Source: Bacteroidia bacterium (GTDB lineage Bacteria > Bacteroidota > Bacteroidia > Flavobacteriales > Flavobacteriaceae). From it: a DNA stretch of 64,000 bases. The position numbers and the translations under genes were made by a program. Location: assembly GCA_030428865.1 (NCBI GenBank), contig JAUIEK010000006.1, positions 1 through 64,000 of the forward strand, written 5' to 3'. This document shows, one piece after another, positions 1 through 64,000 of the stretch. The notes under the pieces are model-generated. The model saw nothing but the letters and a program-made list of their open reading frames with translations. It was not told the DNA's origin and did not search any database. Numbering within the stretch: the first letter of the stretch is position 1; every line of letters starts with the position of its first letter.

Positions 1-43
1 TGGAATGATTATTCTACTCTTTATACGCTGTCAATTTCAATTC

Positions 44-54
44 TGTCAATGAAC
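44..54 (-). promoter_or_regulatory. boxA-like antitermination site
   Basis: Read on the minus strand this is GTTCATTGACA, which matches 8 of 11 positions of the E. coli rRNA boxA (GCTCTTTAACA). A second, partial ATTGACAG copy follows about 15 nt downstream on the same strand. It lies downstream of two minus-strand promoters and upstream of the left window edge. That is where the leader of a ribosomal RNA operon would carry it. The identification rests on motif resemblance only, because no 16S sequence is inside the window. Confidence 0.35.
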
Positions 55-114
55 TTGGTAATCCATATTAATAAGATCCTATCTCAATCTTATACTACAA
101 ACTACTCTATCTTG

Positions 115-186
115 TGGAAATACGAGAATCGAACTCGCTAATTTTTCTAAACTCTAACCAACTCGCTAGCTCTAAAAATTATTCCA
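115..186 (-). other. tRNA-like remnant lacking an anticodon arm
   Basis: On the minus strand the segment starts TGGAATA and ends TATTTCCA, which can form a mostly paired acceptor stem. It contains a D-arm-like stretch (GAGCTAGCGAGTTGGTTAGAG). It also has a T-arm-like GCGAG-TTCGATT-CTCGT with a perfectly pairable 5-bp stem. The roughly ten bases between the D-like and T-like arms leave no room for an anticodon stem, so it is not a functional tRNA as read. It sits inside the presumed leader transcript driven from about position 230. It may be a decayed tRNA, a processing structure mimicking a tRNA, or chance. Confidence 0.4.
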
Positions 187-202
187 AAATATCCTATGAA
201 CT

Positions 203-222
203 CCGCTTCTCTCTCTAAGCGG
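203..222 (-). other. hairpin at the 5' end of the presumed leader RNA
   Basis: CCGCTT and AAGCGG form a perfect 6-bp stem around an 8-nt pyrimidine-rich (plus strand) loop. The structure lies immediately downstream of the minus-strand -10 element at 226-233, so it would form the first twenty or so bases of that transcript. A 5' stabilising hairpin is plausible. No run of T follows it, so it does not look like a terminator. Confidence 0.4.
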
Positions 223-225
223 GTG

Positions 226-255
226 CAAATGTATGAAGCTTTTTTTAATTCACAA
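226..255 (-). promoter_or_regulatory. Strong Bacteroidota promoter (P2) for a leftward stable RNA
   Basis: The minus strand reads TTG (253-255), 19 nt, then TACATTTG (226-233). This is an excellent match to the Bacteroidota sigma-A consensus (-33 TTG/TTTG, -7 TAnnTTTG). The same TACATTTGCAC sequence begins the tRNA operon at 38421. Transcription would run toward the left edge. No open reading frame follows, so a stable RNA operon is the natural product. Confidence 0.6.
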
Positions 256-329
256 GGAAAAATTTATTTTTTTTCCTGTTTGTGTTTTTAAATTTCTTCT
301 TACAATGAACTACCGCTAAAAACGGACAG

Positions 330-362
330 CAAAGATAAGACATCTTAACCTCTCCAACCAAA
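330..362 (-). promoter_or_regulatory. Second upstream minus-strand promoter (P1)
   Basis: The minus strand has TATCTTTG at 330-337, a full match to TAnnTTTG. Upstream, TTG/TTTG-like triplets lie 17 and 21 nt away, so the spacing is less ideal than for the downstream promoter. Tandem promoters about 100 bp apart are usual for rRNA operons. This supports a stable-RNA leader at the left edge. Apart from these signals and the tRNA-like remnant, 1-422 shows no gene. Confidence 0.4.
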
Positions 363-422
363 TAAAAACATTATATTTTTTTGGGTAAAAATCTGAATCA
401 TCATAAATCAATAATAATGAGA

Positions 423-1880
423 TTATTGAAGTTTTCTTTCGTATATGAATCCACCACCAATACTATCTATTAATTGGTAGTTTTTATTTAGCTTCTCTTT
501 AAAATAAGAATTTTCTGAAGCTAAAAGCACCTCCTTATTACTACTTACCACATGAGAAGGTTTTACATTATCTATAATATAATCTATTTCCTCAATTATA
601 TTTTTACTAGAATTTCTCATAAAAGGGTATAAATAATCTCTAGAAATATTAGAAGGGTGAGTAACCGTTTTTGAGACTGGTTTTTGCGACATTATCCAAT
701 AACCAATGTGATAATTTATAAAGTATACGTTCTTGTTTTCTTTTGTCTTTGAAAAATAATTCGGAATATCATATCCTTCTCCATTATAAAGTGGTTTTTT
801 TTCACTTAATCTTTGACTCAAAAAAACATACTCTTTAACAGCTTCTGCCTGTACAGCAAACAAAAGGAAAGCAAGTATATATTTATGATACGTTTTATAT
901 TTAAATCTCATTAAAAACAAACAGAAAATAATAGCTAAAAAAGGATATACCTGAATTAAGTAGTGGCCATTTACCTTTCCTGATTTAACAAAAGAATATA
1001 ACACTCCTAAAATAGCAGTCACTAAAAACACTAAAACTTGATTATTAAAACCTATTTTACGTTTTTTGATTTTGTAAACTAAAAATGAAACAATCACCAA
1101 AAAAATAGAGATTGTTTTTAAAACCTTGAAGATTCCTCCATTTTTTGAATGTGTATAGTTTAAAGAAGCTAATATCATAGAATCCCAAAGAACTATTACA
1201 TCACTATAAATGTAGTACAGTAAAAAAACTGAGAGTAAAGGAATAGCAAACCCTACAACAAGGAATAAAATATTACTTATTGCTTTTTTAATTCCTTCAG
1301 TAAAATAATCAATATACAATGAATAAAAGATTACTAATAAAAATGCATAAGACAAATTAATTTTCATCAATATTGAGATACCAAATAACAACCCAGAAAT
1401 GAAGAAATGGATTTTTTTACTCCTCTTTAAAAGAAATAAGATTCCGGGCACAAAAAACAACATTGACAAATGTTCTGACATTACCCCCTGCAAACTTCCA
1501 AAAGCGCTGGATAAAATCACATACATGATTCCTGACCAAAATCCTACCTTATTGTTAGGACTTATTTTGTTACCAACAACTTTTACAAAAAAAGCTGTAA
1601 TCGCCACAACAACAACTCCTGCTATTCTTATTGCAACAAGGCTTTTTCCAAAGGCATAAATAATAAGCGCAAAAAAACCAAATAACAATGGCGGCTTTAA
1701 ATCCCACAGCTCTGTGTAAGGAAGGTTTCCGTCTACCCAAGATTGCCCCATAATTACAAATGTGCTTTCATCTTTATCGATATAATCTCTAAAGAAAAAC
1801 GGAAAACGCATAAAAAATGAAAGCAATAAATAATAAAGTAAAACGAATTTATTATTCTCTAAACTAAATACCTTTATCAT
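423..1880 (-). CDS. Membrane glycosyltransferase, GT39/PMT_2-like
   Basis: A 485-residue polytopic membrane protein with about ten or more hydrophobic helices. The first periplasmic loop after helix 1 carries the acidic DKDES cluster (residues ~35-39). Helix 2 is preceded by GNLPYTELWDLKPP (~51-64). This is the layout of PMT_2/ArnT-type enzymes, in which the loop-1 acidic residue helps transfer a sugar from a polyprenyl-phosphate donor to lipid or protein. A soluble C-terminal part of about 100 residues follows the last helix. Donor and acceptor cannot be inferred. The gene ends 5 nt after DUF4294 in the same direction, so the two are probably co-transcribed. Confidence 0.75.
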   Translation of the reverse strand: MIKVFSLENNKFVLLYYLLLSFFMRFPFFFRDYIDKDESTFVIMGQSWVDGNLPYTELWDLKPPLLFGFFALIIYAFGKSLVAIRIAGVVVVAITAFFVKVVGNKISPNNKVGFWSGIMYVILSSAFGSLQGVMSEHLSMLFFVPGILFLLKRSKKIHFFISGLLFGISILMKINLSYAFLLVIFYSLYIDYFTEGIKKAISNILFLVVGFAIPLLSVFLLYYIYSDVIVLWDSMILASLNYTHSKNGGIFKVLKTISIFLVIVSFLVYKIKKRKIGFNNQVLVFLVTAILGVLYSFVKSGKVNGHYLIQVYPFLAIIFCLFLMRFKYKTYHKYILAFLLFAVQAEAVKEYVFLSQRLSEKKPLYNGEGYDIPNYFSKTKENKNVYFINYHIGYWIMSQKPVSKTVTHPSNISRDYLYPFMRNSSKNIIEEIDYIIDNVKPSHVVSSNKEVLLASENSYFKEKLNKNYQLIDSIGGGFIYERKLQ

Positions 1881-1885
1881 TCTTG

Positions 1886-2629
1886 CTATTTTTTTGACTT
1901 TTTCTTTTTTCTCATTTTCGCAAACATTCTTTTATATTCTTCAACATTAACTTGTCCTTTTTTTTGAGAAAGGATTTGAGAAAAATCAACATCAAGTCTA
2001 GAAGGCTTTTGAACTAATTCTCCTTTTAAAAAAGCTTGCTGTAAAACAGTTTCTATCAGGTAATCTTCATTTACTTTTTCTGGATTATATTCCGTTTTTA
2101 ATGATAATTTAAAAAGATTAGCAGTTGTGTTATACCAAAAAGCTTTCCAGCCACTTCTTAATTCTTTAATATTATTAAATACTGTTTCTCCAGTTTGCCT
2201 ATGAATCAATTTAATTAAAACTCTCCCTTCTGTTCTAGTCATTTTTTTTAACTGATCTGTAAACTCCTCTTCTAAATATTTTTGCGCAACTCTTATGTAT
2301 TTCTTTTTCTTTCTTTTTTTCTTAATTCTTTTAATTCTAGTATTTATAGAATCAAGCCTTTCTGTTGCAAGAATTGCATACGGATATGCTTTAAAAACTT
2401 TTGACCGAAACCAATAATAATATCTTGCATCGTTAGATGATTTAAACTTAAGCTTTGGCAGAATTGTAATTTCATCTAACTCAATTGTAAGTGTATCTCC
2501 TCTTTCAATTAAAATATAGTCTTCAAGATTTAGAGGTAACGAATCTTTCTTTTGCGAGAAACCAATCAGCACCTGAAAAAAAAGCAAGAAGATAATTATT
2601 TGTTTTAACTGATTATCCATAATAGACAT
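1886..2629 (-). CDS. DUF4294 family exported protein
   Basis: 247 residues with an N-terminal hydrophobic segment ending at about residue 26 (a signal peptide) and a very basic KKKRKKKKY stretch in the middle. The region from about residue 35 to 210 (LTIELDEITILPKLKF, then YYYWFRSKVFKAYPYA) is recognised as DUF4294, a family nearly confined to Bacteroidota and of unknown function. ATG at 2629 is used; an in-frame ATG three codons later is equally possible. It is divergent from the M42 peptidase gene, an arrangement I recall as common in Flavobacteriaceae. No enzymatic motif is visible. Confidence 0.75.
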   Translation of the reverse strand: MSIMDNQLKQIIIFLLFFQVLIGFSQKKDSLPLNLEDYILIERGDTLTIELDEITILPKLKFKSSNDARYYYWFRSKVFKAYPYAILATERLDSINTRIKRIKKKRKKKKYIRVAQKYLEEEFTDQLKKMTRTEGRVLIKLIHRQTGETVFNNIKELRSGWKAFWYNTTANLFKLSLKTEYNPEKVNEDYLIETVLQQAFLKGELVQKPSRLDVDFSQILSQKKGQVNVEEYKRMFAKMRKKKKSKK

Positions 2630-2660
2630 TAATACTATTTTAACTCTCAGAAATTGGTTT

Positions 2661-2668
2661 TATTTTTG
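2661..2668 (+). promoter_or_regulatory. -10 element of the M42 peptidase gene
   Basis: TATTTTTG is a full match to TAnnTTTG, 20 nt upstream of the ATG at 2689. A clear -33 TTTG at the right distance is not seen. Confidence 0.45.
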
Positions 2669-2688
2669 TTCAAAAATAATCTATATCC

Positions 2689-3777
2689 ATGGCAAAAAAA
2701 TCAATTTTAAATAAAAAATCTTTAGGCTTCCTTGAAAAATACTTAAATAATGCTGCTCCCACCGGCTACGAATGGGAAGGGCAAAAAATATGGATGAACT
2801 ACTTAAAACCTTACGTAGACACTTTTATAACGGACACTTATGGAAGTGCTGTAGCAGTTGTAAATCCTGATGCGCCATATAAAGTAGTTATCGAAGGACA
2901 TGCAGATGAAATATCTTGGTATGTAAACTACATTTCTGACAACGGATTAATTTATGTGATTAGAAATGGTGGAAGTGATCATCAAATAGCGCCAAGTAAA
3001 ATTGTAAACATTCATACAAAAAATGGAATTGTAAAAGGTATTTTTGGCTGGCCAGCTATTCATACAAGAGATAGAGCAAAAGAAGAACCACCCAAACCAG
3101 ACAATATATTTATAGATGTTGGTTGTAAAAACAAAGAAGAAGTGGAAAAACTAGGTGTGCATGTTGGTTGTGTAATTACCTATCCTGATGAGTTTCATAT
3201 CTTAAATAAAAATAATTTTGTTTGTAGAGCACTAGACAATAGAATGGGTGGTTTTATGATTGCCGAAGTGGCAAGATTATTACACGAAAACAAAAAAAAG
3301 TTACCTTTTGGATTATACATTACCAATTCTGTTCAAGAAGAAATTGGACTACGAGGAGCCGAGATGATTACAGATACAATCAAACCAAACGTAGCTATTG
3401 TCACAGATGTTACTCATGACACAACAACTCCTATGATCGATCAGAAAAAAGAAGGCGCCGTGAAAAATGGAGAAGGACCTGTAATTGCATATGCTCCTGC
3501 AGTTCAACAAAAATTAAGAGATTTAATTACAGAGACAGCAGAGGAAAAGAAAATTCCTTTCCAACGATCTGCTTTATCTCGAGCAACAGGAACGGATACT
3601 GACGCGTTTGCTTATAGTAATGGTGGAGTTGCTTCTGCCTTAATTTCACTACCACTCCGTTATATGCACACTACTGTAGAAATGGTTCATAGAGAAGATG
3701 TTGAAAATGTAATTCGATTGATTTATGAAACACTACTCAAGATAAAATCGGGAGATACTTTCTCTTATTTTGATTAA
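2689..3777 (+). CDS. M42 family zinc/cobalt aminopeptidase
   Basis: 362 residues, full length for the M42 (glutamyl aminopeptidase/FrvX/TET) family of cytoplasmic metallo-aminopeptidases. The metal-binding residues are in order: His in GHADE (~71), Asp in ALDNRMGG, the Glu pair in QEEIGLRG (catalytic base and ligand), Asp in TDVTHD, and His in MHTTVE near the C-terminus. No signal peptide is present. The protein probably assembles into a large tetrahedral complex that trims peptides released by proteases. A strong terminator follows the stop codon, so it is probably monocistronic. Confidence 0.92.
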   Translation: MAKKSILNKKSLGFLEKYLNNAAPTGYEWEGQKIWMNYLKPYVDTFITDTYGSAVAVVNPDAPYKVVIEGHADEISWYVNYISDNGLIYVIRNGGSDHQIAPSKIVNIHTKNGIVKGIFGWPAIHTRDRAKEEPPKPDNIFIDVGCKNKEEVEKLGVHVGCVITYPDEFHILNKNNFVCRALDNRMGGFMIAEVARLLHENKKKLPFGLYITNSVQEEIGLRGAEMITDTIKPNVAIVTDVTHDTTTPMIDQKKEGAVKNGEGPVIAYAPAVQQKLRDLITETAEEKKIPFQRSALSRATGTDTDAFAYSNGGVASALISLPLRYMHTTVEMVHREDVENVIRLIYETLLKIKSGDTFSYFD

Positions 3778-3814
3778 AAATAATGCGCTCTTTAAAAGAG
3801 CGCATTATTTTTTT
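3776..3814 (+). terminator. Rho-independent terminator after the M42 gene
   Basis: Perfect inverted repeat AATGCGCTCTTT/AAAGAGCGCATT with a flanking A run and T run. The symmetry could allow action on both strands. The ORF track starts the next gene inside this hairpin, which argues against that start. Confidence 0.8.
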
Positions 3815-3866
3815 GCAACGTTTAAGATTCTCTGTCGTATTTAATAGAACTATAAAAACTGTTTTT

Positions 3867-5552
3867 ATGAAAAAAGTCTTTATTTCAATTGTTTCGCTCA
3901 TTTTATTTACATTAATTTCTTGTCAAGAATCTAATAAAATTGACTATTCAGTATCCTTGCATCAAACAGATAGTGTGGCGAATCTTTTAATTGACTTGAG
4001 CTTTAAGCCTAACAAAGAAGGAACAACTACTTTATTTTTTCAAGACAAAGCATGGGGCCAAGAAAACCTTCATCAAGTAGCAAAAGGTTTAAAAATTAAA
4101 GATCATGTTGGTGAAATAATTCAACAAAAAGATAGCAATCAATTTATAATCAGGCATGCCAAGAATTTAGATAAAATTCACATCAGTTATCAAATTGTTC
4201 AAGACACAAAAGAACCAATAAAACTTGCAGAGACATATAGACCAATCATACAAAAAAAGTATTTTAAAGTTTTTTCTCACAATTTATTTATGTTACCTGA
4301 GCATCTAACTGAAGAAGGAAAAAAGTTTACAGTAGAAATTAACTGGAAAGAGTTTGATAAAGACTATAAAATAGCTAACAGCTTTGGGTATTCTAAGCAA
4401 CAACAAAAAATAGAAAATATAACTCGAGAAAAATTCCATAGTGCGTTTTTTGCTGGTGGTGATTTTAGAATTCATCCCTTTAAAATTGATGGCAATCAAG
4501 TTACGTTTGTAATAAGAGGAGAATGGAAAGCCTTTCAGGATTCAACAATGATTCAAATTATAAGAAAGACCTTAAAAACACAACGCGACTTTTGGAAAGA
4601 TCATTCGCAAAATTATTTTTCTGTTGCAATGCTTCCAACTAAGCTTGAAAGAGGAAGTGAGTTTCAAGGTTCTGCACTTACAAATTCCTTTCTTGTCTCT
4701 GCTTCTAATAATGAATATTTAGAGTTAGATGGTCTTACTTATCTGCTTAATCACGAATTACAGCATAATTGGAATGGAAACACCATTCTAAGAGAAAAAG
4801 AAGAAGAACATTACTGGTTTAGTGAAGGGTTTACAGATTATTATACTTATAAGAATATAGTCACAAACCGTATTAATAATTTAGATAAATCGTATTATGT
4901 TGATGGAATTAATCAAATCATAAGAAACTTATATATATCTCCTGTAAAAGAAGTTCCTAATAAGGAAATTAACTATAAAAACTTCTGGTCTAGTCATGAT
5001 TATAATAAACTTCCTTATAGAAGAGGCGCTTTATTTGCATTTTATCTTGACCATTTGATAAAAAAAGAATCAAAGAATCAATATAGTCTTGATAATGTAA
5101 TGTTAGACTTTAAGAATAATGCTGTTGAAAAAGGATTAAAAATAAATCACCCTTATTTTATCAAAACAGTTAACAAATACTTACAAAGAGATATTAAATC
5201 TTTTTTCGATAAACATATTGAAGATGGAAAACTTTTTGATTTACAATCAATATTCAACGAATTCAGTTTAAACCACAATAAAAGTTGTGAAGTATTTGAT
5301 CTTGGCTTTGAAGTAAATCAAAATGACGGAAGCGTTGAAAAAATAGATCTAAAATCAAACGCACATAAGGCAGGAATTAGAAATGGCAATGTAATTAATT
5401 CGTGGAGTTACATGTATGATCCCACAAAAATTGCTCAAGTCACTGTTTTAAAAAATGGCACAGAAAAAGTTTTTGAGTTTTATCCAGCAAAAGAAGCCAA
5501 TATTCCTCAACTCAAAAATAATACACAGAATCAAAAAATATTGTTTGAATAA
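3867..5552 (+). CDS. M61-like metallopeptidase lipoprotein with C-terminal PDZ-like domain
   Basis: The start is set at 3867 (561 aa) rather than at the track start 3783, because 3783 lies in the upstream terminator and only the later Met begins a lipoprotein signal peptide (lipobox LISC). The zinc motif HELQH (~residue 296) followed about 20 residues later by YWFSEGFTDYY matches the HExxH...E layout of M61 glycyl aminopeptidases. The last ~70 residues (LGFEVNQNDG... AGIRNGNVI) look like a reduced PDZ domain. It is probably anchored in the periplasm or outer membrane as an exopeptidase. The assignment to M61 is by motif; overall length fits the family. Confidence 0.75.
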   Translation: MKKVFISIVSLILFTLISCQESNKIDYSVSLHQTDSVANLLIDLSFKPNKEGTTTLFFQDKAWGQENLHQVAKGLKIKDHVGEIIQQKDSNQFIIRHAKNLDKIHISYQIVQDTKEPIKLAETYRPIIQKKYFKVFSHNLFMLPEHLTEEGKKFTVEINWKEFDKDYKIANSFGYSKQQQKIENITREKFHSAFFAGGDFRIHPFKIDGNQVTFVIRGEWKAFQDSTMIQIIRKTLKTQRDFWKDHSQNYFSVAMLPTKLERGSEFQGSALTNSFLVSASNNEYLELDGLTYLLNHELQHNWNGNTILREKEEEHYWFSEGFTDYYTYKNIVTNRINNLDKSYYVDGINQIIRNLYISPVKEVPNKEINYKNFWSSHDYNKLPYRRGALFAFYLDHLIKKESKNQYSLDNVMLDFKNNAVEKGLKINHPYFIKTVNKYLQRDIKSFFDKHIEDGKLFDLQSIFNEFSLNHNKSCEVFDLGFEVNQNDGSVEKIDLKSNAHKAGIRNGNVINSWSYMYDPTKIAQVTVLKNGTEKVFEFYPAKEANIPQLKNNTQNQKILFE

Positions 5553-5564
5553 TTATCAATATCA

Positions 5565-6101
5565 ATGGATGAGTTATTAGATATTTTAAACAGCAATGGA
5601 CAAAAGACAGGAAAAACAGCTTTAAAAAGCACGGCTCACAAAGAAGGGTTATATCATGCTACAGTTCATGTTTGGGTTTACACTTCAGACAGAAAAGTAC
5701 TTTTACAACAAAGAGGTTTTAATAAAGAAACATATCCCGGTTATTGGGATGTTTCTGTTGCAGGACACATTCACGCAGGTGAATCAATAGAAAAGGCTGC
5801 AATAAGAGAAGTTAAAGAAGAAATCGGACTCAATATTACGATTGATCAACTAGAAAAAATCACAGTAAAAAAAGGAGAAAGAATTCATGCTAACGGAATA
5901 GTAGATCGTGAATTTTATCATATTTTTCTATTAAAGTTAACCGTTCCTTTCTCCTTTCTTAAAAAGCAAAATGAAGAAGTTGAATCCATTGCTCTTTTTG
6001 ATTTTCAAATATTAAAAAGCACCAAACCAAGCATCAATTTAGTGCCAAATCCAACTGAACATTACGATTTTATTTACAATAACTTATTAGCAAGCGTTTA
6101 A
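5565..6101 (+). CDS. Nudix hydrolase, IPP-isomerase-like
   Basis: 178 residues with a complete Nudix box (GHIHAGE...REVKEEIG, GX5EX7REUXEEXGU) at ~69-91. The N-terminal MDELLDILNSNGQKTGK and the QQRG/YPGYWD motifs are those of the YfcD/isopentenyl-diphosphate isomerase-like Nudix branch. These proteins hydrolyse nucleoside diphosphate derivatives or isomerise IPP. The substrate cannot be assigned here. It follows the peptidase gene by 12 nt and is probably co-transcribed. It converges on the next lipoprotein gene with a 2-nt gap. Confidence 0.85.
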   Translation: MDELLDILNSNGQKTGKTALKSTAHKEGLYHATVHVWVYTSDRKVLLQQRGFNKETYPGYWDVSVAGHIHAGESIEKAAIREVKEEIGLNITIDQLEKITVKKGERIHANGIVDREFYHIFLLKLTVPFSFLKKQNEEVESIALFDFQILKSTKPSINLVPNPTEHYDFIYNNLLASV

Positions 6102-6103
6102 GC

Positions 6104-6847
6104 TTACTTTTTCTTGTAAAATGATGCTTTTAGAGGTTCTTTACTCAATAAAGGCAATGTAAATTCTACTGGAGATCCTTTTGGTTCTGTTGGTATTCCA
6201 TTCTCATCTTTTTTATACCACGTGATTGATGCCGGCAATAGCAATCCTTGAACCTCAGTCCAATCATCGTAACGAATAATGTTAAACTTATCAGTTGGTT
6301 TTTTGCTAAAATAAGTAACAGTATAACCCAACCATTCCATTTGATACGTTTCTGGATTGTAATAAATAAAATAATTATCATCTGGAGATGTACCTATATC
6401 TGATTGATATGAAATCTTAAATCCAGAATATGTTTTTCCTTCAATAGTTAGGTCATCTATTTTTTCATATAAAATTCCACTATCAGCAAGCACAAAAGGC
6501 ATTGCGTAGAAATAGAAATATAGGTTGTAATAAAATTTAGGATCCGATTTAAATACAGATGAATCTTTCTTAGAAATCCAAACATCACTTCCATCAAAAC
6601 CTAATGAATAATCTGGAGCATTTACTATTGTTTTTCGAGTTTGAAGATCAACCGTGTGTGCTTCTTTTCCTTTATTAAATGATAACGTTTTGTTTGATTG
6701 CCACTTTTTAAGCCCTCCATGTTTTTCAAATACTTTTCCTAATTCAGAAGGAAAATGATCTTTTGTTTTAGTTTCTTCTTTTTTTATTTCAGGCTCACAT
6801 CCAACTATAATAGCTAGAACAAATAATGCTGTTAGTATTTTTTTCAT
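6104..6847 (-). CDS. DUF6503-like lipoprotein
   Basis: 247 residues with a lipoprotein signal peptide (AIIVGCEPE lipobox, Cys ~17). The mature part alternates beta-rich segments, with KHGGLKKWQSNKTLSF near the start and aromatic YFYFYAMPF in the middle. This resembles flavobacterial proteins annotated DUF6503, possibly of the LolA-like ligand-binding fold; I am not certain of the family. It probably faces the periplasm. No catalytic motif is seen. The function is unknown. Confidence 0.7.
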   Translation of the reverse strand: MKKILTALFVLAIIVGCEPEIKKEETKTKDHFPSELGKVFEKHGGLKKWQSNKTLSFNKGKEAHTVDLQTRKTIVNAPDYSLGFDGSDVWISKKDSSVFKSDPKFYYNLYFYFYAMPFVLADSGILYEKIDDLTIEGKTYSGFKISYQSDIGTSPDDNYFIYYNPETYQMEWLGYTVTYFSKKPTDKFNIIRYDDWTEVQGLLLPASITWYKKDENGIPTEPKGSPVEFTLPLLSKEPLKASFYKKK

Positions 6848-6897
6848 TTATATATCTTTTGTCTCTCTTAGTTCTTATAAAGTTAAAAAACTTACAA

Positions 6898-6930
6898 AAA
6901 AGAAAAAGTCCATTTAAAATGGACTTTTCT
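6898..6930. terminator. Terminator between aceA and the lipoprotein gene
   Basis: AAAAGTCCAT/ATGGACTTTT inverted repeat with T runs on either strand. It lies immediately after aceA on the minus strand, so it ends the aceBA transcript. Confidence 0.75.
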
Positions 6931-6952
6931 ACAGAAAGAATTTTATTTGATT

Positions 6953-8230
6953 CTAAAACTGAGCTACTTCTGTACTACCTTTCATAGCCACAGTACTAGA
7001 AACTCCCGCCATTACTGTGTTTTGCACTGCATCAAAATAACTTGTTCCTACAAATCCTTGATGTTTTATAGCATTAAACCCTTCTTTTTGCAATGCAAAT
7101 TCTCTCTCTTGAAGTTCTGAATATCCTAACATTCCTCTTTCTTTATATGCTCTAGATAATTCAAACATGCTCGTGTTTAAAGCATGGAACCCTGCCAATG
7201 TTATAAATTGGAACTTGTATCCCATTTTTGCCAATTCTTCTCTAAAAGTTCTCATCTCTGTTGCCGATAATTTTGCAGCCCAATTGAACGAAGGAGAACA
7301 ATTATAGGCTAACATTTTATCTGGAAATTGTGCGTGAATTGCTTTTGCGAATCTTCTAGCTTCATCTAAATCAGGTGTTGACGTTTCCATCCAAATTAGA
7401 TCTGCATAAGGTGCATAACTTAACCCTCTATCAATTGCTTGATTAATTCCGCTTTTTACATAGTAAAGTCCTTCTGAAGAACGCTCTCCTGTTATAAATT
7501 TTTGATCTCTTAAATCTACATCACTTGTTAAAAGATTTGCAGCGTCTGCATCTGTTCTTGCAATAATAATTGTTGATGTTCCCATAACATCACTTGCTAA
7601 ACGTGCAGCTATTAGTTTATTAATTGCCTCTTGAGTAGGCACCAAAACTTTTCCTCCTAAATGTCCGCATTTTTTAGCAGAGCTTAATTGGTCTTCAAAG
7701 TGAACACCCGATGCACCTGCTTCTATCATAGATTTCATCAATTCGAATGCGTTCAAATTTCCTCCAAATCCTGCTTCTGCATCAGCTACAATAGGAACCA
7801 AATAATCAATCTTATTTTCTAAATTCTCAACACTTTGTATTTGATCTCTACGCAATAATGCTCTATTAATTTTTTTTATTACTTGCGGAACACTATTAAC
7901 TGGATACAATGATTGATCCGGATACATTTCTCCTGCTAAATTAGCATCTGCAGCAACTTGCCATCCACTTAAATAAATAGCTTCTAAACCTGCTTCTACT
8001 TCTTGAATTGCTTGATTACCTGTTAAGGCCCCTAAGCCCGCCACATAATCTTGATTTTTTAGTTTATTCCAAAGTTTTTGAGCTCCTATTTTTGCTACTG
8101 TGTGTTCAATTACGTAAGAACCTTGTAATGATACAACTTCTTCAGCAGTGTAAGGTCTTTGCACATTTTTCCATCTAGGATTTGTTTCCCATTCTTTAGT
8201 TAATTGTTGAATTCTTTCTTGAGTTTTCAT
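6953..8230 (-). CDS. aceA: Isocitrate lyase
   Basis: 425 residues, standard length for bacterial isocitrate lyase, which cleaves isocitrate to glyoxylate and succinate as the first step of the glyoxylate bypass. The catalytic KKCGH motif is present (186-190, Cys188), as are the metal-binding DADAE-like loop ([10 protein letters not shown], ~148-157) and WMETSTPD. The enzyme is cytoplasmic and needs Mg2+. It lies 70 nt downstream of aceB in the same direction, with no terminator between them, and ends at a good terminator. The operon is probably controlled by the divergent RamB-like regulator. Confidence 0.96.
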
Positions 8231-8300
8231 AATTTTGTTTTAATTATTAATGGATGAATCCCACATAAAAAATGTTGCCGCATTTAGTAGGATTTGTTTT

Positions 8301-9893
8301 TTATAATTGTTGATAAGCTGGAATTGTTAAAAATTCTTCTAGTTTTTCACTTAAAACAAGCTTTTTTAAAAGCTCTACTGCTTCTTTATACTTACCCTGC
8401 TTAATAACTTCTGGGCCTGCAATTAGAATTATTTTTTCTACTTCATCATCAAAAATTTGATTAAATAAATTAATCGTAAACTCTCTCCCGTCTTCTAACA
8501 CAGCTTTCTTATCTAACCAATGCCAGAGTTGTGTTCTGGATATTTCTGCTGTTGCTGCGTCTTCCATTAAGTGATACAAGGCAACAGCACCTCTTCCTTT
8601 AAGCCAAGATTCTAAATACAATATTGCTACATTAATGTTCTTTCTAATTCCTTCTTCTGTTACTGTTCCTTTTGGAAGTTCTAACAATTGCCCTGCTGAT
8701 ATCTCTTCTTCAATTTGCTTTTCTATTTGATTAGCTCCTACCATGTGCTCATCAAAAACTTCTTTTGCAACTGATACTAGATCTGGATGTGCAACCCAAG
8801 TACCATCATGTCCGTTTTTAACTTCTCGTTCTTTATCTTTTTTCACCTTTTGCAAAGCCTGTTCATTTGCAGCATCATTATTTCTAATAGGTATTTGCGC
8901 TGCCATTCCGCCCATTGCATGAATTCCTCTTTGATGACAAACTTTAATTACCAATCTTGAATATGCATCCATAAATGGACTTTCCATAGTGACTTGATCT
9001 CTATTAGGAACCAAAAAGTCAGGGTGACTTTTTAGTTTTTTTATGTACGAAAAAATGTAATCCCATCTTCCACAGTTTAGTCCAACTATATGATCTCTTA
9101 AATAGTAAATAAATTCATGTAACTGAAAGCTAGCTTTTATTGTTTCTACCAATAAAGTACATTTAAAAGTTCCTTTAGGAACACCTAAGTATTCTTGAGA
9201 AAATTCAAAAACCTTATTCCACCATTTAGCTTCTTTATAATGCTCTAGCTTTGGTAAATAGAAATAGGGAGCTCTCTCATCTTCTAACAATATTTTTGTA
9301 TTATGGAATACGTATAAACCAAAATCTACAAGAGAAGCAGAAAGTGATTTGCCTTTATACGTAAGATGTTTTTCATCTAAATGCAGCCCTCTTGGCCTAA
9401 CTAGTAGAGTAGCTACCTTCTCATTTAATTTATAAGATTTCTGCTTTTTCTGATCATATAAATCAATTCTTCTTGTATTTGCATCCAACAAATTTTGTTG
9501 GCCTTCCATAAGATTGTTCCAAGTAGGAGACGTACTATCTTCAAAGTCTGCCATAAACGTACTTGCACCAGAATTTAATGCGTTTATAACCATTTTTCTA
9601 CCTACAGGACCCGTGATTTCTACACGTCTATCTAATAAATCAGCAGGAATAGTAGCCGCTTTCCAATTTTCTTCTCTAATTGATTTGGTCTTCTCTAGAA
9701 AATCAGGCATCACACCTTTATCAAATAAAACTTGTTGTTTTTCTCTGTTACTTAATAACTCTAATCTTTTCTTATTAAATTTTTTATGGAGCGCTAAAAG
9801 AAATTGTAATGCTTCAGGAGTTAAAATAGCCGGATACGGATTTAACGATAAATTAGATAACTTAACTGTTGGTTGTTGGATGGCTTCAATCAT
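8301..9893 (-). CDS. aceB: Malate synthase A
   Basis: 530 residues, matching the ~530-residue AceB (isoform A) type. It condenses glyoxylate with acetyl-CoA to malate. Family motifs are visible: NSGASTFMADFEDS (~108-121), LLVRPRGLH, GLNCGRWDYIFSYIK and MGGMAAQIP. It is the first gene of the aceB-aceA operon, and its ATG lies 113 nt from the GTG of the divergent regulator. The intergenic space holds a 16-bp palindrome that is a good operator candidate. A minus-strand TATCATTG upstream of the gene is one base off the -10 consensus. Confidence 0.96.
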   Translation of the reverse strand: MIEAIQQPTVKLSNLSLNPYPAILTPEALQFLLALHKKFNKKRLELLSNREKQQVLFDKGVMPDFLEKTKSIREENWKAATIPADLLDRRVEITGPVGRKMVINALNSGASTFMADFEDSTSPTWNNLMEGQQNLLDANTRRIDLYDQKKQKSYKLNEKVATLLVRPRGLHLDEKHLTYKGKSLSASLVDFGLYVFHNTKILLEDERAPYFYLPKLEHYKEAKWWNKVFEFSQEYLGVPKGTFKCTLLVETIKASFQLHEFIYYLRDHIVGLNCGRWDYIFSYIKKLKSHPDFLVPNRDQVTMESPFMDAYSRLVIKVCHQRGIHAMGGMAAQIPIRNNDAANEQALQKVKKDKEREVKNGHDGTWVAHPDLVSVAKEVFDEHMVGANQIEKQIEEEISAGQLLELPKGTVTEEGIRKNINVAILYLESWLKGRGAVALYHLMEDAATAEISRTQLWHWLDKKAVLEDGREFTINLFNQIFDDEVEKIILIAGPEVIKQGKYKEAVELLKKLVLSEKLEEFLTIPAYQQL

Positions 9894-9937
9894 ATCATTT
9901 TTAATTTACACAACAATGATATAAAAAATATTTCAAT

Positions 9938-9953
9938 TAGCGAATATTCGCTA
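9938..9953. promoter_or_regulatory. Palindromic operator candidate between aceB and its regulator
   Basis: TAGCGAATATTCGCTA is a perfect 16-bp palindrome in the AT-rich 113-bp divergent intergenic region. A further half site, TTCGCTAA, lies at 9964-9971, close to the regulator's own start. The placement between a RamB-like regulator gene and the glyoxylate operon makes it the likely binding site for that regulator. The site itself is seen directly; the protein-site pairing is inference. Confidence 0.6.
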
Positions 9954-9994
9954 TAAATATTTTTTCGCTAAAAGAATTTATTTAAGAATAGCAT

Positions 9995-10002
9995 TATATT
10001 TG
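9995..10002 (+). promoter_or_regulatory. -10 element of the RamB-like regulator gene
   Basis: TATATTTG matches TAnnTTTG fully. It ends only 4 nt before the GTG start codon at 10007, so transcription would begin at or next to the start codon. No -33 TTTG is seen, and the 9964-9971 half site overlaps the -33 region, consistent with autoregulation. Confidence 0.45.
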
Positions 10003-10006
10003 TTAT

Positions 10007-11476
10007 GTGGAGCAAAATTATATAAAACTGATTTTTGGTTTAAAGCTAAGGCAGCTAAGAACGGAAAAAGAGCTTTCTTTAGCTGATTTAGCAGAGGTTT
10101 CTGGTATTTCAAAATCATATTTGAATGAAATAGAAAAAGGAAAAAAATACCCAAAGCCTGATAAAGTGGCTATTTTAGCTAATCATCTAAATGTTTCTTA
10201 TGACGAGCTCGTTTCTTTAAAACTAGAGAAAAACTTAGCTCCTATTACCAAAATACTGGAATCAAATATTCTAAAAGAGATTCCTTTTGAATTGTTTGGA
10301 ATACAACAAAATAACTTAATAGAGATCATCTCTAATGCTCCAGCAAAAGTAAATGCTTTTATAAGTACTATTATTGAAATTGCTAGAAACTATAATTTTG
10401 AGAAAGAAAATTTCTATCTAGCTTCTGTAAGGTCATTTCAAGAAGCAAATCACAACTTTTTCTACGATTTAGAAAAAGATGCTTTATCCTTTACCAAAAA
10501 ATATCAAATAAACACAGAAAAAAAAACAATAGTAAATGACTTAAAAACTCTTCTTAAAAAACAATACAATTACACTATACTTAAGGAAAGTTTAAGCACT
10601 CATCAATTTAATAATTTGCGCTCTGTTTTTGTAAAAAACTCTAAAAGTTTAGTTATCTCTGATAGGATAGAAAAAGAACAAGAGTTATTTATTTATGCTA
10701 AAGAAATAGCCTTTAGCCATCTAAAGTTCGAAAATAGACTCACTACTTTTCCCTGGATTCAATTTAATAATTTTGATGATGTTTTAAACAATTTTTATGC
10801 GTCGTATTTTGCTGGAGTACTTCTAATTCCTAGAATTTCTTTATTAGCAGATTTAAAAATTCTATTTCAAAAAACAGAAATAACTCCACTACATTTTAAA
10901 GCATTACTCAGAAAATACAAAGTAGCTCCTGAAACCTTTTTTCAAAGACTTACCAATATTCTCCCTGAAGATTTTGGTTTTAAGGATTTGTTTTTTTTAC
11001 GGTTTTCTTACGATTTAAAGCACAAAAGTTATGAATTAACAAAAGAGTTGCATTTTTCCTCTTCACATGCTCCAAGAGCCTACCAATCCAAGGAGCATTA
11101 CTGCAGAAGATGGATATCTCTTAAAGTATTTAATAACATTGAAAAAGGCGAAGAAGAAAGTTTTGGGATACAAATTTCTTCTTATCCTGATCATGATGAG
11201 TCATATTTAATTTTATCATCTGCAACCAAAGATCCTTTTGTAGAAAATCAGTATAGAAGTATCAGTATTGGATTGCCAATTACTGATTTTTTAAAGAAAA
11301 AAATATCATTTTTAAGTAGTAAAATTGTTCAAAAAGAACAAGTAGGGGTCACTTGTGAGCGTTGTTCAATTTTAGACTGTGACTTAAGAAAAAGAAATCC
11401 TGTCTATCTAGAACAAGAACAAAAAGACAAGGCTACTATTGATTTTGTTAATAGCATAAAACAAAAATATAACTAG
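10007..11476 (+). CDS. RamB-like XRE/ImmA-type regulator, probable glyoxylate-operon regulator
   Basis: 489 residues. An XRE helix-turn-helix is at ~8-64 (LSLADLAEVSGISKSYLNEIEKG). A long middle region of the IrrE/ImmA-derived type follows, then a C-terminal Cys motif CERCSILDCDLR (DUF2083-type). This architecture is that of the short-chain-fatty-acid regulators (RamB of Corynebacterium, which controls aceA/aceB and acetate genes). The gene is divergent from aceBA and next to acs, which supports the same role. The start is GTG; no in-frame ATG is nearby. The C-terminal cysteines may bind a metal or sense a metabolite, but this is not known from the sequence. Confidence 0.85.
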   Translation: MEQNYIKLIFGLKLRQLRTEKELSLADLAEVSGISKSYLNEIEKGKKYPKPDKVAILANHLNVSYDELVSLKLEKNLAPITKILESNILKEIPFELFGIQQNNLIEIISNAPAKVNAFISTIIEIARNYNFEKENFYLASVRSFQEANHNFFYDLEKDALSFTKKYQINTEKKTIVNDLKTLLKKQYNYTILKESLSTHQFNNLRSVFVKNSKSLVISDRIEKEQELFIYAKEIAFSHLKFENRLTTFPWIQFNNFDDVLNNFYASYFAGVLLIPRISLLADLKILFQKTEITPLHFKALLRKYKVAPETFFQRLTNILPEDFGFKDLFFLRFSYDLKHKSYELTKELHFSSSHAPRAYQSKEHYCRRWISLKVFNNIEKGEEESFGIQISSYPDHDESYLILSSATKDPFVENQYRSISIGLPITDFLKKKISFLSSKIVQKEQVGVTCERCSILDCDLRKRNPVYLEQEQKDKATIDFVNSIKQKYN

Positions 11477-11493
11477 CCTTGCTTTCATGCATA

Positions 11494-13389
11494 CTACAAG
11501 GAATTATCAATAATTTCTGTAACAACATCTGGATTTAAAAGAGTAGAGATATCTCCTAAGTTTTCTGTGTCTTTAGATGCTATCTTTCTTAATATTCTTC
11601 TCATAATTTTCCCAGACCTTGTTTTTGGCAAGCCACTAACAAACTGAATTTTATCTGGTTTTGCAATAGGCCCTACGGTTTTAGAAACTAATTCTAAAAT
11701 TTCATTTTTTAATTGTTCTGGTTTAGAAACTTTATCGTAAGTAATAACAAAAGCGTATAAAGCATTTCCTTTAACATCATGAGGAAAACCTACAACGGCA
11801 CATTCTACCACATCTTTATGTTCATCTATTGCGTTTTCTACAGGAGCTGTTCCTAAATTATGCCCAGATACGATTACCACATCATCTACTCTACCTGTAA
11901 TTCTGTAGTTTCCTTTAGCATCTCTCAAAGCGCCATCTCCTGGAAAATAATGATTTGGATACGCAGAAAAATATACATTTTTATATCGCTCATGATCTCC
12001 GTAAATCGTTCTAGCGATAGAAGGCCAAGGATGTTGAATAGCTAAAATTCCTTCTGCTTCTTGATTTTCTATTTTCCTTCCCTCAGAATCAAAAAGCGCA
12101 GGTTGAATTCCTGGCATAGGTAAAGTTGCAAATGTGGGCTTTCCTTCTGTAACTCCTGCTAATGATGATATTAATATTCCGCCAGTTTCTGTTTGCCACC
12201 AAGTGTCTACAATCGGACATTTATTTTTCCCAACATTATCATCATACCAATGCCAGGCTTCTTCATTAATCGGCTCTCCTACCGTTCCTAAAACTTTTAG
12301 GTTTGATAAATCATATTTATCAACCAAATCTTTAGGGTGTTTTGCTAAAGTTCTAATTGCTGTAGGCGCTGTATAAAACTGATTAACCTTATGTTTTTCA
12401 CACACCTCCCAAAAACGCCCATAATCTGGGTAACTAGGAACTCCTTCAAACATTACTGTTGTTGCTCCCAAACATAACGGCCCGTAAATAATATAGCTGT
12501 GTCCTGTAATCCAACCAATATCTGCTGTGCACCAATACACATCTCCTTCTTTGTATTGAAAAACATTCTGGAAAGAATACGTTGTATAAACCATGTAACC
12601 ACCACAAGTATGAACCATCCCTTTGGGTTTTCCTGTACTACCAGAAGTATACAAAATAAATAACTCGTCTTCTGAATCTAAAACTACTGGTTCGCAAATA
12701 TCTTCTATCTGAGCAATCTCTTCATGCCACCATTTGTCAATATTATCATTCCAATTTATGGGTTGATCTGTTCTTTTAAAAACAAGTACGTTATTAACCG
12801 TTGAACAGTTTTTAAGTGCTTCGTCTACAATGTTTTTTAATGGAGTAGTTTTTTCTCCTCGATAACCACCGTCTGCTGTTAGTACAATTTTACAACCTGC
12901 GTCATTAATTCTAGCAGCAAGAGCTTTTGATGAAAACCCTGCAAAAACAACAGAATGTACTGCTCCAATCCTAGCACATGCCAGTACTGCAACAGCTAAC
13001 TCTACAATCATAGGCATGTAGATACAAACTTTATCTCCTTTTTGTATTCCGTTTTTCTTGAGAACATTTGCAAAAGCACATACTTTACTATGAAGCTCTT
13101 TATAGGTCACTCGAACTGATTTTTCATTTGGATTATTTGGCTCCCATATAATTGCTGTTTGATCGGCTTTTGAAGCTAAGTGTCTATCCAAACAATTTTC
13201 AGTTATATTTAACTGCCCACCAATAAACCATTTTGTTTCGGGTTTAGACCAATCATATTCAAACGTTTTATCCCAATGTTTTCTCCATTTAAAATGCACA
13301 GCAATTTCGTCCCAAAATTCAGCAGGATTGGTAACACTCTTTTTATAATCATCTAAATATTGCTGATAAGACTGAATTTGAAAGCCCAT
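11494..13389 (-). CDS. acs: Acetyl-CoA synthetase
   Basis: 631 residues, full length for AMP-forming acetyl-CoA synthetase (acetate + ATP + CoA to acetyl-CoA + AMP + PPi). Motifs are clear: YTSGSTGKPKG (~248-258, ATP/phosphate loop), WWQTETGG (~397), GRVDDVVIVSGHNLGT (the hinge and core) and the C-terminal PKTRSGKIMRR with the lysine that is acetylated to control the enzyme in other bacteria. It lies convergent to the RamB-like regulator and close to aceBA, giving a C2-utilisation cluster. It has its own ATG at 13389, back to back with the TauE gene. Confidence 0.95.
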   Translation of the reverse strand: MGFQIQSYQQYLDDYKKSVTNPAEFWDEIAVHFKWRKHWDKTFEYDWSKPETKWFIGGQLNITENCLDRHLASKADQTAIIWEPNNPNEKSVRVTYKELHSKVCAFANVLKKNGIQKGDKVCIYMPMIVELAVAVLACARIGAVHSVVFAGFSSKALAARINDAGCKIVLTADGGYRGEKTTPLKNIVDEALKNCSTVNNVLVFKRTDQPINWNDNIDKWWHEEIAQIEDICEPVVLDSEDELFILYTSGSTGKPKGMVHTCGGYMVYTTYSFQNVFQYKEGDVYWCTADIGWITGHSYIIYGPLCLGATTVMFEGVPSYPDYGRFWEVCEKHKVNQFYTAPTAIRTLAKHPKDLVDKYDLSNLKVLGTVGEPINEEAWHWYDDNVGKNKCPIVDTWWQTETGGILISSLAGVTEGKPTFATLPMPGIQPALFDSEGRKIENQEAEGILAIQHPWPSIARTIYGDHERYKNVYFSAYPNHYFPGDGALRDAKGNYRITGRVDDVVIVSGHNLGTAPVENAIDEHKDVVECAVVGFPHDVKGNALYAFVITYDKVSKPEQLKNEILELVSKTVGPIAKPDKIQFVSGLPKTRSGKIMRRILRKIASKDTENLGDISTLLNPDVVTEIIDNSL

Positions 13390-13432
13390 ATTGTATCTTT
13401 ATGTGCTAAATATAAAGAATTCTATTCGTTTT

Positions 13433-14209
13433 ATGATTGATATAGCAGTTGCTGTTTTATCTGAATTTTGGCTAATTATCTTGCTTTTTTTTGTAATTGC
13501 TGTATTGTACTCTTCAGTAGGTTTTGGTGGTGGATCGAGTTATTTAGCTGTCCTTGCTCTAAGTGGTTTGTTCTATACTCAAATTCGATTTTTGGCCTTA
13601 CTATGCAATATAGCGGTAGTTACTAGTAATGTCATTTTTTTTCAGAAACAAAAACAATATGATTGGATAAAAATACTTCCTCTTGTTGTTACAAGTATTC
13701 CGTTAGCATTTTTAGGCGGATACTTAAAATTAACCCAAGCAGTCTTCTTTATCTCATTGGGTTTTACATTATTATTTGCAGCTTTATCTATGTGGTTTTC
13801 TAGAAGAATACGAAAAGTACAAAAAAAAAACTCCAATCATTCTTTTTTAAAAAGCAGTAGTATTGGTGGATTAATTGGTTTCCTATCTGGTTTGGTTGGT
13901 ATTGGAGGAGGAATTTTTTTAGCCCCATTACTCCATCTTATTTATTGGGATTCTCCTAAAAAAATTGCGGCTGTTGCGAGTTTTTTTATTCTTGTAAATT
14001 CAATTAGCGGACTTACAGGTCAGTTTTTAAACGCAGATTTTTTAATTAATTGGCCACTAACTCTAATTCTTACATTTACCGTTTTTATAGGTGGAATATT
14101 AGGGAATAAACTTAGAAATTCTTTCTTATCCCCTATTCAATTAAAGAAGGCTACAGCTATTCTTATTGCTTTTGTTAGTATCCGAATTTTAATTAATTAT
14201 CTTTTCTAA
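13433..14209 (+). CDS. TauE/SafE (TSUP) family permease
   Basis: The start is moved to the ATG at 13433 (258 aa); the track start at 13391 is a TTG and adds a non-conserved leader. About eight hydrophobic helices are visible. The two duplicated TSUP signatures VGFGGGSSYLAVLALSG (~25-41) and GFLSGLVGIGGGIFLAPLL are present. TSUP proteins move sulfite, sulfonates, sulfoacetate or other organic anions across the inner membrane. No sulfur gene is adjacent. The divergent neighbour is acs, so an organic-anion role is possible but not shown. Confidence 0.85.
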   Translation: MIDIAVAVLSEFWLIILLFFVIAVLYSSVGFGGGSSYLAVLALSGLFYTQIRFLALLCNIAVVTSNVIFFQKQKQYDWIKILPLVVTSIPLAFLGGYLKLTQAVFFISLGFTLLFAALSMWFSRRIRKVQKKNSNHSFLKSSSIGGLIGFLSGLVGIGGGIFLAPLLHLIYWDSPKKIAAVASFFILVNSISGLTGQFLNADFLINWPLTLILTFTVFIGGILGNKLRNSFLSPIQLKKATAILIAFVSIRILINYLF

Positions 14210-14211
14210 AA

Positions 14212-15162
14212 TCAATAATTAGATAAGAATTGTAATATATTTTGCTCTATCCTTTCGTGAATGGAATTTGTATTGGCTTTTATGAAATATTCTCCTGTAA
14301 TTTGCTCATACAGTTCAATATAACGATTTGAAATCTCCTTAACTTTTTCATCCGTCATTAAAGGGATTTCTTGTCCTTCTTTTCCTTGAAAACCATTTTC
14401 TATCAACCATTCTCTCACAAATTCTTTCGAAAGTTGCTTTTGTTTTTCTCCTCTTCGTTGTCTTTCTTCATAACCATCCGCATAAAAATAGCGAGAAGAA
14501 TCTGGAGTATGGATTTCATCTATCAACACAATTTTTCCATCGGTAGTTTTTCCAAATTCGTATTTTGTATCAACTAATATCAATCCTCTTTTTGCAGCAA
14601 TTTCAGTTCCTCTTTTAAAAAGTTTTCTAGTATAATCTTCTAGAATTAAATAATCTTCTTCAGAAACAATTCCTTTTTCTAAAATTGCTTCCCTAGAGAT
14701 ATCTTCGTCATGCTCTCCATTATCTGCTTTTGTAGAAGGAGTTATAATAGGAATAGGAAAAGGATCATTTTCTTTCATACCTTCTGGCATATCAACACCA
14801 CATAACATTCTTTTACCTAACTTATATTCTCTAGCTGCATGACCAGATAAGTATCCTCTTATAACCATTTCCACCTTAAAAGGAGTACATAAACGACCTA
14901 CAGAAACATTTTCATCCGGACTTCCAATTAACCAATTGGGAACTAAATCTTCTGTTTCCTGCATCATCTTAACAGCAATCTGATTTAAGATTTGCCCTTT
15001 ATATGGTATCTGCCTAGGCATAATCACATCAAATGCAGATAAACGATCTGAAGCAATCATTACTAGTAATTCATCATTAATATTATAAACCTCTCTTACC
15101 TTTCCTTTATAGACAGACTTTTGATTAGGAAATTGAAAATTAGTATGATTAATTGTATTCAA
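14212..15162 (-). CDS. purC: Phosphoribosylaminoimidazole-succinocarboxamide synthase (SAICAR synthase)
   Basis: Step of purine synthesis joining aspartate to CAIR with [14 protein letters not shown] at the N-terminus, [11 protein letters not shown], and VDTKYEFGK are family hallmarks. The track start 15189 (TTG, 325 aa) is unlikely because a perfect -10 element (minus strand TATTTTTG, 15178-15185) lies inside it. A TTG at 15162 gives 316 aa with the N-terminus [16 protein letters not shown], which resembles the flavobacterial enzymes I know. No ATG lies nearby. It converges on the TauE-like gene with a 2-nt gap. Confidence 0.92.
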
Positions 15163-15177
15163 TGGAAAAAATTTCGT

Positions 15178-15185
15178 CAAAAATA
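15178..15185 (-). promoter_or_regulatory. -10 element of purC
   Basis: The minus strand reads TATTTTTG, a full TAnnTTTG match, 15 nt upstream of the TTG at 15162. It decides the purC start by excluding the longer reading frame. Confidence 0.5.
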
Positions 15186-15326
15186 GCAAAAAAAGGTAGG
15201 CATATTTTCATATTCATTAATCATATTTTTAAAAATTTAAACATTTAAAAACATCGATAACTTTTTGGTAAAGATTCCATAAACTAATCAACATTTTTAA
15301 TTAACGATTAACAAGACTCATGAATA

Positions 15327-15334
15327 TAATTTTG
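15327..15334 (+). promoter_or_regulatory. -10 element of the PhoX-like gene
   Basis: TAATTTTG is a full TAnnTTTG match 30 nt before the ATG. Just upstream the motif ATTAAC occurs twice 7 nt apart, and once more downstream. These direct repeats might be a regulator site, for example for a PhoB-like protein, but this is weak. Confidence 0.4.
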
Positions 15335-15364
15335 GTGACAACTAATTAACAAACTAAAAATATC

Positions 15365-16891
15365 ATGACTTTAAAGAAATTACTTTTTACATTAATGCTA
15401 GCATTTAGTGTTACTGCATTTTTCACTGCATGTCAAGACGGAATTGACGGAATGAACGGACAAGATGGTGTTGACGGGCAAGATGGACAGGATGGTGAAG
15501 ATTATTCTGATGACATTGTAATGAACGGATTAACTATTACAAATCGTTCAGTTACACCTGGAACTAGGTTTTTAGATTTCAAACCTGGTTTTAATCATGT
15601 AAAGGCTTACACATTAATCACTTCTGAAGATACTTACCTTGATAATTTTATCTACGGTTCTATGGCGGATGGGGCTGGCTTACTTAAAAATGATGATGGC
15701 ACTTTTACTTTAATCAATAATATTGAAGCTGATTACGCAATTGCTAGAATCAATTTTGATAACACGTTTGCTCCTGTTAGTGGAGAATACATTTTAAACG
15801 CAACTGCAACTGCAAACACAGCTCAATGTTCTGGTTCTATGGTTACAATGGAAGAGCATGGTTTTGGTCCTCTATATCTCTCTGGAGGTGAATGGGGAGG
15901 TTCTTCAAAAGGTGTTTTTGCTACAGATCCTTATAAAAATGCTTCTACTGCTTCAACACCAAGAATGCTAACCGCATTTGGGCAATGGTCTACCGAAAAC
16001 GCTGTAGTAATCGGAAAAGACGCCTATGCAGATAAAACAGTTGCCTTTATTGGTGATGATCACAGTGATAACAATACTCCTCAAGGGCAATTAGGAATGT
16101 ATGTAGGTGATAGAGGTGATTTAGAGGGCGGTAAATTATACGGTTTAAGAGTAGATACTGAAGGAATCGATTTTGAAATGGATATGGAAGAAGGAGTAAC
16201 TTACGACGCTTCTTTTGTTGAATTAGAAGAAAGAAATATCGATTTATTAAACACAGAATGCATTAACAAAGGAGTTATGGGATTCTCTAGGTTAGAAGAT
16301 ATTGACTGGAGGCGTGGTGATGAAACCAAACAAAGAGAAATCTATTTCGCTGTAACAGGAAGGAGTAAACCAGATTTAGTTGGTAAAGGAACTAAATATG
16401 GAAGAATCTATAAAGTAGAGCTAAACGATACTGATCCAACAGGGGCAGCAAGGATTACTTGTATTCTAGATGGTGACAAAATTGATGGTAAAGCCGCTCT
16501 TTTCCATAGTCCTGATAACATTCTAGTTACTAGAAACTACATTTACATTCAAGAAGATCCTAATGGATATGAATCAGATAAAGCTTCTGCAGATCACTTT
16601 GCATATTTATATCAGTATAATATATTAAGTGGCGAGCTTAAAGTAGTTTTAGAATGTAATCAATATGTAGCTCAAAGCATGGGATATGGCACGTCTAGTA
16701 AATGGGAGATTACTGGGATGATTGATATTTCAGATATTATTGGAATTGATGAAACATTCATCTTAATAACTCAAAATCATGGTTGGGAAAGAGAAGATGG
16801 AATTCCTTTTACAGATCCTAATGCTAATTCAGATGCTGATAGTAGAAAAGAAGGGAGCATGATGTTTATCTTAAATGGATTGGATAGATAA
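15365..16891 (+). CDS. PhoX-like (DUF839) lipoprotein with collagen-like linker
   Basis: 508 residues. The signal peptide ends in a lipobox (FFTACQ, Cys ~23). It is followed directly by a collagen-type Gly-X-Y run (GIDGMNGQDGVDGQDGQDG, ~26-44) that can act as a tether. The remainder is a secreted beta-propeller-like domain. The motif FHSPDNILVTRNYIYIQED (~378-396) is the signature of DUF839/PhoX-type proteins, in which calcium- and iron-dependent phosphatases remove phosphate from organic esters. I cannot confirm that every PhoX catalytic residue is present. It is followed by a terminator and then a peroxidase lipoprotein gene. Confidence 0.75.
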   Translation: MTLKKLLFTLMLAFSVTAFFTACQDGIDGMNGQDGVDGQDGQDGEDYSDDIVMNGLTITNRSVTPGTRFLDFKPGFNHVKAYTLITSEDTYLDNFIYGSMADGAGLLKNDDGTFTLINNIEADYAIARINFDNTFAPVSGEYILNATATANTAQCSGSMVTMEEHGFGPLYLSGGEWGGSSKGVFATDPYKNASTASTPRMLTAFGQWSTENAVVIGKDAYADKTVAFIGDDHSDNNTPQGQLGMYVGDRGDLEGGKLYGLRVDTEGIDFEMDMEEGVTYDASFVELEERNIDLLNTECINKGVMGFSRLEDIDWRRGDETKQREIYFAVTGRSKPDLVGKGTKYGRIYKVELNDTDPTGAARITCILDGDKIDGKAALFHSPDNILVTRNYIYIQEDPNGYESDKASADHFAYLYQYNILSGELKVVLECNQYVAQSMGYGTSSKWEITGMIDISDIIGIDETFILITQNHGWEREDGIPFTDPNANSDADSRKEGSMMFILNGLDR

Positions 16892-16913
16892 AATTTGGCT
16901 TAAAAGCATATAT

Positions 16914-16946
16914 AAAGAGGGCTTCTTTTGTAAGAAACCCTCTTTT
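16914..16946 (+). terminator. Terminator after the PhoX-like gene
   Basis: AAAGAGGG/CCCTCTTT stem with an inner TTCTT/AAGAA extension, followed by TTTT. It separates the gene from the peroxidase gene downstream. Confidence 0.75.
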
Positions 16947-16985
16947 CGTGTTCCAAATAGAAGTTAATTAACTTTTTATATAATT

Positions 16986-18764
16986 ATGAAAAAAACAGTA
17001 TTAACAGTTATTCTTTCTATTCTGGTTATTTTTTCTTGTAAAAAACAAGAAAAAATAACCTCTATTCCATTACATAAAAAAATGGAAGAAATATTTAGTA
17101 GAGATATTTCTGACGCAATAGCTTATTCAGACTCTCTTTCTAATAACCTCGATAAAGCTGATTTATACTTTAGAAAATCAAGAGAGGCATTTAAAAAATT
17201 AGAACCTATTCTTGCATTTGTTGATGTAAATAACTACGCAACATTAAATCAACCTAATATTCTTAAAATAAAAGAAGAAGATTACACAGATATAAAAATC
17301 ACAAATCCACTAGGTTATCAAGTCTTAGAAGAAGCTATTTATTCTGATGAAGTGGATAAAAAAGAAATACAAAAAAATGCAATTTTTATAAGCAATCGAC
17401 TCAGATTAGTTAAAAAGAATACAAACTTTAATCATCTAAAAAATTATCATTTTTTATGGATGTTAAAAAAAGAAATTGCACGAATCGCTTTTACAGGAAT
17501 TACAGGTTTTGATTCACCTGTTCTCGAGAATTCACTAGAAGACGCAAAAACTTCTTATTTGGCTATTAAAAAGTATTTGAATTTGCTTAAGAATAAATTT
17601 AAAAATGAAGAAATACTTAAGAAGTGGAATACAGAAATTGACAATACTATAAAAGATTTAACCGCTCATTTCAATAATTTTGATCGATATAACTTCATCA
17701 AAAACCACTCTCACAAACAACTAGAGCTTTATATAGAGACCGTTAGAGATTGGAATGTTACATTTCCCTTTGAGTTAGAAATGAATGATAATGCTACTTC
17801 CTTCTTCAGTGACAAAACTTTCAATGTTGAAAAATTTGCTGACTTTAAAACAAAAAAAATTACTCCAGAAAAAGTCTCGTTAGGTAAAAAACTCTTTTAT
17901 GACAAATCATTATCAAAATCTAAAACAATTAGTTGTGCTTCTTGTCACCAAATAGACAAAGCTTTTACTGACGGACTTACAACTCCCGAAAATTTAACAA
18001 GAAACAGCCCAACACTTATGTATGCTGCTTTACAAAAAGGTTTTTTTCACGATAAAAGATCAGGTGGATTAGAAGGGCAAATTGTAGATGTAATCAAAAA
18101 TGAAGATGAGTTCCACACTAATTTTAAAGAACTGGAGGAAGTAGTAAAAAGCGACAAAGAGTACAAAAAATTGTATAATACTGCTTATCCAAATAAAAAA
18201 ATATCTGATTTTTATATAAGAAATGCTATTGCCACTTTTGAACGGACTTTAGTTCCTTTCAACTCTAAATTTGATAGAAACATAAATGGAGTGGAAAATA
18301 CACTTACACAAGAAGAAGTCCTCGGATTTAATCTATTTACTGGAAAAGCGAAATGCGTCACTTGTCATTTTGCTCCAGTATTTAACGGAACAGTTCCTCC
18401 TGATTTTAAGGATACAGAAATGGAATTAATTGGAACACCAGAAAAAAGTGACACAATCAATGCTGCTATTAGTAAAGACTTAGGGAGATTTTACATCTAC
18501 AAAACCGAAGAACGTAAACATTTTTTTAAAACGCCAACCATACGAAATGTAGAAAAAACAGCACCATACATGCACAATGGCGTATATAAAACCCTAGAAG
18601 AGGTAGTTGATTTTTACAACAGAGGCGGTGGAGCTGGAATTGGAATTAATCAAGAATTACAAACTTTACCTACCGATCAATTAAATCTGACTAAAGAAGA
18701 ACAAAAAGCTCTGGTTGCTTTTATGAAGACCTTAACAGATACTGTTTTAGAAACTGAGTACTAA
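16986..18764 (+). CDS. Di-haem cytochrome c peroxidase (MauG/CcpA-like) lipoprotein with N-terminal helical domain
   Basis: 592 residues. A lipobox (IFSCKK, Cys ~18) is followed by a ~240-residue helical region and then the di-haem peroxidase domain. Haem sites are CASCH (~317) and CVTCH (~458). The distal motif TPTIRNVEKTAPYMHNG (~519) is typical of CcpA/MauG-type proteins. Bacterial cytochrome c peroxidases reduce H2O2 in the periplasm, while MauG relatives oxidise proteins. The N-terminal part (GYQVLEEAIYSDE) may be related to imelysin-like helical domains, but this is only a resemblance. It lies downstream of the PhoX-like lipoprotein in the same direction. Confidence 0.85.
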   Translation: MKKTVLTVILSILVIFSCKKQEKITSIPLHKKMEEIFSRDISDAIAYSDSLSNNLDKADLYFRKSREAFKKLEPILAFVDVNNYATLNQPNILKIKEEDYTDIKITNPLGYQVLEEAIYSDEVDKKEIQKNAIFISNRLRLVKKNTNFNHLKNYHFLWMLKKEIARIAFTGITGFDSPVLENSLEDAKTSYLAIKKYLNLLKNKFKNEEILKKWNTEIDNTIKDLTAHFNNFDRYNFIKNHSHKQLELYIETVRDWNVTFPFELEMNDNATSFFSDKTFNVEKFADFKTKKITPEKVSLGKKLFYDKSLSKSKTISCASCHQIDKAFTDGLTTPENLTRNSPTLMYAALQKGFFHDKRSGGLEGQIVDVIKNEDEFHTNFKELEEVVKSDKEYKKLYNTAYPNKKISDFYIRNAIATFERTLVPFNSKFDRNINGVENTLTQEEVLGFNLFTGKAKCVTCHFAPVFNGTVPPDFKDTEMELIGTPEKSDTINAAISKDLGRFYIYKTEERKHFFKTPTIRNVEKTAPYMHNGVYKTLEEVVDFYNRGGGAGIGINQELQTLPTDQLNLTKEEQKALVAFMKTLTDTVLETEY

Positions 18765-18780
18765 CCCTACTCAGTTTCTA
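18748..18780. terminator. Hairpin spanning both convergent gene ends
   Basis: TAGAAACTGAGTA and TACTCAGTTTCTA form a perfect 13-bp stem with a 7-nt loop. It contains the last codons and stops of both the peroxidase gene and phoH. Toward the plus side, TTTT follows a few bases later; on the minus side no T run follows. A bidirectional terminator or mRNA 3' end stabiliser is the likely role. Confidence 0.5.
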
Positions 18781-19717
18781 TACTTTTATAAGCAGAAATA
18801 ATCTTTTTTACCAATCGGTGACGGATTACATCTTTATCGTCTAGATAAACATGCGCTATTCCGTCTAAATCTTTTAACGCTAATAGGGCTTCTTTTAAGC
18901 CAGACACCTGTTTTCTTGGTAAATCGATTTGCCCAGGATCACCTGTGATGATAAATTTAGCATGCATTCCCATTCGAGTCAAAAACATTTTCATTTGGCT
19001 GTGGGTAGTATTTTGTGCTTCATCTAAAATAACAAAAGCATGGTCTAACGTTCTACCTCGCATAAAAGCAAGCGGAGCAATTTGAATAACTCCTTTTTCT
19101 AGATGTGATTCTAATTTTTCACTTGGAATCATGTCTCGTAAGGCATCATAAAGAGGCTGCATGTAAGGATCTAATTTTTCTTTCAAATCACCAGGTAAAA
19201 AACCAAGATTTTCACCTGATTCCACTGCTGGTCTTGTTAAGATAATCCTTCTTACTTCTTTCTCCTTAAGAGCTTTGACAGCTAGTGCAACTGCCGTATA
19301 CGTTTTTCCTGTACCTGCAGGCCCTACAGCAAAAAGCATATCATTCTTCTCCATCATCTTAACCATCTTACGCTGGTTTTCTGTTTGTGCTTTAATTAAC
19401 CGACCACTAACTCCATGAACGAGAACATCATTTTTATTTTCAGCAGCTGTTTTTTCTTCAGTTTCTGTTGATGTTAAAATTCGTTCAATGCTATTTTCGT
19501 CTAACTTGTTATAACGATTGTAGTACTTAATAAGCATTTCGAAACGCTTTTCGAACTCATCTAAAATTTCGGGTTCTCCGTATGCTTTTAGCTTTGTTCC
19601 TCTTGCTACAATTTTAATTTTAGGAAAATATGCTTTTAACTGTTTAATTGTACTATTATGAGTACCGAAGAAATCTTTAGGATTAATTTCTGTTAGTTCA
19701 ATATCACGTTCGTTCAA
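18767..19717 (-). CDS. phoH: PhoH family P-loop ATPase
   Basis: 316 residues with an N-terminal KH-like part (~1-110) and a P-loop ATPase core. Walker A GPAGTGKT, Walker B VILDEAQN and the PhoH signature LTRPAVESGENLGFLPGDLKEKLDPY are present. PhoH proteins bind RNA and often associate with YbeY and ribosome processes. The name derives from phosphate starvation in E. coli, but the role here is not known. The start is TTG at 19717 (MNERDIELTEINP), with no ATG upstream. It is convergent with the peroxidase gene and divergent from the SAM hydroxide adenosyltransferase. Confidence 0.92.
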   Translation of the reverse strand: MNERDIELTEINPKDFFGTHNSTIKQLKAYFPKIKIVARGTKLKAYGEPEILDEFEKRFEMLIKYYNRYNKLDENSIERILTSTETEEKTAAENKNDVLVHGVSGRLIKAQTENQRKMVKMMEKNDMLFAVGPAGTGKTYTAVALAVKALKEKEVRRIILTRPAVESGENLGFLPGDLKEKLDPYMQPLYDALRDMIPSEKLESHLEKGVIQIAPLAFMRGRTLDHAFVILDEAQNTTHSQMKMFLTRMGMHAKFIITGDPGQIDLPRKQVSGLKEALLALKDLDGIAHVYLDDKDVIRHRLVKKIISAYKSIETE

Positions 19718-19793
19718 TTGCGTTTTTTTTAGTGAGGTTCTTTATTCTTTCAATATTCATTTTAAAAATAAAGAATAAAATTTCAGAAATGTT

Positions 19794-19801
19794 TAGATTT
19801 G
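19794..19801 (+). promoter_or_regulatory. -10 element of the SAM hydroxide adenosyltransferase gene
   Basis: TAGATTTG is a full TAnnTTTG match, 50 nt before the ATG at 19852. No -33 element is clear. Confidence 0.35.
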
Positions 19802-19851
19802 TGAGAAATTTCATGCAACTTTTACACAATTAATTAACAGCCAGTTCTTTA

Positions 19852-20679
19852 ATGTCAATCATCACACTTACAACTGATTTTGGAACGAAAGATCACTTTA
19901 TTGGCGCTGTTAAAGGTGCTATTTACTCACAGCTACCTAAGGCTGTTGTGGTAGATATTACACATCAAATTACTCCATTTAATATTCCTGAAACGGCGTA
20001 CATAATAAAAAACTCTTACAAGAGTTTTCCTAATGGAACTACACATATTATTGGAGTTGATTCTGAATTGAGTGAAACAAATAAACATATCGCTTTAGAA
20101 CTGGATAATCATTACTTTGTTTGTCCAGATAATGGTTTAATTTCTATGATTACGAAAGAAATCAAGCCTAAAAGAGTTGTAGAAATAAACATACATGATC
20201 GAGTAGAAAGTAGTTTTCCTGTGCTAGATGTATTTGTTCAAGTTGCCTGTCATATTTCAAGAGGAGGAAAACTTGCCGTAATTGGCAAAGAAGTAAAGAC
20301 TATTAAAGAAATAACCGAGGTACAACCTAAGATAAGTCAAGATCAGAATAAAATTACAGGAGCTATTATCTATATTGATAATTATGGGAATGTGATTAGT
20401 AATATTAATAAAAAGCTGATTCAAGAAATAGGAAAAGGAAGAGGTTTTAACATAACAGCCGGGCATTACAAATTCAATACTGTTTTTAACAAATACAATG
20501 ATATTGTAGCAGATAAAAAAGGAGATGCTAGACAATATGATGGAAGTAAATTAGCTATTTTTAATTCTGCTGGAAACTTAGAGATAGCCATTTATCGCAG
20601 TAACCTTCAAACTGTTGGAGGTGCTTCTACTCTACTAGGTTTAGAATACAGAGATAATATCATTATAGAATTTAAGTAA
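19852..20679 (+). CDS. S-adenosylmethionine hydroxide adenosyltransferase (SAM hydrolase)
   Basis: 275 residues matching the DUF62/fluorinase-like family. This family cleaves SAM to adenosine and methionine using water. N-terminal signature: TLTTDFGTKDHFIGAVKG (~5-22); then DITHQITPFN and later the C-terminal barrel with IYIDNYGNVISNI (~168-180). The fluorinase insertion loop is not apparent, so hydrolase activity is the usual expectation. It is cytoplasmic. It stands 3 nt before the small monooxygenase-like gene and close to gldF, a frequent flavobacterial arrangement and probably one transcript. Confidence 0.92.
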   Translation: MSIITLTTDFGTKDHFIGAVKGAIYSQLPKAVVVDITHQITPFNIPETAYIIKNSYKSFPNGTTHIIGVDSELSETNKHIALELDNHYFVCPDNGLISMITKEIKPKRVVEINIHDRVESSFPVLDVFVQVACHISRGGKLAVIGKEVKTIKEITEVQPKISQDQNKITGAIIYIDNYGNVISNINKKLIQEIGKGRGFNITAGHYKFNTVFNKYNDIVADKKGDARQYDGSKLAIFNSAGNLEIAIYRSNLQTVGGASTLLGLEYRDNIIIEFK

Positions 20680-20682
20680 GTT

Positions 20683-20979
20683 ATGTTTGTACGCATAGTA
20701 AAAATGAGTTTTCATTTGGATAAAATAGAAGAATTTTTATCCATTTTTGATGATAAAAAACATTTAATACGAAATAGTGATGGTTGTCGTTTTCTGGAAT
20801 TGTACCAGGATAAAAATCAAAAAAACATATTTTTTACCTACAGCTTTTGGGAAACCAATCAAGATTTAGAGAATTATCGAAACTCAGATTTGTTTAAAGA
20901 AGTATGGAGTAAAACCAAAACTCTATTCAATAATAAGCCCGAAGCTTGGAGTGTAGATAAAATAACTTCATTATCTTAA
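20683..20979 (+). CDS. Antibiotic biosynthesis monooxygenase-domain (ABM) protein
   Basis: 98 residues, the size of a single ABM/quinol monooxygenase domain. MFVRIVKMSFHLDKIEEF, the central GCRFLELYQD and FFTYSFWETNQDLENYRNS are the beta-strands and helix typical of the dimeric ferredoxin-like fold. The catalytic nature is uncertain: many such proteins are haem- or quinone-modifying enzymes, others have no known activity. It is located 3 nt after the SAM hydrolase gene and 6 nt before gldF. Confidence 0.75.
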   Translation: MFVRIVKMSFHLDKIEEFLSIFDDKKHLIRNSDGCRFLELYQDKNQKNIFFTYSFWETNQDLENYRNSDLFKEVWSKTKTLFNNKPEAWSVDKITSLS

Positions 20980-20985
20980 GAAACT

Positions 20986-21705
20986 ATGTTCCCTATTTTA
21001 AAGAAAGAGTTTCATGCATTTTTCTCTTCGCCTATAGCTTATTTGGTAATAGGTATTTTTTTACTAATAAACGGGCTTTTTCTTTGGATTTTTGATGATA
21101 ATTTCAACATCTTATACGCAGGTTATGCAGACATAAATAACTTTTTTTACTTATCACCTTGGGTTTTCCTGCTTCTTGCTCCAGCTATAACCATGCGAAT
21201 GTTTTCTGATGAATTATCTAGCGGAACAATAGAAACACTACTTACCAAACCGCTTACACTCTGGCAAATTGTGTTCGGAAAATTTTTAGCTTGCCTATTA
21301 TTAATCGTGATCACAATTGCTCTTACGTTTGTTTATGTTTACTCAGTGTACCAACTAGGCAACCCACCAGGAAATATTGACTTAGGCAGTGCATTAGGAT
21401 CATACATAGGATTGCTATTGCTAGCATCATCATACATTTCCATAGGTTTGTTTGCTTCTACTCTTTCTAAAAATCAAATCATAGCTTTTTTACTAAGTAT
21501 GCTCATCATCTTTGTTGGCTATTATGGTTTTGATGCACTTTTTCGTTTACTAAGAAGTGATCTCTACTTTATACAAAGTATAGGTTTTAATGAACATTAC
21601 AAAAGTTTAAGTAAAGGCGTTATCGATAGCCGAGATATTATGTACTTCTTGTCAGTTATTTTTTTCTTTTTATTTCTTACCAAAATCCAACTAAAAAATG
21701 TTTAA
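20986..21705 (+). CDS. gldF: Gliding motility ABC transporter permease GldF
   Basis: 239 residues with six hydrophobic helices and the ABC-2 type permease pattern (MRMFSDELSSGTIETLLTKPLTLWQIV at ~69-95). It fits GldF, the permease that acts with GldG and the ATPase GldA in gliding of Flavobacterium. GldA is not in this window. The stop overlaps the gldG start by 8 nt, indicating translational coupling. Confidence 0.92.
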   Translation: MFPILKKEFHAFFSSPIAYLVIGIFLLINGLFLWIFDDNFNILYAGYADINNFFYLSPWVFLLLAPAITMRMFSDELSSGTIETLLTKPLTLWQIVFGKFLACLLLIVITIALTFVYVYSVYQLGNPPGNIDLGSALGSYIGLLLLASSYISIGLFASTLSKNQIIAFLLSMLIIFVGYYGFDALFRLLRSDLYFIQSIGFNEHYKSLSKGVIDSRDIMYFLSVIFFFLFLTKIQLKNV

Positions 21706-23347
21706 AAAAGGGAAAAATATATTCTTAGTTTTTGGCATTTTACTCATAATGAATGTAGTTTTTCAATCATTCTATTTCAGACTTGATTTAACTCATGATA
21801 AACGCTACACAGTTACTGACGTTACAGCTAATTTGCTAAAACAAGTTGATGAAAAGTTATTTGTTTCAGTTTATTTAGAGGGCGATTTTCCTGCAGAATT
21901 TAATAGACTGCAAATTGAAACCAGACAGTTTTTAGAAGAACTACAAACTAAAAATAGCAACTTAATTATTGAGTTTATCAATCCTAACGATAAACGAGAA
22001 GAGTTAATTTCCAAAGGAATGACGCCTAGTCAACTCACAGTAGAAGAAAACGGAAAACTTTCAAACGCTATTATTTTTCCTTGGGCTGAACTGACTTACC
22101 AAAACAAAACTGAAAACGTTTCCTTATTGCCACTGGGCATCATGCAATCTCAAGAACAGCAAATGCAGAATGCTATCGAAAACCTTGAGTATTCTTTTAC
22201 AAATGCTGTCAATAATTTAGTAGTTGAAAGTGCAAAAAAAATTGCTGTATTAACAGGCAATGGAGAGTTAGAAGATATCTATTTATATAGCTTATTAAAT
22301 GAGGTTACTAAAAAACATTTCTTGGCGAAATTCACCTTAGATTCTGTTGCCTCAAATCCTCAAAAAACATTAAACGATTTAGCTAATTTCGATTTAGCAA
22401 TCATTGCTAAACCTACTCAAAAATTTACAGAGAAAGAAAAATTAGTATTGGATCAATTTATAATGAAAGGAGGCAAAACACTTTGGATGATTGATAATGT
22501 GCAAGCAGATACAGATAGCCTTTACACAAATGATAAAATATTAGCATACTCCAGAGACCTAAACATAACCGATTTGTTATTCAGCTACGGAGTTCGTATC
22601 AATTCAGTTTTAATACAAGATTTATATAGCGCCAAACTCGCGTTAGCCACAGGGAATATAGGCAACCAACCTCAATTTCAAAATCTTCCTTGGTTTTTCC
22701 ATCCGCTAGTAAATGGAAATCCTTATCATTCTATTACTAAAAATGTAGCCCCTGTCAGGTTACAATTTACCAATCCTATTGACACTTTAGAAAACGATAT
22801 CAATAAAATTCCTTTGCTTGTTAGTTCTCCGCTTACAAAAAAAATTGGCGTACCTTCTTTTATAGAATTGCAAAGTATTGCAAACGAACCCAAGCAAGAA
22901 GAATACAATTCTGGACATCAATTATTTGCTGTTTTATTGCAAGGAAATTTTACATCAAACTACAACAATCGAATTAAACCTTTTAACCTTAACGCTTTCA
23001 CCGAAAAAAGTGAACTAAATAAAATGATTGTAATAGCTGACGGTGATGTAGGTAAAAATCAAATTTCAAAAAGAAAACCAGTTGATTTGTCTTATGATAA
23101 ATGGACAAACGAGCAATTTGGGAACAAAGAATTTCTATTAAATTCCATTGATTATCTTTTGGACGATACAGGAATTATATCGCTAAGAAATAAAACTTTA
23201 AAAATCAACTTACTAAACAAACAAAAAGCGTTTACAGAAAAACGCTATTGGCAATTTTTAAATACACTTCTACCACTTATTCTCTTATTTTGTTTTGGAT
23301 TTACAATTAATTATAGGAGAAGAAAAAAATATCGTAGTCCTTTTTAA
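21698..23347 (+). CDS. gldG: Gliding motility ABC transporter substrate/auxiliary protein GldG
   Basis: 549 residues. One N-terminal membrane helix (~8-25), a large extracytoplasmic region with the ABC-type_uncharacterised (GldG) pattern (FVSVYLEGDFPAEF, LTGNGE), and a C-terminal helix (~520-540) followed by a basic tail. GldG is an accessory membrane protein required with GldF and GldA for normal gliding. It is 8 nt overlapped with gldF. The next gene is dnaN, which has its own promoter. Confidence 0.92.
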   Translation: MFKKGKNIFLVFGILLIMNVVFQSFYFRLDLTHDKRYTVTDVTANLLKQVDEKLFVSVYLEGDFPAEFNRLQIETRQFLEELQTKNSNLIIEFINPNDKREELISKGMTPSQLTVEENGKLSNAIIFPWAELTYQNKTENVSLLPLGIMQSQEQQMQNAIENLEYSFTNAVNNLVVESAKKIAVLTGNGELEDIYLYSLLNEVTKKHFLAKFTLDSVASNPQKTLNDLANFDLAIIAKPTQKFTEKEKLVLDQFIMKGGKTLWMIDNVQADTDSLYTNDKILAYSRDLNITDLLFSYGVRINSVLIQDLYSAKLALATGNIGNQPQFQNLPWFFHPLVNGNPYHSITKNVAPVRLQFTNPIDTLENDINKIPLLVSSPLTKKIGVPSFIELQSIANEPKQEEYNSGHQLFAVLLQGNFTSNYNNRIKPFNLNAFTEKSELNKMIVIADGDVGKNQISKRKPVDLSYDKWTNEQFGNKEFLLNSIDYLLDDTGIISLRNKTLKINLLNKQKAFTEKRYWQFLNTLLPLILLFCFGFTINYRRRKKYRSPF

Positions 23348-23424
23348 CTTTTCTAAGTCTAAGCTGAAATCAACAGTTCGTTCAAAATGTTGATAACTCT
23401 ATTTTTAGAATTATTAAATTCGAA

Positions 23425-23432
23425 TATCTTTG
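23425..23432 (+). promoter_or_regulatory. -10 element of dnaN
   Basis: TATCTTTG, a full TAnnTTTG match, lies 28 nt before the ATG at 23461. No convincing -33 TTTG is found at 19 nt. Confidence 0.5.
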
Positions 23433-23460
23433 TAACTCAACTTTTATTTGAAAAATTACC

Positions 23461-24576
23461 ATGAAATTTATCGTATCAAGCTCTCAATTATTAAAGCAGT
23501 TACAAGTTTTAGGAGGAGTTATTAATAGTAATAATACGTTGCCTATTTTAGATAATTTTCTATTTGAATTATCTGAAAATCAGCTAAAAGTATCTGCTTC
23601 TGATCTAGAAACTACCATGAGCGCTGTAGTAGAAGTAGAGTCTGATAGCGAAGGAGCTGTAGCCGTTTCTGCTCGATTGTTGCTAGATACGCTAAAAACA
23701 TTTCCAGATCAGCCGTTAACTTTTAAAACAGAAGGAGATAGTACCATAGAAATTAGTTCAGATCAAGGTAAATATGACATGGCTTATTTTTCTGGAGAGG
23801 AGTTTCCAAAAGCTGTTTCTTTGCCATCACCTAGTACTACTGTTATTCCTTCACACGTGTTAGCTACTGCAATTTCTAAAACTATTTTTGCAGCAGGAAA
23901 TGATGATTTACGACCTGTAATGAGTGGTGTATTTTTTCAGTTTAGCACAGATAATTTAACTTTTGTTGCTACGGATGCTCATAAATTGGTTAAATATACA
24001 CGAACAGATGTTACGGCTAATGAAAGTGCGGAGTTTATTATGCCTAAGAAACCTCTTAATCTTTTAAAAGGAATTTTAGGAAATGATGAAGATGTAACTA
24101 TTGAATACAATGATGCTAATGCAAAATTCACCTTTGAGAATTTTGTACTTATCTGCCGTTTAATTGATGGGAAATATCCAAACTACGAGGCTGTTATTCC
24201 AAAAGAAAATCCGAATAAATTAACGGTAGATAGAGCCTCTTTTTTAAATTCTGTAAAACGTGTTTCTATCTTCTCTAGTAAAACTACGCATCAAATTCGT
24301 CTTAAAATGGCAGGAACCGAGCTTAATATTTCTGCTGAAGATTTAGATTTTTCTAACAAGGCGGAAGAACGCTTAAGTTGTGATTACCAAGGAGACGATA
24401 TGCAAATTGGCTTTAACTCACGCTTTTTAAGCGAAATGCTAAACAACTTAGATTCGGATAACGTATTGATTGAAATGTCTCTACCAAACCGAGCTGGAAT
24501 TTTAACTCCTATTGATGGTACAGAAGACGGCGAACAAGTAACTATGCTTGTGATGCCAGTGATGTTGAATAACTAG
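23461..24576 (+). CDS. dnaN: DNA polymerase III beta subunit (sliding clamp)
   Basis: 371 residues in three consecutive clamp domains. MKFIVSSSQLLKQLQ opens the first, GNDDLRPVMSGVFFQ the second and RVSIFSSKTTHQIRLKM the third. The C-terminal MPVML is the family's usual end. The clamp forms a ring dimer that tethers DNA polymerase to the template. It is not adjacent to dnaA or oriC here, as is often the case in Bacteroidota. A terminator follows. Confidence 0.96.
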   Translation: MKFIVSSSQLLKQLQVLGGVINSNNTLPILDNFLFELSENQLKVSASDLETTMSAVVEVESDSEGAVAVSARLLLDTLKTFPDQPLTFKTEGDSTIEISSDQGKYDMAYFSGEEFPKAVSLPSPSTTVIPSHVLATAISKTIFAAGNDDLRPVMSGVFFQFSTDNLTFVATDAHKLVKYTRTDVTANESAEFIMPKKPLNLLKGILGNDEDVTIEYNDANAKFTFENFVLICRLIDGKYPNYEAVIPKENPNKLTVDRASFLNSVKRVSIFSSKTTHQIRLKMAGTELNISAEDLDFSNKAEERLSCDYQGDDMQIGFNSRFLSEMLNNLDSDNVLIEMSLPNRAGILTPIDGTEDGEQVTMLVMPVMLNN

Positions 24577-24596
24577 ATTTACGAAAAACAATATGT

Positions 24597-24634
24597 GATA
24601 AAAAAAGCGACAATAATTATTGTCGCTTTTTTAT
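24597..24634. terminator. Bidirectional terminator between dnaN and the thioredoxin-like gene
   Basis: AAAAAAGCGACAATA/TATTGTCGCTTTTTT perfect stem between two convergent genes, with T runs in both directions. Confidence 0.85.
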
Positions 24635-25348
24635 TTACTTTTCCCCTAACAAAATCTTTACGTCTGCTTCGAGTTTTTTATAATTTAATTCATGAGCCAT
24701 TTCCTTTGTTATAATTGTGGGATTTCCTTGCTTATCAACAGATTTTCCAGGAACAGTACCTCCACCAGTCATTTCAACTATTTTTCTATCTTTATTTACC
24801 AAGTAATTGATGGGTGTGGCTTTTACAAGATGTTTAAACCCAGAAAAAGAATACGGGTCTTTATAAGTATTGTTTTTATTTTCCTCTTCTGGCAAATACA
24901 CTAACTGTATTTTATTGTGATATTCATCTTTTACTTTTTCTAGTTTTTCTTTACTATCTGCATTTAACAAAATAAATGAAACTTGATCATGGTATTTCTC
25001 TACAATATCATTTAACGCAGGTATTTCTGCAACACAAGGAGCACAACCTCTTCCTCCTACTTGTAAAAAAATAGGCTTATCTATTTTCTTTGTGTTTACA
25101 ATATTTCCATTGACTGTTGTAAACTGATAATCTTTTATATAACTGCTCTTAACAAGAGCAAATATAGAATCGCTAAGGTATTGAGATAACGCTTCTTCGT
25201 TTCCTTTCTTAAACAACTCCATTCCCTTGTCCCGGTAATACTTAATTTTCTCTCCAGAATCTGCATAATATCTTTTCTCTTCTTTTTTCTGACAAGAGAC
25301 TGATAAAATTACTCCTAAAATTAAAACGATTGATTGGATGGTTTTCAT
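24635..25348 (-). CDS. Thioredoxin-like (TlpA/AhpC-type) lipoprotein
   Basis: 237 residues. The signal peptide ends in a lipobox (SVSCQKK, Cys ~19). The thioredoxin-fold region has a CAPC active site in GRGCAPCVAEIPAL (~95-110), which is close to the TlpA pattern WCxxC but with the residue before the first Cys replaced by Gly. Such proteins are periplasmic thiol reductases serving cytochrome maturation or stress. A ~70-residue N-terminal region before the fold is of unknown role. It is convergent with dnaN. Confidence 0.8.
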   Translation of the reverse strand: MKTIQSIVLILGVILSVSCQKKEEKRYYADSGEKIKYYRDKGMELFKKGNEEALSQYLSDSIFALVKSSYIKDYQFTTVNGNIVNTKKIDKPIFLQVGGRGCAPCVAEIPALNDIVEKYHDQVSFILLNADSKEKLEKVKDEYHNKIQLVYLPEEENKNNTYKDPYSFSGFKHLVKATPINYLVNKDRKIVEMTGGGTVPGKSVDKQGNPTIITKEMAHELNYKKLEADVKILLGEK

Positions 25349-25474
25349 TGGTTACAGATTTTTAATAGATCACGATTTTACAAATATTTTTAATTAGAAT
25401 TTATAATAAAATCCATCTTTAATATAATATTAACGTATTTCATATATTTATGTCTCACAAAAAGTAATGGCTTA

Positions 25475-26059
25475 TTGAATCTTCTTGCTCATCTATATTT
25501 GTCTACTAATAATACACAAGTTATCATTGGCAATTTTGCTGCAGACGGTATCAAGGGAAAAAACTTGAGCCTATATAGCACAGATATGCAAAAAGGCATT
25601 CGACTTCATAGACAAATTGATTTTTTTACCGATAATCATCCAATTGTAAAACAAAGTAAAAGGCGTTTACACAAACGATACAGACACTATAAAGGAATTA
25701 TTATTGATATTTTCTACGATCATTTCTTAGCAAAAAACTGGAAAGAATATTCTGTAATTCCTTTTGATGTCTATATACATTCTATGTATGATTTATTGAC
25801 AAATCAAATTGAGCTACTTCCTGAGAAAATACGGAATATGATTCCGCACATGATTCACCAAAATTGGTTATACAACTATCAATATCTAGAGGGAATACAA
25901 GAGACTCTAAATGGTATGAATTACAGAAGCAATAATCAATCACAAATGCATCTGGCGGTAGAAGATCTAACCTCTTTTTATTCTGATTTTGAAACGGACT
26001 TTACACTCTTTTTTCCTGACTTAATTGCTTTTGTTAAAGAAAAAAACAAAACCTTTTGA
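25475..26059 (+). CDS. acpH: Acyl carrier protein phosphodiesterase
   Basis: 194 residues, matching AcpH of the HD superfamily, which removes the phosphopantetheine arm from acyl carrier protein. MNLLAHLYLS, GIRLHRQIDFFTD (~47-59) and DIFYDHFLAKNW (~84-95) are the conserved segments with metal-binding His/Asp. The start is TTG at 25475; it is the family's canonical first residue context (MNLLAHL). A three-codon ATG GCT TAT TGA overlaps this start, see the findings. Confidence 0.88.
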   Translation: MNLLAHLYLSTNNTQVIIGNFAADGIKGKNLSLYSTDMQKGIRLHRQIDFFTDNHPIVKQSKRRLHKRYRHYKGIIIDIFYDHFLAKNWKEYSVIPFDVYIHSMYDLLTNQIELLPEKIRNMIPHMIHQNWLYNYQYLEGIQETLNGMNYRSNNQSQMHLAVEDLTSFYSDFETDFTLFFPDLIAFVKEKNKTF

Positions 26060-26119
26060 TAACCAAATACATAACTCTTCTTTAACAAAGAATCTTTATC
26101 ATCCACGAAAATTAATAAT

Positions 26120-26127
26120 TATCTTTG
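26120..26127 (+). promoter_or_regulatory. -10 element of the T9SS-secreted protein gene
   Basis: TATCTTTG is a full TAnnTTTG match. It overlaps the track start at 26125, so that start cannot be used, and it supports the ATG at 26152. Confidence 0.5.
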
Positions 26128-26151
26128 TTGTCATTAACGATAGTTTGTTTG

Positions 26152-27975
26152 ATGAAAAAAGTATTACATATCCTCATTTTATTTTTTATATCCACGGCTT
26201 TATATAGCCAAGTAGAAAAACCTATTGGAATTAATCTAACTCCTGTATATGATTACTCCACTGAATATGTTTTTACAGATGCTTTTAAACAAGCGCGTAG
26301 ATGGATTGCTTTTAATGCTGATGGTACAGGAGGTTGGGAAAATCCAATATCTGTTCCCCTGAATGAAAATGGTTATCCTTTAGAAATTCCTTACGATAAC
26401 GGAGTTGATGCTCCACAAGCGGTAAGAACCTTGCTAGTTTGGGAAAATTACGGAAGCAATTTTGCCCCACAAGGACAATATCGATTAAAAGCTAGCGGAA
26501 CAGGAACAATCAGGCTAAGAGGTGGTGCTTCTGGAACTTATCAAACTCCAGTAGATATTTTAGTAGATGTATCTGGTGGAGTAATGCTCGAAATTTTAGA
26601 ATCATCCGCTTCAGATTCTATACATGATATTAATTTTGTACTTCCAGATTATGTAGACACTTACGAAACACAAGAATTTACAGATGAACTACTAACTTTC
26701 TTAGAAGATTTTCAGCTCATTCGTTTTATGGACTGGGCAGAAACTAATTTTTCTACTGTTTCTAGCTGGAGCGATAGAAACACAAAAACCAATTACTCCC
26801 AATCTTTAGATAACGGTGTTGCGTGGGAGTACGCTATTGATCTTTGTAATCTTACAGGGAAAGATGCTTGGATAAACGTACCACATTTAGCAGATGACAA
26901 TTACATACAAGAACTAGCCACATTATTTAGAGAAAATTTAAATCCAGATTTAAAAATATATCTAGAATATAGCAATGAACTTTGGAATACTTCATTTGAT
27001 CAATATTGGGATGTTGCTGAACGTGCTGAGCAATTAGGTTATACAGGTGAGTCTTGGGAAAGAGCTTGGAAATATACAGCAAAACGATCTGCAGATGTAT
27101 TTTTCATTTTCGAATCTGTATTTACTAATGATGCCGACCGAATTGTTAAAATTATGCCTTCACAAGCAAACGTAACAGATGGTTGGTTATCAAATCAATT
27201 AATGCAATATTTTCAAGATCCTCAATACAATCCAAATCAAGTAACTGTTGATGCAATTGCTATTGCTCCATACTTTGCAGGCAGCATAGCAGATGCCATT
27301 GTAGAAAATGGAGAAGTAGAAAGCATAGAAGTTTCTGAAATTGTAACTCGCATGAGCAACTCTTTAGCAGAAAGTTATCAGTATATGATTGACAACAAAC
27401 AAGTTGCCGATAATTACAATTTACGTCTTATAACTTACGAAGGAGGACAACATTTAGTAGGTGTAGGAAATAATATTAGCATTCAAACACTTACAGACAA
27501 ATTAATTGCAGCCAACAGACATCCTGAAATGCAAAACATGTATTGTGCTTACTTTAATAGATGGTACGAAATTTCAGGAGATTTATTTACACATTTTTCT
27601 TCTCATAGAATAGCTTCTAATTATGGTAGCTGGGGAATAAAAGAGCATTTTGATGACACATCAAATTATAAATATCAAGCATTAATTAATTGTGTCTTTT
27701 CAGATAATACTCTTAGTACTGATGATCCTCAAAACGAAGATACTACAACTGTATTTCCTAATCCTTCATCAAACGGAAACTTTACCATTAACCATAACTT
27801 ACAGGGAACTCTAAATATAAAAGTGTATGATGTCAATGGAAGAGAAATCACTACGGAAATTACTTCATCTTCAGAAAACAGTTTTACAATACACGTAAAA
27901 CAAAAAGGTATCTTTTTTATAAAAATTGTAACTTCATCTCAAAAATCGGTTTCAAAAACAATTGTACGATACTAA
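26152..27975 (+). CDS. T9SS-secreted glycoside-hydrolase-like protein
   Basis: The start is placed at ATG 26152 (607 aa), where MKKVLHILILFFISTALYSQ is a signal peptide; the track start 26125 falls in the promoter. The middle of the protein shows a clan GH-A-like pattern: INVPHLADDNYI (~240), LEYSNELWN (~270, an Asn-Glu pair as for the acid/base) and TYEGGQHLVG (~420, a possible nucleophile Glu). The last ~75 residues (VFPNPSSNGNFTI... IKIVTSS) are a type A T9SS sorting domain. It is therefore probably released outside the cell or anchored on its surface. Substrate is unknown; it resembles annotated 'cellulose-binding' proteins. Confidence 0.75.
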   Translation: MKKVLHILILFFISTALYSQVEKPIGINLTPVYDYSTEYVFTDAFKQARRWIAFNADGTGGWENPISVPLNENGYPLEIPYDNGVDAPQAVRTLLVWENYGSNFAPQGQYRLKASGTGTIRLRGGASGTYQTPVDILVDVSGGVMLEILESSASDSIHDINFVLPDYVDTYETQEFTDELLTFLEDFQLIRFMDWAETNFSTVSSWSDRNTKTNYSQSLDNGVAWEYAIDLCNLTGKDAWINVPHLADDNYIQELATLFRENLNPDLKIYLEYSNELWNTSFDQYWDVAERAEQLGYTGESWERAWKYTAKRSADVFFIFESVFTNDADRIVKIMPSQANVTDGWLSNQLMQYFQDPQYNPNQVTVDAIAIAPYFAGSIADAIVENGEVESIEVSEIVTRMSNSLAESYQYMIDNKQVADNYNLRLITYEGGQHLVGVGNNISIQTLTDKLIAANRHPEMQNMYCAYFNRWYEISGDLFTHFSSHRIASNYGSWGIKEHFDDTSNYKYQALINCVFSDNTLSTDDPQNEDTTTVFPNPSSNGNFTINHNLQGTLNIKVYDVNGREITTEITSSSENSFTIHVKQKGIFFIKIVTSSQKSVSKTIVRY

Positions 27976-27987
27976 ACTTTTCCTTAG

Positions 27988-29241
27988 ATGAAAAAATTAC
28001 TCCGCTTTTTAGGAACCCTTCTGCTTGTGTTACTTGTAGTTGTTGGTATTCTTTTCATTATTCACAACGAACCCTTACCTAAAGGTGAAGCCGGAGAAAA
28101 AGCTGAAGCATTAACCAAAAAAATGGCAAAAGCAATGAACTACGAAGCTTTTGAATCAGCAGAAGTATTAGAATGGGGTTTTCGAGATAAAAATTATTAC
28201 AAATGGAATAAAAAAGAAGGAATAGTATATATACAACTAGAAAACGAAGCAATTCAATTAAACCTAAACGATTATTCTAAAAGTATTCCTAATAATACTA
28301 AACTAATTGAGAAAGCCGTAAAAAATTTCAACAATGATAGTTTTTGGCTCGTTGCTCCCTACAAAATTTTTGATGAAGGTGTAGAACGAAAATATGTAAA
28401 CTACAACAATCAAGATGCGCTCTTAGTAACCTATACATCTGGAGGTACTACTCCTGGTGATTCGTATCTGTGGATTTTAGACACTACTTATATTCCTAAA
28501 AGCTATAAAATGTGGGTTGACATTATTCCTATTGGAGGTATTGGAGCCACATGGTCTGAATGGGAAAACACAGAATCAGGAGTCAAATTGCCAACAAATC
28601 ATAAGCTTTCTTTATTTGGTTTGGAACTTGGCATGGGAGATGTAAAGGCATCCAATCCAAAAGCTGACGAGTTAGCAAATAACATCTTGCAAGCAATAAA
28701 ACACGAGGCTTATAAAAATACACGCTATCTAGAATGGAGTTTTGCAGAGAAAAGATTTTTTAAATGGGATAAAAAAAATCATGTTATAGATGTAAAATGG
28801 GACGATAATCATGTTGTGCTACATCCTAACAACATGGAAAAAAGTACTGCTTACATTAACGAGAAAGAAGTAAAAAACGAGGCTTTAACAAAAAGAGCTT
28901 TAGATATTTTTAACAACGACAGTTTTTGGCTCGTTGCTCCTCACAAGCTATTTGAGCCTGGTATTATTAGAAGCATTACAAAAATTGACGGAAAAGAAGC
29001 ATTACAAGTAAAATATACACAAGGCGGTAGCACTCCTGGAGATTCTTATATTTGGTTGTTAAATGATAGCAATTACATCCCTGAAAGTTATAAAATGTAT
29101 GTTCCTAGTATGAAAATGAATGGAACTTCAGCAACTTGGGAAGATTGGATTAAAACAGAATCAGGAACTTTATTACCTAAATCTCATAAATTTTCTAATG
29201 GTAGAACATTGAGTATGGGAGATGTTAAAGGATATAATTAA
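27988..29241 (+). CDS. Membrane-anchored protein with tandem internal duplication
   Basis: 417 residues with one N-terminal membrane helix (~7-26). Two copies of a ~190-residue module follow, ~35-210 and ~213-414. Matching landmarks are VLEWGFRDKNYYKW / YLEWSFAEKRFFKW, NNDSFWLVAP (115-124 and 309-318), GTTPGDSYLW / GSTPGDSYIW, and IPKSYKM / IPESYKM. The second module ends MGDVKGYN and the first MGDVKASN. I recognise no named family; it lacks obvious catalytic motifs. Its stop overlaps the start of the AI-2E-type permease gene by 1 nt (TAATG), so they are probably translationally coupled. Confidence 0.85.
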   Translation: MKKLLRFLGTLLLVLLVVVGILFIIHNEPLPKGEAGEKAEALTKKMAKAMNYEAFESAEVLEWGFRDKNYYKWNKKEGIVYIQLENEAIQLNLNDYSKSIPNNTKLIEKAVKNFNNDSFWLVAPYKIFDEGVERKYVNYNNQDALLVTYTSGGTTPGDSYLWILDTTYIPKSYKMWVDIIPIGGIGATWSEWENTESGVKLPTNHKLSLFGLELGMGDVKASNPKADELANNILQAIKHEAYKNTRYLEWSFAEKRFFKWDKKNHVIDVKWDDNHVVLHPNNMEKSTAYINEKEVKNEALTKRALDIFNNDSFWLVAPHKLFEPGIIRSITKIDGKEALQVKYTQGGSTPGDSYIWLLNDSNYIPESYKMYVPSMKMNGTSATWEDWIKTESGTLLPKSHKFSNGRTLSMGDVKGYN

Positions 29242-30323
29242 TGAATTCAAAAATTATTGCTAACGGAATTTTAAGGGCTCTTGCCGTTATAACAGGCGTC
29301 TGTATTTTATTGTATTTTTTATACATCATACAATCTGTAATTATTTATATCCTTATTTCTGGTGTTTTGGCATTAATGGCAAGACCCATAATTCTATTCT
29401 TCAGGAAAAGATTAAGATTTCCCAATACATTGGCAGTAATTACAACAATGATTTTCTTCGTAGGCTTTTTTAGTACGTTAATTGGGCTTTTCATACCACT
29501 AATCATCGAGCAAAGTGAAAATCTATCATTACTACAAACAAAAGAGTTAGAAGAAGACATAGAAACTGTAATTATTCAGGTTAATGATTTTTTAGAGGCC
29601 AAAAACATCAATTTATTGAGTGAGTTACAAAGTTCCGACATTGTTTCTAATCTCAAATCAATTCCTAATGCGCTTAATTCAGTATTAAGTGCTTTTGGAT
29701 CTTTTAGTATTGGTTTTTTCTCCGTTTTATTTATTTCTTTCTTTTTTATGAAAGATCGAAAATTACTAAAAACAGCTATTCTAACAATAATTCCAAAAGG
29801 AACAGAGAATCGATTTTCAGATTCTATTGAAAAAATAAACAATCTATTGTCTAGATATTTTATCGGAATTTTATTTCAAATTTCGATTCTATTTGTTTTT
29901 TACACTATTACACTATTAATTTTTGATGTATCTAATGCTTTTGTAATTGCTTTTCTCTGTGCATTAGTAAATATCATCCCTTATATTGGTCCACTTATTG
30001 GAGCTTTTATAATGAGTGTTCTTACTATGACAAGTCATCTTGGTCAAGATTTTCAAACTGAAATATTGCCTACAACATTGTATGTAATGATTGGGTATTT
30101 TATTGCGCAACTAGTAGACAATTTCTTCAGTCAGCCTTTTATTTTCTCTAAATCTGTAAAATCACATCCGTTAGAAATTTTCTTAGTAATTATTATTGCT
30201 GGTCTTTTAATGGGGCCGATAGGAATGATCATAGCAGTTCCTTCATACACAGCTATAAAAGTTATTTTAAAAGAATTTTTATCTGAAAACAAAATTGTAA
30301 ATTCTTTGACCAAAGATTTATAA
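29241..30323 (+). CDS. AI-2E/PerM family membrane protein
   Basis: 360 residues, with paired hydrophobic helices at the start (~13-50 and 62-85), a soluble ~100-residue segment, and a helical C-terminal half. The characteristic LVNIIPYIGPLIGAF (~241-255) and LLMGPIGMIIAVPSYT (~318-333) are seen. This is the AI-2E family (formerly UPF0118/PerM), proposed to export small molecules or sodium. The substrate here is unknown. It is coupled to the duplicated membrane-anchored protein. Confidence 0.88.
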   Translation: MNSKIIANGILRALAVITGVCILLYFLYIIQSVIIYILISGVLALMARPIILFFRKRLRFPNTLAVITTMIFFVGFFSTLIGLFIPLIIEQSENLSLLQTKELEEDIETVIIQVNDFLEAKNINLLSELQSSDIVSNLKSIPNALNSVLSAFGSFSIGFFSVLFISFFFMKDRKLLKTAILTIIPKGTENRFSDSIEKINNLLSRYFIGILFQISILFVFYTITLLIFDVSNAFVIAFLCALVNIIPYIGPLIGAFIMSVLTMTSHLGQDFQTEILPTTLYVMIGYFIAQLVDNFFSQPFIFSKSVKSHPLEIFLVIIIAGLLMGPIGMIIAVPSYTAIKVILKEFLSENKIVNSLTKDL

Positions 30324-30334
30324 AAAATAATTCT

Positions 30335-31510
30335 TTGAACTTACATATATTAAATACAGAAGTACAGAACTTTATCAATCAACATATAAACGATGATCTT
30401 GCCAAGTTAATCCTAAAAGGAAGCCCTTTTAAAGAAGTTTCTATTCAAGAAATTGCTCAGCAAATCGTTGGAAAACAAAAGAGTGAAAAAAAGTTACCAA
30501 CTTGGTATAAGAACTCAAAGATTATTTTTCCTGCTAAGCTAAATTTAGAGCAAACTTCTTCAGAAATAACAGCAAAATATAAATCTGAACTAACTAAAGG
30601 AAAGTCTATAATTGATCTAACAGGTGGTTTTGGTATTGATTGTTTTTATTTTGCTCAATCTTTTGAAAAAGTAACGCATTGCGAAATAAATGCGGAACTA
30701 TCAACTATCGTTCAACATAATTTTAAAGAACTAAGTTGTATAAATATCGATTTTTTTGTGGGAGATTGTTTGGATCATCTTGCAAACAATCGTAAACATT
30801 ATGATTGTATTTATGCTGATCCTTCTAGAAGAAACGAAAAAAAAGGAAAGGTTTTTCTATTAGAAGATTGCTTACCTGACATTCCCAATCAGCTAGATCA
30901 GCTATGGAATTATACAGATACAATCCTTTTGAAATATGCGCCCATGCTGGATATTCAAAAAGGAATAGAAAGTTTACAGTTTCCAAAAGAAGTTCATGTA
31001 GTAGCAATAAATAATGAGGTAAAAGAGCTTTTATTTCTACTAAAAAAAGGATTTAAAGAAAATATTACTATCAAAACAATCAATTTTTCAAAAGAAAATA
31101 AGCAATTGTTTGAGTTTAAAAAAGATGATGTAGTTGATGTTTCTTATTCAGAACCATTACAGTATTTATATGAACCGAATTCCGCAATTTTAAAATCTGG
31201 AGGTTTTAATCAAGTTGCCAATCAATTTAGATTAAAAAAATTGCATCCACACTCGCATTTATACACAAGTAATGATGAGATTGATTTTCCAGGTAGAATG
31301 TTTTTAGTTGAAGCTATTTTTCCTTTCAACAAAAAACAGTTGAGAAATCTAGGTATTTCAAAAGCAAATATCACTACAAGAAACTTCCCGTTGTCTGTTG
31401 ATGAAATTCGCAAAAAAACAAACATTAAAAGTGGTGGAGAAATCTATTTGTTTTTTACCACTAATCATCAAAATCAGCTTTTGATTATCAAAACAAAAAA
31501 AGTAAGCTAG
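30335..31510 (+). CDS. Class I SAM-dependent methyltransferase with PG_1098/THUMP-like domain
   Basis: 391 residues. The SAM-binding motif I is LTGGFGIDCFYFAQSF (~94-109); CEINAEL follows, and the catalytic-type motif YADPSRR lies near 165. The N-terminal ~85 residues and the last ~80 (FPLSVDEIRKKTNIKSGGEIYLFF) are the THUMP-like parts of PG_1098-type proteins. RNA methylation is likely, but the target is not known. Start is TTG at 30335, with no ATG available near. It follows the permease gene by 11 nt. Confidence 0.85.
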   Translation: MNLHILNTEVQNFINQHINDDLAKLILKGSPFKEVSIQEIAQQIVGKQKSEKKLPTWYKNSKIIFPAKLNLEQTSSEITAKYKSELTKGKSIIDLTGGFGIDCFYFAQSFEKVTHCEINAELSTIVQHNFKELSCINIDFFVGDCLDHLANNRKHYDCIYADPSRRNEKKGKVFLLEDCLPDIPNQLDQLWNYTDTILLKYAPMLDIQKGIESLQFPKEVHVVAINNEVKELLFLLKKGFKENITIKTINFSKENKQLFEFKKDDVVDVSYSEPLQYLYEPNSAILKSGGFNQVANQFRLKKLHPHSHLYTSNDEIDFPGRMFLVEAIFPFNKKQLRNLGISKANITTRNFPLSVDEIRKKTNIKSGGEIYLFFTTNHQNQLLIIKTKKVS

Positions 31511-31529
31511 CAAAACGGTTACAAATCAC

Positions 31530-31537
31530 TAAGTTTG
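31530..31537 (+). promoter_or_regulatory. -10 element of the fdhD-led operon
   Basis: TAAGTTTG, a full TAnnTTTG match, sits 20 nt upstream of fdhD after the methyltransferase stop. It suggests that fdhD and the two genes after it can be transcribed on their own. Confidence 0.45.
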
Positions 31538-31557
31538 TTAAAGCACAATTAATCAGT

Positions 31558-32355
31558 ATGCAAACGCTCATCTATCAAGGAATAAAAGTTGAAAATAATC
31601 TTCAAAAATCAACAGAAGATTCCTTAGTGATAGAAGCTCCTTTGCAGATAAATATTAATGGGCAACCATATACAGTTGTCATGCGAACTCCCAATGCAGA
31701 TACTGAATTAATCAGAGGATTATTATTTGCAGAAGATATCTATAAATCAGCAGCAAATTTTAAACAGGAAATTGTTGAGGTAAAAAAAGATCAATCAACA
31801 ATTATTAATGTTCAAATTTCCCAGAGTTCTTTAGGAAAAGGCTATTTAAACAAACGAACTCTACTTTCTGTTTCTTCATGCGGTATTTGTGGCAAACAAC
31901 AATTAGAAGATTTACAGGTTGATAATCATCAAAAATTAGTTGCAAGTAATTTTCAAATAGAAACTATACAGAAAATGTTTTCAGATTTACAACAGCAACA
32001 AAAACTTTTTAAATTATCTGGCGGTAGCCATGCGGCAGGTATTTTTAATAGTAAATATAAACTTTTGAGTATTAAAGAAGATATTGGCAGGCATAATGCA
32101 GTTGATAAATGTATTGGTGATTTATTGCTCCAAAACAAACTAAAAGAAGGAAAAATATTACTAGTAAGCGGCAGAGTATCATATGAAATTGTTTCGAAAG
32201 CATTTATCGCGAAAATTCCGCTAATTGTTGCTGTATCTGCTTGCTCTTCTTTAGCTGTTGATTTTGCAAAAGAATTTGGAATTTGCCTTATTGGATTTAC
32301 CAGAGACAATAAAATGACTATATATGCTAACCCAGATTATCTAAAAAATTCATAA
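31558..32355 (+). CDS. fdhD: Formate dehydrogenase accessory sulfurtransferase FdhD
   Basis: 265 residues, family length. The essential cysteines are in SVSSCGICG (Cys108, Cys111), and GGSHAAGIF (~155-163) precedes a DIGRHNAVDK motif. FdhD moves sulfur from IscS to the molybdenum cofactor before it enters formate dehydrogenase. Its location directly before the YdeP-like oxidoreductase, with TAATG overlap, indicates that it serves this enzyme. Confidence 0.95.
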   Translation: MQTLIYQGIKVENNLQKSTEDSLVIEAPLQININGQPYTVVMRTPNADTELIRGLLFAEDIYKSAANFKQEIVEVKKDQSTIINVQISQSSLGKGYLNKRTLLSVSSCGICGKQQLEDLQVDNHQKLVASNFQIETIQKMFSDLQQQQKLFKLSGGSHAAGIFNSKYKLLSIKEDIGRHNAVDKCIGDLLLQNKLKEGKILLVSGRVSYEIVSKAFIAKIPLIVAVSACSSLAVDFAKEFGICLIGFTRDNKMTIYANPDYLKNS

Positions 32356-34661
32356 TGAGTAAAAAAAAGGCACATGCACAACCTCCAGAAAAGCTTACAG
32401 GAATTGAATTGAAAAAAATTCCTAAATCTGCCGTTGGTGCAAAAGCAATACAATCTGCTTTAGCTCATATGAACAAAGAAATTGGAATAAAAGACAGTAT
32501 TAAACTTTTAGCAAACCTTAATCAAATGGATGGATTTGATTGTCCTGGTTGTGCTTGGCCAGACCCTGATATTAAAAGAGATTTTTTAGCTGAATATTGT
32601 GAAAACGGAGCAAAAGCTGTTGCAGAAGAGGCAACAAAAAACAGAGTTTCACCTGTATTTTTTGCTACTCATTCTGTAGCAGAATTATCAGAACTATCCG
32701 ATTTTGAAATTGGCAAGAAAGGACGAATTACACATCCTGTTGTTTTAAAAGAAGGTGCTAATTTTTATGAAGAAATTTCATGGAACGATGCTTTTAAAAT
32801 GATAGCAAATGAATTGAATGTGCTAGAATCTCCTGATGAGGCCGTTTTCTATACTTCTGGCAGAACTAGTAATGAAGCTGCTTTTCTATACCAACTTTTT
32901 GTTAGACAATTTGGCACAAATAACTTACCCGATTGTTCTAATATGTGTCACGAATCAAGCGGAGTAGCACTTTCAGAGACATTAGGAATTGGAAAAGGCT
33001 CTGTTACTTTAGATGATTTTAACCATACTGATTTAGTAATTGTAATTGGTCAAAATCCAGGAACCAATCATCCTAGGATGTTAAAAGCGCTTAGTGAAAC
33101 AAAAAAACAAGGAGGTAAAATTATTACTATAAATCCATTGCCAGAAGTTGGTTTAATGAATTATAAAGATCCTCAAAATCCACTAAAATGGTTTGGAAAA
33201 GGACAAGAGTTAACAGATCTTTTTTTACAAGTAAAAATTAATGGTGATGTTGCTCTTTTAAAAATTATTTTAAAGCTACTTGCTAAAAAAGAAACAGAAA
33301 AACCAGGTTCTGTTTTTAATCATGATTTTATCAATGAAAAAACAATAGGCTTTGAAGCATTTATAGAAGATTTAAACTCCTATTCTATAGAAGAATTACT
33401 TCCTCAAACTGGATTAAATTTAGACACAATTCAAGAAGCCGCTAATTTAATTGTTGAAAAAGAAAAAATCATTGTTTGTTGGGCAATGGGTTTAACACAG
33501 CATAAAAATGCAGTAGATAATATTCAAGAAATTGTAAATCTCCTTCTCTTAAAAGGAAGTATTGGCAAAAAAGGAGCAGGAACTTGCCCTGTTCGTGGGC
33601 ATTCTAATGTTCAAGGAGATAGAACCATGGGAATATGGGAAAAGCCAAAAGACTCTTTTTTAGATAGCTTAGAAAAACAATTTAATTTCAAAGCTCCTAG
33701 AAAACATGGCTATGATGTAGTAGAAGCAATAGAAGCCATGTATAAAAAAAAGGCAAAAGTTTTTTTTGCAATGGGAGGTAATTTTTTGTCTGCAACTCCA
33801 GATACGGAATATACAGCAAAGGCATTGCAAAATTGTGAGTTGACTGTACATGTTTCAACAAAATTAAACAGGAGTCATCTTATTCATGGTAAAAAAGCAT
33901 TGATTCTTCCTTGTTTAGGAAGGACTGAAATTGATCAAACTGAAAACGGAGATCAATTTGTATCTGTAGAAAACTCGATGGGAATAGTTCATCAATCAAA
34001 AGGTTCTATACAACCTGCTTCTGAAATGCTTTTAAGCGAACCTGCTATTGTTGCTGGCATAGCTAATGAAACGTTAATAAATTCTTCAGTTAATTGGCTT
34101 GAGTTAGCTTCTAATTATGATCAAATTAGAGATTTGATAGAAATTACAATTCCAGGTTTTGAAAACTACAATAAACGAGTAAGACAAAAAGGCGGTTTTT
34201 ATTTACCAAACAATGCTAGAAATAATGATTTTTCTACCACAAATACAGGGAAAGCAAACTTTAGTTTAAACAAACCTTCTTCTATTACTTTGTCTAAAAA
34301 TCAGTTTTTGATGATGACGATTCGCACACACGATCAATACAATACAACAATATACGGGTTAAACGATAGATATAGAGGAATCCTCAACGAGCGACGAGTT
34401 GTTTTGATGAATCCTGATGATATGAAAGAAAACGGATTTCATAAACTCGATAAAGTTGATCTGTTTAGCCATTTTCAAGGAGAAGTTAGGGAAGCTAAAT
34501 CTTTTCTAGTTATTCCGTATGATATTCCCAAACAATGTACAGCCACTTATTTTCCAGAAACCAATGTACTTGTTCCTATAAAAAGTAAAGCGCTAAAAAG
34601 TAATACGCCTACTTCTAAAACAGTAATTATTACAATAAAGAAACATGATGAAAATTCTTAA
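32355..34661 (+). CDS. FdhF/YdeP family molybdopterin oxidoreductase
   Basis: 768 residues, the length of YdeP-type proteins. FDCPGCAWPD (~57-66) replaces the usual N-terminal ferredoxin-like 4Fe-4S motif. NMCHESSG (~197) has the cysteine at the molybdenum-ligand position. IVIGQNPGTNHPRML and a C-terminal molydopterin-dinucleotide domain (MMTIRTHDQYNTTIYG) are present. YdeP relatives act with a molybdenum cofactor, but the substrate is not proven in any Flavobacteriaceae I know. FdhD is upstream and overlaps 1 nt; an outer-membrane protein gene overlaps its end by 17 nt. Confidence 0.9.
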   Translation: MSKKKAHAQPPEKLTGIELKKIPKSAVGAKAIQSALAHMNKEIGIKDSIKLLANLNQMDGFDCPGCAWPDPDIKRDFLAEYCENGAKAVAEEATKNRVSPVFFATHSVAELSELSDFEIGKKGRITHPVVLKEGANFYEEISWNDAFKMIANELNVLESPDEAVFYTSGRTSNEAAFLYQLFVRQFGTNNLPDCSNMCHESSGVALSETLGIGKGSVTLDDFNHTDLVIVIGQNPGTNHPRMLKALSETKKQGGKIITINPLPEVGLMNYKDPQNPLKWFGKGQELTDLFLQVKINGDVALLKIILKLLAKKETEKPGSVFNHDFINEKTIGFEAFIEDLNSYSIEELLPQTGLNLDTIQEAANLIVEKEKIIVCWAMGLTQHKNAVDNIQEIVNLLLLKGSIGKKGAGTCPVRGHSNVQGDRTMGIWEKPKDSFLDSLEKQFNFKAPRKHGYDVVEAIEAMYKKKAKVFFAMGGNFLSATPDTEYTAKALQNCELTVHVSTKLNRSHLIHGKKALILPCLGRTEIDQTENGDQFVSVENSMGIVHQSKGSIQPASEMLLSEPAIVAGIANETLINSSVNWLELASNYDQIRDLIEITIPGFENYNKRVRQKGGFYLPNNARNNDFSTTNTGKANFSLNKPSSITLSKNQFLMMTIRTHDQYNTTIYGLNDRYRGILNERRVVLMNPDDMKENGFHKLDKVDLFSHFQGEVREAKSFLVIPYDIPKQCTATYFPETNVLVPIKSKALKSNTPTSKTVIITIKKHDENS

Positions 34662-36180
34662 TCGTTTTTTGTGGTTATTTTTAATTTTTCCACTCGTAAG
34701 TCTTTCTCAAAACAAAGATTATATTCCTAAAAAGTACACGCAAAAAGGATTTGCCACAATTGATTTTTTATCCATTGAAATGCCTGATCAAAATGAAGCC
34801 AATATGGGGTTTGCAGGAATTCATTATAACCTTGATTTTGATAACTTTTATACGGGCCTGGGATTTTATGGCGCCGTAAGTGGTATAAGAGGTGGTTTTT
34901 TTACACTTGGTGTAAATGCTGGTTATAAAGCATTTTTATCAGATAAGTTATTTATTGATACTGGTTTTCATTTTGGCGGAGGCGGAGGCGCAGCTGCTCC
35001 AGATGGTGGTGGCGCATTTATTTTACCACATTTTAACTTAGGCTATCAATTCAAAAAAATAGCTGTAATAGTAGGATACAGTTATGTTGATTTTTTTGAC
35101 AATGGAGAAATACAAAGTAATCAATTTCGCATAGCAGTGCAAGTTCCATTAAATTTTGAATATACTGACATTGAAAACGCAGAACGTTCGTTTAATTCGG
35201 CTGATTTAAAATCAACTTCTTGGAATAAAGACTCAAAAAAAGTTTCTTATATGATTCATCTTAATAATTTGAATGTAGGCAGAGATTCTCAAGATACTGA
35301 TGGAAATTCATTATCTGATTCTACTATTCGTTTAGCGGGTTTTGAACTAAACTATTATGCAAATAAAAATTGGTTTTTTCTAATAAAAACAGATGGTGCC
35401 TATGCGGGAATTCCTGCTGGATACATGAATATCTTATTAGGTGGCGGCTATCATTTCAGTTTAAATAAAAACAGGACAAATATTCTAGGAAAGTTTGCTG
35501 TTGGTGCTGGCGGCGGTGGCGGTGTAGATACACAAGGTGGTGTATTATTATATCCTGATATTTCCATTGAACAACATCTATTTAACAACATGTACTTGTC
35601 TTTAAACACAGGTTTTTTACTATCTCCTAATTCTCATTTTATCTCTTCTACTTATGGATTGGGCATAAAATATTATAGCCAATTAAACGGTATTAAAACA
35701 AACAACAAGTTTTTAACGAGAGGGAAATTTAAAGGGTTTGAAGCTATTATAAAGCAAGATATATATAGCAATGCTAGAAGGATAACAGATCCAACGCAAA
35801 ACTTATATCAAATTTCTTTTCAATTAAACTATCACTTAAATAAAACGTTCTACATAGCCGGGCAAACCTCTTTTGCAAACTTTGGCGGTGCTGGAGCTTA
35901 TGCAGAAGGACTTGCCGGATTTGGGTTACAATCTAGCATGCTTTTTAAAAACCGATTTAATGTATTTCTGCAAGTGCTGTCAGGAGGTGCAGGAGGCGGA
36001 AATATAAGTACAGGCGAAGGACTTATTGTGAAACCAAGTGCAGGTATTAATTATAAATTATCAAATAATTTGGCCTTAAGAAGTTCCTTAGGTTATGTAA
36101 AAGCCAAAGGAGGAGCGCTAAGTAGCCCCTCATTTAATTTTGGTTTGAGTTATCAACTAGCTTTCCTTAATTCTAAGTAA
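34645..36180 (+). CDS. Outer-membrane beta-barrel-like protein with three tandem repeats
   Basis: 511 residues. A signal peptide (~1-21, ...VSLSQ) precedes three related beta-rich modules, about 36-168, 200-345 and 364-507. Each includes a Tyr/Phe-rich hairpin set and a glycine-rich turn: HFGGGGGAAAPDGGG (109-123), AVGAGGGGGVDTQGG (285-299) and LSGGAGGGNISTGEG (445-459), each followed 4-6 residues later by a Pro and a beta strand. No catalytic motif is seen. I do not recognise a named family. It overlaps the YdeP-type gene by 17 nt (ATG at 34645 or 34648), so translation is coupled; a role linked to the oxidoreductase or its substrate uptake is possible. Confidence 0.8.
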   Translation: MMKILNRFLWLFLIFPLVSLSQNKDYIPKKYTQKGFATIDFLSIEMPDQNEANMGFAGIHYNLDFDNFYTGLGFYGAVSGIRGGFFTLGVNAGYKAFLSDKLFIDTGFHFGGGGGAAAPDGGGAFILPHFNLGYQFKKIAVIVGYSYVDFFDNGEIQSNQFRIAVQVPLNFEYTDIENAERSFNSADLKSTSWNKDSKKVSYMIHLNNLNVGRDSQDTDGNSLSDSTIRLAGFELNYYANKNWFFLIKTDGAYAGIPAGYMNILLGGGYHFSLNKNRTNILGKFAVGAGGGGGVDTQGGVLLYPDISIEQHLFNNMYLSLNTGFLLSPNSHFISSTYGLGIKYYSQLNGIKTNNKFLTRGKFKGFEAIIKQDIYSNARRITDPTQNLYQISFQLNYHLNKTFYIAGQTSFANFGGAGAYAEGLAGFGLQSSMLFKNRFNVFLQVLSGGAGGGNISTGEGLIVKPSAGINYKLSNNLALRSSLGYVKAKGGALSSPSFNFGLSYQLAFLNSK

Positions 36181-36208
36181 TATATTTATGTTTATAAAAC
36201 TATAAGAA

Positions 36209-37402
36209 TTATTCAGTTGAATATTTATTTACCATTCTCTTAGTACGTTCAAAATCATCTATATCATAACTTATAACTGATTGAACTATTTTCCCTTCTT
36301 TATTAATTACATAAACCGTAGGATAACGTCTTACTTTAAAAACATCAGCTATATCATCTCCATTAGGTATATGAACATAAGTAAATCCTTTGTTTCTAAA
36401 ATACTGCTCGGCTTTGTTTTTGTCTTTCTCTTTTGCAGAAATACCGATAATAACAACATCACTTTTATCTTTATACATTTTCTGAAGTTCTTCAAATTTT
36501 GGCATAGAAACTCTACACGGGCCACACCAAGTGCCCCAAAAATCAATCACAACTACTTTTCCTTTCAACGATTCTGAAGAAAACTTCTTGCCTGTTTGCG
36601 AAACCCCAGACCATTTGGGAGTTATTGTATTTACCTTAAGTAAATCTTTTCCGTAAATATCTTCTTGTGTTTCTTGGTAATTTCTTTCTTTTGAAACAGT
36701 TGTATTCTTTTTTAATAAGCTAAAAAAAGAATCATTGTAAGACTTATTCAATTGTTTTACTGTTATTGTTTTATAAACAAAATTGTCTGTATAAAAAGCG
36801 GGAAACATTGTTTTTTTGTCAATCCAAAAAATATCTTCTGCTCTAAGATCTGACTTAACCGTATCTCCATTCTTTTTTATACGCATTAAACCTCCAAGAT
36901 AACTCTTAACCTTATAATGTGGTTTACCTTCTATTAATTCTTTGCTTACATATTCAAATTTTGAAAACATTGGTGTCTTAGGCGCATATGGTTTACTTTC
37001 TGAAAAAGGTCTAATGTGTAACATGAATAAATATTGTTGCAATAAATTCATTACAGTTTTTCGAGCCGGTTTATTATACTTTTTAATACCACTTTTTCCT
37101 TTTTCAAACTGAAAAGATTTGCCATCATAAGAAAAAGCAAATGTTTTTAATACGCCTCTTTCTTTTATAGTACCCGTTGCTTTCATTAATGCATTACCAA
37201 AGCCTACATCTTTTACATTTGCCTTTTGCTGAAAAATAGTGGCTTTAATAGTAGGGAATCCGTATTTTCCTTTAGCATTTTTTTGATGTATTGTATATTC
37301 AATTGATTCTACCTGTTCACAAGCTTTGACAAACTCACCCATTTTGTTTTGCCCAAATAGGTTAGTTGATATAAGCAGACCAACTATTAATATTTTTTTC
37401 AT
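36209..37402 (-). CDS. TlpA-like thioredoxin protein under BlaI-type operators
   Basis: 397 residues when started at ATG 37402 (MKKILIVGLLISTNLFGQ, a signal peptide); the track start 37429 adds nine residues. The first ~230 residues are a beta-rich region resembling LolA-like or DUF-type envelope domains. The C-terminal ~140 form a TlpA thioredoxin with DFWGTWCGPCRVSMPKFEE (CGPC active site) and cis-proline RYPTVYVI. Likely a periplasmic disulfide reductase. The promoter is overlaid by two BlaI/MecI-type operators, see the next entries. Confidence 0.85.
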   Translation of the reverse strand: MKKILIVGLLISTNLFGQNKMGEFVKACEQVESIEYTIHQKNAKGKYGFPTIKATIFQQKANVKDVGFGNALMKATGTIKERGVLKTFAFSYDGKSFQFEKGKSGIKKYNKPARKTVMNLLQQYLFMLHIRPFSESKPYAPKTPMFSKFEYVSKELIEGKPHYKVKSYLGGLMRIKKNGDTVKSDLRAEDIFWIDKKTMFPAFYTDNFVYKTITVKQLNKSYNDSFFSLLKKNTTVSKERNYQETQEDIYGKDLLKVNTITPKWSGVSQTGKKFSSESLKGKVVVIDFWGTWCGPCRVSMPKFEELQKMYKDKSDVVIIGISAKEKDKNKAEQYFRNKGFTYVHIPNGDDIADVFKVRRYPTVYVINKEGKIVQSVISYDIDDFERTKRMVNKYSTE

Positions 37403-37453
37403 TTTATTTTTTGTGTTTTGTTTAAACATATTTTTTAGATTAAAAAATTTATC

Positions 37454-37467
37454 TCTACAAATGTAGA
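37454..37467. promoter_or_regulatory. BlaI/MecI-type operator 1, over the -10
   Basis: TCTACAAATGTAGA contains the TACAnnTGTA core of BlaI/MecI/CopY-type operators. On the minus strand the same bases supply TACATTTG (37458-37465), a perfect -10 for the TlpA-like gene. A repressor bound here would block the promoter. Confidence 0.6.
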
Positions 37468-37479
37468 TTTTATTTTTAT

Positions 37480-37493
37480 TCTACACATGTAGA
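37480..37493. promoter_or_regulatory. BlaI/MecI-type operator 2, over the -33
   Basis: TCTACACATGTAGA is a second TACAnnTGTA site, perfectly symmetrical, centred 26 bp from operator 1 and lying over the -33 region of the minus-strand promoter. Two such sites are the usual layout of BlaI/MecI-controlled promoters. No blaI gene is in the window. Confidence 0.6.
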
Positions 37494-37638
37494 GAATGTT
37501 AAAATTCTTCAAAAAAAATTTGGGAGGTAATCTATATAAGCAAATCGCTTTTTTTAGTTACAGAATTATAAGGAGAAAAGGTGTATTCTTATTTTTTAAT
37601 ATGTCAACAAAAAACTATTTATATTATTAATTAATCTG

Positions 37639-38010
37639 TTATTTTAAATAGTACTCAACATAAGAGATAGGCTTCTTTTTTGTACTATATATTGCTGCCA
37701 TTAAATCACCCCACGATCTTAAGGTAAACTCCCCTATTTTTCCATCTGAAAATAGCGGTACTTTTTTTCTATATTGGTGATCGTCTGCAGAGATATGAAG
37801 ATTGTTAGACTCTATTTCTTTTTTTAATGCATTTAGATACGGATATGCCTCCACATCATGAATATCGAGATAATCTTGCCAAACCATTGTAGTTGGCTCT
37901 TCTTTTTTATGAACTAAATTAGAGTTAAAACAACCACCTGAATCACCAATAGGAGCTTCTTCTCTACCACTACCAAACTCAATCCAGTCGATTACTTTTA
38001 ATTCATCCAT
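37639..38010 (-). CDS. Hypothetical protein next to the tRNA operon
   Basis: 123 residues, no signal peptide and no membrane helix; I do not recognise a family. It has an aromatic- and acid-rich composition (MVWQDYLDIHDVEAYPYLNAL) with a single Cys in GGCF. Its normal ATG start (38010) and intact frame support a real gene. It lies between the TlpA-like gene and a tRNA terminator. Nearby sequence 37494-37638 has no further gene. Confidence 0.6.
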   Translation of the reverse strand: MDELKVIDWIEFGSGREEAPIGDSGGCFNSNLVHKKEEPTTMVWQDYLDIHDVEAYPYLNALKKEIESNNLHISADDHQYRKKVPLFSDGKIGEFTLRSWGDLMAAIYSTKKKPISYVEYYLK

Positions 38011-38092
38011 CTAACGAATTATTCTTTAGCATTTTCTACATAAATATAACTCAAACCATTAAATAGTGGCAACTCTCATGGTAGTAAAAAAC

Positions 38093-38128
38093 AAAAAAGC
38101 TTGATAATCATTTGATTATCAAGCTTTA
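38093..38128 (-). terminator. Terminator of the tRNA operon
   Basis: AAAGCTTGATAATCA/TGATTATCAAGCTTT perfect 15-bp stem with a 2-nt loop, followed on the minus strand by a T run. It lies just downstream of tRNA-Arg. Confidence 0.85.
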
Positions 38129-38130
38129 TG

Positions 38131-38204
38131 TGATCGCGATAGGATTCGAACCTATGACCGTCTGCTTAGAAGGCAGATGCTCTATCCAGCTGAGCTACGC
38201 GACC
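38131..38204 (-). tRNA. tRNA-Arg (TCT)
   Basis: A 74-nt cloverleaf on the minus strand. The acceptor GGTCGCG pairs with CGCGATC, the T arm reads GGTTCGAATCC, and the anticodon loop CTTCTAA gives TCT. CCA is not encoded. Last of three tRNAs in the operon. Confidence 0.95.
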
Positions 38205-38210
38205 ATTTTG

Positions 38211-38285
38211 TCGGGGTGGCAGGATTCGAACCTGCGACCTCCTGCTCCCAAAGCAGGCGCGATGACCGGGCTACGCTACACCCCG
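38211..38285 (-). tRNA. tRNA-Pro (TGG)
   Basis: A 75-nt cloverleaf on the minus strand. The acceptor CGGGGTG pairs with CACCCCG, and the anticodon loop TTTGGGA gives TGG. CCA is not encoded. Middle gene of the operon. Confidence 0.95.
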
Positions 38286-38299
38286 AGTTGCAACTTAAG

Positions 38300-38382
38300 C
38301 GGAGAGACCGGGATTCGAACCCGGGCATCGAAAAACGATGACAGCTTAGCAGGCTGCTGCATTACCACTCTGCCACCTCTCC
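38300..38382 (-). tRNA. tRNA-Ser (GCT)
   Basis: About 83 nt on the minus strand with a long variable arm (TCATCG-TTTTT-CGATG-like stem), as expected for tRNA-Ser. The acceptor GGAGAGG pairs with TCTCTCC, and the anticodon loop CTGCTAA gives GCT. First gene of the operon. Confidence 0.93.
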
Positions 38383-38420
38383 TTAATTCAACACTAAAGA
38401 AGAATTAAAAATTGCGAGTG

Positions 38421-38451
38421 CAAATGTAAGACTCCTAGAAGAATATTGCAA
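38421..38451 (-). promoter_or_regulatory. Promoter of the tRNA-Ser-Pro-Arg operon
   Basis: Minus strand TTG (38449-38451), 20 nt, TACATTTG (38421-38428) followed by CACTCGC. It is a strong Bacteroidota sigma-A promoter and closely resembles the leftward promoter at 226-255. Confidence 0.7.
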
Positions 38452-38478
38452 GAGTTTTTTCGTTTTTACCAATAAAAA

Positions 38479-40539
38479 TCATTCAGGATACTCAACTCTT
38501 AGGTGGTATATATTCATTAATTTACTCTTTATCACCTTTTTAATAGTTTCTATCTCTCTAAATGTGATATTTGAATTAATAAATTGACCTTCGTTTTTTT
38601 GCTTTTCTACTATTTTATTAATCAATTGATCAATAGTTTGAGCTGTTGGTTCTTTTAAACTTTTAGAAGCCGCTTCTGCTGCATCACACATCATTAATAT
38701 AGCCGTTTCTTTAGAAAAAGGAATAGGTCCTTTATATTGAAATTTAGCAACATCTACCTTGTCTCCTTTTAATTCTTTTTCTTTTGAGTAGAAATAATAA
38801 ACTAAACTTGTACCATGGTGTGTTCTTATAAAATCAATAATACGATCGGGTAATCGATGTTGCTTTGCCAATTCTATTCCTTTAATCACATGATCAATAA
38901 TGATTTTTGCACTGTCTTGTGGTGGCAAACTATTGTGTGGATTTACACCTGTAGATTGATTTTCCGTAAAGTACATCGGGTTTAACATCTTACCTATATC
39001 ATGATATAGCGCTCCTGTTCTTACCAACATAGAGTTTGCTCCAATTTCATTTGCAGCCGCTTCTGCCAGATTGGCTACTTGCATTGAATGCTGAAATGTA
39101 CCAGGTGCTTTTTCATTAAGGTCTCTAAGCAGTTTTGTATTTGTATTAGAGAGTTCCAAGAGAGTTACATCTGAAACTAATCCAAAAACTTTCTCATATA
39201 TATAAATAAAGAACAGTGATAAAAATGAAAGCAATCCGTTCACAGCAAACAGAATAAAATACTGCCAATTAATCTGAGATATGTTTCCTTCTTTTATAAC
39301 AGAGAAAGCAAAGTAGGTAATCATATAAATTAATGTGATTCGGCCTATAGAAATAAAAAGTGTTGCTCTTTTATATAAATCCGTAACGGTTAGAATAGTA
39401 ACAATCCCAGCAATAATATGTAGATAGATAAATTCAAAACTATTAGGAACAATAAAACCTAGTAAAAGAACTGTTAAAACATGTGTAAAAAGCCCTAGTC
39501 TGGCATCAAAAAAAGTTTTGAGAATAATAGGCAGCATACTAAGTGGCACCACATAAATATACCCCGTATTGTATTTAATTACTAGGGTTTGAACTAGAAT
39601 CATAAATACAACATTAAAAAGAATAAATGTTACTTTGTTGTTATTATCATAGATACTAGGTCTGTACTGTTGTAAGAAAAGAAGCAACATTAATAAGCCT
39701 AAAGAAACTAAAACTGTATAGCCTGATACAATCCATAAATAATTAGATTCTGTCCATAACTGTGATTCTGATTCTGCCTTTAGAGAATTTAAAATGGCTA
39801 ATTTTTTTCCTTCAACAATATCTCCTTTTAAAATAATTACTTCTCCCTCAGAAATTTTACCTTGTGTTACAGAAATGTTTTTAGTCTCATCATCAATTAC
39901 CCTTTGAGTAAAATCAGCATCGTAGCTTATATTAGGCTTAAGGCTTTCTTTTAAAAAATTATAATTTGTACTTTGAGCATAGTTATAAGGTTTTTCTCCC
40001 AATCGCTGATCTATATATTGTAACGTTGTTTTTGAATTGTAAAATTTCCTAAACAAAACATCTTCTACTTGATTCTGTTTTCGAAGCGCCACTAATGTTG
40101 TAAGATCAGAAACTACTCTCTCTGCTTCAGCATCAACAAATCCTTTTTCATATATTGAATTAATTATAGATTCTCCTAAACGTTGTAAGCTTTCAACTTC
40201 ATAAGCAGGCAAAGAACCTGATGTTTTTAAGAGAGAAATTCTTGATTTATAATTTGCCAAAACATCTTTAGAAATCTGTGTATCTGTTTTAAAATAGAGC
40301 TTAGCATTTTCTTTAATTATTGTTTTCTCTTGCTTAATTTCTTCATTCGTTTTTCGAATAGCAAAATCAAACGGAGCTACTAAATCTTCATACTGCCAAG
40401 GTTTTCCTTGATTAAAATCATATTTAAACTGACCTCCTTTTGGAAAAAAATACACGATAATAGCCGCAGTTATTATAAATAAAAGAGCTTTATAGATAAT
40501 ATTATTTTGCTGATATAGTTTATTTACAAACTTACTCAT
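38479..40539 (-). CDS. 7TM-HD c-di-AMP phosphodiesterase (PgpH-like)
   Basis: 686 residues from the ATG at 40539. The track start 40587 is excluded because a perfect promoter (TTTG, 19 nt, TATGTTTG) lies between it and this ATG. One N-terminal helix precedes a ~230-residue extracytoplasmic region (7TMR-HDED), seven membrane helices, and a C-terminal HD domain (HSMQVANLAEAA; ALYHDIGKM; THHGT). PgpH-type proteins hydrolyse c-di-AMP. Probably regulates turgor or envelope state. It ends close to the tRNA operon, whose direction is the same. Confidence 0.88.
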   Translation of the reverse strand: MSKFVNKLYQQNNIIYKALLFIITAAIIVYFFPKGGQFKYDFNQGKPWQYEDLVAPFDFAIRKTNEEIKQEKTIIKENAKLYFKTDTQISKDVLANYKSRISLLKTSGSLPAYEVESLQRLGESIINSIYEKGFVDAEAERVVSDLTTLVALRKQNQVEDVLFRKFYNSKTTLQYIDQRLGEKPYNYAQSTNYNFLKESLKPNISYDADFTQRVIDDETKNISVTQGKISEGEVIILKGDIVEGKKLAILNSLKAESESQLWTESNYLWIVSGYTVLVSLGLLMLLLFLQQYRPSIYDNNNKVTFILFNVVFMILVQTLVIKYNTGYIYVVPLSMLPIILKTFFDARLGLFTHVLTVLLLGFIVPNSFEFIYLHIIAGIVTILTVTDLYKRATLFISIGRITLIYMITYFAFSVIKEGNISQINWQYFILFAVNGLLSFLSLFFIYIYEKVFGLVSDVTLLELSNTNTKLLRDLNEKAPGTFQHSMQVANLAEAAANEIGANSMLVRTGALYHDIGKMLNPMYFTENQSTGVNPHNSLPPQDSAKIIIDHVIKGIELAKQHRLPDRIIDFIRTHHGTSLVYYFYSKEKELKGDKVDVAKFQYKGPIPFSKETAILMMCDAAEAASKSLKEPTAQTIDQLINKIVEKQKNEGQFINSNITFREIETIKKVIKSKLMNIYHLRVEYPE

Positions 40540-40557
40540 GGTCACAACTTGATATAG

Positions 40558-40588
40558 CAAACATAAATCAATAAAATGATTGTACAAA
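40558..40588 (-). promoter_or_regulatory. Promoter of the HD-domain phosphodiesterase gene
   Basis: Minus strand TTTG (40585-40588), exactly 19 nt, TATGTTTG (40558-40565). Both elements match the Bacteroidota consensus and place transcription about 10-15 nt upstream of the 40539 ATG. Confidence 0.65.
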
Positions 40589-40671
40589 AAATGAACTTTA
40601 ATACCACGGTTAGTATTTCTTTAAAAATGGTTATTTTCGCATAGCAAATCAAGGTTACAAAAACAAAACAC

Positions 40672-41853
40672 ATGAATAAAAGAGACGTTGTAATAGTATC
40701 TGTTGCCAGAACTCCTATTGGAAGCTTTATGGGAGGTTTATCTACAGTTCCTGCTCCAAAATTAGGAGCTATTGCTATAAAAGGTGCACTAGAAAAAATT
40801 AATCTTTCTCCTGATAAAATAGATGAGGTTTTTATGGGCAACGTAGTTTCTGCAGGACTAGGACAAGCTCCTGCTAGACAAGCTGCTATGTTTGCAGGAA
40901 TTCCAGAAACGGTTCCCTGCACTACTATAAATAAAGTATGTTCTTCTGGAATGAAATCTATTATGTTAGGCGCGCAAACTATTGCTTTAGGAGATGCTGA
41001 TATTGTTATTGCTGGAGGAATGGAAAATATGAGTTTAATTCCACATTACTATCATGCTAGAACTGCCGCAAAGTTTGGTCCTGTTAAAATGGAAGACGGA
41101 ATGCAAAAAGATGGCTTAGTTGATGTATACGATCAAGTTGCCATGGGTGTATGTGCTGATGCTTGTGCTACTGAATACAATTTTTCTAGAGAGGATCAAG
41201 ATAATTATGCTATTCAATCTTATACCCGTTCTGCTGGTGCTTGGAAAAGTGGAAAATTCGCTAATGAGGTTGTTCCAGTAGAAGTTCCGCAAAGAAGAGG
41301 CGAGCCCATCGTAATTGATACTGATGAAGAGTTTACAAATGTTAAGATAGAAAAAATCTCTAGTTTACGTCCTGCTTTTTCAAAAGAAGGAACCGTTACA
41401 GCAGCAAATGCATCTACAATAAATGATGGTGGAGCTGCTCTTGTTCTTATGTCTGCAGAAAAAGCTAAAGAATTAAACATAAAACCATTGGCTAAAATTG
41501 TGAGTTATGCAGATGCTGCTCAAGAGCCTAAATGGTTTACTACTGCTCCTGCAAAAGCATTACCAAAAGCATTGGAAAAGGCGAAAATTTCTATAAAAGA
41601 TGTTGACTTTTTTGAATTAAATGAAGCTTTTTCTGTTGTAGGATTGGCTAATACTAAAATACTCGGTTTAGATAATGACAAAGTAAACGTTAATGGAGGT
41701 GCTGTTTCTTTAGGACATCCTTTAGGTGTTTCTGGGGCTAGAATTGTTATTGCTTTAACATCCATTTTAGAACAAAATAATGCGAAAATTGGTGCTGCCG
41801 GAATTTGCAATGGTGGTGGTGGTGCAAGCGCTATGGTTATAGAACGTATATAA
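40672..41853 (+). CDS. Acetyl-CoA C-acetyltransferase (thiolase)
   Basis: 393 residues, full thiolase length. The nucleophile Cys is in TINKVCSSGMKS (~89), the catalytic His in GGAVSLGHPLGVSGAR (~352) and the second Cys in CNGGGGAS (~382). It interconverts two acetyl-CoA and acetoacetyl-CoA, or acts in beta-oxidation; the exact chain length is not set by the sequence. The NlpC/P60 gene begins 8 nt downstream. Confidence 0.93.
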   Translation: MNKRDVVIVSVARTPIGSFMGGLSTVPAPKLGAIAIKGALEKINLSPDKIDEVFMGNVVSAGLGQAPARQAAMFAGIPETVPCTTINKVCSSGMKSIMLGAQTIALGDADIVIAGGMENMSLIPHYYHARTAAKFGPVKMEDGMQKDGLVDVYDQVAMGVCADACATEYNFSREDQDNYAIQSYTRSAGAWKSGKFANEVVPVEVPQRRGEPIVIDTDEEFTNVKIEKISSLRPAFSKEGTVTAANASTINDGGAALVLMSAEKAKELNIKPLAKIVSYADAAQEPKWFTTAPAKALPKALEKAKISIKDVDFFELNEAFSVVGLANTKILGLDNDKVNVNGGAVSLGHPLGVSGARIVIALTSILEQNNAKIGAAGICNGGGGASAMVIERI

Positions 41854-41861
41854 AAAATCGC

Positions 41862-42632
41862 ATGCAATACGGCATCTGCCACCTTAGTATTGTTCCTATT
41901 AGGATAGAACCTTCAGATACTTCTGAAATGGTTTCTCAATTGTTATTTGGTGATCATTTTAAAGTACTCGAAAAGAGAAAAAAGTGGAGTAAAATTCGAG
42001 TTCATTTTGATAGTTACGAAGGATATATAGATAACAAACAGTTTATAGAAATCACTAAAGAAACTTATAACGAGCTATCTAATTCTGATCAATACTATTC
42101 ATCTGAATTGGTTGATTTTATTACGGAAAATAACAACCAGTTAAGTACCGTAGTTATTGGCTCAAGGTTGCCTTTTTATAAGAGTAAAAAACTTTTCATC
42201 AATACTAGCGAGTATACATACGAAGGAGCTTTTTTTAATGGCAAACTAGATAAATCTGAAATTATTCACAAAGCATTTCTTTTCTTAAACAGCCCTTATT
42301 TATGGGGAGGAAAGACTCCTTTTGGAATTGATTGTTCTGGATTTACACAAATGGTTTATAAACTCTGTGGTTATTCTCTAAAACGAGATGCTAAAGATCA
42401 AGCAACACAGGGAGAAGTATTGAGTTTTATAGAAGAAAGTGAACCCGGTGATTTAGCTTTTTTTGATAATCAAGAGGGACAAATAACACATGTAGGAATT
42501 ATCATGAATGATTATTACATTATTCATGCACATGGAAAAGTTCGAATAGATCGTTTAGATCATTCTGGCATTTACAATATTGAAACAAAAAAACACACTC
42601 ACAAGCTCCGAGTTATTAAAAAAATAATATAA
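41862..42632 (+). CDS. NlpC/P60 (C40) peptidase with SH3-like domain
   Basis: Start set to ATG 41862 (256 aa). The track start at 41805 lies within the thiolase frame and its extra residues (MQWWWWCKRYG) are artefactual. The catalytic triad is Cys in IDCSGFTQMV, His in THVGIIM and the polar His in HAHGKV. The N-terminal ~100 residues form an SH3b-like region. It resembles the Bacteroidota dipeptidyl-peptidase VI-like gamma-D-glutamyl-L-amino acid hydrolases that cut peptidoglycan peptides. No signal peptide is visible, which points to cytoplasmic recycling of muropeptides. A terminator follows. Confidence 0.9.
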   Translation: MQYGICHLSIVPIRIEPSDTSEMVSQLLFGDHFKVLEKRKKWSKIRVHFDSYEGYIDNKQFIEITKETYNELSNSDQYYSSELVDFITENNNQLSTVVIGSRLPFYKSKKLFINTSEYTYEGAFFNGKLDKSEIIHKAFLFLNSPYLWGGKTPFGIDCSGFTQMVYKLCGYSLKRDAKDQATQGEVLSFIEESEPGDLAFFDNQEGQITHVGIIMNDYYIIHAHGKVRIDRLDHSGIYNIETKKHTHKLRVIKKII

Positions 42633-42668
42633 AAAAATCCGAAGCAAATTTGCTTCGGATTTTTTTAT
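42631..42668. terminator. Bidirectional terminator between C40 peptidase and TPR protein
   Basis: AAAAAATCCGAAGCAAA/TTTGCTTCGGATTTTTT perfect 17-bp stem with T runs in both directions, between convergent genes. Confidence 0.9.
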
Positions 42669-42695
42669 ATTCAATCTCTTATAGTAGATTAAAAT

Positions 42696-43946
42696 TTATT
42701 GTTGCTCAAGTTTTTTAAGAATTTCAGAATATTCTTTAGCTTTTGCTGAGTCTTCTAAAATCTCATATAAACTTCTCAAAACTTTTACGGTTTCTACTGT
42801 TCTTTTCAAGCTATCTGCTTTTTCTAAATAAGGAAGCCCTTTTTTGTATATTTCTTTTTTCTTCGCTTGTAGCTCATCATACTTATCAAAATCAGTTAGC
42901 CCTTCCATTTGCTTATTAATTGCTTCTTCTTCAGAAACTACTAATCTATACACACTAACATAAGCATCTGCATAATCTGGTTTTAATTCAATAGCTCTCT
43001 TAAAATATTTAATTGCATCTTCTTTTTTTCCTTCTTTATCTTGATTGATGATTCCTAAGTTATAGAATAACATTGGATTGTTAGGGTCTAGCTGAACCGC
43101 TTTTTCCATTAACTGCCCAAACTTTTCCATATCATTTAATTTAATATAGAAATCTGCCTCTGTAAGTAATAAGTTTAGATCATTTGGGTTTGCAGCTCTT
43201 ACTTCTTTAATAACTTTAACTGCTTCTTCATTCTTACCTTGTTTCGACAATATAAACGCTATATTTTTAACAATATCTGCTTTTTTAGATTTTAATACTT
43301 CATCTCTAGGGTCAGTGTATTGCCCTGTTTTAACCATTAAATCTCTTTGTTGTTTAGAGCCTAAGTTTCTTTCTAAACCTGTTTCTTTTTCCTTAGCATA
43401 GTAAACAGTTGCTATTCCTGTATAACCTATATCTTTTAATTTTTTATAGTATTTTAAAGATTTATCTAAATCATCGGCACTAAAAGAGGATAATGCAGCA
43501 TTACTTAAGAATGAAGTATCTATAGGACTCATTAAATATGTTAAGTAAAAGTCTTCCGTAGCTTTTTTGTACTCTTTTTTATTGTATCGATCAAAACCTC
43601 TTTTAGAAACTTCTTGAATCATTTGGCTTTTAATACCCTGATTATAATCATCAGAATATTTTTTCTTTCCTATTTTGTTTTCTAATTCTACTAAAGAAGT
43701 AAAGGCCTCATGAGCCTTCGCAAACTGCTTCTTACCAAAGAAAGCTTGTCCTTTTAAGAAGTAAAACTTTGATTTGGTTTTATCATCCATATTTGACAGT
43801 AACTTCTCTGCAGCATCAACATGAGTTATCGCTTCAGTAAAATCCCCTTTCTTAATTGCTTTTTCTACATTCTTTACTTCAGTCTTTTGAGCCATTGCCG
43901 TAATTGACAACATAGCTAAAGAAATTACTAAAATTTTTGTTTTCAT
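42696..43946 (-). CDS. Exported TPR protein
   Basis: 416 residues. A Sec signal peptide (~1-19, ending AMAQ) is followed by repeated tetratricopeptide units, for example PNNPMLFYNLGIINQDKEG and KPDYADAYVSVY (~287-335). The C-terminus is helical. TPR proteins hold partner proteins together; no enzyme domain is visible. It follows gyrA by 32 nt in the same direction and is probably on the same transcript. Its role in the periplasm is unknown. Confidence 0.85.
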   Translation of the reverse strand: MKTKILVISLAMLSITAMAQKTEVKNVEKAIKKGDFTEAITHVDAAEKLLSNMDDKTKSKFYFLKGQAFFGKKQFAKAHEAFTSLVELENKIGKKKYSDDYNQGIKSQMIQEVSKRGFDRYNKKEYKKATEDFYLTYLMSPIDTSFLSNAALSSFSADDLDKSLKYYKKLKDIGYTGIATVYYAKEKETGLERNLGSKQQRDLMVKTGQYTDPRDEVLKSKKADIVKNIAFILSKQGKNEEAVKVIKEVRAANPNDLNLLLTEADFYIKLNDMEKFGQLMEKAVQLDPNNPMLFYNLGIINQDKEGKKEDAIKYFKRAIELKPDYADAYVSVYRLVVSEEEAINKQMEGLTDFDKYDELQAKKKEIYKKGLPYLEKADSLKRTVETVKVLRSLYEILEDSAKAKEYSEILKKLEQQ

Positions 43947-43978
43947 TCGTATTAGTTTAAAATCAAAATTTAAAATTA

Positions 43979-46474
43979 CTATTCGTTGGTTTCTTTTTCA
44001 ATTTCTGTGCCATCCGCCATATCATCGTCAGATTCTTCCTCATGCATAACTTTAGCAACAGCAGCTATACTATCAGGCTCTTTAATGTTTATTAGCCTTA
44101 CTCCTTGAGTAGCTCTTCCCATTACTCGAATATCTTCTATAGCCATTCTTATAGTGATACCTGACTTGTTAATGATCATTAAATCATTTGAATCATCTAC
44201 ATTTTTAATGGCGACTAAATTACCTGTTTTTTCTGAAATATTCAATGTTTTTACACCTTTACCTCCTCGATTAGTAATTCTATAATCTTCTAATTTTGAG
44301 CGTTTTCCATATCCTTTATCAGAAACAACTAAAATATCACTATCCATATCATCAACAGAAACCATTCCAATTACCTCATCATTATCATCCGCAAGAGTGA
44401 TTCCTCGAACACCAGAAGCTGTTCTTCCCATTGGTCTCGTTTTTGCTTCTTCAAAACGAATTGCTTTCCCTGATTTAACAGCTAACACTACTTGACTATT
44501 TCCATTTGTTAATTTAGCTTCTAGCAATTCATCTCCTTCTTTAATCGTAATAGCATTAATTCCGTTGGCTCTTGGTCTTGAATACTGTTCTAAAGGAGTT
44601 TTCTTTACCTGTCCTTGTTTAGTAGCCATAATCACATAATGATTATTTACGTACTCTTCATCTTTTAAATCTTGAGTAACTAAAAAGGCTTTTACTTTAT
44701 CATCTGGTTCAATGTTGATTAAGTTTTGTATGGCACGTCCTTTCGCATTTTTACTTCCTTCCGGAATTTCATAAACACGCATCCAAAACACTTTTCCTTT
44801 TTGAGTAAAAAACAACATGTATTGATGGTTAGTTCCTATGAAAAGATGCTCCAGAAAATCTTCATTTCTTGTTGTTGCTCCTTTTTGACCTCTTCCACCT
44901 CTATTCTGAACTTTATATTCATCTAAATTGGTTCTTTTTAAATAACCTGCATTTGAGATTGTTACAACTACTTTAGAGTTCGGAATCATATCTTCAACAC
45001 GCATATCACCACCTGCATATTCAATTTTAGAACGACGCTCATCTCCGTATTTGTTTTTTACCTCTAGAAGCTCTTCTTTTATAATATCGTAACGTCTTGG
45101 TTCGTTTGCCAGAATGTCTTTAAGATCTGCAATTGTCTTAATAATTTCTTCATACTCAGCCCGCAACTTATCTTGCTCTAAACCTGTTAACTGACGTAAA
45201 CGCATCTCAACAATAGCTCTTGCTTGAATATCTGTAAGCTCAAAACGTTTAATCAAGGTTTCTCTAGCTTCATCTGCATTACTAGAAGCTCTAATTAACT
45301 TGATAACTTCATCAATATTATCAGAAGCGATAATTAACCCTTCTAAAATATGAGCTCTGGCTTCTGCTTTCTTTAATTCAAATTCTGTTCTTCTTACTAC
45401 TACATCATGTCTATGCTCTACAAAGTAATGAATCAGCTGTTTTAAATTCAACTGTTTTGGTCTTCCATTTACCAGAGCAATATTATTAACGCTAAATGAT
45501 GTTTGTAACGCTGTGTACTTGTATAGTTTATTTAAAACAATGTTAGGAATGGCATCTTTCTTAAGCACATATACAACTCGCATTCCTTTTCTATCCGATT
45601 CATCTCGAATATTAGCAATTCCTTCTAATTTTTTATCATTAACTAACTCGGCAGTTTTTTTAATCATTTCTGCTTTGTTAACTTGGTAAGGAATTTCTGT
45701 CACCACAATACACTCTCTACCTTTCACTTCTTCGATAACAGCTTTTGCTCGCATTACAATACGACCTCTACCTGTGTGAAAAGCATCTCTAACTCCATCA
45801 TAACCGTAAATGGTTCCTCCTGTAGGAAAGTCGGGAGCTTTGATATGCTGCATCAACTCATCAATTTCAATATCTCGATTATTAATGTAAGCAACAGTAC
45901 CATCAATAACTTCAGTTAAATTATGCGGAGCCATATTTGTTGCCATACCAACCGCAATTCCAGAAGCTCCATTAACAAGAAGATTAGGAATACGTGTAGG
46001 AAGCACTGTTGGCTCTTGAAGTGTATCATCAAAGTTTAGCTTATGATCTACTGTTTCTTTTTCAATATCAGACATCATCTCTTCTGATATCTTTTGCATC
46101 CTAACCTCTGTATATCGCATTGCTGCAGGGCTGTCTCCATCTACTGAACCAAAGTTCCCTTGCCCATCAACCATTAAATAACGAACGCTCCAGTCTTGCG
46201 CCATTCGGACCATGGAATCGTATACAGAAGTATCTCCATGAGGGTGATACTTACCTAAAACTTCACCTACAACTCTTGCTGATTTTTTATATGCTCCTGT
46301 TGCTTTAATTCCTAACTCATGCATTCCATAAAGCACTCTTCTATGAACAGGTTTTAGCCCGTCTCTTACGTCAGGTAATGCTCTGGAAACAATTACGGAC
46401 ATTGAGTAATCTATGTATGCAGATTTCATCTGCTCTTCAATGTTAATCGGGATCAACTTTTCTCCGTCTGCCAT
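43979..46474 (-). CDS. gyrA: DNA gyrase subunit A
   Basis: 831 residues. The N-terminal winged-helix/tower domain carries the catalytic Tyr121 in RYTEVRM. The quinolone region [11 protein letters not shown] has Thr82 at the place of E. coli Ser83 and Asp86 at that of Asp87. The C-terminal pinwheel includes the GyrA box [10 protein letters not shown], which supports gyrase rather than ParC. An acidic C-terminal tail (EEESDDDM...) is present. Gyrase introduces negative supercoils with GyrB, which is not in the window. Confidence 0.96.
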
Positions 46475-46516
46475 GTGTAAAATATATCGTTAATATTCTA
46501 TTAAAAATTCTAACTA

Positions 46517-46547
46517 GCAAGTTAGTATTATTCCAACTTTCCACAAA
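46517..46547 (-). promoter_or_regulatory. gyrA promoter
   Basis: Minus strand TTTG (46544-46547), exactly 19 nt, then TAACTTGC (46517-46524). The -33 and spacing are ideal and the -10 has one mismatch to TAnnTTTG. Confidence 0.5.
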
Positions 46548-46673
46548 CATTTTACCCTTTGAATTCCCTAGAGTTATCAACATTTTTTAATAAGTTTTGC
46601 TTCTTTTTTACCCATTTGATTTTCAATTATTTTCAGATCTTTTACATGAGCCAAACTGTCACGTTTCTTACGG

Positions 46674-46689
46674 TGGCATTCTTTTTGTA
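46674..46689 (+). promoter_or_regulatory. sigma-54-like -24/-12 element upstream of clpC
   Basis: TGGCATTCTTTTTGTA keeps the GG-N10-G spacing of sigma-54 promoters, except that the -12 GC is GT. A CTGTCACG repeat-like segment lies 15-20 nt upstream. A competing vegetative -10 (TAAATTTA, 46711-46718, one mismatch) is also present. Both are candidates for the heat-shock type gene clpC; neither is proven. Confidence 0.35.
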
Positions 46690-46738
46690 ATTTTTCTCCA
46701 AAAAAAGGACTAAATTTACAAGTAAGAACAGAGAGACT

Positions 46739-49303
46739 ATGGACGATAATTTTTCACCAAAAGTTAGAGATGTAATCACTTTTAGTAAAGAAGAAGCTTT
46801 ACGATTAGGACATGATTTTATTGGTACCGAACACTTATTGTTGGGACTTATTCGAAAAGGTGAGGGAAAAGCAATTGAAATATTAGAAACATTTGATTTG
46901 GATCTAGATCTTATTCGAAAAAAAATAGAGCAATTAAATCCTGCTACTCCTTCGCTTTCTGTAGAGAAGGAAAAGAAAAATTTGCATCTTACTAGACAAG
47001 CAGAAAAAGCTCTAAAAACTACATTTTTAGAAGCAAAATTATATCAAAGCAATTCAATTGACACTGCTCATTTGTTACTATGTATTTTACGAAATGAGAA
47101 TGATCCGACAACAAAACTGCTTAATCGATTTGATGTTGATTATGAGCAATCAAAAGCATTGTATAAAGAATTACACGTAGACAAAGGAAACGACGATTTT
47201 CCCATCAATCCTATTGCAGAAATTCCTTCTGATGATGAATATGCTGGTGACAAATCAGATCCCTATAACTCTCCTCAAAAAGGAAAAGCTCCTAAAAAAT
47301 CGAAAACTCCAGTACTAGATAATTTTGGTAGAGATTTAACAGCTCTTGCTGAGGCTGGAAAGTTGGATCCTGTTGTAGGACGCCAAAAAGAAATTGAACG
47401 CGTTTCGCAAATATTAAGCAGAAGAAAGAAAAATAATCCAATGCTTATTGGAGAACCAGGAGTAGGAAAATCTGCTATTGCAGAAGGGCTCGCATTGCGA
47501 ATTGTGAACAGAAAAGTATCTCGCATTTTATTTGATAAACGTATCGTTTCTCTTGACTTAGCTAGCTTAGTTGCTGGCACAAAATACAGAGGTCAGTTTG
47601 AAGAGCGCATGAAGGCTTTGATGAATGAACTAGAAAAAAATGATGATATTATCTTATTTATAGACGAGATTCACACTATTGTTGGAGCTGGTGGAGCTAC
47701 AGGTTCTTTAGATGCATCTAACATGTTAAAACCCGCGTTAGCTCGAGGAGAAATTCAATGTATTGGAGCCACTACACTCGATGAATTTAGAACAAATATT
47801 GAAAAAGATGGCGCATTAGAACGTCGTTTTCAAAAAGTAATTGTAGATCCTACTAGCGTAGAAGAAACCATTCAAATTTTACATAACATAAAAGGAAAAT
47901 ACGAAGCACATCACAATGTTGATTATACAGATGAAGCTATTGAAGCCTGTGTAAAACTAACAAGTCGTTATATGACAGATCGGTATCTTCCAGATAAAGC
48001 TATTGATGCTTTAGATGAAGCAGGTTCACGAATTCACATAACAAACATTATAGTTCCTAAACAAATTTTAGAACTCGAGCAACAATTAGAATCTATTCGA
48101 GAAAAGAAAACCAGTGCCGTAAATGGTCAGAAATATGAAGAAGCTGCTAAATTGAGAGATGATGAAAAAAATATAGAAGTGGCTCTTGAATCTGCACAAA
48201 AACAATGGGAAGAAGATTCTAAATTACACCGAGAAATTGTAACTGAAGATAATGTTGCAGAGGTTATTTCTATGATGACAGGAATTCCTGTAAATAGAGT
48301 TGCCGAGGCAGAAAGTAGTCGATTGGCAGATTTACCAAATCTCATTAAAGGAAAAGTTATTGGTCAAGATGAAGCAGTTTCTAAAGTTGTAAAAGCTATC
48401 CAAAGAAATCGTGTTGGATTAAAAGATCCTAACAAACCTATTGGATCTTTTATTTTCTTAGGGCAAACAGGTGTAGGAAAAACTCAATTAGCCAAAGTAT
48501 TAGCTAAAGAATTATTTGATACAGAAGAATCACTCATCCGAATTGATATGAGTGAATACATGGAAAAATTTGCTATTTCTCGATTAATTGGAGCACCTCC
48601 AGGATACGTAGGTTATGAAGAAGGTGGACAGCTAACAGAAAAAGTTCGAAGAAAGCCTTATTCTGTAGTATTGTTAGATGAAATCGAGAAAGCACATCCT
48701 GACGTGTTTAACATGCTGTTGCAAATTTTAGACGACGGATATATAACTGACAGTTTAGGAAGACGTATCGACTTTAGAAACACAATCATAATTATGACAT
48801 CAAACGTTGGCGCACGTCAACTAAAAGATTTTGGTTCTGGCGTTGGGTTTGGTACAGCTTCTAAAAAAGCGCAATCTGAGGAATATGCAAAAGGAATTAT
48901 AGAAGATGCCTTAAAGAAATCTTTTGCGCCTGAATTTTTAAATCGAATTGATGATGTAATTGTATTTAATGCGTTAGAAAGAGAAGATATTCATAAAATT
49001 ATTGATATTGAGCTAGATAAGCTCTTTAAGCGAATAGCAGATATTGGTTATACCTTAAAGCTAACTGAGCAGGCAAAAGATTATATTGTAGAGAAAGGCT
49101 TTGACAAAAAATATGGCGCTAGACCTTTAAAAAGAGCTATTCAAAAATATATAGAAGATGCATTGGCAGAAGAAATTGTAAATGCAAAGCTAACGGAAGG
49201 CGATATCATTTCTATGGATCTAGATAAAGCTAAAAACGAATTAACGATCACAATCAAAAAAGGAGATAAAAAAACATCCTCTAAAGAAGAGCAAAAAGAA
49301 TAA
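46739..49303 (+). CDS. clpC: ATP-dependent Clp protease ATP-binding subunit ClpC
   Basis: 854 residues. Two Clp-N repeats (~5-145), an AAA+ module with Walker A GEPGVGKSA, a UVR-like segment (YEEAAKLRDDEKN), a second AAA+ with GQTGVGKTQ and the Clp-D2 C-terminal domain. It unfolds damaged proteins for ClpP. ClpP is not in the window. The C-terminus ends in a charged tail (KKTSSKEEQKE). The gene is divergent from gyrA with 264 bp between. An open frame continues in register after its stop. Confidence 0.95.
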   Translation: MDDNFSPKVRDVITFSKEEALRLGHDFIGTEHLLLGLIRKGEGKAIEILETFDLDLDLIRKKIEQLNPATPSLSVEKEKKNLHLTRQAEKALKTTFLEAKLYQSNSIDTAHLLLCILRNENDPTTKLLNRFDVDYEQSKALYKELHVDKGNDDFPINPIAEIPSDDEYAGDKSDPYNSPQKGKAPKKSKTPVLDNFGRDLTALAEAGKLDPVVGRQKEIERVSQILSRRKKNNPMLIGEPGVGKSAIAEGLALRIVNRKVSRILFDKRIVSLDLASLVAGTKYRGQFEERMKALMNELEKNDDIILFIDEIHTIVGAGGATGSLDASNMLKPALARGEIQCIGATTLDEFRTNIEKDGALERRFQKVIVDPTSVEETIQILHNIKGKYEAHHNVDYTDEAIEACVKLTSRYMTDRYLPDKAIDALDEAGSRIHITNIIVPKQILELEQQLESIREKKTSAVNGQKYEEAAKLRDDEKNIEVALESAQKQWEEDSKLHREIVTEDNVAEVISMMTGIPVNRVAEAESSRLADLPNLIKGKVIGQDEAVSKVVKAIQRNRVGLKDPNKPIGSFIFLGQTGVGKTQLAKVLAKELFDTEESLIRIDMSEYMEKFAISRLIGAPPGYVGYEEGGQLTEKVRRKPYSVVLLDEIEKAHPDVFNMLLQILDDGYITDSLGRRIDFRNTIIIMTSNVGARQLKDFGSGVGFGTASKKAQSEEYAKGIIEDALKKSFAPEFLNRIDDVIVFNALEREDIHKIIDIELDKLFKRIADIGYTLKLTEQAKDYIVEKGFDKKYGARPLKRAIQKYIEDALAEEIVNAKLTEGDIISMDLDKAKNELTITIKKGDKKTSSKEEQKE

Positions 49304-49327
49304 CTAAGTGAGCAGCATTTGATCGAT

Positions 49328-49528
49328 ATGACTGGCATCTTACCAGTGATTTCTCCAAGAATATTCCTGAAAAAAATAGCGGAACTCATATTGGAATGTA
49401 TTTATCATGTCGAAGATACCAAGGAAAATTACAAACTGATAAAACAGAAGATAGACGAGCGATTTTTGGAGTGGAAAGAAAATCTACAAAACAAGAAAAA
49501 GAAAAAGTTTTGGCAATTCTGGAAATAG
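49328..49528 (+). CDS. Small basic hypothetical protein (uncertain)
   Basis: 66 residues from the in-frame ATG (the track adds TTG at 49319). The N-terminal half is hydrophobic to amphipathic (ILPVISPRIFLKKIAELI), the C-terminal half is charged and ends KKKKKFWQFWK. No family is recognised. It is in the same reading frame as clpC after its TAA, with no stop in between. Codon choice (CTG, CTC, GTG, GGC) looks less AT-biased than the neighbours. It may be a small membrane-active protein, or a chance ORF; 49529-49600 shows nothing else. Confidence 0.35.
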   Translation: MTGILPVISPRIFLKKIAELILECIYHVEDTKENYKLIKQKIDERFLEWKENLQNKKKKKFWQFWK

Positions 49529-49600
49529 AGCTAACCAATTATTTTTAATCACTCTATGTTCTTTAATTCCTTAATGCTCTTATAATAAACTCCAAAAAAA

Positions 49601-50152
49601 GTGAATCCAATTCATATTCAGAGTAAGAGACGAAAACTCATAAATATAAAAAAAGAATTTCCTACTGCAGAAATTATTGATGTTACATCTAAAGGAGTAA
49701 ATCCTTTTGTAAAATTCAGCCCTTTTTATCCGATAGGAAATATCCCTGTGCCCTACTCTTCTGGTATTTACTCTCAATCAGTTGAAGGAATTTGGCAAGG
49801 ATTAAAAGTTTTTCAAAATCATGATGTTGATTCTGCCAAATTTCACATTATTACTATGAAAGGCCTTAAAAGAACCGTGAGAAAATACGGGAATCCATTA
49901 GGTCACAGAAAAGGAATTAACAGTATAGATTTACTAAATTATGTAGATGCTAGAAAGCTTATATTTATCCCTACCTACAAATGGGTGCTAAAAAATAAAT
50001 TACAAAAAGAAGTTGATAACCTTATTAAATTAGCTAAACAAAAAGAGATTGTTTTACTGGACTATGAAGTAAACGGCGATGTTGAAAACACAACAAAACC
50101 TCTATCTCATGCATCTTTGATTAAAGATTTTATGATAAAACTAACTCAATGA
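49601..50152 (+). CDS. DUF6939-like protein, possibly NADAR-related
   Basis: 183 residues, GTG start. The central segment SQSVEGIWQGLKVFQ, then MKGLKRTVRKYGNPLGHRKG (~58-107), is the most distinctive part and resembles proteins called DUF6939. The order S-V-E, Q, K-x-F and a later basic Gly motif also recalls the YbiA/NADAR N-glycosidase fold; this is a remote comparison by eye, not a database result. No signal peptide. Stop and start overlap the next gene by 4 nt (ATGA), so the two form an operon. Function is unknown. Confidence 0.7.
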   Translation: MNPIHIQSKRRKLINIKKEFPTAEIIDVTSKGVNPFVKFSPFYPIGNIPVPYSSGIYSQSVEGIWQGLKVFQNHDVDSAKFHIITMKGLKRTVRKYGNPLGHRKGINSIDLLNYVDARKLIFIPTYKWVLKNKLQKEVDNLIKLAKQKEIVLLDYEVNGDVENTTKPLSHASLIKDFMIKLTQ

Positions 50153-50535
50153 ATAAGCCTGAAGATAATGCCTTTTATAAAAAGGGAATAGATAAGTATC
50201 TAACCAAAGATGGCGATATGGCTCCACCATGGGCCTTTAACAAAAACTCTCATCCTTATAGTATTTATTGGAGAATGGGTATTGGAGAATTTTATGTAAT
50301 GATTTTTTCAGAATGGTTCTCTAAAAATATTAAATCTTATAAAGAACGAATTGAGTTTTTTAAAAAATACCCAGCTCCTCCAAGATGGCTAGGTTGGATG
50401 GCTGATGCAATATGGGATTTGGAAACTATTGATGAAAATTTTGATTATAGTCAATACTTTAATAAATTAAAAAAAGAAGGATTTAAGGGAATTGAAAAAT
50501 ATCAGCAAGACTTAAACGATGAAAAATGGCTTTAG
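50149..50535 (+). CDS. Hypothetical aromatic-rich partner protein
   Basis: 128 residues, rich in Trp, Tyr and Phe (YSIYWRMGIGEFYVMIFSEW, ~42-61; PAPPRWLGWMADAIWDLE, ~82-99). No signal peptide or membrane helix. I do not recognise a family. Its start overlaps the previous gene by 4 nt, so it is translationally coupled and probably works with it. It ends 4 nt from the hutH stop on the opposite strand, with no terminator visible. Confidence 0.7.
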   Translation: MNKPEDNAFYKKGIDKYLTKDGDMAPPWAFNKNSHPYSIYWRMGIGEFYVMIFSEWFSKNIKSYKERIEFFKKYPAPPRWLGWMADAIWDLETIDENFDYSQYFNKLKKEGFKGIEKYQQDLNDEKWL

Positions 50536-50539
50536 TTTT

Positions 50540-52045
50540 TTAGTACAATTCTTCTACATCAATTTCTAGAAAGCTTAGAAAATTAATCGCTTTCATCATA
50601 TCATTATGCAATACTCTATCTTCCTCTACCAAAGAAACTTCTTCTCTAAAAGCGGTTACAAACGATTCTAAAAACGGAGAACTCTTTGCTTTTCCAAAAC
50701 TCAAAGCTTGAGAAGCAGTAAATAATTCAATCGCTAAAATAGTTTGCACATTATCTACTATTTTTTTTGCTTTTGTTGCCGAGTTAGCTCCCATACTTAC
50801 ATGGTCTTCTTGCCCATTGCTTGATTCTATAGAATCTACACTTGCTGGTGTAGCATATTGCTTATTCTGGCTTACAATGCTAGCCGCCGTGTATTGCGGA
50901 ATCATAAAGCCACTATTCAATCCAGGATTAGAAACTAAAAATGGAGGCAAATGTCTATGACCAGAGACTAATTGGTATATCCTACGTTCTGAAATATTCC
51001 CTAATTCCGCCATCGAAATAGCTAAATAATCTAAAGCTAAGGCTAGAGGTTGTCCATGAAAATTTCCTCCAGAAATAATTTCATCCTCTTCTACAAATAC
51101 ATTTGGATTATCAGTAACCGAATTGATTTCTGTTAAAAATGTTTGTGTTACAAAACGAATTGTATCTTTAGTAGCTCCATGGACTTGTGGTATACAACGA
51201 AATGAATATGGATCTTGAACGTGTTGTTTCTTTTGCTTGATTAACTCACTATCCTGTAAAAATTCTGAAATTCTAGCTGCTGTTTTAATTTGTCCATTGT
51301 GTGGTCTTACCAAGTGAATTAGTTCGTTAAAAGGCTCTATTCTGCCATCAAAAGCTTCCAAAGACAAAGTACCAATAAGGTCTGCTAAGTACGACAACTT
51401 ATGAGAGTTTAAAAGATGGTGTATTCCATAAGCACTCATAAATTGTGTTCCATTGAGCAACGCTAGTCCTTCCTTAGATTGTAGCTTAATCTTTTCCCAA
51501 CCAAATTGACTCAACATTTCCTCTCCAGAAGTTTTTTTATCGTTTACATATACCTCTCCCATTCCGATTAGAGGTAATGAAAGATGAGCAAGTGGAGCCA
51601 AATCACCAGAAGCGCCTAATGAGCCTTGTGTATAAATAACTGGAATTATATTGTGGTTGTAAAAATCAATTAACCGAGAAACCGTTTTTAACTGAACTCC
51701 AGAATGTCCTTGACTTAATGATTGAATCTTGAAAAACAGCATCAACTTTACTACTTCTTTAGGAACTTCTTCTCCTGTTCCGCATGCATGACTCATTACT
51801 AAGTTTTCTTGTAATTTTTGTAAATCTTCTCCTTTAATTTTTACATTGTGTAATGCACCAAAACCTGTATTAACACCATAAATTGCTTGAGAATCTTCTT
51901 TGATTTTTCGGTCTAAATACTCGCGACATTTTTCAATTTTAGAGATTGCTTCAGGTGATAAAGTCAGTTTTTTGTCAGCAATAATAATTTCATAAATAGT
52001 AGGTAAATCTAGCGGTGTTGCATCAATAAGATGAGTCTCGTTCAT
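50540..52045 (-). CDS. hutH: Histidine ammonia-lyase
   Basis: 501 residues when begun at ATG 52045; the track start at 52054 is TTG and adds three residues. The autocatalytic MIO cofactor comes from Ala-Ser-Gly in GSLGASGDLAP (~144-154 of the trimmed protein). FNELIHLVRPHNGQ and the active-site region FHGQPLALALDYLA are seen. It deaminates histidine to urocanate in the cytoplasm. No other hut genes lie nearby. Its own promoter is not clear. Confidence 0.95.
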   Translation of the reverse strand: MNETHLIDATPLDLPTIYEIIIADKKLTLSPEAISKIEKCREYLDRKIKEDSQAIYGVNTGFGALHNVKIKGEDLQKLQENLVMSHACGTGEEVPKEVVKLMLFFKIQSLSQGHSGVQLKTVSRLIDFYNHNIIPVIYTQGSLGASGDLAPLAHLSLPLIGMGEVYVNDKKTSGEEMLSQFGWEKIKLQSKEGLALLNGTQFMSAYGIHHLLNSHKLSYLADLIGTLSLEAFDGRIEPFNELIHLVRPHNGQIKTAARISEFLQDSELIKQKKQHVQDPYSFRCIPQVHGATKDTIRFVTQTFLTEINSVTDNPNVFVEEDEIISGGNFHGQPLALALDYLAISMAELGNISERRIYQLVSGHRHLPPFLVSNPGLNSGFMIPQYTAASIVSQNKQYATPASVDSIESSNGQEDHVSMGANSATKAKKIVDNVQTILAIELFTASQALSFGKAKSSPFLESFVTAFREEVSLVEEDRVLHNDMMKAINFLSFLEIDVEELY

Positions 52046-52105
52046 AGAAGTCAATAATTACAGGGAGTAAAAGTCTAAATTCAATCATAATTATGCAACT
52101 AAATC

Positions 52106-52138
52106 TTTGAGTTTTTATAAAGAATCCATGTAACTTTG
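52106..52138 (+). promoter_or_regulatory. Promoter of the DUF4369-type thioredoxin lipoprotein gene
   Basis: TTTG (52106-52109), 21 nt, TAACTTTG (52131-52138): a full -10 match and a -33 match with slightly long spacing. The -10 ends 20 nt before the ATG at 52159. Confidence 0.5.
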
Positions 52139-52158
52139 ATGCGTTTAAAATCAAAAAA

Positions 52159-53211
52159 ATGAAAAAAATTTTTATAGTTGCTCTTTTTTCTATTTTATAT
52201 GGTTGCAACCAACATCCAAAAGATTATACCACTGTATCTGGAAATATAAAGAATTACAAAGATTCTGTAATCTACATTAGAGGACTCAAGTTTAAAAAAA
52301 CTATTCAAGTAAATGAAGATGGAAGTTTTAGTGACACTCTTAAGGTTACTAAAAAAGGAATGCACACTCTTTTCTTAGGAAAACAAAGAGTCGGGATTTT
52401 TCTCAATAATGGGTACAATTTGACATTACAAGCGGACATCAATGATTTCTTTTCTACCTTAACCTTTAAAGGAGCGGGTTCTGAAACCAGTAATTTTATA
52501 ATCGCTAATGGACGATATGCCAAAAAAGTAGGGAATCCTCAAGATTTTTTCCTACTTGACAAAGACCCTTTCTTGGCTAAAATGGAGCAAATCAAAAACG
52601 CAATAGACAGCATTGAAAAAGTATATGATAATGTTGATGAAGAGGTTTTGAAAAACTCTCAAAAAATAAACCAGCGGTTTTTAGATAATATGCCAAAAGT
52701 GTATGATGTGCAACATAAAAAAGCTATTGAATTAAAAACAAAGAAAGACAATATTGTCGTAGGAAAACCTTCTCCTATTTTTAAAAATTATTTAAATTAT
52801 AAAGGAGGCAAAAACTCATTAACAGATTACTTAGGCAGTTATGTTTATATTGATTTATGGGCAACTTGGTGTAAACCTTGTATTGCCCAGTTTCCCTATT
52901 TTAAAGAGATAAAGACTCAGTATCAAAATAGAAATATCAAATTTGTTAGCATTGCTACGGATGATAGTTTAACAGCTAGGTCTTGGGACAAAGCTGAAAA
53001 GTTATGGCGAAACATGGTTAAAGATAAAAAATTAGAAGGAATCCAACTTTTTGCTGAAAAAGACAAATCATTTACCAGAGATTATTTAGTAGGGCAAATT
53101 CCACGATTTATTTTACTAGATCCTAAAGGAAATATTGTAGATTCTGATGCTCCAAGACCTTCTGACCCTAAGTTAAAACGTATTTTAGATTCAGTATTAA
53201 CTCCTCAGTGA
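52159..53211 (+). CDS. TlpA-like thioredoxin lipoprotein with DUF4369-type N-terminus
   Basis: 350 residues. Lipobox LYGCNQ (Cys ~16). The N-terminal ~120 residues (TVSGNIKNYKDSVIYIRGL) are like DUF4369, common in Bacteroidota lipoproteins. A helical linker follows, then a thioredoxin domain with LWATWCKPCIAQFPYF (CKPC) and cis-Pro GQIPRFILLD. A periplasmic thiol reductase is likely. It is divergent from hutH and followed by a terminator. Confidence 0.88.
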   Translation: MKKIFIVALFSILYGCNQHPKDYTTVSGNIKNYKDSVIYIRGLKFKKTIQVNEDGSFSDTLKVTKKGMHTLFLGKQRVGIFLNNGYNLTLQADINDFFSTLTFKGAGSETSNFIIANGRYAKKVGNPQDFFLLDKDPFLAKMEQIKNAIDSIEKVYDNVDEEVLKNSQKINQRFLDNMPKVYDVQHKKAIELKTKKDNIVVGKPSPIFKNYLNYKGGKNSLTDYLGSYVYIDLWATWCKPCIAQFPYFKEIKTQYQNRNIKFVSIATDDSLTARSWDKAEKLWRNMVKDKKLEGIQLFAEKDKSFTRDYLVGQIPRFILLDPKGNIVDSDAPRPSDPKLKRILDSVLTPQ

Positions 53212-53213
53212 TA

Positions 53214-53248
53214 AATAAAGAAGCCGCTAAATAGCGGCTTCTTTATTA
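53214..53248. terminator. Bidirectional terminator between the thioredoxin lipoprotein and accA
   Basis: AATAAAGAAGCCGCTA/TAGCGGCTTCTTTATT perfect stem between convergent genes. Confidence 0.85.
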
Positions 53249-53271
53249 TTTTCTATATACTCTATTTATCT

Positions 53272-54225
53272 TTACTCTTTATAAACACCCATTTCTGAGT
53301 ATTTATCCATTCGCTCTTTTACTAAATCTTTCGCAGATAAATCTTTTAACTCATCATATGCAGAAACAATTGTCTCTTGAACTATCTGGAAAGCTTCTTT
53401 TCTATTTGAGTGTGCTCCTCCTAAAGGTTCTTTAATAATTCCATCAATTAACTTTAGTTTTTTCATATCATCAGCAGTAAGCTTTAACGCTTCTGCAGCT
53501 TGTTCTTTATATTCCCAACTACGCCACAAAATAGATGAACACGATTCTGGAGAAATTACTGTGTACCATGTGTTTTCCATCATATAAACACGATCTCCTA
53601 CTCCAATCCCTAATGCACCTCCAGAAGCTCCTTCTCCAATAACAATTGTTATAATTGGAACTTGCAAACGCGTCATTTCAAAAATATTCCGAGCAATTGC
53701 TTCTCCTTGACCTCTTTCTTCTGCTTCCATACCAGGATAAGCTCCTGGCGTATCTAAAAGCGTAACTACAGGAATGCCAAATTTTTCTGCCATTTTCATT
53801 AATCGCAATGCTTTTCTATATCCTTCAGGATTTGCCATCCCAAAATTTCTGTATTGTCTAGTTTTGGTATTGTATCCTTTTTGCTGACCAATAAACATAA
53901 AAGATTGATCTCCTATTTTTCCTAAACCACCAATCATCGCTTTATCATCCCTTACACTTCTATCTCCATGAAGTTCCATAAATGTATCTCCACAGATGGC
54001 TCGAATATAATCTAACGTGTATGGTCTGCTAGGGTGTCTAGACAATTGTACTCTTTGCCAAGGAGTTAAATTTTTATAGACCTCTTTTTTAGCTTTATCT
54101 AGTTTTTTCTGAATTTTATTACAAGTTGCTGTTACATCAACCTCACTATCTTTTCCAATTTCGTAACACTTTTGTAATTGTTCTTCTAGCTCTTTAATGG
54201 GTAGTTCAAAATCCAAATATTCCAT
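53272..54225 (-). CDS. accA: Acetyl-CoA carboxylase carboxyltransferase alpha subunit
   Basis: 317 residues, the standard length of AccA, which with AccD transfers carboxyl from biotin to acetyl-CoA to give malonyl-CoA for fatty acid synthesis. [21 protein letters not shown] (~109-129), [11 protein letters not shown] and [17 protein letters not shown] (~203-219) are the conserved oxyanion and CoA-binding parts. AccD is not in the window. A separate promoter precedes it; it lies downstream of the EamA gene. Confidence 0.96.
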
Positions 54226-54270
54226 TGTTCGTTGTTTGTCTATTTCTGATTATACATTAAAATGCAGCTA

Positions 54271-54278
54271 CAAACTTA
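54271..54278 (-). promoter_or_regulatory. -10 element of accA
   Basis: Minus strand TAAGTTTG, a full TAnnTTTG match, about 45 nt before the ATG at 54225. It indicates that accA can be expressed independently of the upstream tgt/LptF/EamA genes. Confidence 0.45.
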
Positions 54279-54296
54279 CTATAAAAAATGTTTACT

Positions 54297-55223
54297 CTAT
54301 CTAAGAGATTGTTTTTTTAGTAATCGTTTTTTCTTTATTTTTTCCTGAATTTTTTCTTTGTTTTTCAAAATTCCATTCAGTAATACCACTACTAACACTA
54401 TCAATGCACCTATGTAAAACTCTGTATTCATTTTCTCTTTATCTCCAAAAATCAATAGTGCTAAAATAATTGCATATACCGGTTCTAGGTTAATTGTTAA
54501 CATAACTGTGTACGGAGTCAAATTTTTCATCACTTTTACAGAGATAATAAATGCGTAAGCTGTACAAATACTACTTAAAACAACTAAGCATAACCAATCT
54601 GTTAAGGATAACTGAAAGAATGAAAAAGAAAATTGTTGTTTAACTAAAAGCCAGATTGTAATACACAAAGCGCCAAATAATAGTTGATAAAATGAAATAA
54701 TATTTGGTCTATATTGTTTTACAAATAGACCATTCAGAACTGAAAATAAAGCCGATAAAAAAGCAGAAATTAAAGCATAGATAATACCCCAAGTGTATTG
54801 TGATTCAAAATTAAAAATAACATATAGTCCTAAAACCACTAAAATTCCTAAAAAGATCTCTTGAACTTTTATTTTTCTTCTGAAAAAGAAAGGCTCTATT
54901 AACGATGTAAAAAAAGCTCCTGTACTCATTGCAACTAATGCCACGGAAACATTAGACACTTTAATTGCTTTAAAAAAAGTAATCCAATGAAGAGCAATAA
55001 TAAGTCCTGTAAATGCAAATCGAATTAGCCCTCGTTTACCAACTTGAAATGATTTTTTTTGAATCAAAAAATAACCAGCTATAAACAATGATGCTAATAA
55101 CATTCTGTACCAAACCAACGGAACTGCATCAATCGAAATTAAAGCTCCTAAGATGGCTGTAAAACCCCAAATAAATACAATTAAATGAAGCTGTAAGTAA
55201 TCTTTATGTCTATTTTCTAGCAT
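54297..55223 (-). CDS. DMT superfamily (EamA) transporter
   Basis: 308 residues with about ten hydrophobic helices in two EamA halves and a strongly basic C-terminal tail (KEKIQEKIKKKRLLKKQSLR). The pattern LIVFIWGFTAILGALISIDA (~12-31) at the start and TPYTVMLTINLEPVYAIILA in the second half are typical. EamA proteins export metabolites or amino acids; the substrate cannot be given. The ATG overlaps the end of the LptF/G gene by 14 nt. Confidence 0.88.
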   Translation of the reverse strand: MLENRHKDYLQLHLIVFIWGFTAILGALISIDAVPLVWYRMLLASLFIAGYFLIQKKSFQVGKRGLIRFAFTGLIIALHWITFFKAIKVSNVSVALVAMSTGAFFTSLIEPFFFRRKIKVQEIFLGILVVLGLYVIFNFESQYTWGIIYALISAFLSALFSVLNGLFVKQYRPNIISFYQLLFGALCITIWLLVKQQFSFSFFQLSLTDWLCLVVLSSICTAYAFIISVKVMKNLTPYTVMLTINLEPVYAIILALLIFGDKEKMNTEFYIGALIVLVVVLLNGILKNKEKIQEKIKKKRLLKKQSLR

Positions 55224-56295
55224 TGTTGTACAGATATGCAGCTACGCCTCCAAATAATAAATTCGGAAACCAAACATACAGTAAAGAAGCAACACCTGCA
55301 ACAGCTCCTAATACTTCAGAAACTTTTAGTAAAAAGACATAGATAAACATAATTCCGATTCCTAATGCCATATTTACTCCAAGTCCTCCTCTTTTCTTTT
55401 TGAATGCCAGAGCCACAGCTATGAGTGTTAAAATATAGGACGAAACAGGTAAGCTAGTCCGTTTATACATCTCCACTAAATAAGAGTTTAAGTTAGATAT
55501 ACCTCTTTTCTTAGAAATATCTATAAATTTTATTAGTTCTGGAGTACTCATTTCTTGAGCATCAGTCGATTTGTATATTAAATCATTTGGAATAAAATTA
55601 AATGTAGTGTCTAAGCTTACTCCAGAAAAAATGCTATCTTTTTCTTTATAAATTTTTCTGTATTTGTATGTTGAAAGCTTAAATGTACTATCTCTTGAAT
55701 TCCAATAAATATTGTTAGCCGTTAACTTTTCTTTTAACTCAAGTCCATCATACGTTTCAATAGAAAAATAATTTCCTGAGTTAAGTCGAAATGAATATGA
55801 TTTTAGATAGATATAAGTAGAGTCAGACAACTGAAGACTAAAGTCTTTTACTGTATTTTCTCCTACTTTTCTTTTCTTAATATATGTTGCTTCAAACTCT
55901 GTTCTTATCTCATTACTTGATGGCACTACATAGTGATTCATAGCAAGGGCAAAAACTGTTACTAAAGTAGCCCCAATAAAATACGGATGTAAAAATCTTC
56001 GAAAGCTAATTTTTGCATTTGTAATAGCAACAATCTCTGTGTTATTAGACAGTTTGGAAGTAAAAAAAATTGTAGCTAAAAAAAGCGCCAGCGGCATAAA
56101 TGTATTAGCATAGTAAATAATAAAGTTAACGTAGTAATCCTTAATGATTTCCAGAGTACCTAGATCTTTGTGAAAAATAAACTCATCTATTTTTTCTGCA
56201 ATATCAATGGCAATAGCAATCGGAATTAATATAAATAAGGTAAACACAAAAGTTACCAAGTATCGCTTTAAAATATACCAATCTAAAATTTTCAT
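55210..56295 (-). CDS. LptF/LptG family permease
   Basis: 361 residues, YjgP/YjgQ type. It has three N-terminal and three C-terminal membrane helices and a periplasmic beta-rich domain between. LDWYILKRYLVTFVFTLFIL (~3-22) opens it; MPLALFLATIFFTSKLSNNTEI (~66-87) is characteristic. LptF and LptG form the permease of the lipopolysaccharide exporter with LptB. Which of the two this is cannot be decided. The ATG lies immediately after the tgt TAG, and the end overlaps the EamA gene. Confidence 0.88.
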   Translation of the reverse strand: MKILDWYILKRYLVTFVFTLFILIPIAIAIDIAEKIDEFIFHKDLGTLEIIKDYYVNFIIYYANTFMPLALFLATIFFTSKLSNNTEIVAITNAKISFRRFLHPYFIGATLVTVFALAMNHYVVPSSNEIRTEFEATYIKKRKVGENTVKDFSLQLSDSTYIYLKSYSFRLNSGNYFSIETYDGLELKEKLTANNIYWNSRDSTFKLSTYKYRKIYKEKDSIFSGVSLDTTFNFIPNDLIYKSTDAQEMSTPELIKFIDISKKRGISNLNSYLVEMYKRTSLPVSSYILTLIAVALAFKKKRGGLGVNMALGIGIMFIYVFLLKVSEVLGAVAGVASLLYVWFPNLLFGGVAAYLYNNARK

Positions 56296-57426
56296 CTAAA
56301 GTCGATTGTCCATTTGTTTTACCATCTTATTTTTCCACTCGGTAAAGCTGCCATCAATTATACGTTTTCTAGCTTCTCGTACTAACCAAAGATAAAACCC
56401 TAAATTGTGAATGGATGCTATTTGTTTTCCTAACATTTCATTAGCTGCAAATAAATGACGTAAATATGCTTTGGAATAATGTGTATCTACAAATGTAATT
56501 CCCATCTCATCAATAGGTGAAAAATCATTTTCCCACTTTTTATTTTTGATATTAATGGTACCGTGAGCTGTAAACAACATTCCGTTTCTTGCATTTCGCG
56601 TGGGCATTACACAATCAAACATATCTACTCCTAGCGCAATATTTTCTAATATATTTATAGGAGTTCCAACTCCCATTAAATATCTCGGCTTATCTGCAGG
56701 TAAAATATCGCACACAACTTCTGTCATTGCATACATTTCTTCTGCTGGTTCTCCTACTGACAAACCTCCAATAGCATTTCCTTCTGCTTCTACAGAAGCG
56801 ATAAATTCAGCAGATTGTTTTCGTAAATCTTTATATATACTCCCTTGAACAATTGGGAATAAAGTTTGTTCATACCCGTACTTTGCTGGTGATCTTTCAA
56901 GATGATCAATGCATCTTTGTAGCCAACGATGCGTCATATGCATCGATTGCTTTGCGTAATTATAGTCACAAGGATATGGAGTACACTCATCAAATGCCAT
57001 CATAATATCAGCACCTATAGAACGCTGAATATCCATTACATATTCTGGTGTAAACAAGTGCATAGAACCATCTATATGACTCTTGAATTTCACCCCTTCT
57101 TCATTGATTTTTCGTCTTTGTGAAAGTGAATAAACTTGATATCCTCCACTATCTGTTAAGATATTCCTATCCCAATTCATAAACTGGTGTAAACCTCCGG
57201 CTTGTTCCAAAATATTCGTCTTAGGCCGCAGGTATAGATGATACGTATTTCCTAAAATAATATCTGGGTTAATCTCTTCTTTAAGCTCTGTTTGGTGAAC
57301 TCCTTTTACACTTGCTACGGTACCAACAGGCATAAAAATAGGCGTTTCTATTTTACCATGATCCGTTACAATTTCACCAGCTCTAGCTTTACTATTGTTA
57401 TCTTTAGAATGTACTGTAAACTTCAT
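56296..57426 (-). CDS. tgt: tRNA-guanine transglycosylase (Tgt), zinc cysteines not seen
   Basis: 376 residues from ATG 57426; the track's TTG at 57435 overlaps a promoter -10 and is excluded. The nucleophile and substrate Asp residues are in ILTDSGGYQVYSL and FDCVMPTRNARNG (~264-276). The enzyme exchanges guanine-34 for a queuine precursor in tRNAs. The region that normally holds the Zn ligands C-x-C-x2-C before YLRHL reads GITFVDTHYSKAYLRHL, with no cysteines, while the downstream His in ASIHNLGFY is kept. LptF/G follows directly. Confidence 0.94.
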   Translation of the reverse strand: MKFTVHSKDNNSKARAGEIVTDHGKIETPIFMPVGTVASVKGVHQTELKEEINPDIILGNTYHLYLRPKTNILEQAGGLHQFMNWDRNILTDSGGYQVYSLSQRRKINEEGVKFKSHIDGSMHLFTPEYVMDIQRSIGADIMMAFDECTPYPCDYNYAKQSMHMTHRWLQRCIDHLERSPAKYGYEQTLFPIVQGSIYKDLRKQSAEFIASVEAEGNAIGGLSVGEPAEEMYAMTEVVCDILPADKPRYLMGVGTPINILENIALGVDMFDCVMPTRNARNGMLFTAHGTINIKNKKWENDFSPIDEMGITFVDTHYSKAYLRHLFAANEMLGKQIASIHNLGFYLWLVREARKRIIDGSFTEWKNKMVKQMDNRL

Positions 57427-57432
57427 CGCCTG

Positions 57433-57440
57433 CAAAGATA
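57433..57440 (-). promoter_or_regulatory. -10 element of tgt
   Basis: Minus strand TATCTTTG, a full TAnnTTTG match, separated from the ATG at 57426 by only 6 nt. The mRNA would start at or within a few bases of the ATG. It fixes the start codon choice. Confidence 0.5.
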
Positions 57441-57474
57441 CATAAATAGAATAGTGAGCTTTCTAAAAAGCATC

Positions 57475-58272
57475 TTAAGATTTTTTTCTACTAAATGGCT
57501 TCTTTTTTGGCGTAAACTTTTTCTTATTATGATCTTTTGAAGCCTCTTCTGTTTTGGTTGATTGTGATACCAACTTATTAATTGTAGTAATTTCTTGAGT
57601 TGAAAGTTCTCTCCACTCTCCTGGCTTTAAATTTCCCAATGTTACATTCATAATTCTAGTTCGCTTTAAGCGAGTAACTTGATAATCTAAATACTCGCAC
57701 ATTCTTCTAATTTGTCGGTTAAGCCCTTGAACTAAAACAATTTTAAATGTAAAGTCGTTTATTTTAGAAACATCACACTTTTTAGTAATTGTTCCTAAAA
57801 TAGGAATTCCATTACTCATTTTTTCTATAAAATCACGTGTTATTTTTCTATTAACAGAAACAACATATTCTTTTTCATGATTATTTCCTGCTCGTAAAAT
57901 CTTATTAACAATATCTCCATCATTCGTCAAGAAGATTAATCCTTCAGAAGGTTTATCCAACCTACCAATGGGGAACAAACGCTGTGGATGATTGACATGC
58001 TTAACAATATTTTTCTTCTCTTTACTATCAGTAGTAGAAATAATACCTACAGGTTTGTTTAAAGCAATATAAATAGGTTTTGGTTTTTGTTGCAAAACTT
58101 TACCATCTACTTTTACAATATCTCCTTCAAAAACTCGATTTCCTAGTTCAGCAGCTTTGTTATTGATTGTGACCCTATTTGCTTCAATTAATCGATCTGC
58201 TTCTCTTCGAGAACACATACCTGTTGAACTGATATATTTATTTATGTTAATTGAGTTTTGATTTGATTCCAT
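57475..58272 (-). CDS. rluF: 23S rRNA pseudouridine synthase, RluF/RsuA family
   Basis: 265 residues. An S4 RNA-binding domain ([20 protein letters not shown], ~9-28) precedes the synthase core. The catalytic Asp is in [18 protein letters not shown] (~98-115), and [16 protein letters not shown] is the family's second motif. The RluF-like branch modifies a uridine of 23S rRNA; the exact position is inferred from the family. A basic C-terminal tail ([16 protein letters not shown]) is present. It precedes tgt on the same strand. Confidence 0.9.
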
Positions 58273-58486
58273 TAATCAAAAAATTGCTGACTCAAAGTTA
58301 CAGTTTATTCTGAGTAATTTTATTCTTATAAATAACCAATTCTGTCGGTTAAAATGCTTAATTTTTTTTCGCAAACTTCTACCTGCTTACATAAACAGTT
58401 AAGTTAGATATTTCTCAAACTTTACTAAAATCGATATACATGCTTTCAAAACCTCTCTATCTAAATCAAAACTTAGGTTAATTTTA

Positions 58487-58494
58487 TAACTTTG
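58487..58494 (+). promoter_or_regulatory. -10 element of the udk operon
   Basis: TAACTTTG, full TAnnTTTG match, 27 nt before the ATG at 58522. It presumably drives udk, divIC, mutA and scpA together, since no further promoter or terminator is seen between them. Confidence 0.5.
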
Positions 58495-58521
58495 CCTCTA
58501 TTACTAAAATAAACGTAAATA

Positions 58522-59127
58522 ATGCTCGTAATCGGAATTGCTGGAGGAACTGGTAGCGGAAAAACTACTGTTGTTAATCGAATAGTACAAGAATTACCAA
58601 TTGAAGAAATTTGCGTTATCTCACAAGACTCATATTACAAGTCAACAGATTCTTTATCTCTTGAAGAACGAACCAAAATTAATTTTGATCACCCCAGAGC
58701 CATTGATTTCGATTTACTAATTAAACACCTTAAAGAGTTAAGAAAAGGTAATGTTATAGAGCAACCTGTTTACTCTTTTATTTCGCATAACAGAACAAAA
58801 GATACAGTAAAAACACATCCTAGAAAAGTTGTTATTGTAGAAGGAATTTTGATTTTCACTAGTGAAGAATTAAGAAGCTTATTTGACATCAAAGTTTTTG
58901 TCCATGCAGATGCTGATGAACGACTCATTAGAAGAATTAGAAGAGACATAAATGAACGAGGCAGAGACATTGATGAAGTGTTAGATCGTTATCAAGATAC
59001 GTTAAAACCTATGCATCAGCAGTTTATTGAACCTACAAAAAGTTATGCTGATATTATTATTCCAAATGATCGACATAATGAAGTTGCCATAGATATTGTT
59101 AGAACTGTAATTAGCGAACGTTTGTAA
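58522..59127 (+). CDS. udk: Uridine kinase
   Basis: 201 residues, family length. P-loop GIAGGTGSGKTT (~5-16), SQDSYYKS with catalytic Asp, NFDHPRAIDF and the RLIRRIRRDINERGRD (~135-150) ATP lid are clear. It phosphorylates uridine or cytidine for salvage. It is followed by the divIC-like gene after 4 nt. Confidence 0.95.
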   Translation: MLVIGIAGGTGSGKTTVVNRIVQELPIEEICVISQDSYYKSTDSLSLEERTKINFDHPRAIDFDLLIKHLKELRKGNVIEQPVYSFISHNRTKDTVKTHPRKVVIVEGILIFTSEELRSLFDIKVFVHADADERLIRRIRRDINERGRDIDEVLDRYQDTLKPMHQQFIEPTKSYADIIIPNDRHNEVAIDIVRTVISERL

Positions 59128-59131
59128 TGTT

Positions 59132-59452
59132 ATGGAGTGGTGGTCTAACTTAAAAAAGAATAAAATTGTAAAACTTGCTTTTAATAGTTATGTGGTTATA
59201 TTAACTTTTTTTGTTGTTTGGATGCTTTTTTTTGATGAAAACAACTATTTAAACCATCTTCAATTCGACAGTGAAATTAGAGAACTTAAAAACTCTATAG
59301 AAGTATATAAAACTAAAATTGCTGAGGATGAAGCCATGATAAAAAGACTGCAAGATTCTATGCAATTAGAGAGATTTGCGAGAGAAAAATATCTTATGAA
59401 AAAAGAAAATGAAGATGTTTTTATTATAGAAATTGATACGATAAAAAAGTAA
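59132..59452 (+). CDS. FtsB/DivIC-like septum formation initiator
   Basis: 106 residues: a cytoplasmic basic start, one membrane helix (~17-33), then a coiled coil (FDSEIRELKNSIEVYKTKIA) ending with the RFAREKYLMKKENED motif that is shared by FtsB/DivIC proteins. They bind FtsL/FtsQ in the division complex. Its stop overlaps the mutA ATG by 1 nt. Confidence 0.88.
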   Translation: MEWWSNLKKNKIVKLAFNSYVVILTFFVVWMLFFDENNYLNHLQFDSEIRELKNSIEVYKTKIAEDEAMIKRLQDSMQLERFAREKYLMKKENEDVFIIEIDTIKK

Positions 59453-60795
59453 TGAATAATTTATTTAATGAATTTGACAAAGTATCTGCAGAGGCTTGGA
59501 AACAAAAAATTCAAGTTGACTTAAAAGGAGCTGATTACAACGAAACCTTGCTTTGGAAAACACAAGAAGGAATTGTAGTAAAACCTTTTTATACAGAAGA
59601 AGACAGAACATACCAAGAAATTCTTTCACCTAAAAAAGGATTTCAAATTTGTCAATCTATCACTATAGAAAATGAGGCAGATGCTAACTCATTAGCTATT
59701 GATGCGCTAAAAAGAGGAACTAATGCGATTCAATTTACTGCCGATAAAAAGTTTAATATAAATTCTCTATTAAAAAATATTTCTTTTGATATAACCCTCT
59801 ATTTTAAGCTATCTTTTTTATCTATTGATTTTATTAATCAAATTGCTAAGACCTGTAATTCTAAAAAAGTTTTTTACCAAATAGATCTCTACGGAAATTT
59901 GGCAAGTACCGGAAATTGGTTTATTAATAAAAAAGAAGATTATAAACTCTTCAATGATATTGTAAATTCTAATAAAAACACTGTTTTTGTTAATGCTGCA
60001 TTATATCAAAATTCGGGAGCAAATAGAGCACAACAATTGGCGTATGCTTTGGCTCACACAAATGAATACATTGAACAATTTGGCAAGGAAGCAATAGAAA
60101 ACTTGCATTTCCAATTTGCTGTAGGAAGCAATTACTTTTTAGAAATCAGCAAATTAAGAGCATTTAGAATTTTACTAGATTCTTTATTAGAAAAACACGG
60201 TGTTACCAAACATACTGCTCATATTTTTTGTGTACCTAGCAAACGAAACAAATCGTTGTACGACTATAATGTAAACATGTTAAGAACTACTTCTGAATGC
60301 ATGAGCGCTATTTTAGGTGGTGCTGATACAATTTGTAACTTACCTTATGACAGTATTTACCATAAATCAAACGAATTTGGAGAACGCATAGCAAGAAATC
60401 AGTTACTGATTTTAAAAGAAGAAAGCTACCTATCAGAAAGTCAAGAAGTAGCAAATGGTTCGTATTACATTGAGAGTTTAACACAGCAGCTAGCTGAAAA
60501 AGCACTCCTAATTTTCAAACAAATTGAAAAAGGTGGTGGTTTTTTAGAACAATTAATGAAAGGCACAATCCAATCTAAAATTAAAGAAAGTGCTGCAAAA
60601 GAACAAGATGAATATGATAAAGGAAAATTAGTGGTTTTAGGAGCAAACAAGCTTCAAAATCCAAAAGATCGAATGAAAGAAACCATCGAAATTTCTCCTT
60701 TCTTAAAGAAAAAGTCAATCAAAACTATCATTCCTCCAATAATAGAAAAAAGACTAACAGAAGCTGATGAAAAAGAAAGACTAAACAACGAATAA
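59452..60795 (+). CDS. mutA: Methylmalonyl-CoA mutase small (beta) subunit
   Basis: 447 residues, homologous to the TIM-barrel half of the mutase; it starts FNEFDKVSAEAWKQKIQVDLKG. It lacks the C-terminal cobalamin-like domain that is found in longer MutA proteins of about 600 or more residues. The small subunit is non-catalytic and pairs with ScpA to convert methylmalonyl-CoA to succinyl-CoA. It is 9 nt upstream of scpA and shares its transcript. Confidence 0.93.
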   Translation: MNNLFNEFDKVSAEAWKQKIQVDLKGADYNETLLWKTQEGIVVKPFYTEEDRTYQEILSPKKGFQICQSITIENEADANSLAIDALKRGTNAIQFTADKKFNINSLLKNISFDITLYFKLSFLSIDFINQIAKTCNSKKVFYQIDLYGNLASTGNWFINKKEDYKLFNDIVNSNKNTVFVNAALYQNSGANRAQQLAYALAHTNEYIEQFGKEAIENLHFQFAVGSNYFLEISKLRAFRILLDSLLEKHGVTKHTAHIFCVPSKRNKSLYDYNVNMLRTTSECMSAILGGADTICNLPYDSIYHKSNEFGERIARNQLLILKEESYLSESQEVANGSYYIESLTQQLAEKALLIFKQIEKGGGFLEQLMKGTIQSKIKESAAKEQDEYDKGKLVVLGANKLQNPKDRMKETIEISPFLKKKSIKTIIPPIIEKRLTEADEKERLNNE

Positions 60796-60804
60796 AAGTT
60801 TAAA

Positions 60805-62868
60805 ATGAGTAAGAGAATAGATGTTCAAGATCTAAAGATTAACAATAAATCACTAGCCGCAAAAAAATCATTTTCACACGAAGGATTTGTTGCTGGTATC
60901 GCTCCTAATCTTCGCGGTCCATATTCAACCATGTATGTTAGAAGACCGTGGACGATTCGTCAATATGCTGGATTTTCTACCGCTGAAGAGAGTAATGCTT
61001 TTTATAGACGGAATTTAGCCGCAGGGCAAAAAGGATTATCTGTTGCTTTTGATTTAGCCACTCATAGAGGGTACGATTCTGATCACGAACGTGTTCAAGG
61101 TGATGTAGGAAAAGCGGGAGTTGCCATAGATTCTGTTGAGGACATGAAGATTTTATTTAATAGTATTCCGCTAGATAAAATGTCTGTTTCTATGACAATG
61201 AATGGAGCAGTTCTTCCTATTCTAGCTTTTTATATTGTTGCTGCAGAAGAACAAGGAGTAAAACCTGAACTATTATCAGGCACTATTCAAAATGATATCT
61301 TAAAGGAGTTTATGGTAAGAAATACATACATCTATCCTCCTACTCCTTCTATGAAAATTATTGCTGATATTTTTGAGTATACTAGCAGAAATATGCCCAA
61401 GTTTAATTCGATTTCTATATCAGGTTACCACATGCAAGAAGCGGGAGCAACACCTGAAATTGAGTTGGCTTATACACTTGCAGATGGTTTAGAATATATA
61501 AGAACAGGATTATCTGCAGGAATGGATATTGATGCTTTTGCACCAAGGCTTTCTTTCTTTTGGGCCATTGGCATGGATCATTTTATGGAGATTGCCAAAA
61601 TGCGTGCAGCAAGAATGCTTTGGGCAAAAATTGTAAAACAATTCAATCCAAAAAACGCTAAATCATTAGCACTTAGAACACATTGCCAAACGAGCGGTTG
61701 GAGTTTAACAGAACAAGATCCTTTTAACAATGTTGCTAGAACTGCTATTGAGGCAATGGCTGCAGCTTTTGGCGGAACACAGAGTTTGCATACAAATGCC
61801 TTAGATGAAGCCATTGCATTACCCACTGATTTTTCTGCAAGAATTGCCCGAAACACACAAATTTATTTACAAGAAGAAACCTATATTACAAAAACGGCAG
61901 ATCCTTGGGCAGGTAGTTATTATGTAGAACAGCTAACAGAAGATATTGCAAAGAAAGCTTGGGATCTTTTGCAGGAGGTTGAGGAGTTGGGAGGAATGAC
62001 AAAAGCTATTGAGAAAGGAATTCCTAAAATGCGTATTGAAGAAGCTGCTGCAAAAAAACAAGCAAAGATAGATAGTGGTAAAGACATAATTGTTGGCGTT
62101 AATAAATATCAGTTAAAAGAAGAAGATCCATTACAGATTTTAGAAGTAGATAATGAAGCTGTTCGTCAATCTCAATTAAAAAGATTAAAGACAGTAAAGG
62201 CAAATAGAGATACCGATAAAGTTTTAAATACTCTAAATCAATTAACTAATTGCGCTAAAACAAAAGAAGGAAATTTATTAGCTTTGGCAGTAGAAGCAGC
62301 AAGGCAAAGAGCTACTTTAGGAGAAATTTCTGATGCATTAGAAACCGTTTATGGTAGACACAAAGCTTTGCATAAAACTATTTCTGGCGTGTATAGCAAA
62401 GAAATAAAAGACGACTCTCTTTTCAAAAAAGCAAGTGAACTAGCTGATCAGTTTGCTGAATTAGAAGGCAGAAGACCTCGAATTATGATTGCAAAACTAG
62501 GTCAAGATGGACACGATAGAGGTGCTAAGGTTGTTGCAACAGGTTATGCCGATTTGGGTTTTGATGTAGATATTGGTCCTTTGTTTCAAACACCCAAAGA
62601 AGCGGCAAAACAAGCTGTGGAAAACGATGTTCATATTTTAGGAATATCATCATTAGCAGCAGGTCATAAAACGCTTGTGCCACAGGTAATAGAAGAATTA
62701 AAAAAATACGGAAGAGAAGATATTATGGTAATTGTTGGAGGTGTAATTCCGGCTCAAGATTACCAATTCTTATTTGACTCAGGTGCTGTTGGAGTATTTG
62801 GTCCTGGAACTAAAATTGCTCAAGCGGCTATAGATCTCTTGCGTATTTTAATAGATTCAACAGAATAA
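60805..62868 (+). CDS. scpA: Methylmalonyl-CoA mutase large (alpha) subunit
   Basis: 687 residues. The catalytic barrel ([17 protein letters not shown], ~51-67; [15 protein letters not shown]) is followed by the B12-binding domain with [20 protein letters not shown] (~564-583), in which His binds the cobalt. It isomerises methylmalonyl-CoA and succinyl-CoA, linking propionate and the TCA cycle. No epimerase or MeaB gene is adjacent. Confidence 0.96.
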
Positions 62869-62947
62869 TTTTTTAAGCTTACAACGCTAGAGTTGTTTTC
62901 TTTTTAAAAAGAAACTGATTTATACAGTTCTTTAATGCTTTAATACG

Positions 62948-62955
62948 TAATTTTG
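62948..62955 (+). promoter_or_regulatory. -10 element of the cytochrome c biogenesis gene
   Basis: TAATTTTG, a full TAnnTTTG match, 27 nt upstream of the ATG at 62983. Confidence 0.45.
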
Positions 62956-62982
62956 CAAGCGCTATTTAGACACTTCATTTTC

Positions 62983-64000
62983 ATGAAAAAAATCTTCAAG
63001 ATTCTATTCTCTACTCGTTTAATGGCTGTACTTTTTATTGTATTTGCTGCCGCAATGGGTATTGCTACTTTTATAGAAAACGATTACGGAACACAAACTG
63101 CAAAAGCATTGGTTTATAACACATGGTGGTTTGAACTAATTATGGTCTTTTTTGTCCTTAATTTCTTTGGTAATATTTTTCGATATCGCCTAATCAGTAA
63201 AGAAAAATGGACTGTCCTTTTATTCCACCTAGCTTTCTTATTTATTATCATTGGAGCGGGAATCACTCGCTATGTTGGTTATGAAGGACTAATGTTGATT
63301 AATGAAGGAGAAACAACTAATGAGTTTTTATCTGAAACAACTTATGTAAATATGGTTGTTGATAATAACGAAATGCAAAAAGTAAAAAGTGAAAAAACAT
63401 TATTTTCTGCTAAAGGAAAAAATTCTTGGAAGTTTGAAGATGATTTTTTAGGAAAAGAATATAGCATTGAGTTAATTGATTATATACCTTGGGCTGAAGA
63501 ACGTTTTATTGAAAATGATAAAGGAGAAGAATATTTACATCTCGTAGAATCAAGTGGTGGCACTCGTCATGATCAATATCTTAAAAAAGGTGAATTAAAA
63601 AATATTCACGGAATATTGGTTGGTTTTGAAACTGCTGAAAACAACGCTTCTATTAATATTTTCAGAAAAGATGGAAGTTTAAAAATTCAAACCAAATCTA
63701 ACGGAACTTGGTTACGAATGGCAGATCAGAAAAGAGGAAGTATTTCTAAAGATAGCGTTCAAGAATTACAGTTACGCTCTCTTTATAACATCTCAGAACT
63801 TCCTTTTGTAATTCCTAGCCCTATATTGAAAGGTGAGTTAAAAACAGTTTCTGGTCCTAAAAATGATCAAAAATTAGATCTTTTAGTTCTTAATCTTACT
63901 GTAGAAAATCAATCAAAACAAGTTAAGTTACTAGGTGGAAAATACAATTCAAAGGGCAGTAAACAACTTTCTGTAAACGGTCTTAATTTTAGAATGTTAT
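62983..64000 (+). CDS. Cytochrome c biogenesis protein (ResB/CcsB-CcsA type), 3' truncated by the window
   Basis: Open from ATG 62983 to the right edge (about 339 codons seen, no stop), so it is missing from the ORF track. Helices at ~10-30, ~48-65 and ~78-98 (TVLLFHLAFLFIIIGAGITRYVGYEG) precede a periplasmic beta-rich region. It fits the ResB-like N-terminal half of fused Ccs proteins that carry haem across the membrane and ligate it to apocytochromes c. The downstream CcsA-like half would be beyond the window, which is inferred. The gene is in line with the two cytochrome c-type genes elsewhere in the window. Confidence 0.85.
   Translation, partial: MKKIFKILFSTRLMAVLFIVFAAAMGIATFIENDYGTQTAKALVYNTWWFELIMVFFVLNFFGNIFRYRLISKEKWTVLLFHLAFLFIIIGAGITRYVGYEGLMLINEGETTNEFLSETTYVNMVVDNNEMQKVKSEKTLFSAKGKNSWKFEDDFLGKEYSIELIDYIPWAEERFIENDKGEEYLHLVESSGGTRHDQYLKKGELKNIHGILVGFETAENNASINIFRKDGSLKIQTKSNGTWLRMADQKRGSISKDSVQELQLRSLYNISELPFVIPSPILKGELKTVSGPKNDQKLDLLVLNLTVENQSKQVKLLGGKYNSKGSKQLSVNGLNFRML

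Follow-up and report, generated by a model that had tools for sequence, protein, structure and literature searches.

Two palindromes with a TACA/TGTA core lie ahead of the gene for a TlpA-like protein in a flavobacterial genome. The first-pass annotation had read them as BlaI/MecI-type operators, with the repressor gene elsewhere, and had noted that such repressors normally act through BlaR1. BlaI/M56 gene pairs are usually labelled beta-lactam resistance regulators; the locus raises the question of which repressor would act on a TlpA gene, and in response to what signal. The window (the whole stretch of 64,000 nucleotides analysed) is contig C3:1-64000 of a genome of 2.26 Mb that comprises 9 contigs, C1, C3 and C4 among them, and is labelled G000. 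Its TAnnTTTG-type promoters and Psychroserpens, the nearest named record, indicate Flavobacteriaceae. The regulon of this genome was surveyed by pattern searches; the comparison sets were 99 relatives, 400 family genomes, a GTDB-wide scan and plasmids, and dinucleotide shuffles of the window (n = 100) were used as a control.

The tlpA gene and the palindromes over its promoter

The features of the locus are as follows:

36209..37402, minus strand: tlpA; the open reading frame is extendable to 37429
36635-37327, minus strand: unclassified N-terminal domain of TlpA, about 230 aa
About 37453, minus strand: predicted transcription start, set from the -7 box
37454..37467, no strand assigned: proximal operator, TCTACAAATGTAGA (TCTACATTTGTAGA when read on the minus strand), roughly -1 to -14 of the predicted transcript
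37458..37465, minus strand: -7 box TACATTTG, a perfect TAnnTTTG, entirely within the proximal operator
37480..37493, no strand assigned: distal operator, TCTACACATGTAGA (minus strand TCTACATGTGTAGA), about -27 to -40 of the predicted transcript
37484..37487, minus strand: TGTG as a degenerate -33 element with a spacer of 18, lying within the distal operator

The start codon of tlpA is likely that at 37402 (MKKIL...) rather than the longer start at 37429, because MKKIL... aligns with the paralog tlpA2 (contig C1, 42% identical). The C-terminal domain of the product is a TlpA/ResA thioredoxin domain with WCGPC: Redoxin, AhpC-TSA and Thioredoxin_8 all score above their cut-offs, and in Foldseek the model matches ResA/TlpA, which bears out the earlier naming of the target as a TlpA-type thioredoxin-like protein. 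From its hydrophobic N-terminus, the protein is predicted to be secreted or periplasmic. It shares the C-terminal WCGPC and the thioredoxin fold with TlpA, ResA and DsbE but differs from them by its extra N-terminal domain, which has no Pfam match and is rare, very few of the genomes searched having it. The model of this domain is weak (mean pLDDT 58) and the listed fold matches cover the thioredoxin part alone; therefore, we claim no fold for it, and its LolA-like look is only an impression.

At E 1e-40, the only tlpA orthologs found in the 99 relatives and the 400 family genomes (four candidates per genome being scored in the latter) were this genome's own two copies. With no ortholog in the congeners searched, the tlpA sites cannot be traced inside the genus. 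Scanning all of GTDB for two peptide patterns gave one related locus, in Psychroserpens, and an N-domain profile search of the 400 family genomes returned one further gene, in G182, which belongs to a different genus and whose product is 30% identical to TlpA. Plasmids gave partial, low-identity tlpA matches only, chiefly to the thioredoxin part. Upstream of tlpA, a 123-aa open reading frame without Pfam match (37639-38010) lies between tlpA and a cluster of tRNA-Arg, tRNA-Pro and tRNA-Ser at 38130-38382; this region (window 37639-38382) is possibly an insertion spot for tlpA. The 37639-38010 gene is also on the minus strand, and thus the tlpA sites can serve only tlpA, the strand and target gene originally assigned to them.

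The two sites are near-identical 14-base palindromes, confirmed at 37454-37467 and 37480-37493, and are the only exact matches to TCTACANNTGTAGA in the whole 2.26 Mb genome. Exact 14-mer palindromes were never seen in 100 dinucleotide shuffles of the window (mean 0.00 per shuffle). The 10-base core TACANNTGTA occurs 5 times in the window, where 1.08 would be expected, and a count of 5 is reached in 1 of 100 shuffles; on its own, the core is weak evidence, being only mildly enriched in the window. The signal at the tlpA sites rests on their pairing and on the 14-base arms.

In Flavobacterium psychrophilum, the TAnnTTTG consensus box is located at -12 to -5 (PMC9723704); on this basis, the tlpA transcript would begin near 37453 and the proximal operator would span -14 to -1. 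The minus-strand promoter box that the first-pass annotation placed inside one palindrome is indeed there, with a perfect consensus, in the proximal site. The companion claim, that the distal site overlies the -33 element, holds for position but not for quality: the tlpA element is TGTG with a spacer of 18, whereas those blaI-A promoters that were examined have TTTG or CTTG with spacers of 19-21.

BlaI-A and its predicted operators

The absence of any BlaI-family gene had been named in advance as refuting the operator reading; the genome holds two such genes (PF03965), blaI-A and blaI-B, each followed by an M56 gene. As predicted, the repressor gene proposed here lies elsewhere, on another contig:

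G000:C4:57638-58006: blaI-A, followed by an M56 protease gene that overlaps its end

The PF03965 winged-helix Penicillinase_R domain extends over the whole of BlaI-A (96 bits versus a cut-off of 22.6), and the best solved match is MecI (1okr, E 8.7e-11). Less than 60 bases ahead of its start codon, the blaI-A promoter carries the pair TCTACCCTTGTAGA/TCTATACTTGTAGA, both copies being imperfect on the TACA side (TACC, TATA). Dyads of the TACA...TGTA type lie over the gene's own promoter here and in congeners, where the best 30 BlaI-A orthologs are 77-86% identical, the promoters mostly read TCTAC..TTGTAGA-N13-15-TCTAY..TTGTAGA, and the -7 box falls within the proximal copy. Counting this genome, 34 of the 99 relatives have a strict operator pair; judged by position, all listed pairs are in blaI-A promoters, the exceptions being that of tlpA and one in G012. 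The assignment of the tlpA sites to the BlaI/MecI type is thus supported by the same kind of pair in a putative repressor's own, conserved promoter.

We scored the window with a weight matrix built from 33 blaI-A-type pairs of other genomes, all of one genus and with this genome excluded. The proximal tlpA site (24.3 bits) and the distal one (17.7 bits) rank first and second in the window; by chance, a genome would be expected to contain about 9e-6 pairs of this quality. From centre to centre, the two tlpA sites are 26 apart, versus 27-29 in the 33 blaI-A promoters. The first-pass annotation had asked for other pairs of this type in the genome; beyond tlpA, only the blaI-A pair is credible. 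A looser search returned these two and three further places without a palindromic core, which look like chance. Single one-mismatch operator copies elsewhere were discarded, nearly all being intragenic and unpaired; only the blaI-A pair directly precedes a gene start.

Outside the genus, the G182 tlpA homolog has TCTACAAATATAGA-N6-TCTATATTTGTAGA immediately ahead of its start codon, with a centre spacing of 20, and no blaI gene within 10 kb around it. Two distant members of the rare TlpA family are thus preceded by a blaI-A-type pair.

A proposed switch and its signal

Together, the palindromes at tlpA very probably constitute a tandem BlaI-A operator, through which BlaI-A would repress tlpA in trans until relieved by its M56 partner. 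That partner is a 407-aa protein (PF05569, 55.5 bits) with the HELTH zinc motif kept. The bond cut in BlaI and MecI is Asn-Phe; both BlaI-A and BlaI-B have Ser-Phe at the MecI Asn-Phe position. In Staphylococcus aureus, BlaR1 senses the beta-lactam through a penicillin-binding domain and cuts BlaI (PMC7593790), and from this analogy we infer that BlaI-A blocks the promoter and that the M56 partner relieves the block. BlaI-A dimers would occupy both tlpA sites, covering the -7 box and the -33 region, and would block RNA polymerase as at blaI-A's own promoter. An extracytoplasmic signal would activate the membrane-bound M56 protease, which would then cut BlaI-A, switching on tlpA and blaI-A/M56 together. 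Against this reading, the tlpA spacing lies outside 27-29, the -33 element is weak, the motif is drawn from one genus, and the tlpA sites are supported only by the distant G182 gene, where the spacing is different again.

As in the staphylococcal and Bacillus BlaI/MecI-BlaR1/MecR1 systems, the repressor is a PF03965 winged-helix protein, TACA/TGTA-type dyads lie over the promoter, and the repressor gene, which apparently controls itself, has an M56 metalloprotease gene as its partner. The present system differs from them in that it would act in trans, on a TlpA-like redox protein encoded on another contig rather than on an adjacent blaZ or mecA, that the operator arms are TCTAC...GTAGA and that the promoter has the TAnnTTTG form of Bacteroidota.

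A further difference concerns the sensor. No penicillin-binding (class D-like) sensor was found in BlaI-A's M56 protein or in four longer orthologs, M56 being the sole confident domain, and against BlaR1 the protein scores 40 bits where the cut-off is 400. Induction by cell-wall antibiotics through BlaR1 acylation is therefore unsupported. Because the M56 protein has no recognisable penicillin-binding sensor, a beta-lactam is not the expected signal, and because the target is a TlpA, envelope or thiol stress is more likely. It is improbable that the M56 protein or a partner senses beta-lactams after all, with TlpA protecting or repairing cell-wall enzymes. The family resemblance to BlaI/BlaR1 speaks for it, as does the exceptional strict pair in G012 (C16, L136:6219-7705), which precedes a PF00144 serine hydrolase gene (-33 ATTG, spacer 20) with a class C beta-lactamase-like product; however, this product reaches only 96 bits against the class C cut-off of 415, and no penicillin-binding domain was found in the 407-aa M56 protein or confidently in its longer orthologs.

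A second BlaI circuit and the remaining alternatives

The other BlaI gene of this genome has its own operator and its own TlpA paralog:

C1:106644-106982: blaI-B, in an operon with tlpA2 and an M56 gene
G000:C1, L039:7304-10307: operon tlpA2-blaI-B-M56, with AACTA-N6-TAGTT sites in front

In this operon, tlpA2 is directly upstream of blaI-B, the M56 product carries TonB_C, and AACTA-N6-TAGTT is present twice in the promoter. In 25 genomes, two or three copies of this element surround the -7 box that serves the blaI-B operon. In most congeners, blaI-B is the first gene after the operators, while in G052 and G054 an unrelated gene occupies the place that tlpA2 has here, as if the slot between operators and blaI-B accepted exchangeable cargo.

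Could the tlpA sites bind BlaI-B instead, both tlpA genes answering to this one repressor? The 42% identity of the paralogs and the position of tlpA2 in the blaI-B operon would fit, and so would the Psychroserpens tlpA relative, which has one AACTA-N6-TAGTT site. But the element typical of BlaI-B promoters is nowhere in the window, and the two repressors share 39% identity and have different residues in the presumed recognition helix (TTTVATLLKR versus YNTVSTIIRI, by comparison with MecI). Thus, with the BlaI-B operator different and absent from the window, BlaI-A is the specific candidate for the tlpA sites, and we consider control by BlaI-B quite unlikely.

Psychroserpens blaI-A has TCTACATTTGTAGA, its blaI-B has two AACTA-N6-TAGTT sites, and a further BlaI gene there also has such elements. 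With both circuits present in Psychroserpens, neither operator code is confined to one genus, and genes of the TlpA type appear under each of them. Two tandem TlpA relatives lie behind a single AACTA-N6-TAGTT site in Psychroserpens (L110:5855-8503), clustered with serine hydrolase-like genes.

A CopY-type copper box, with tlpA under a copper-responsive repressor, is less probable still. CopY and CopR belong to the same PF03965 family and share the operator core TACANNTGTA, and the window sites fit most of the common core of CopY operators (RNYKACANNTGTMRNY; PMC7253601). CopY is, however, defined by a C-terminal CXC metal-binding motif (PMC7253601), which is missing from both BlaI proteins, neither of which contains any cysteine. 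They score 46 and 55 bits against the CopY_TcrY cut-off of 122, no copper-export gene is among the operator pairs of this genome, and each repressor gene is followed by an M56 gene, which fits control by proteolysis, an M56 partner replacing metal sensing. Finally, that the palindromes arose by chance and serve no regulator is hardly credible: the mild enrichment of the 10-base core and the intragenic position of nearly all single copies would allow it, but neither the expected number of pairs nor the shuffles do, nor does the recurrence of such a pair at blaI-A and, in another genus, ahead of a tlpA homolog.

The BlaI-A reading adds to the known BlaI/M56 switch a remote redox target, a different sensor and two operator codes. 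In the literature, we came across no paper on what BlaI/M56 controls in Bacteroidota; all that is noted of the BlaI-family proteins of Bizionia is that they lack the CopY copper site (PMC11213822). The surprise is moderated by a Mycobacterium BlaI that affects cell division, so that effects beyond beta-lactam resistance are known in principle (PMC12565901). Extending the reading to flavobacteria at large, we lean slightly towards at least two insulated BlaI/M56 circuits (TCTAC...GTAGA and AACTA-N6-TAGTT) without a beta-lactam sensor, each with one tlpA paralog here, the module acting as a general envelope/thiol-stress switch with exchangeable cargo. With a BlaI/M56 pair tied by its sequence to an operator, a remote target and an M56 protein without a penicillin sensor, the question of the signal in Bacteroidota becomes testable, and the two operator codes make it simple to predict, in other flavobacteria, which genes each circuit controls. 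The codes also caution against taking BlaI/M56 genes in metagenomes for resistance determinants. A further BlaI/M56 pair (L147:5302-6620, G049:C1), whose repressor is 66% identical to BlaI-A, has imperfect TCTA-N6-TAGA sites and sits among His-rich proteins that are metal-related in look.
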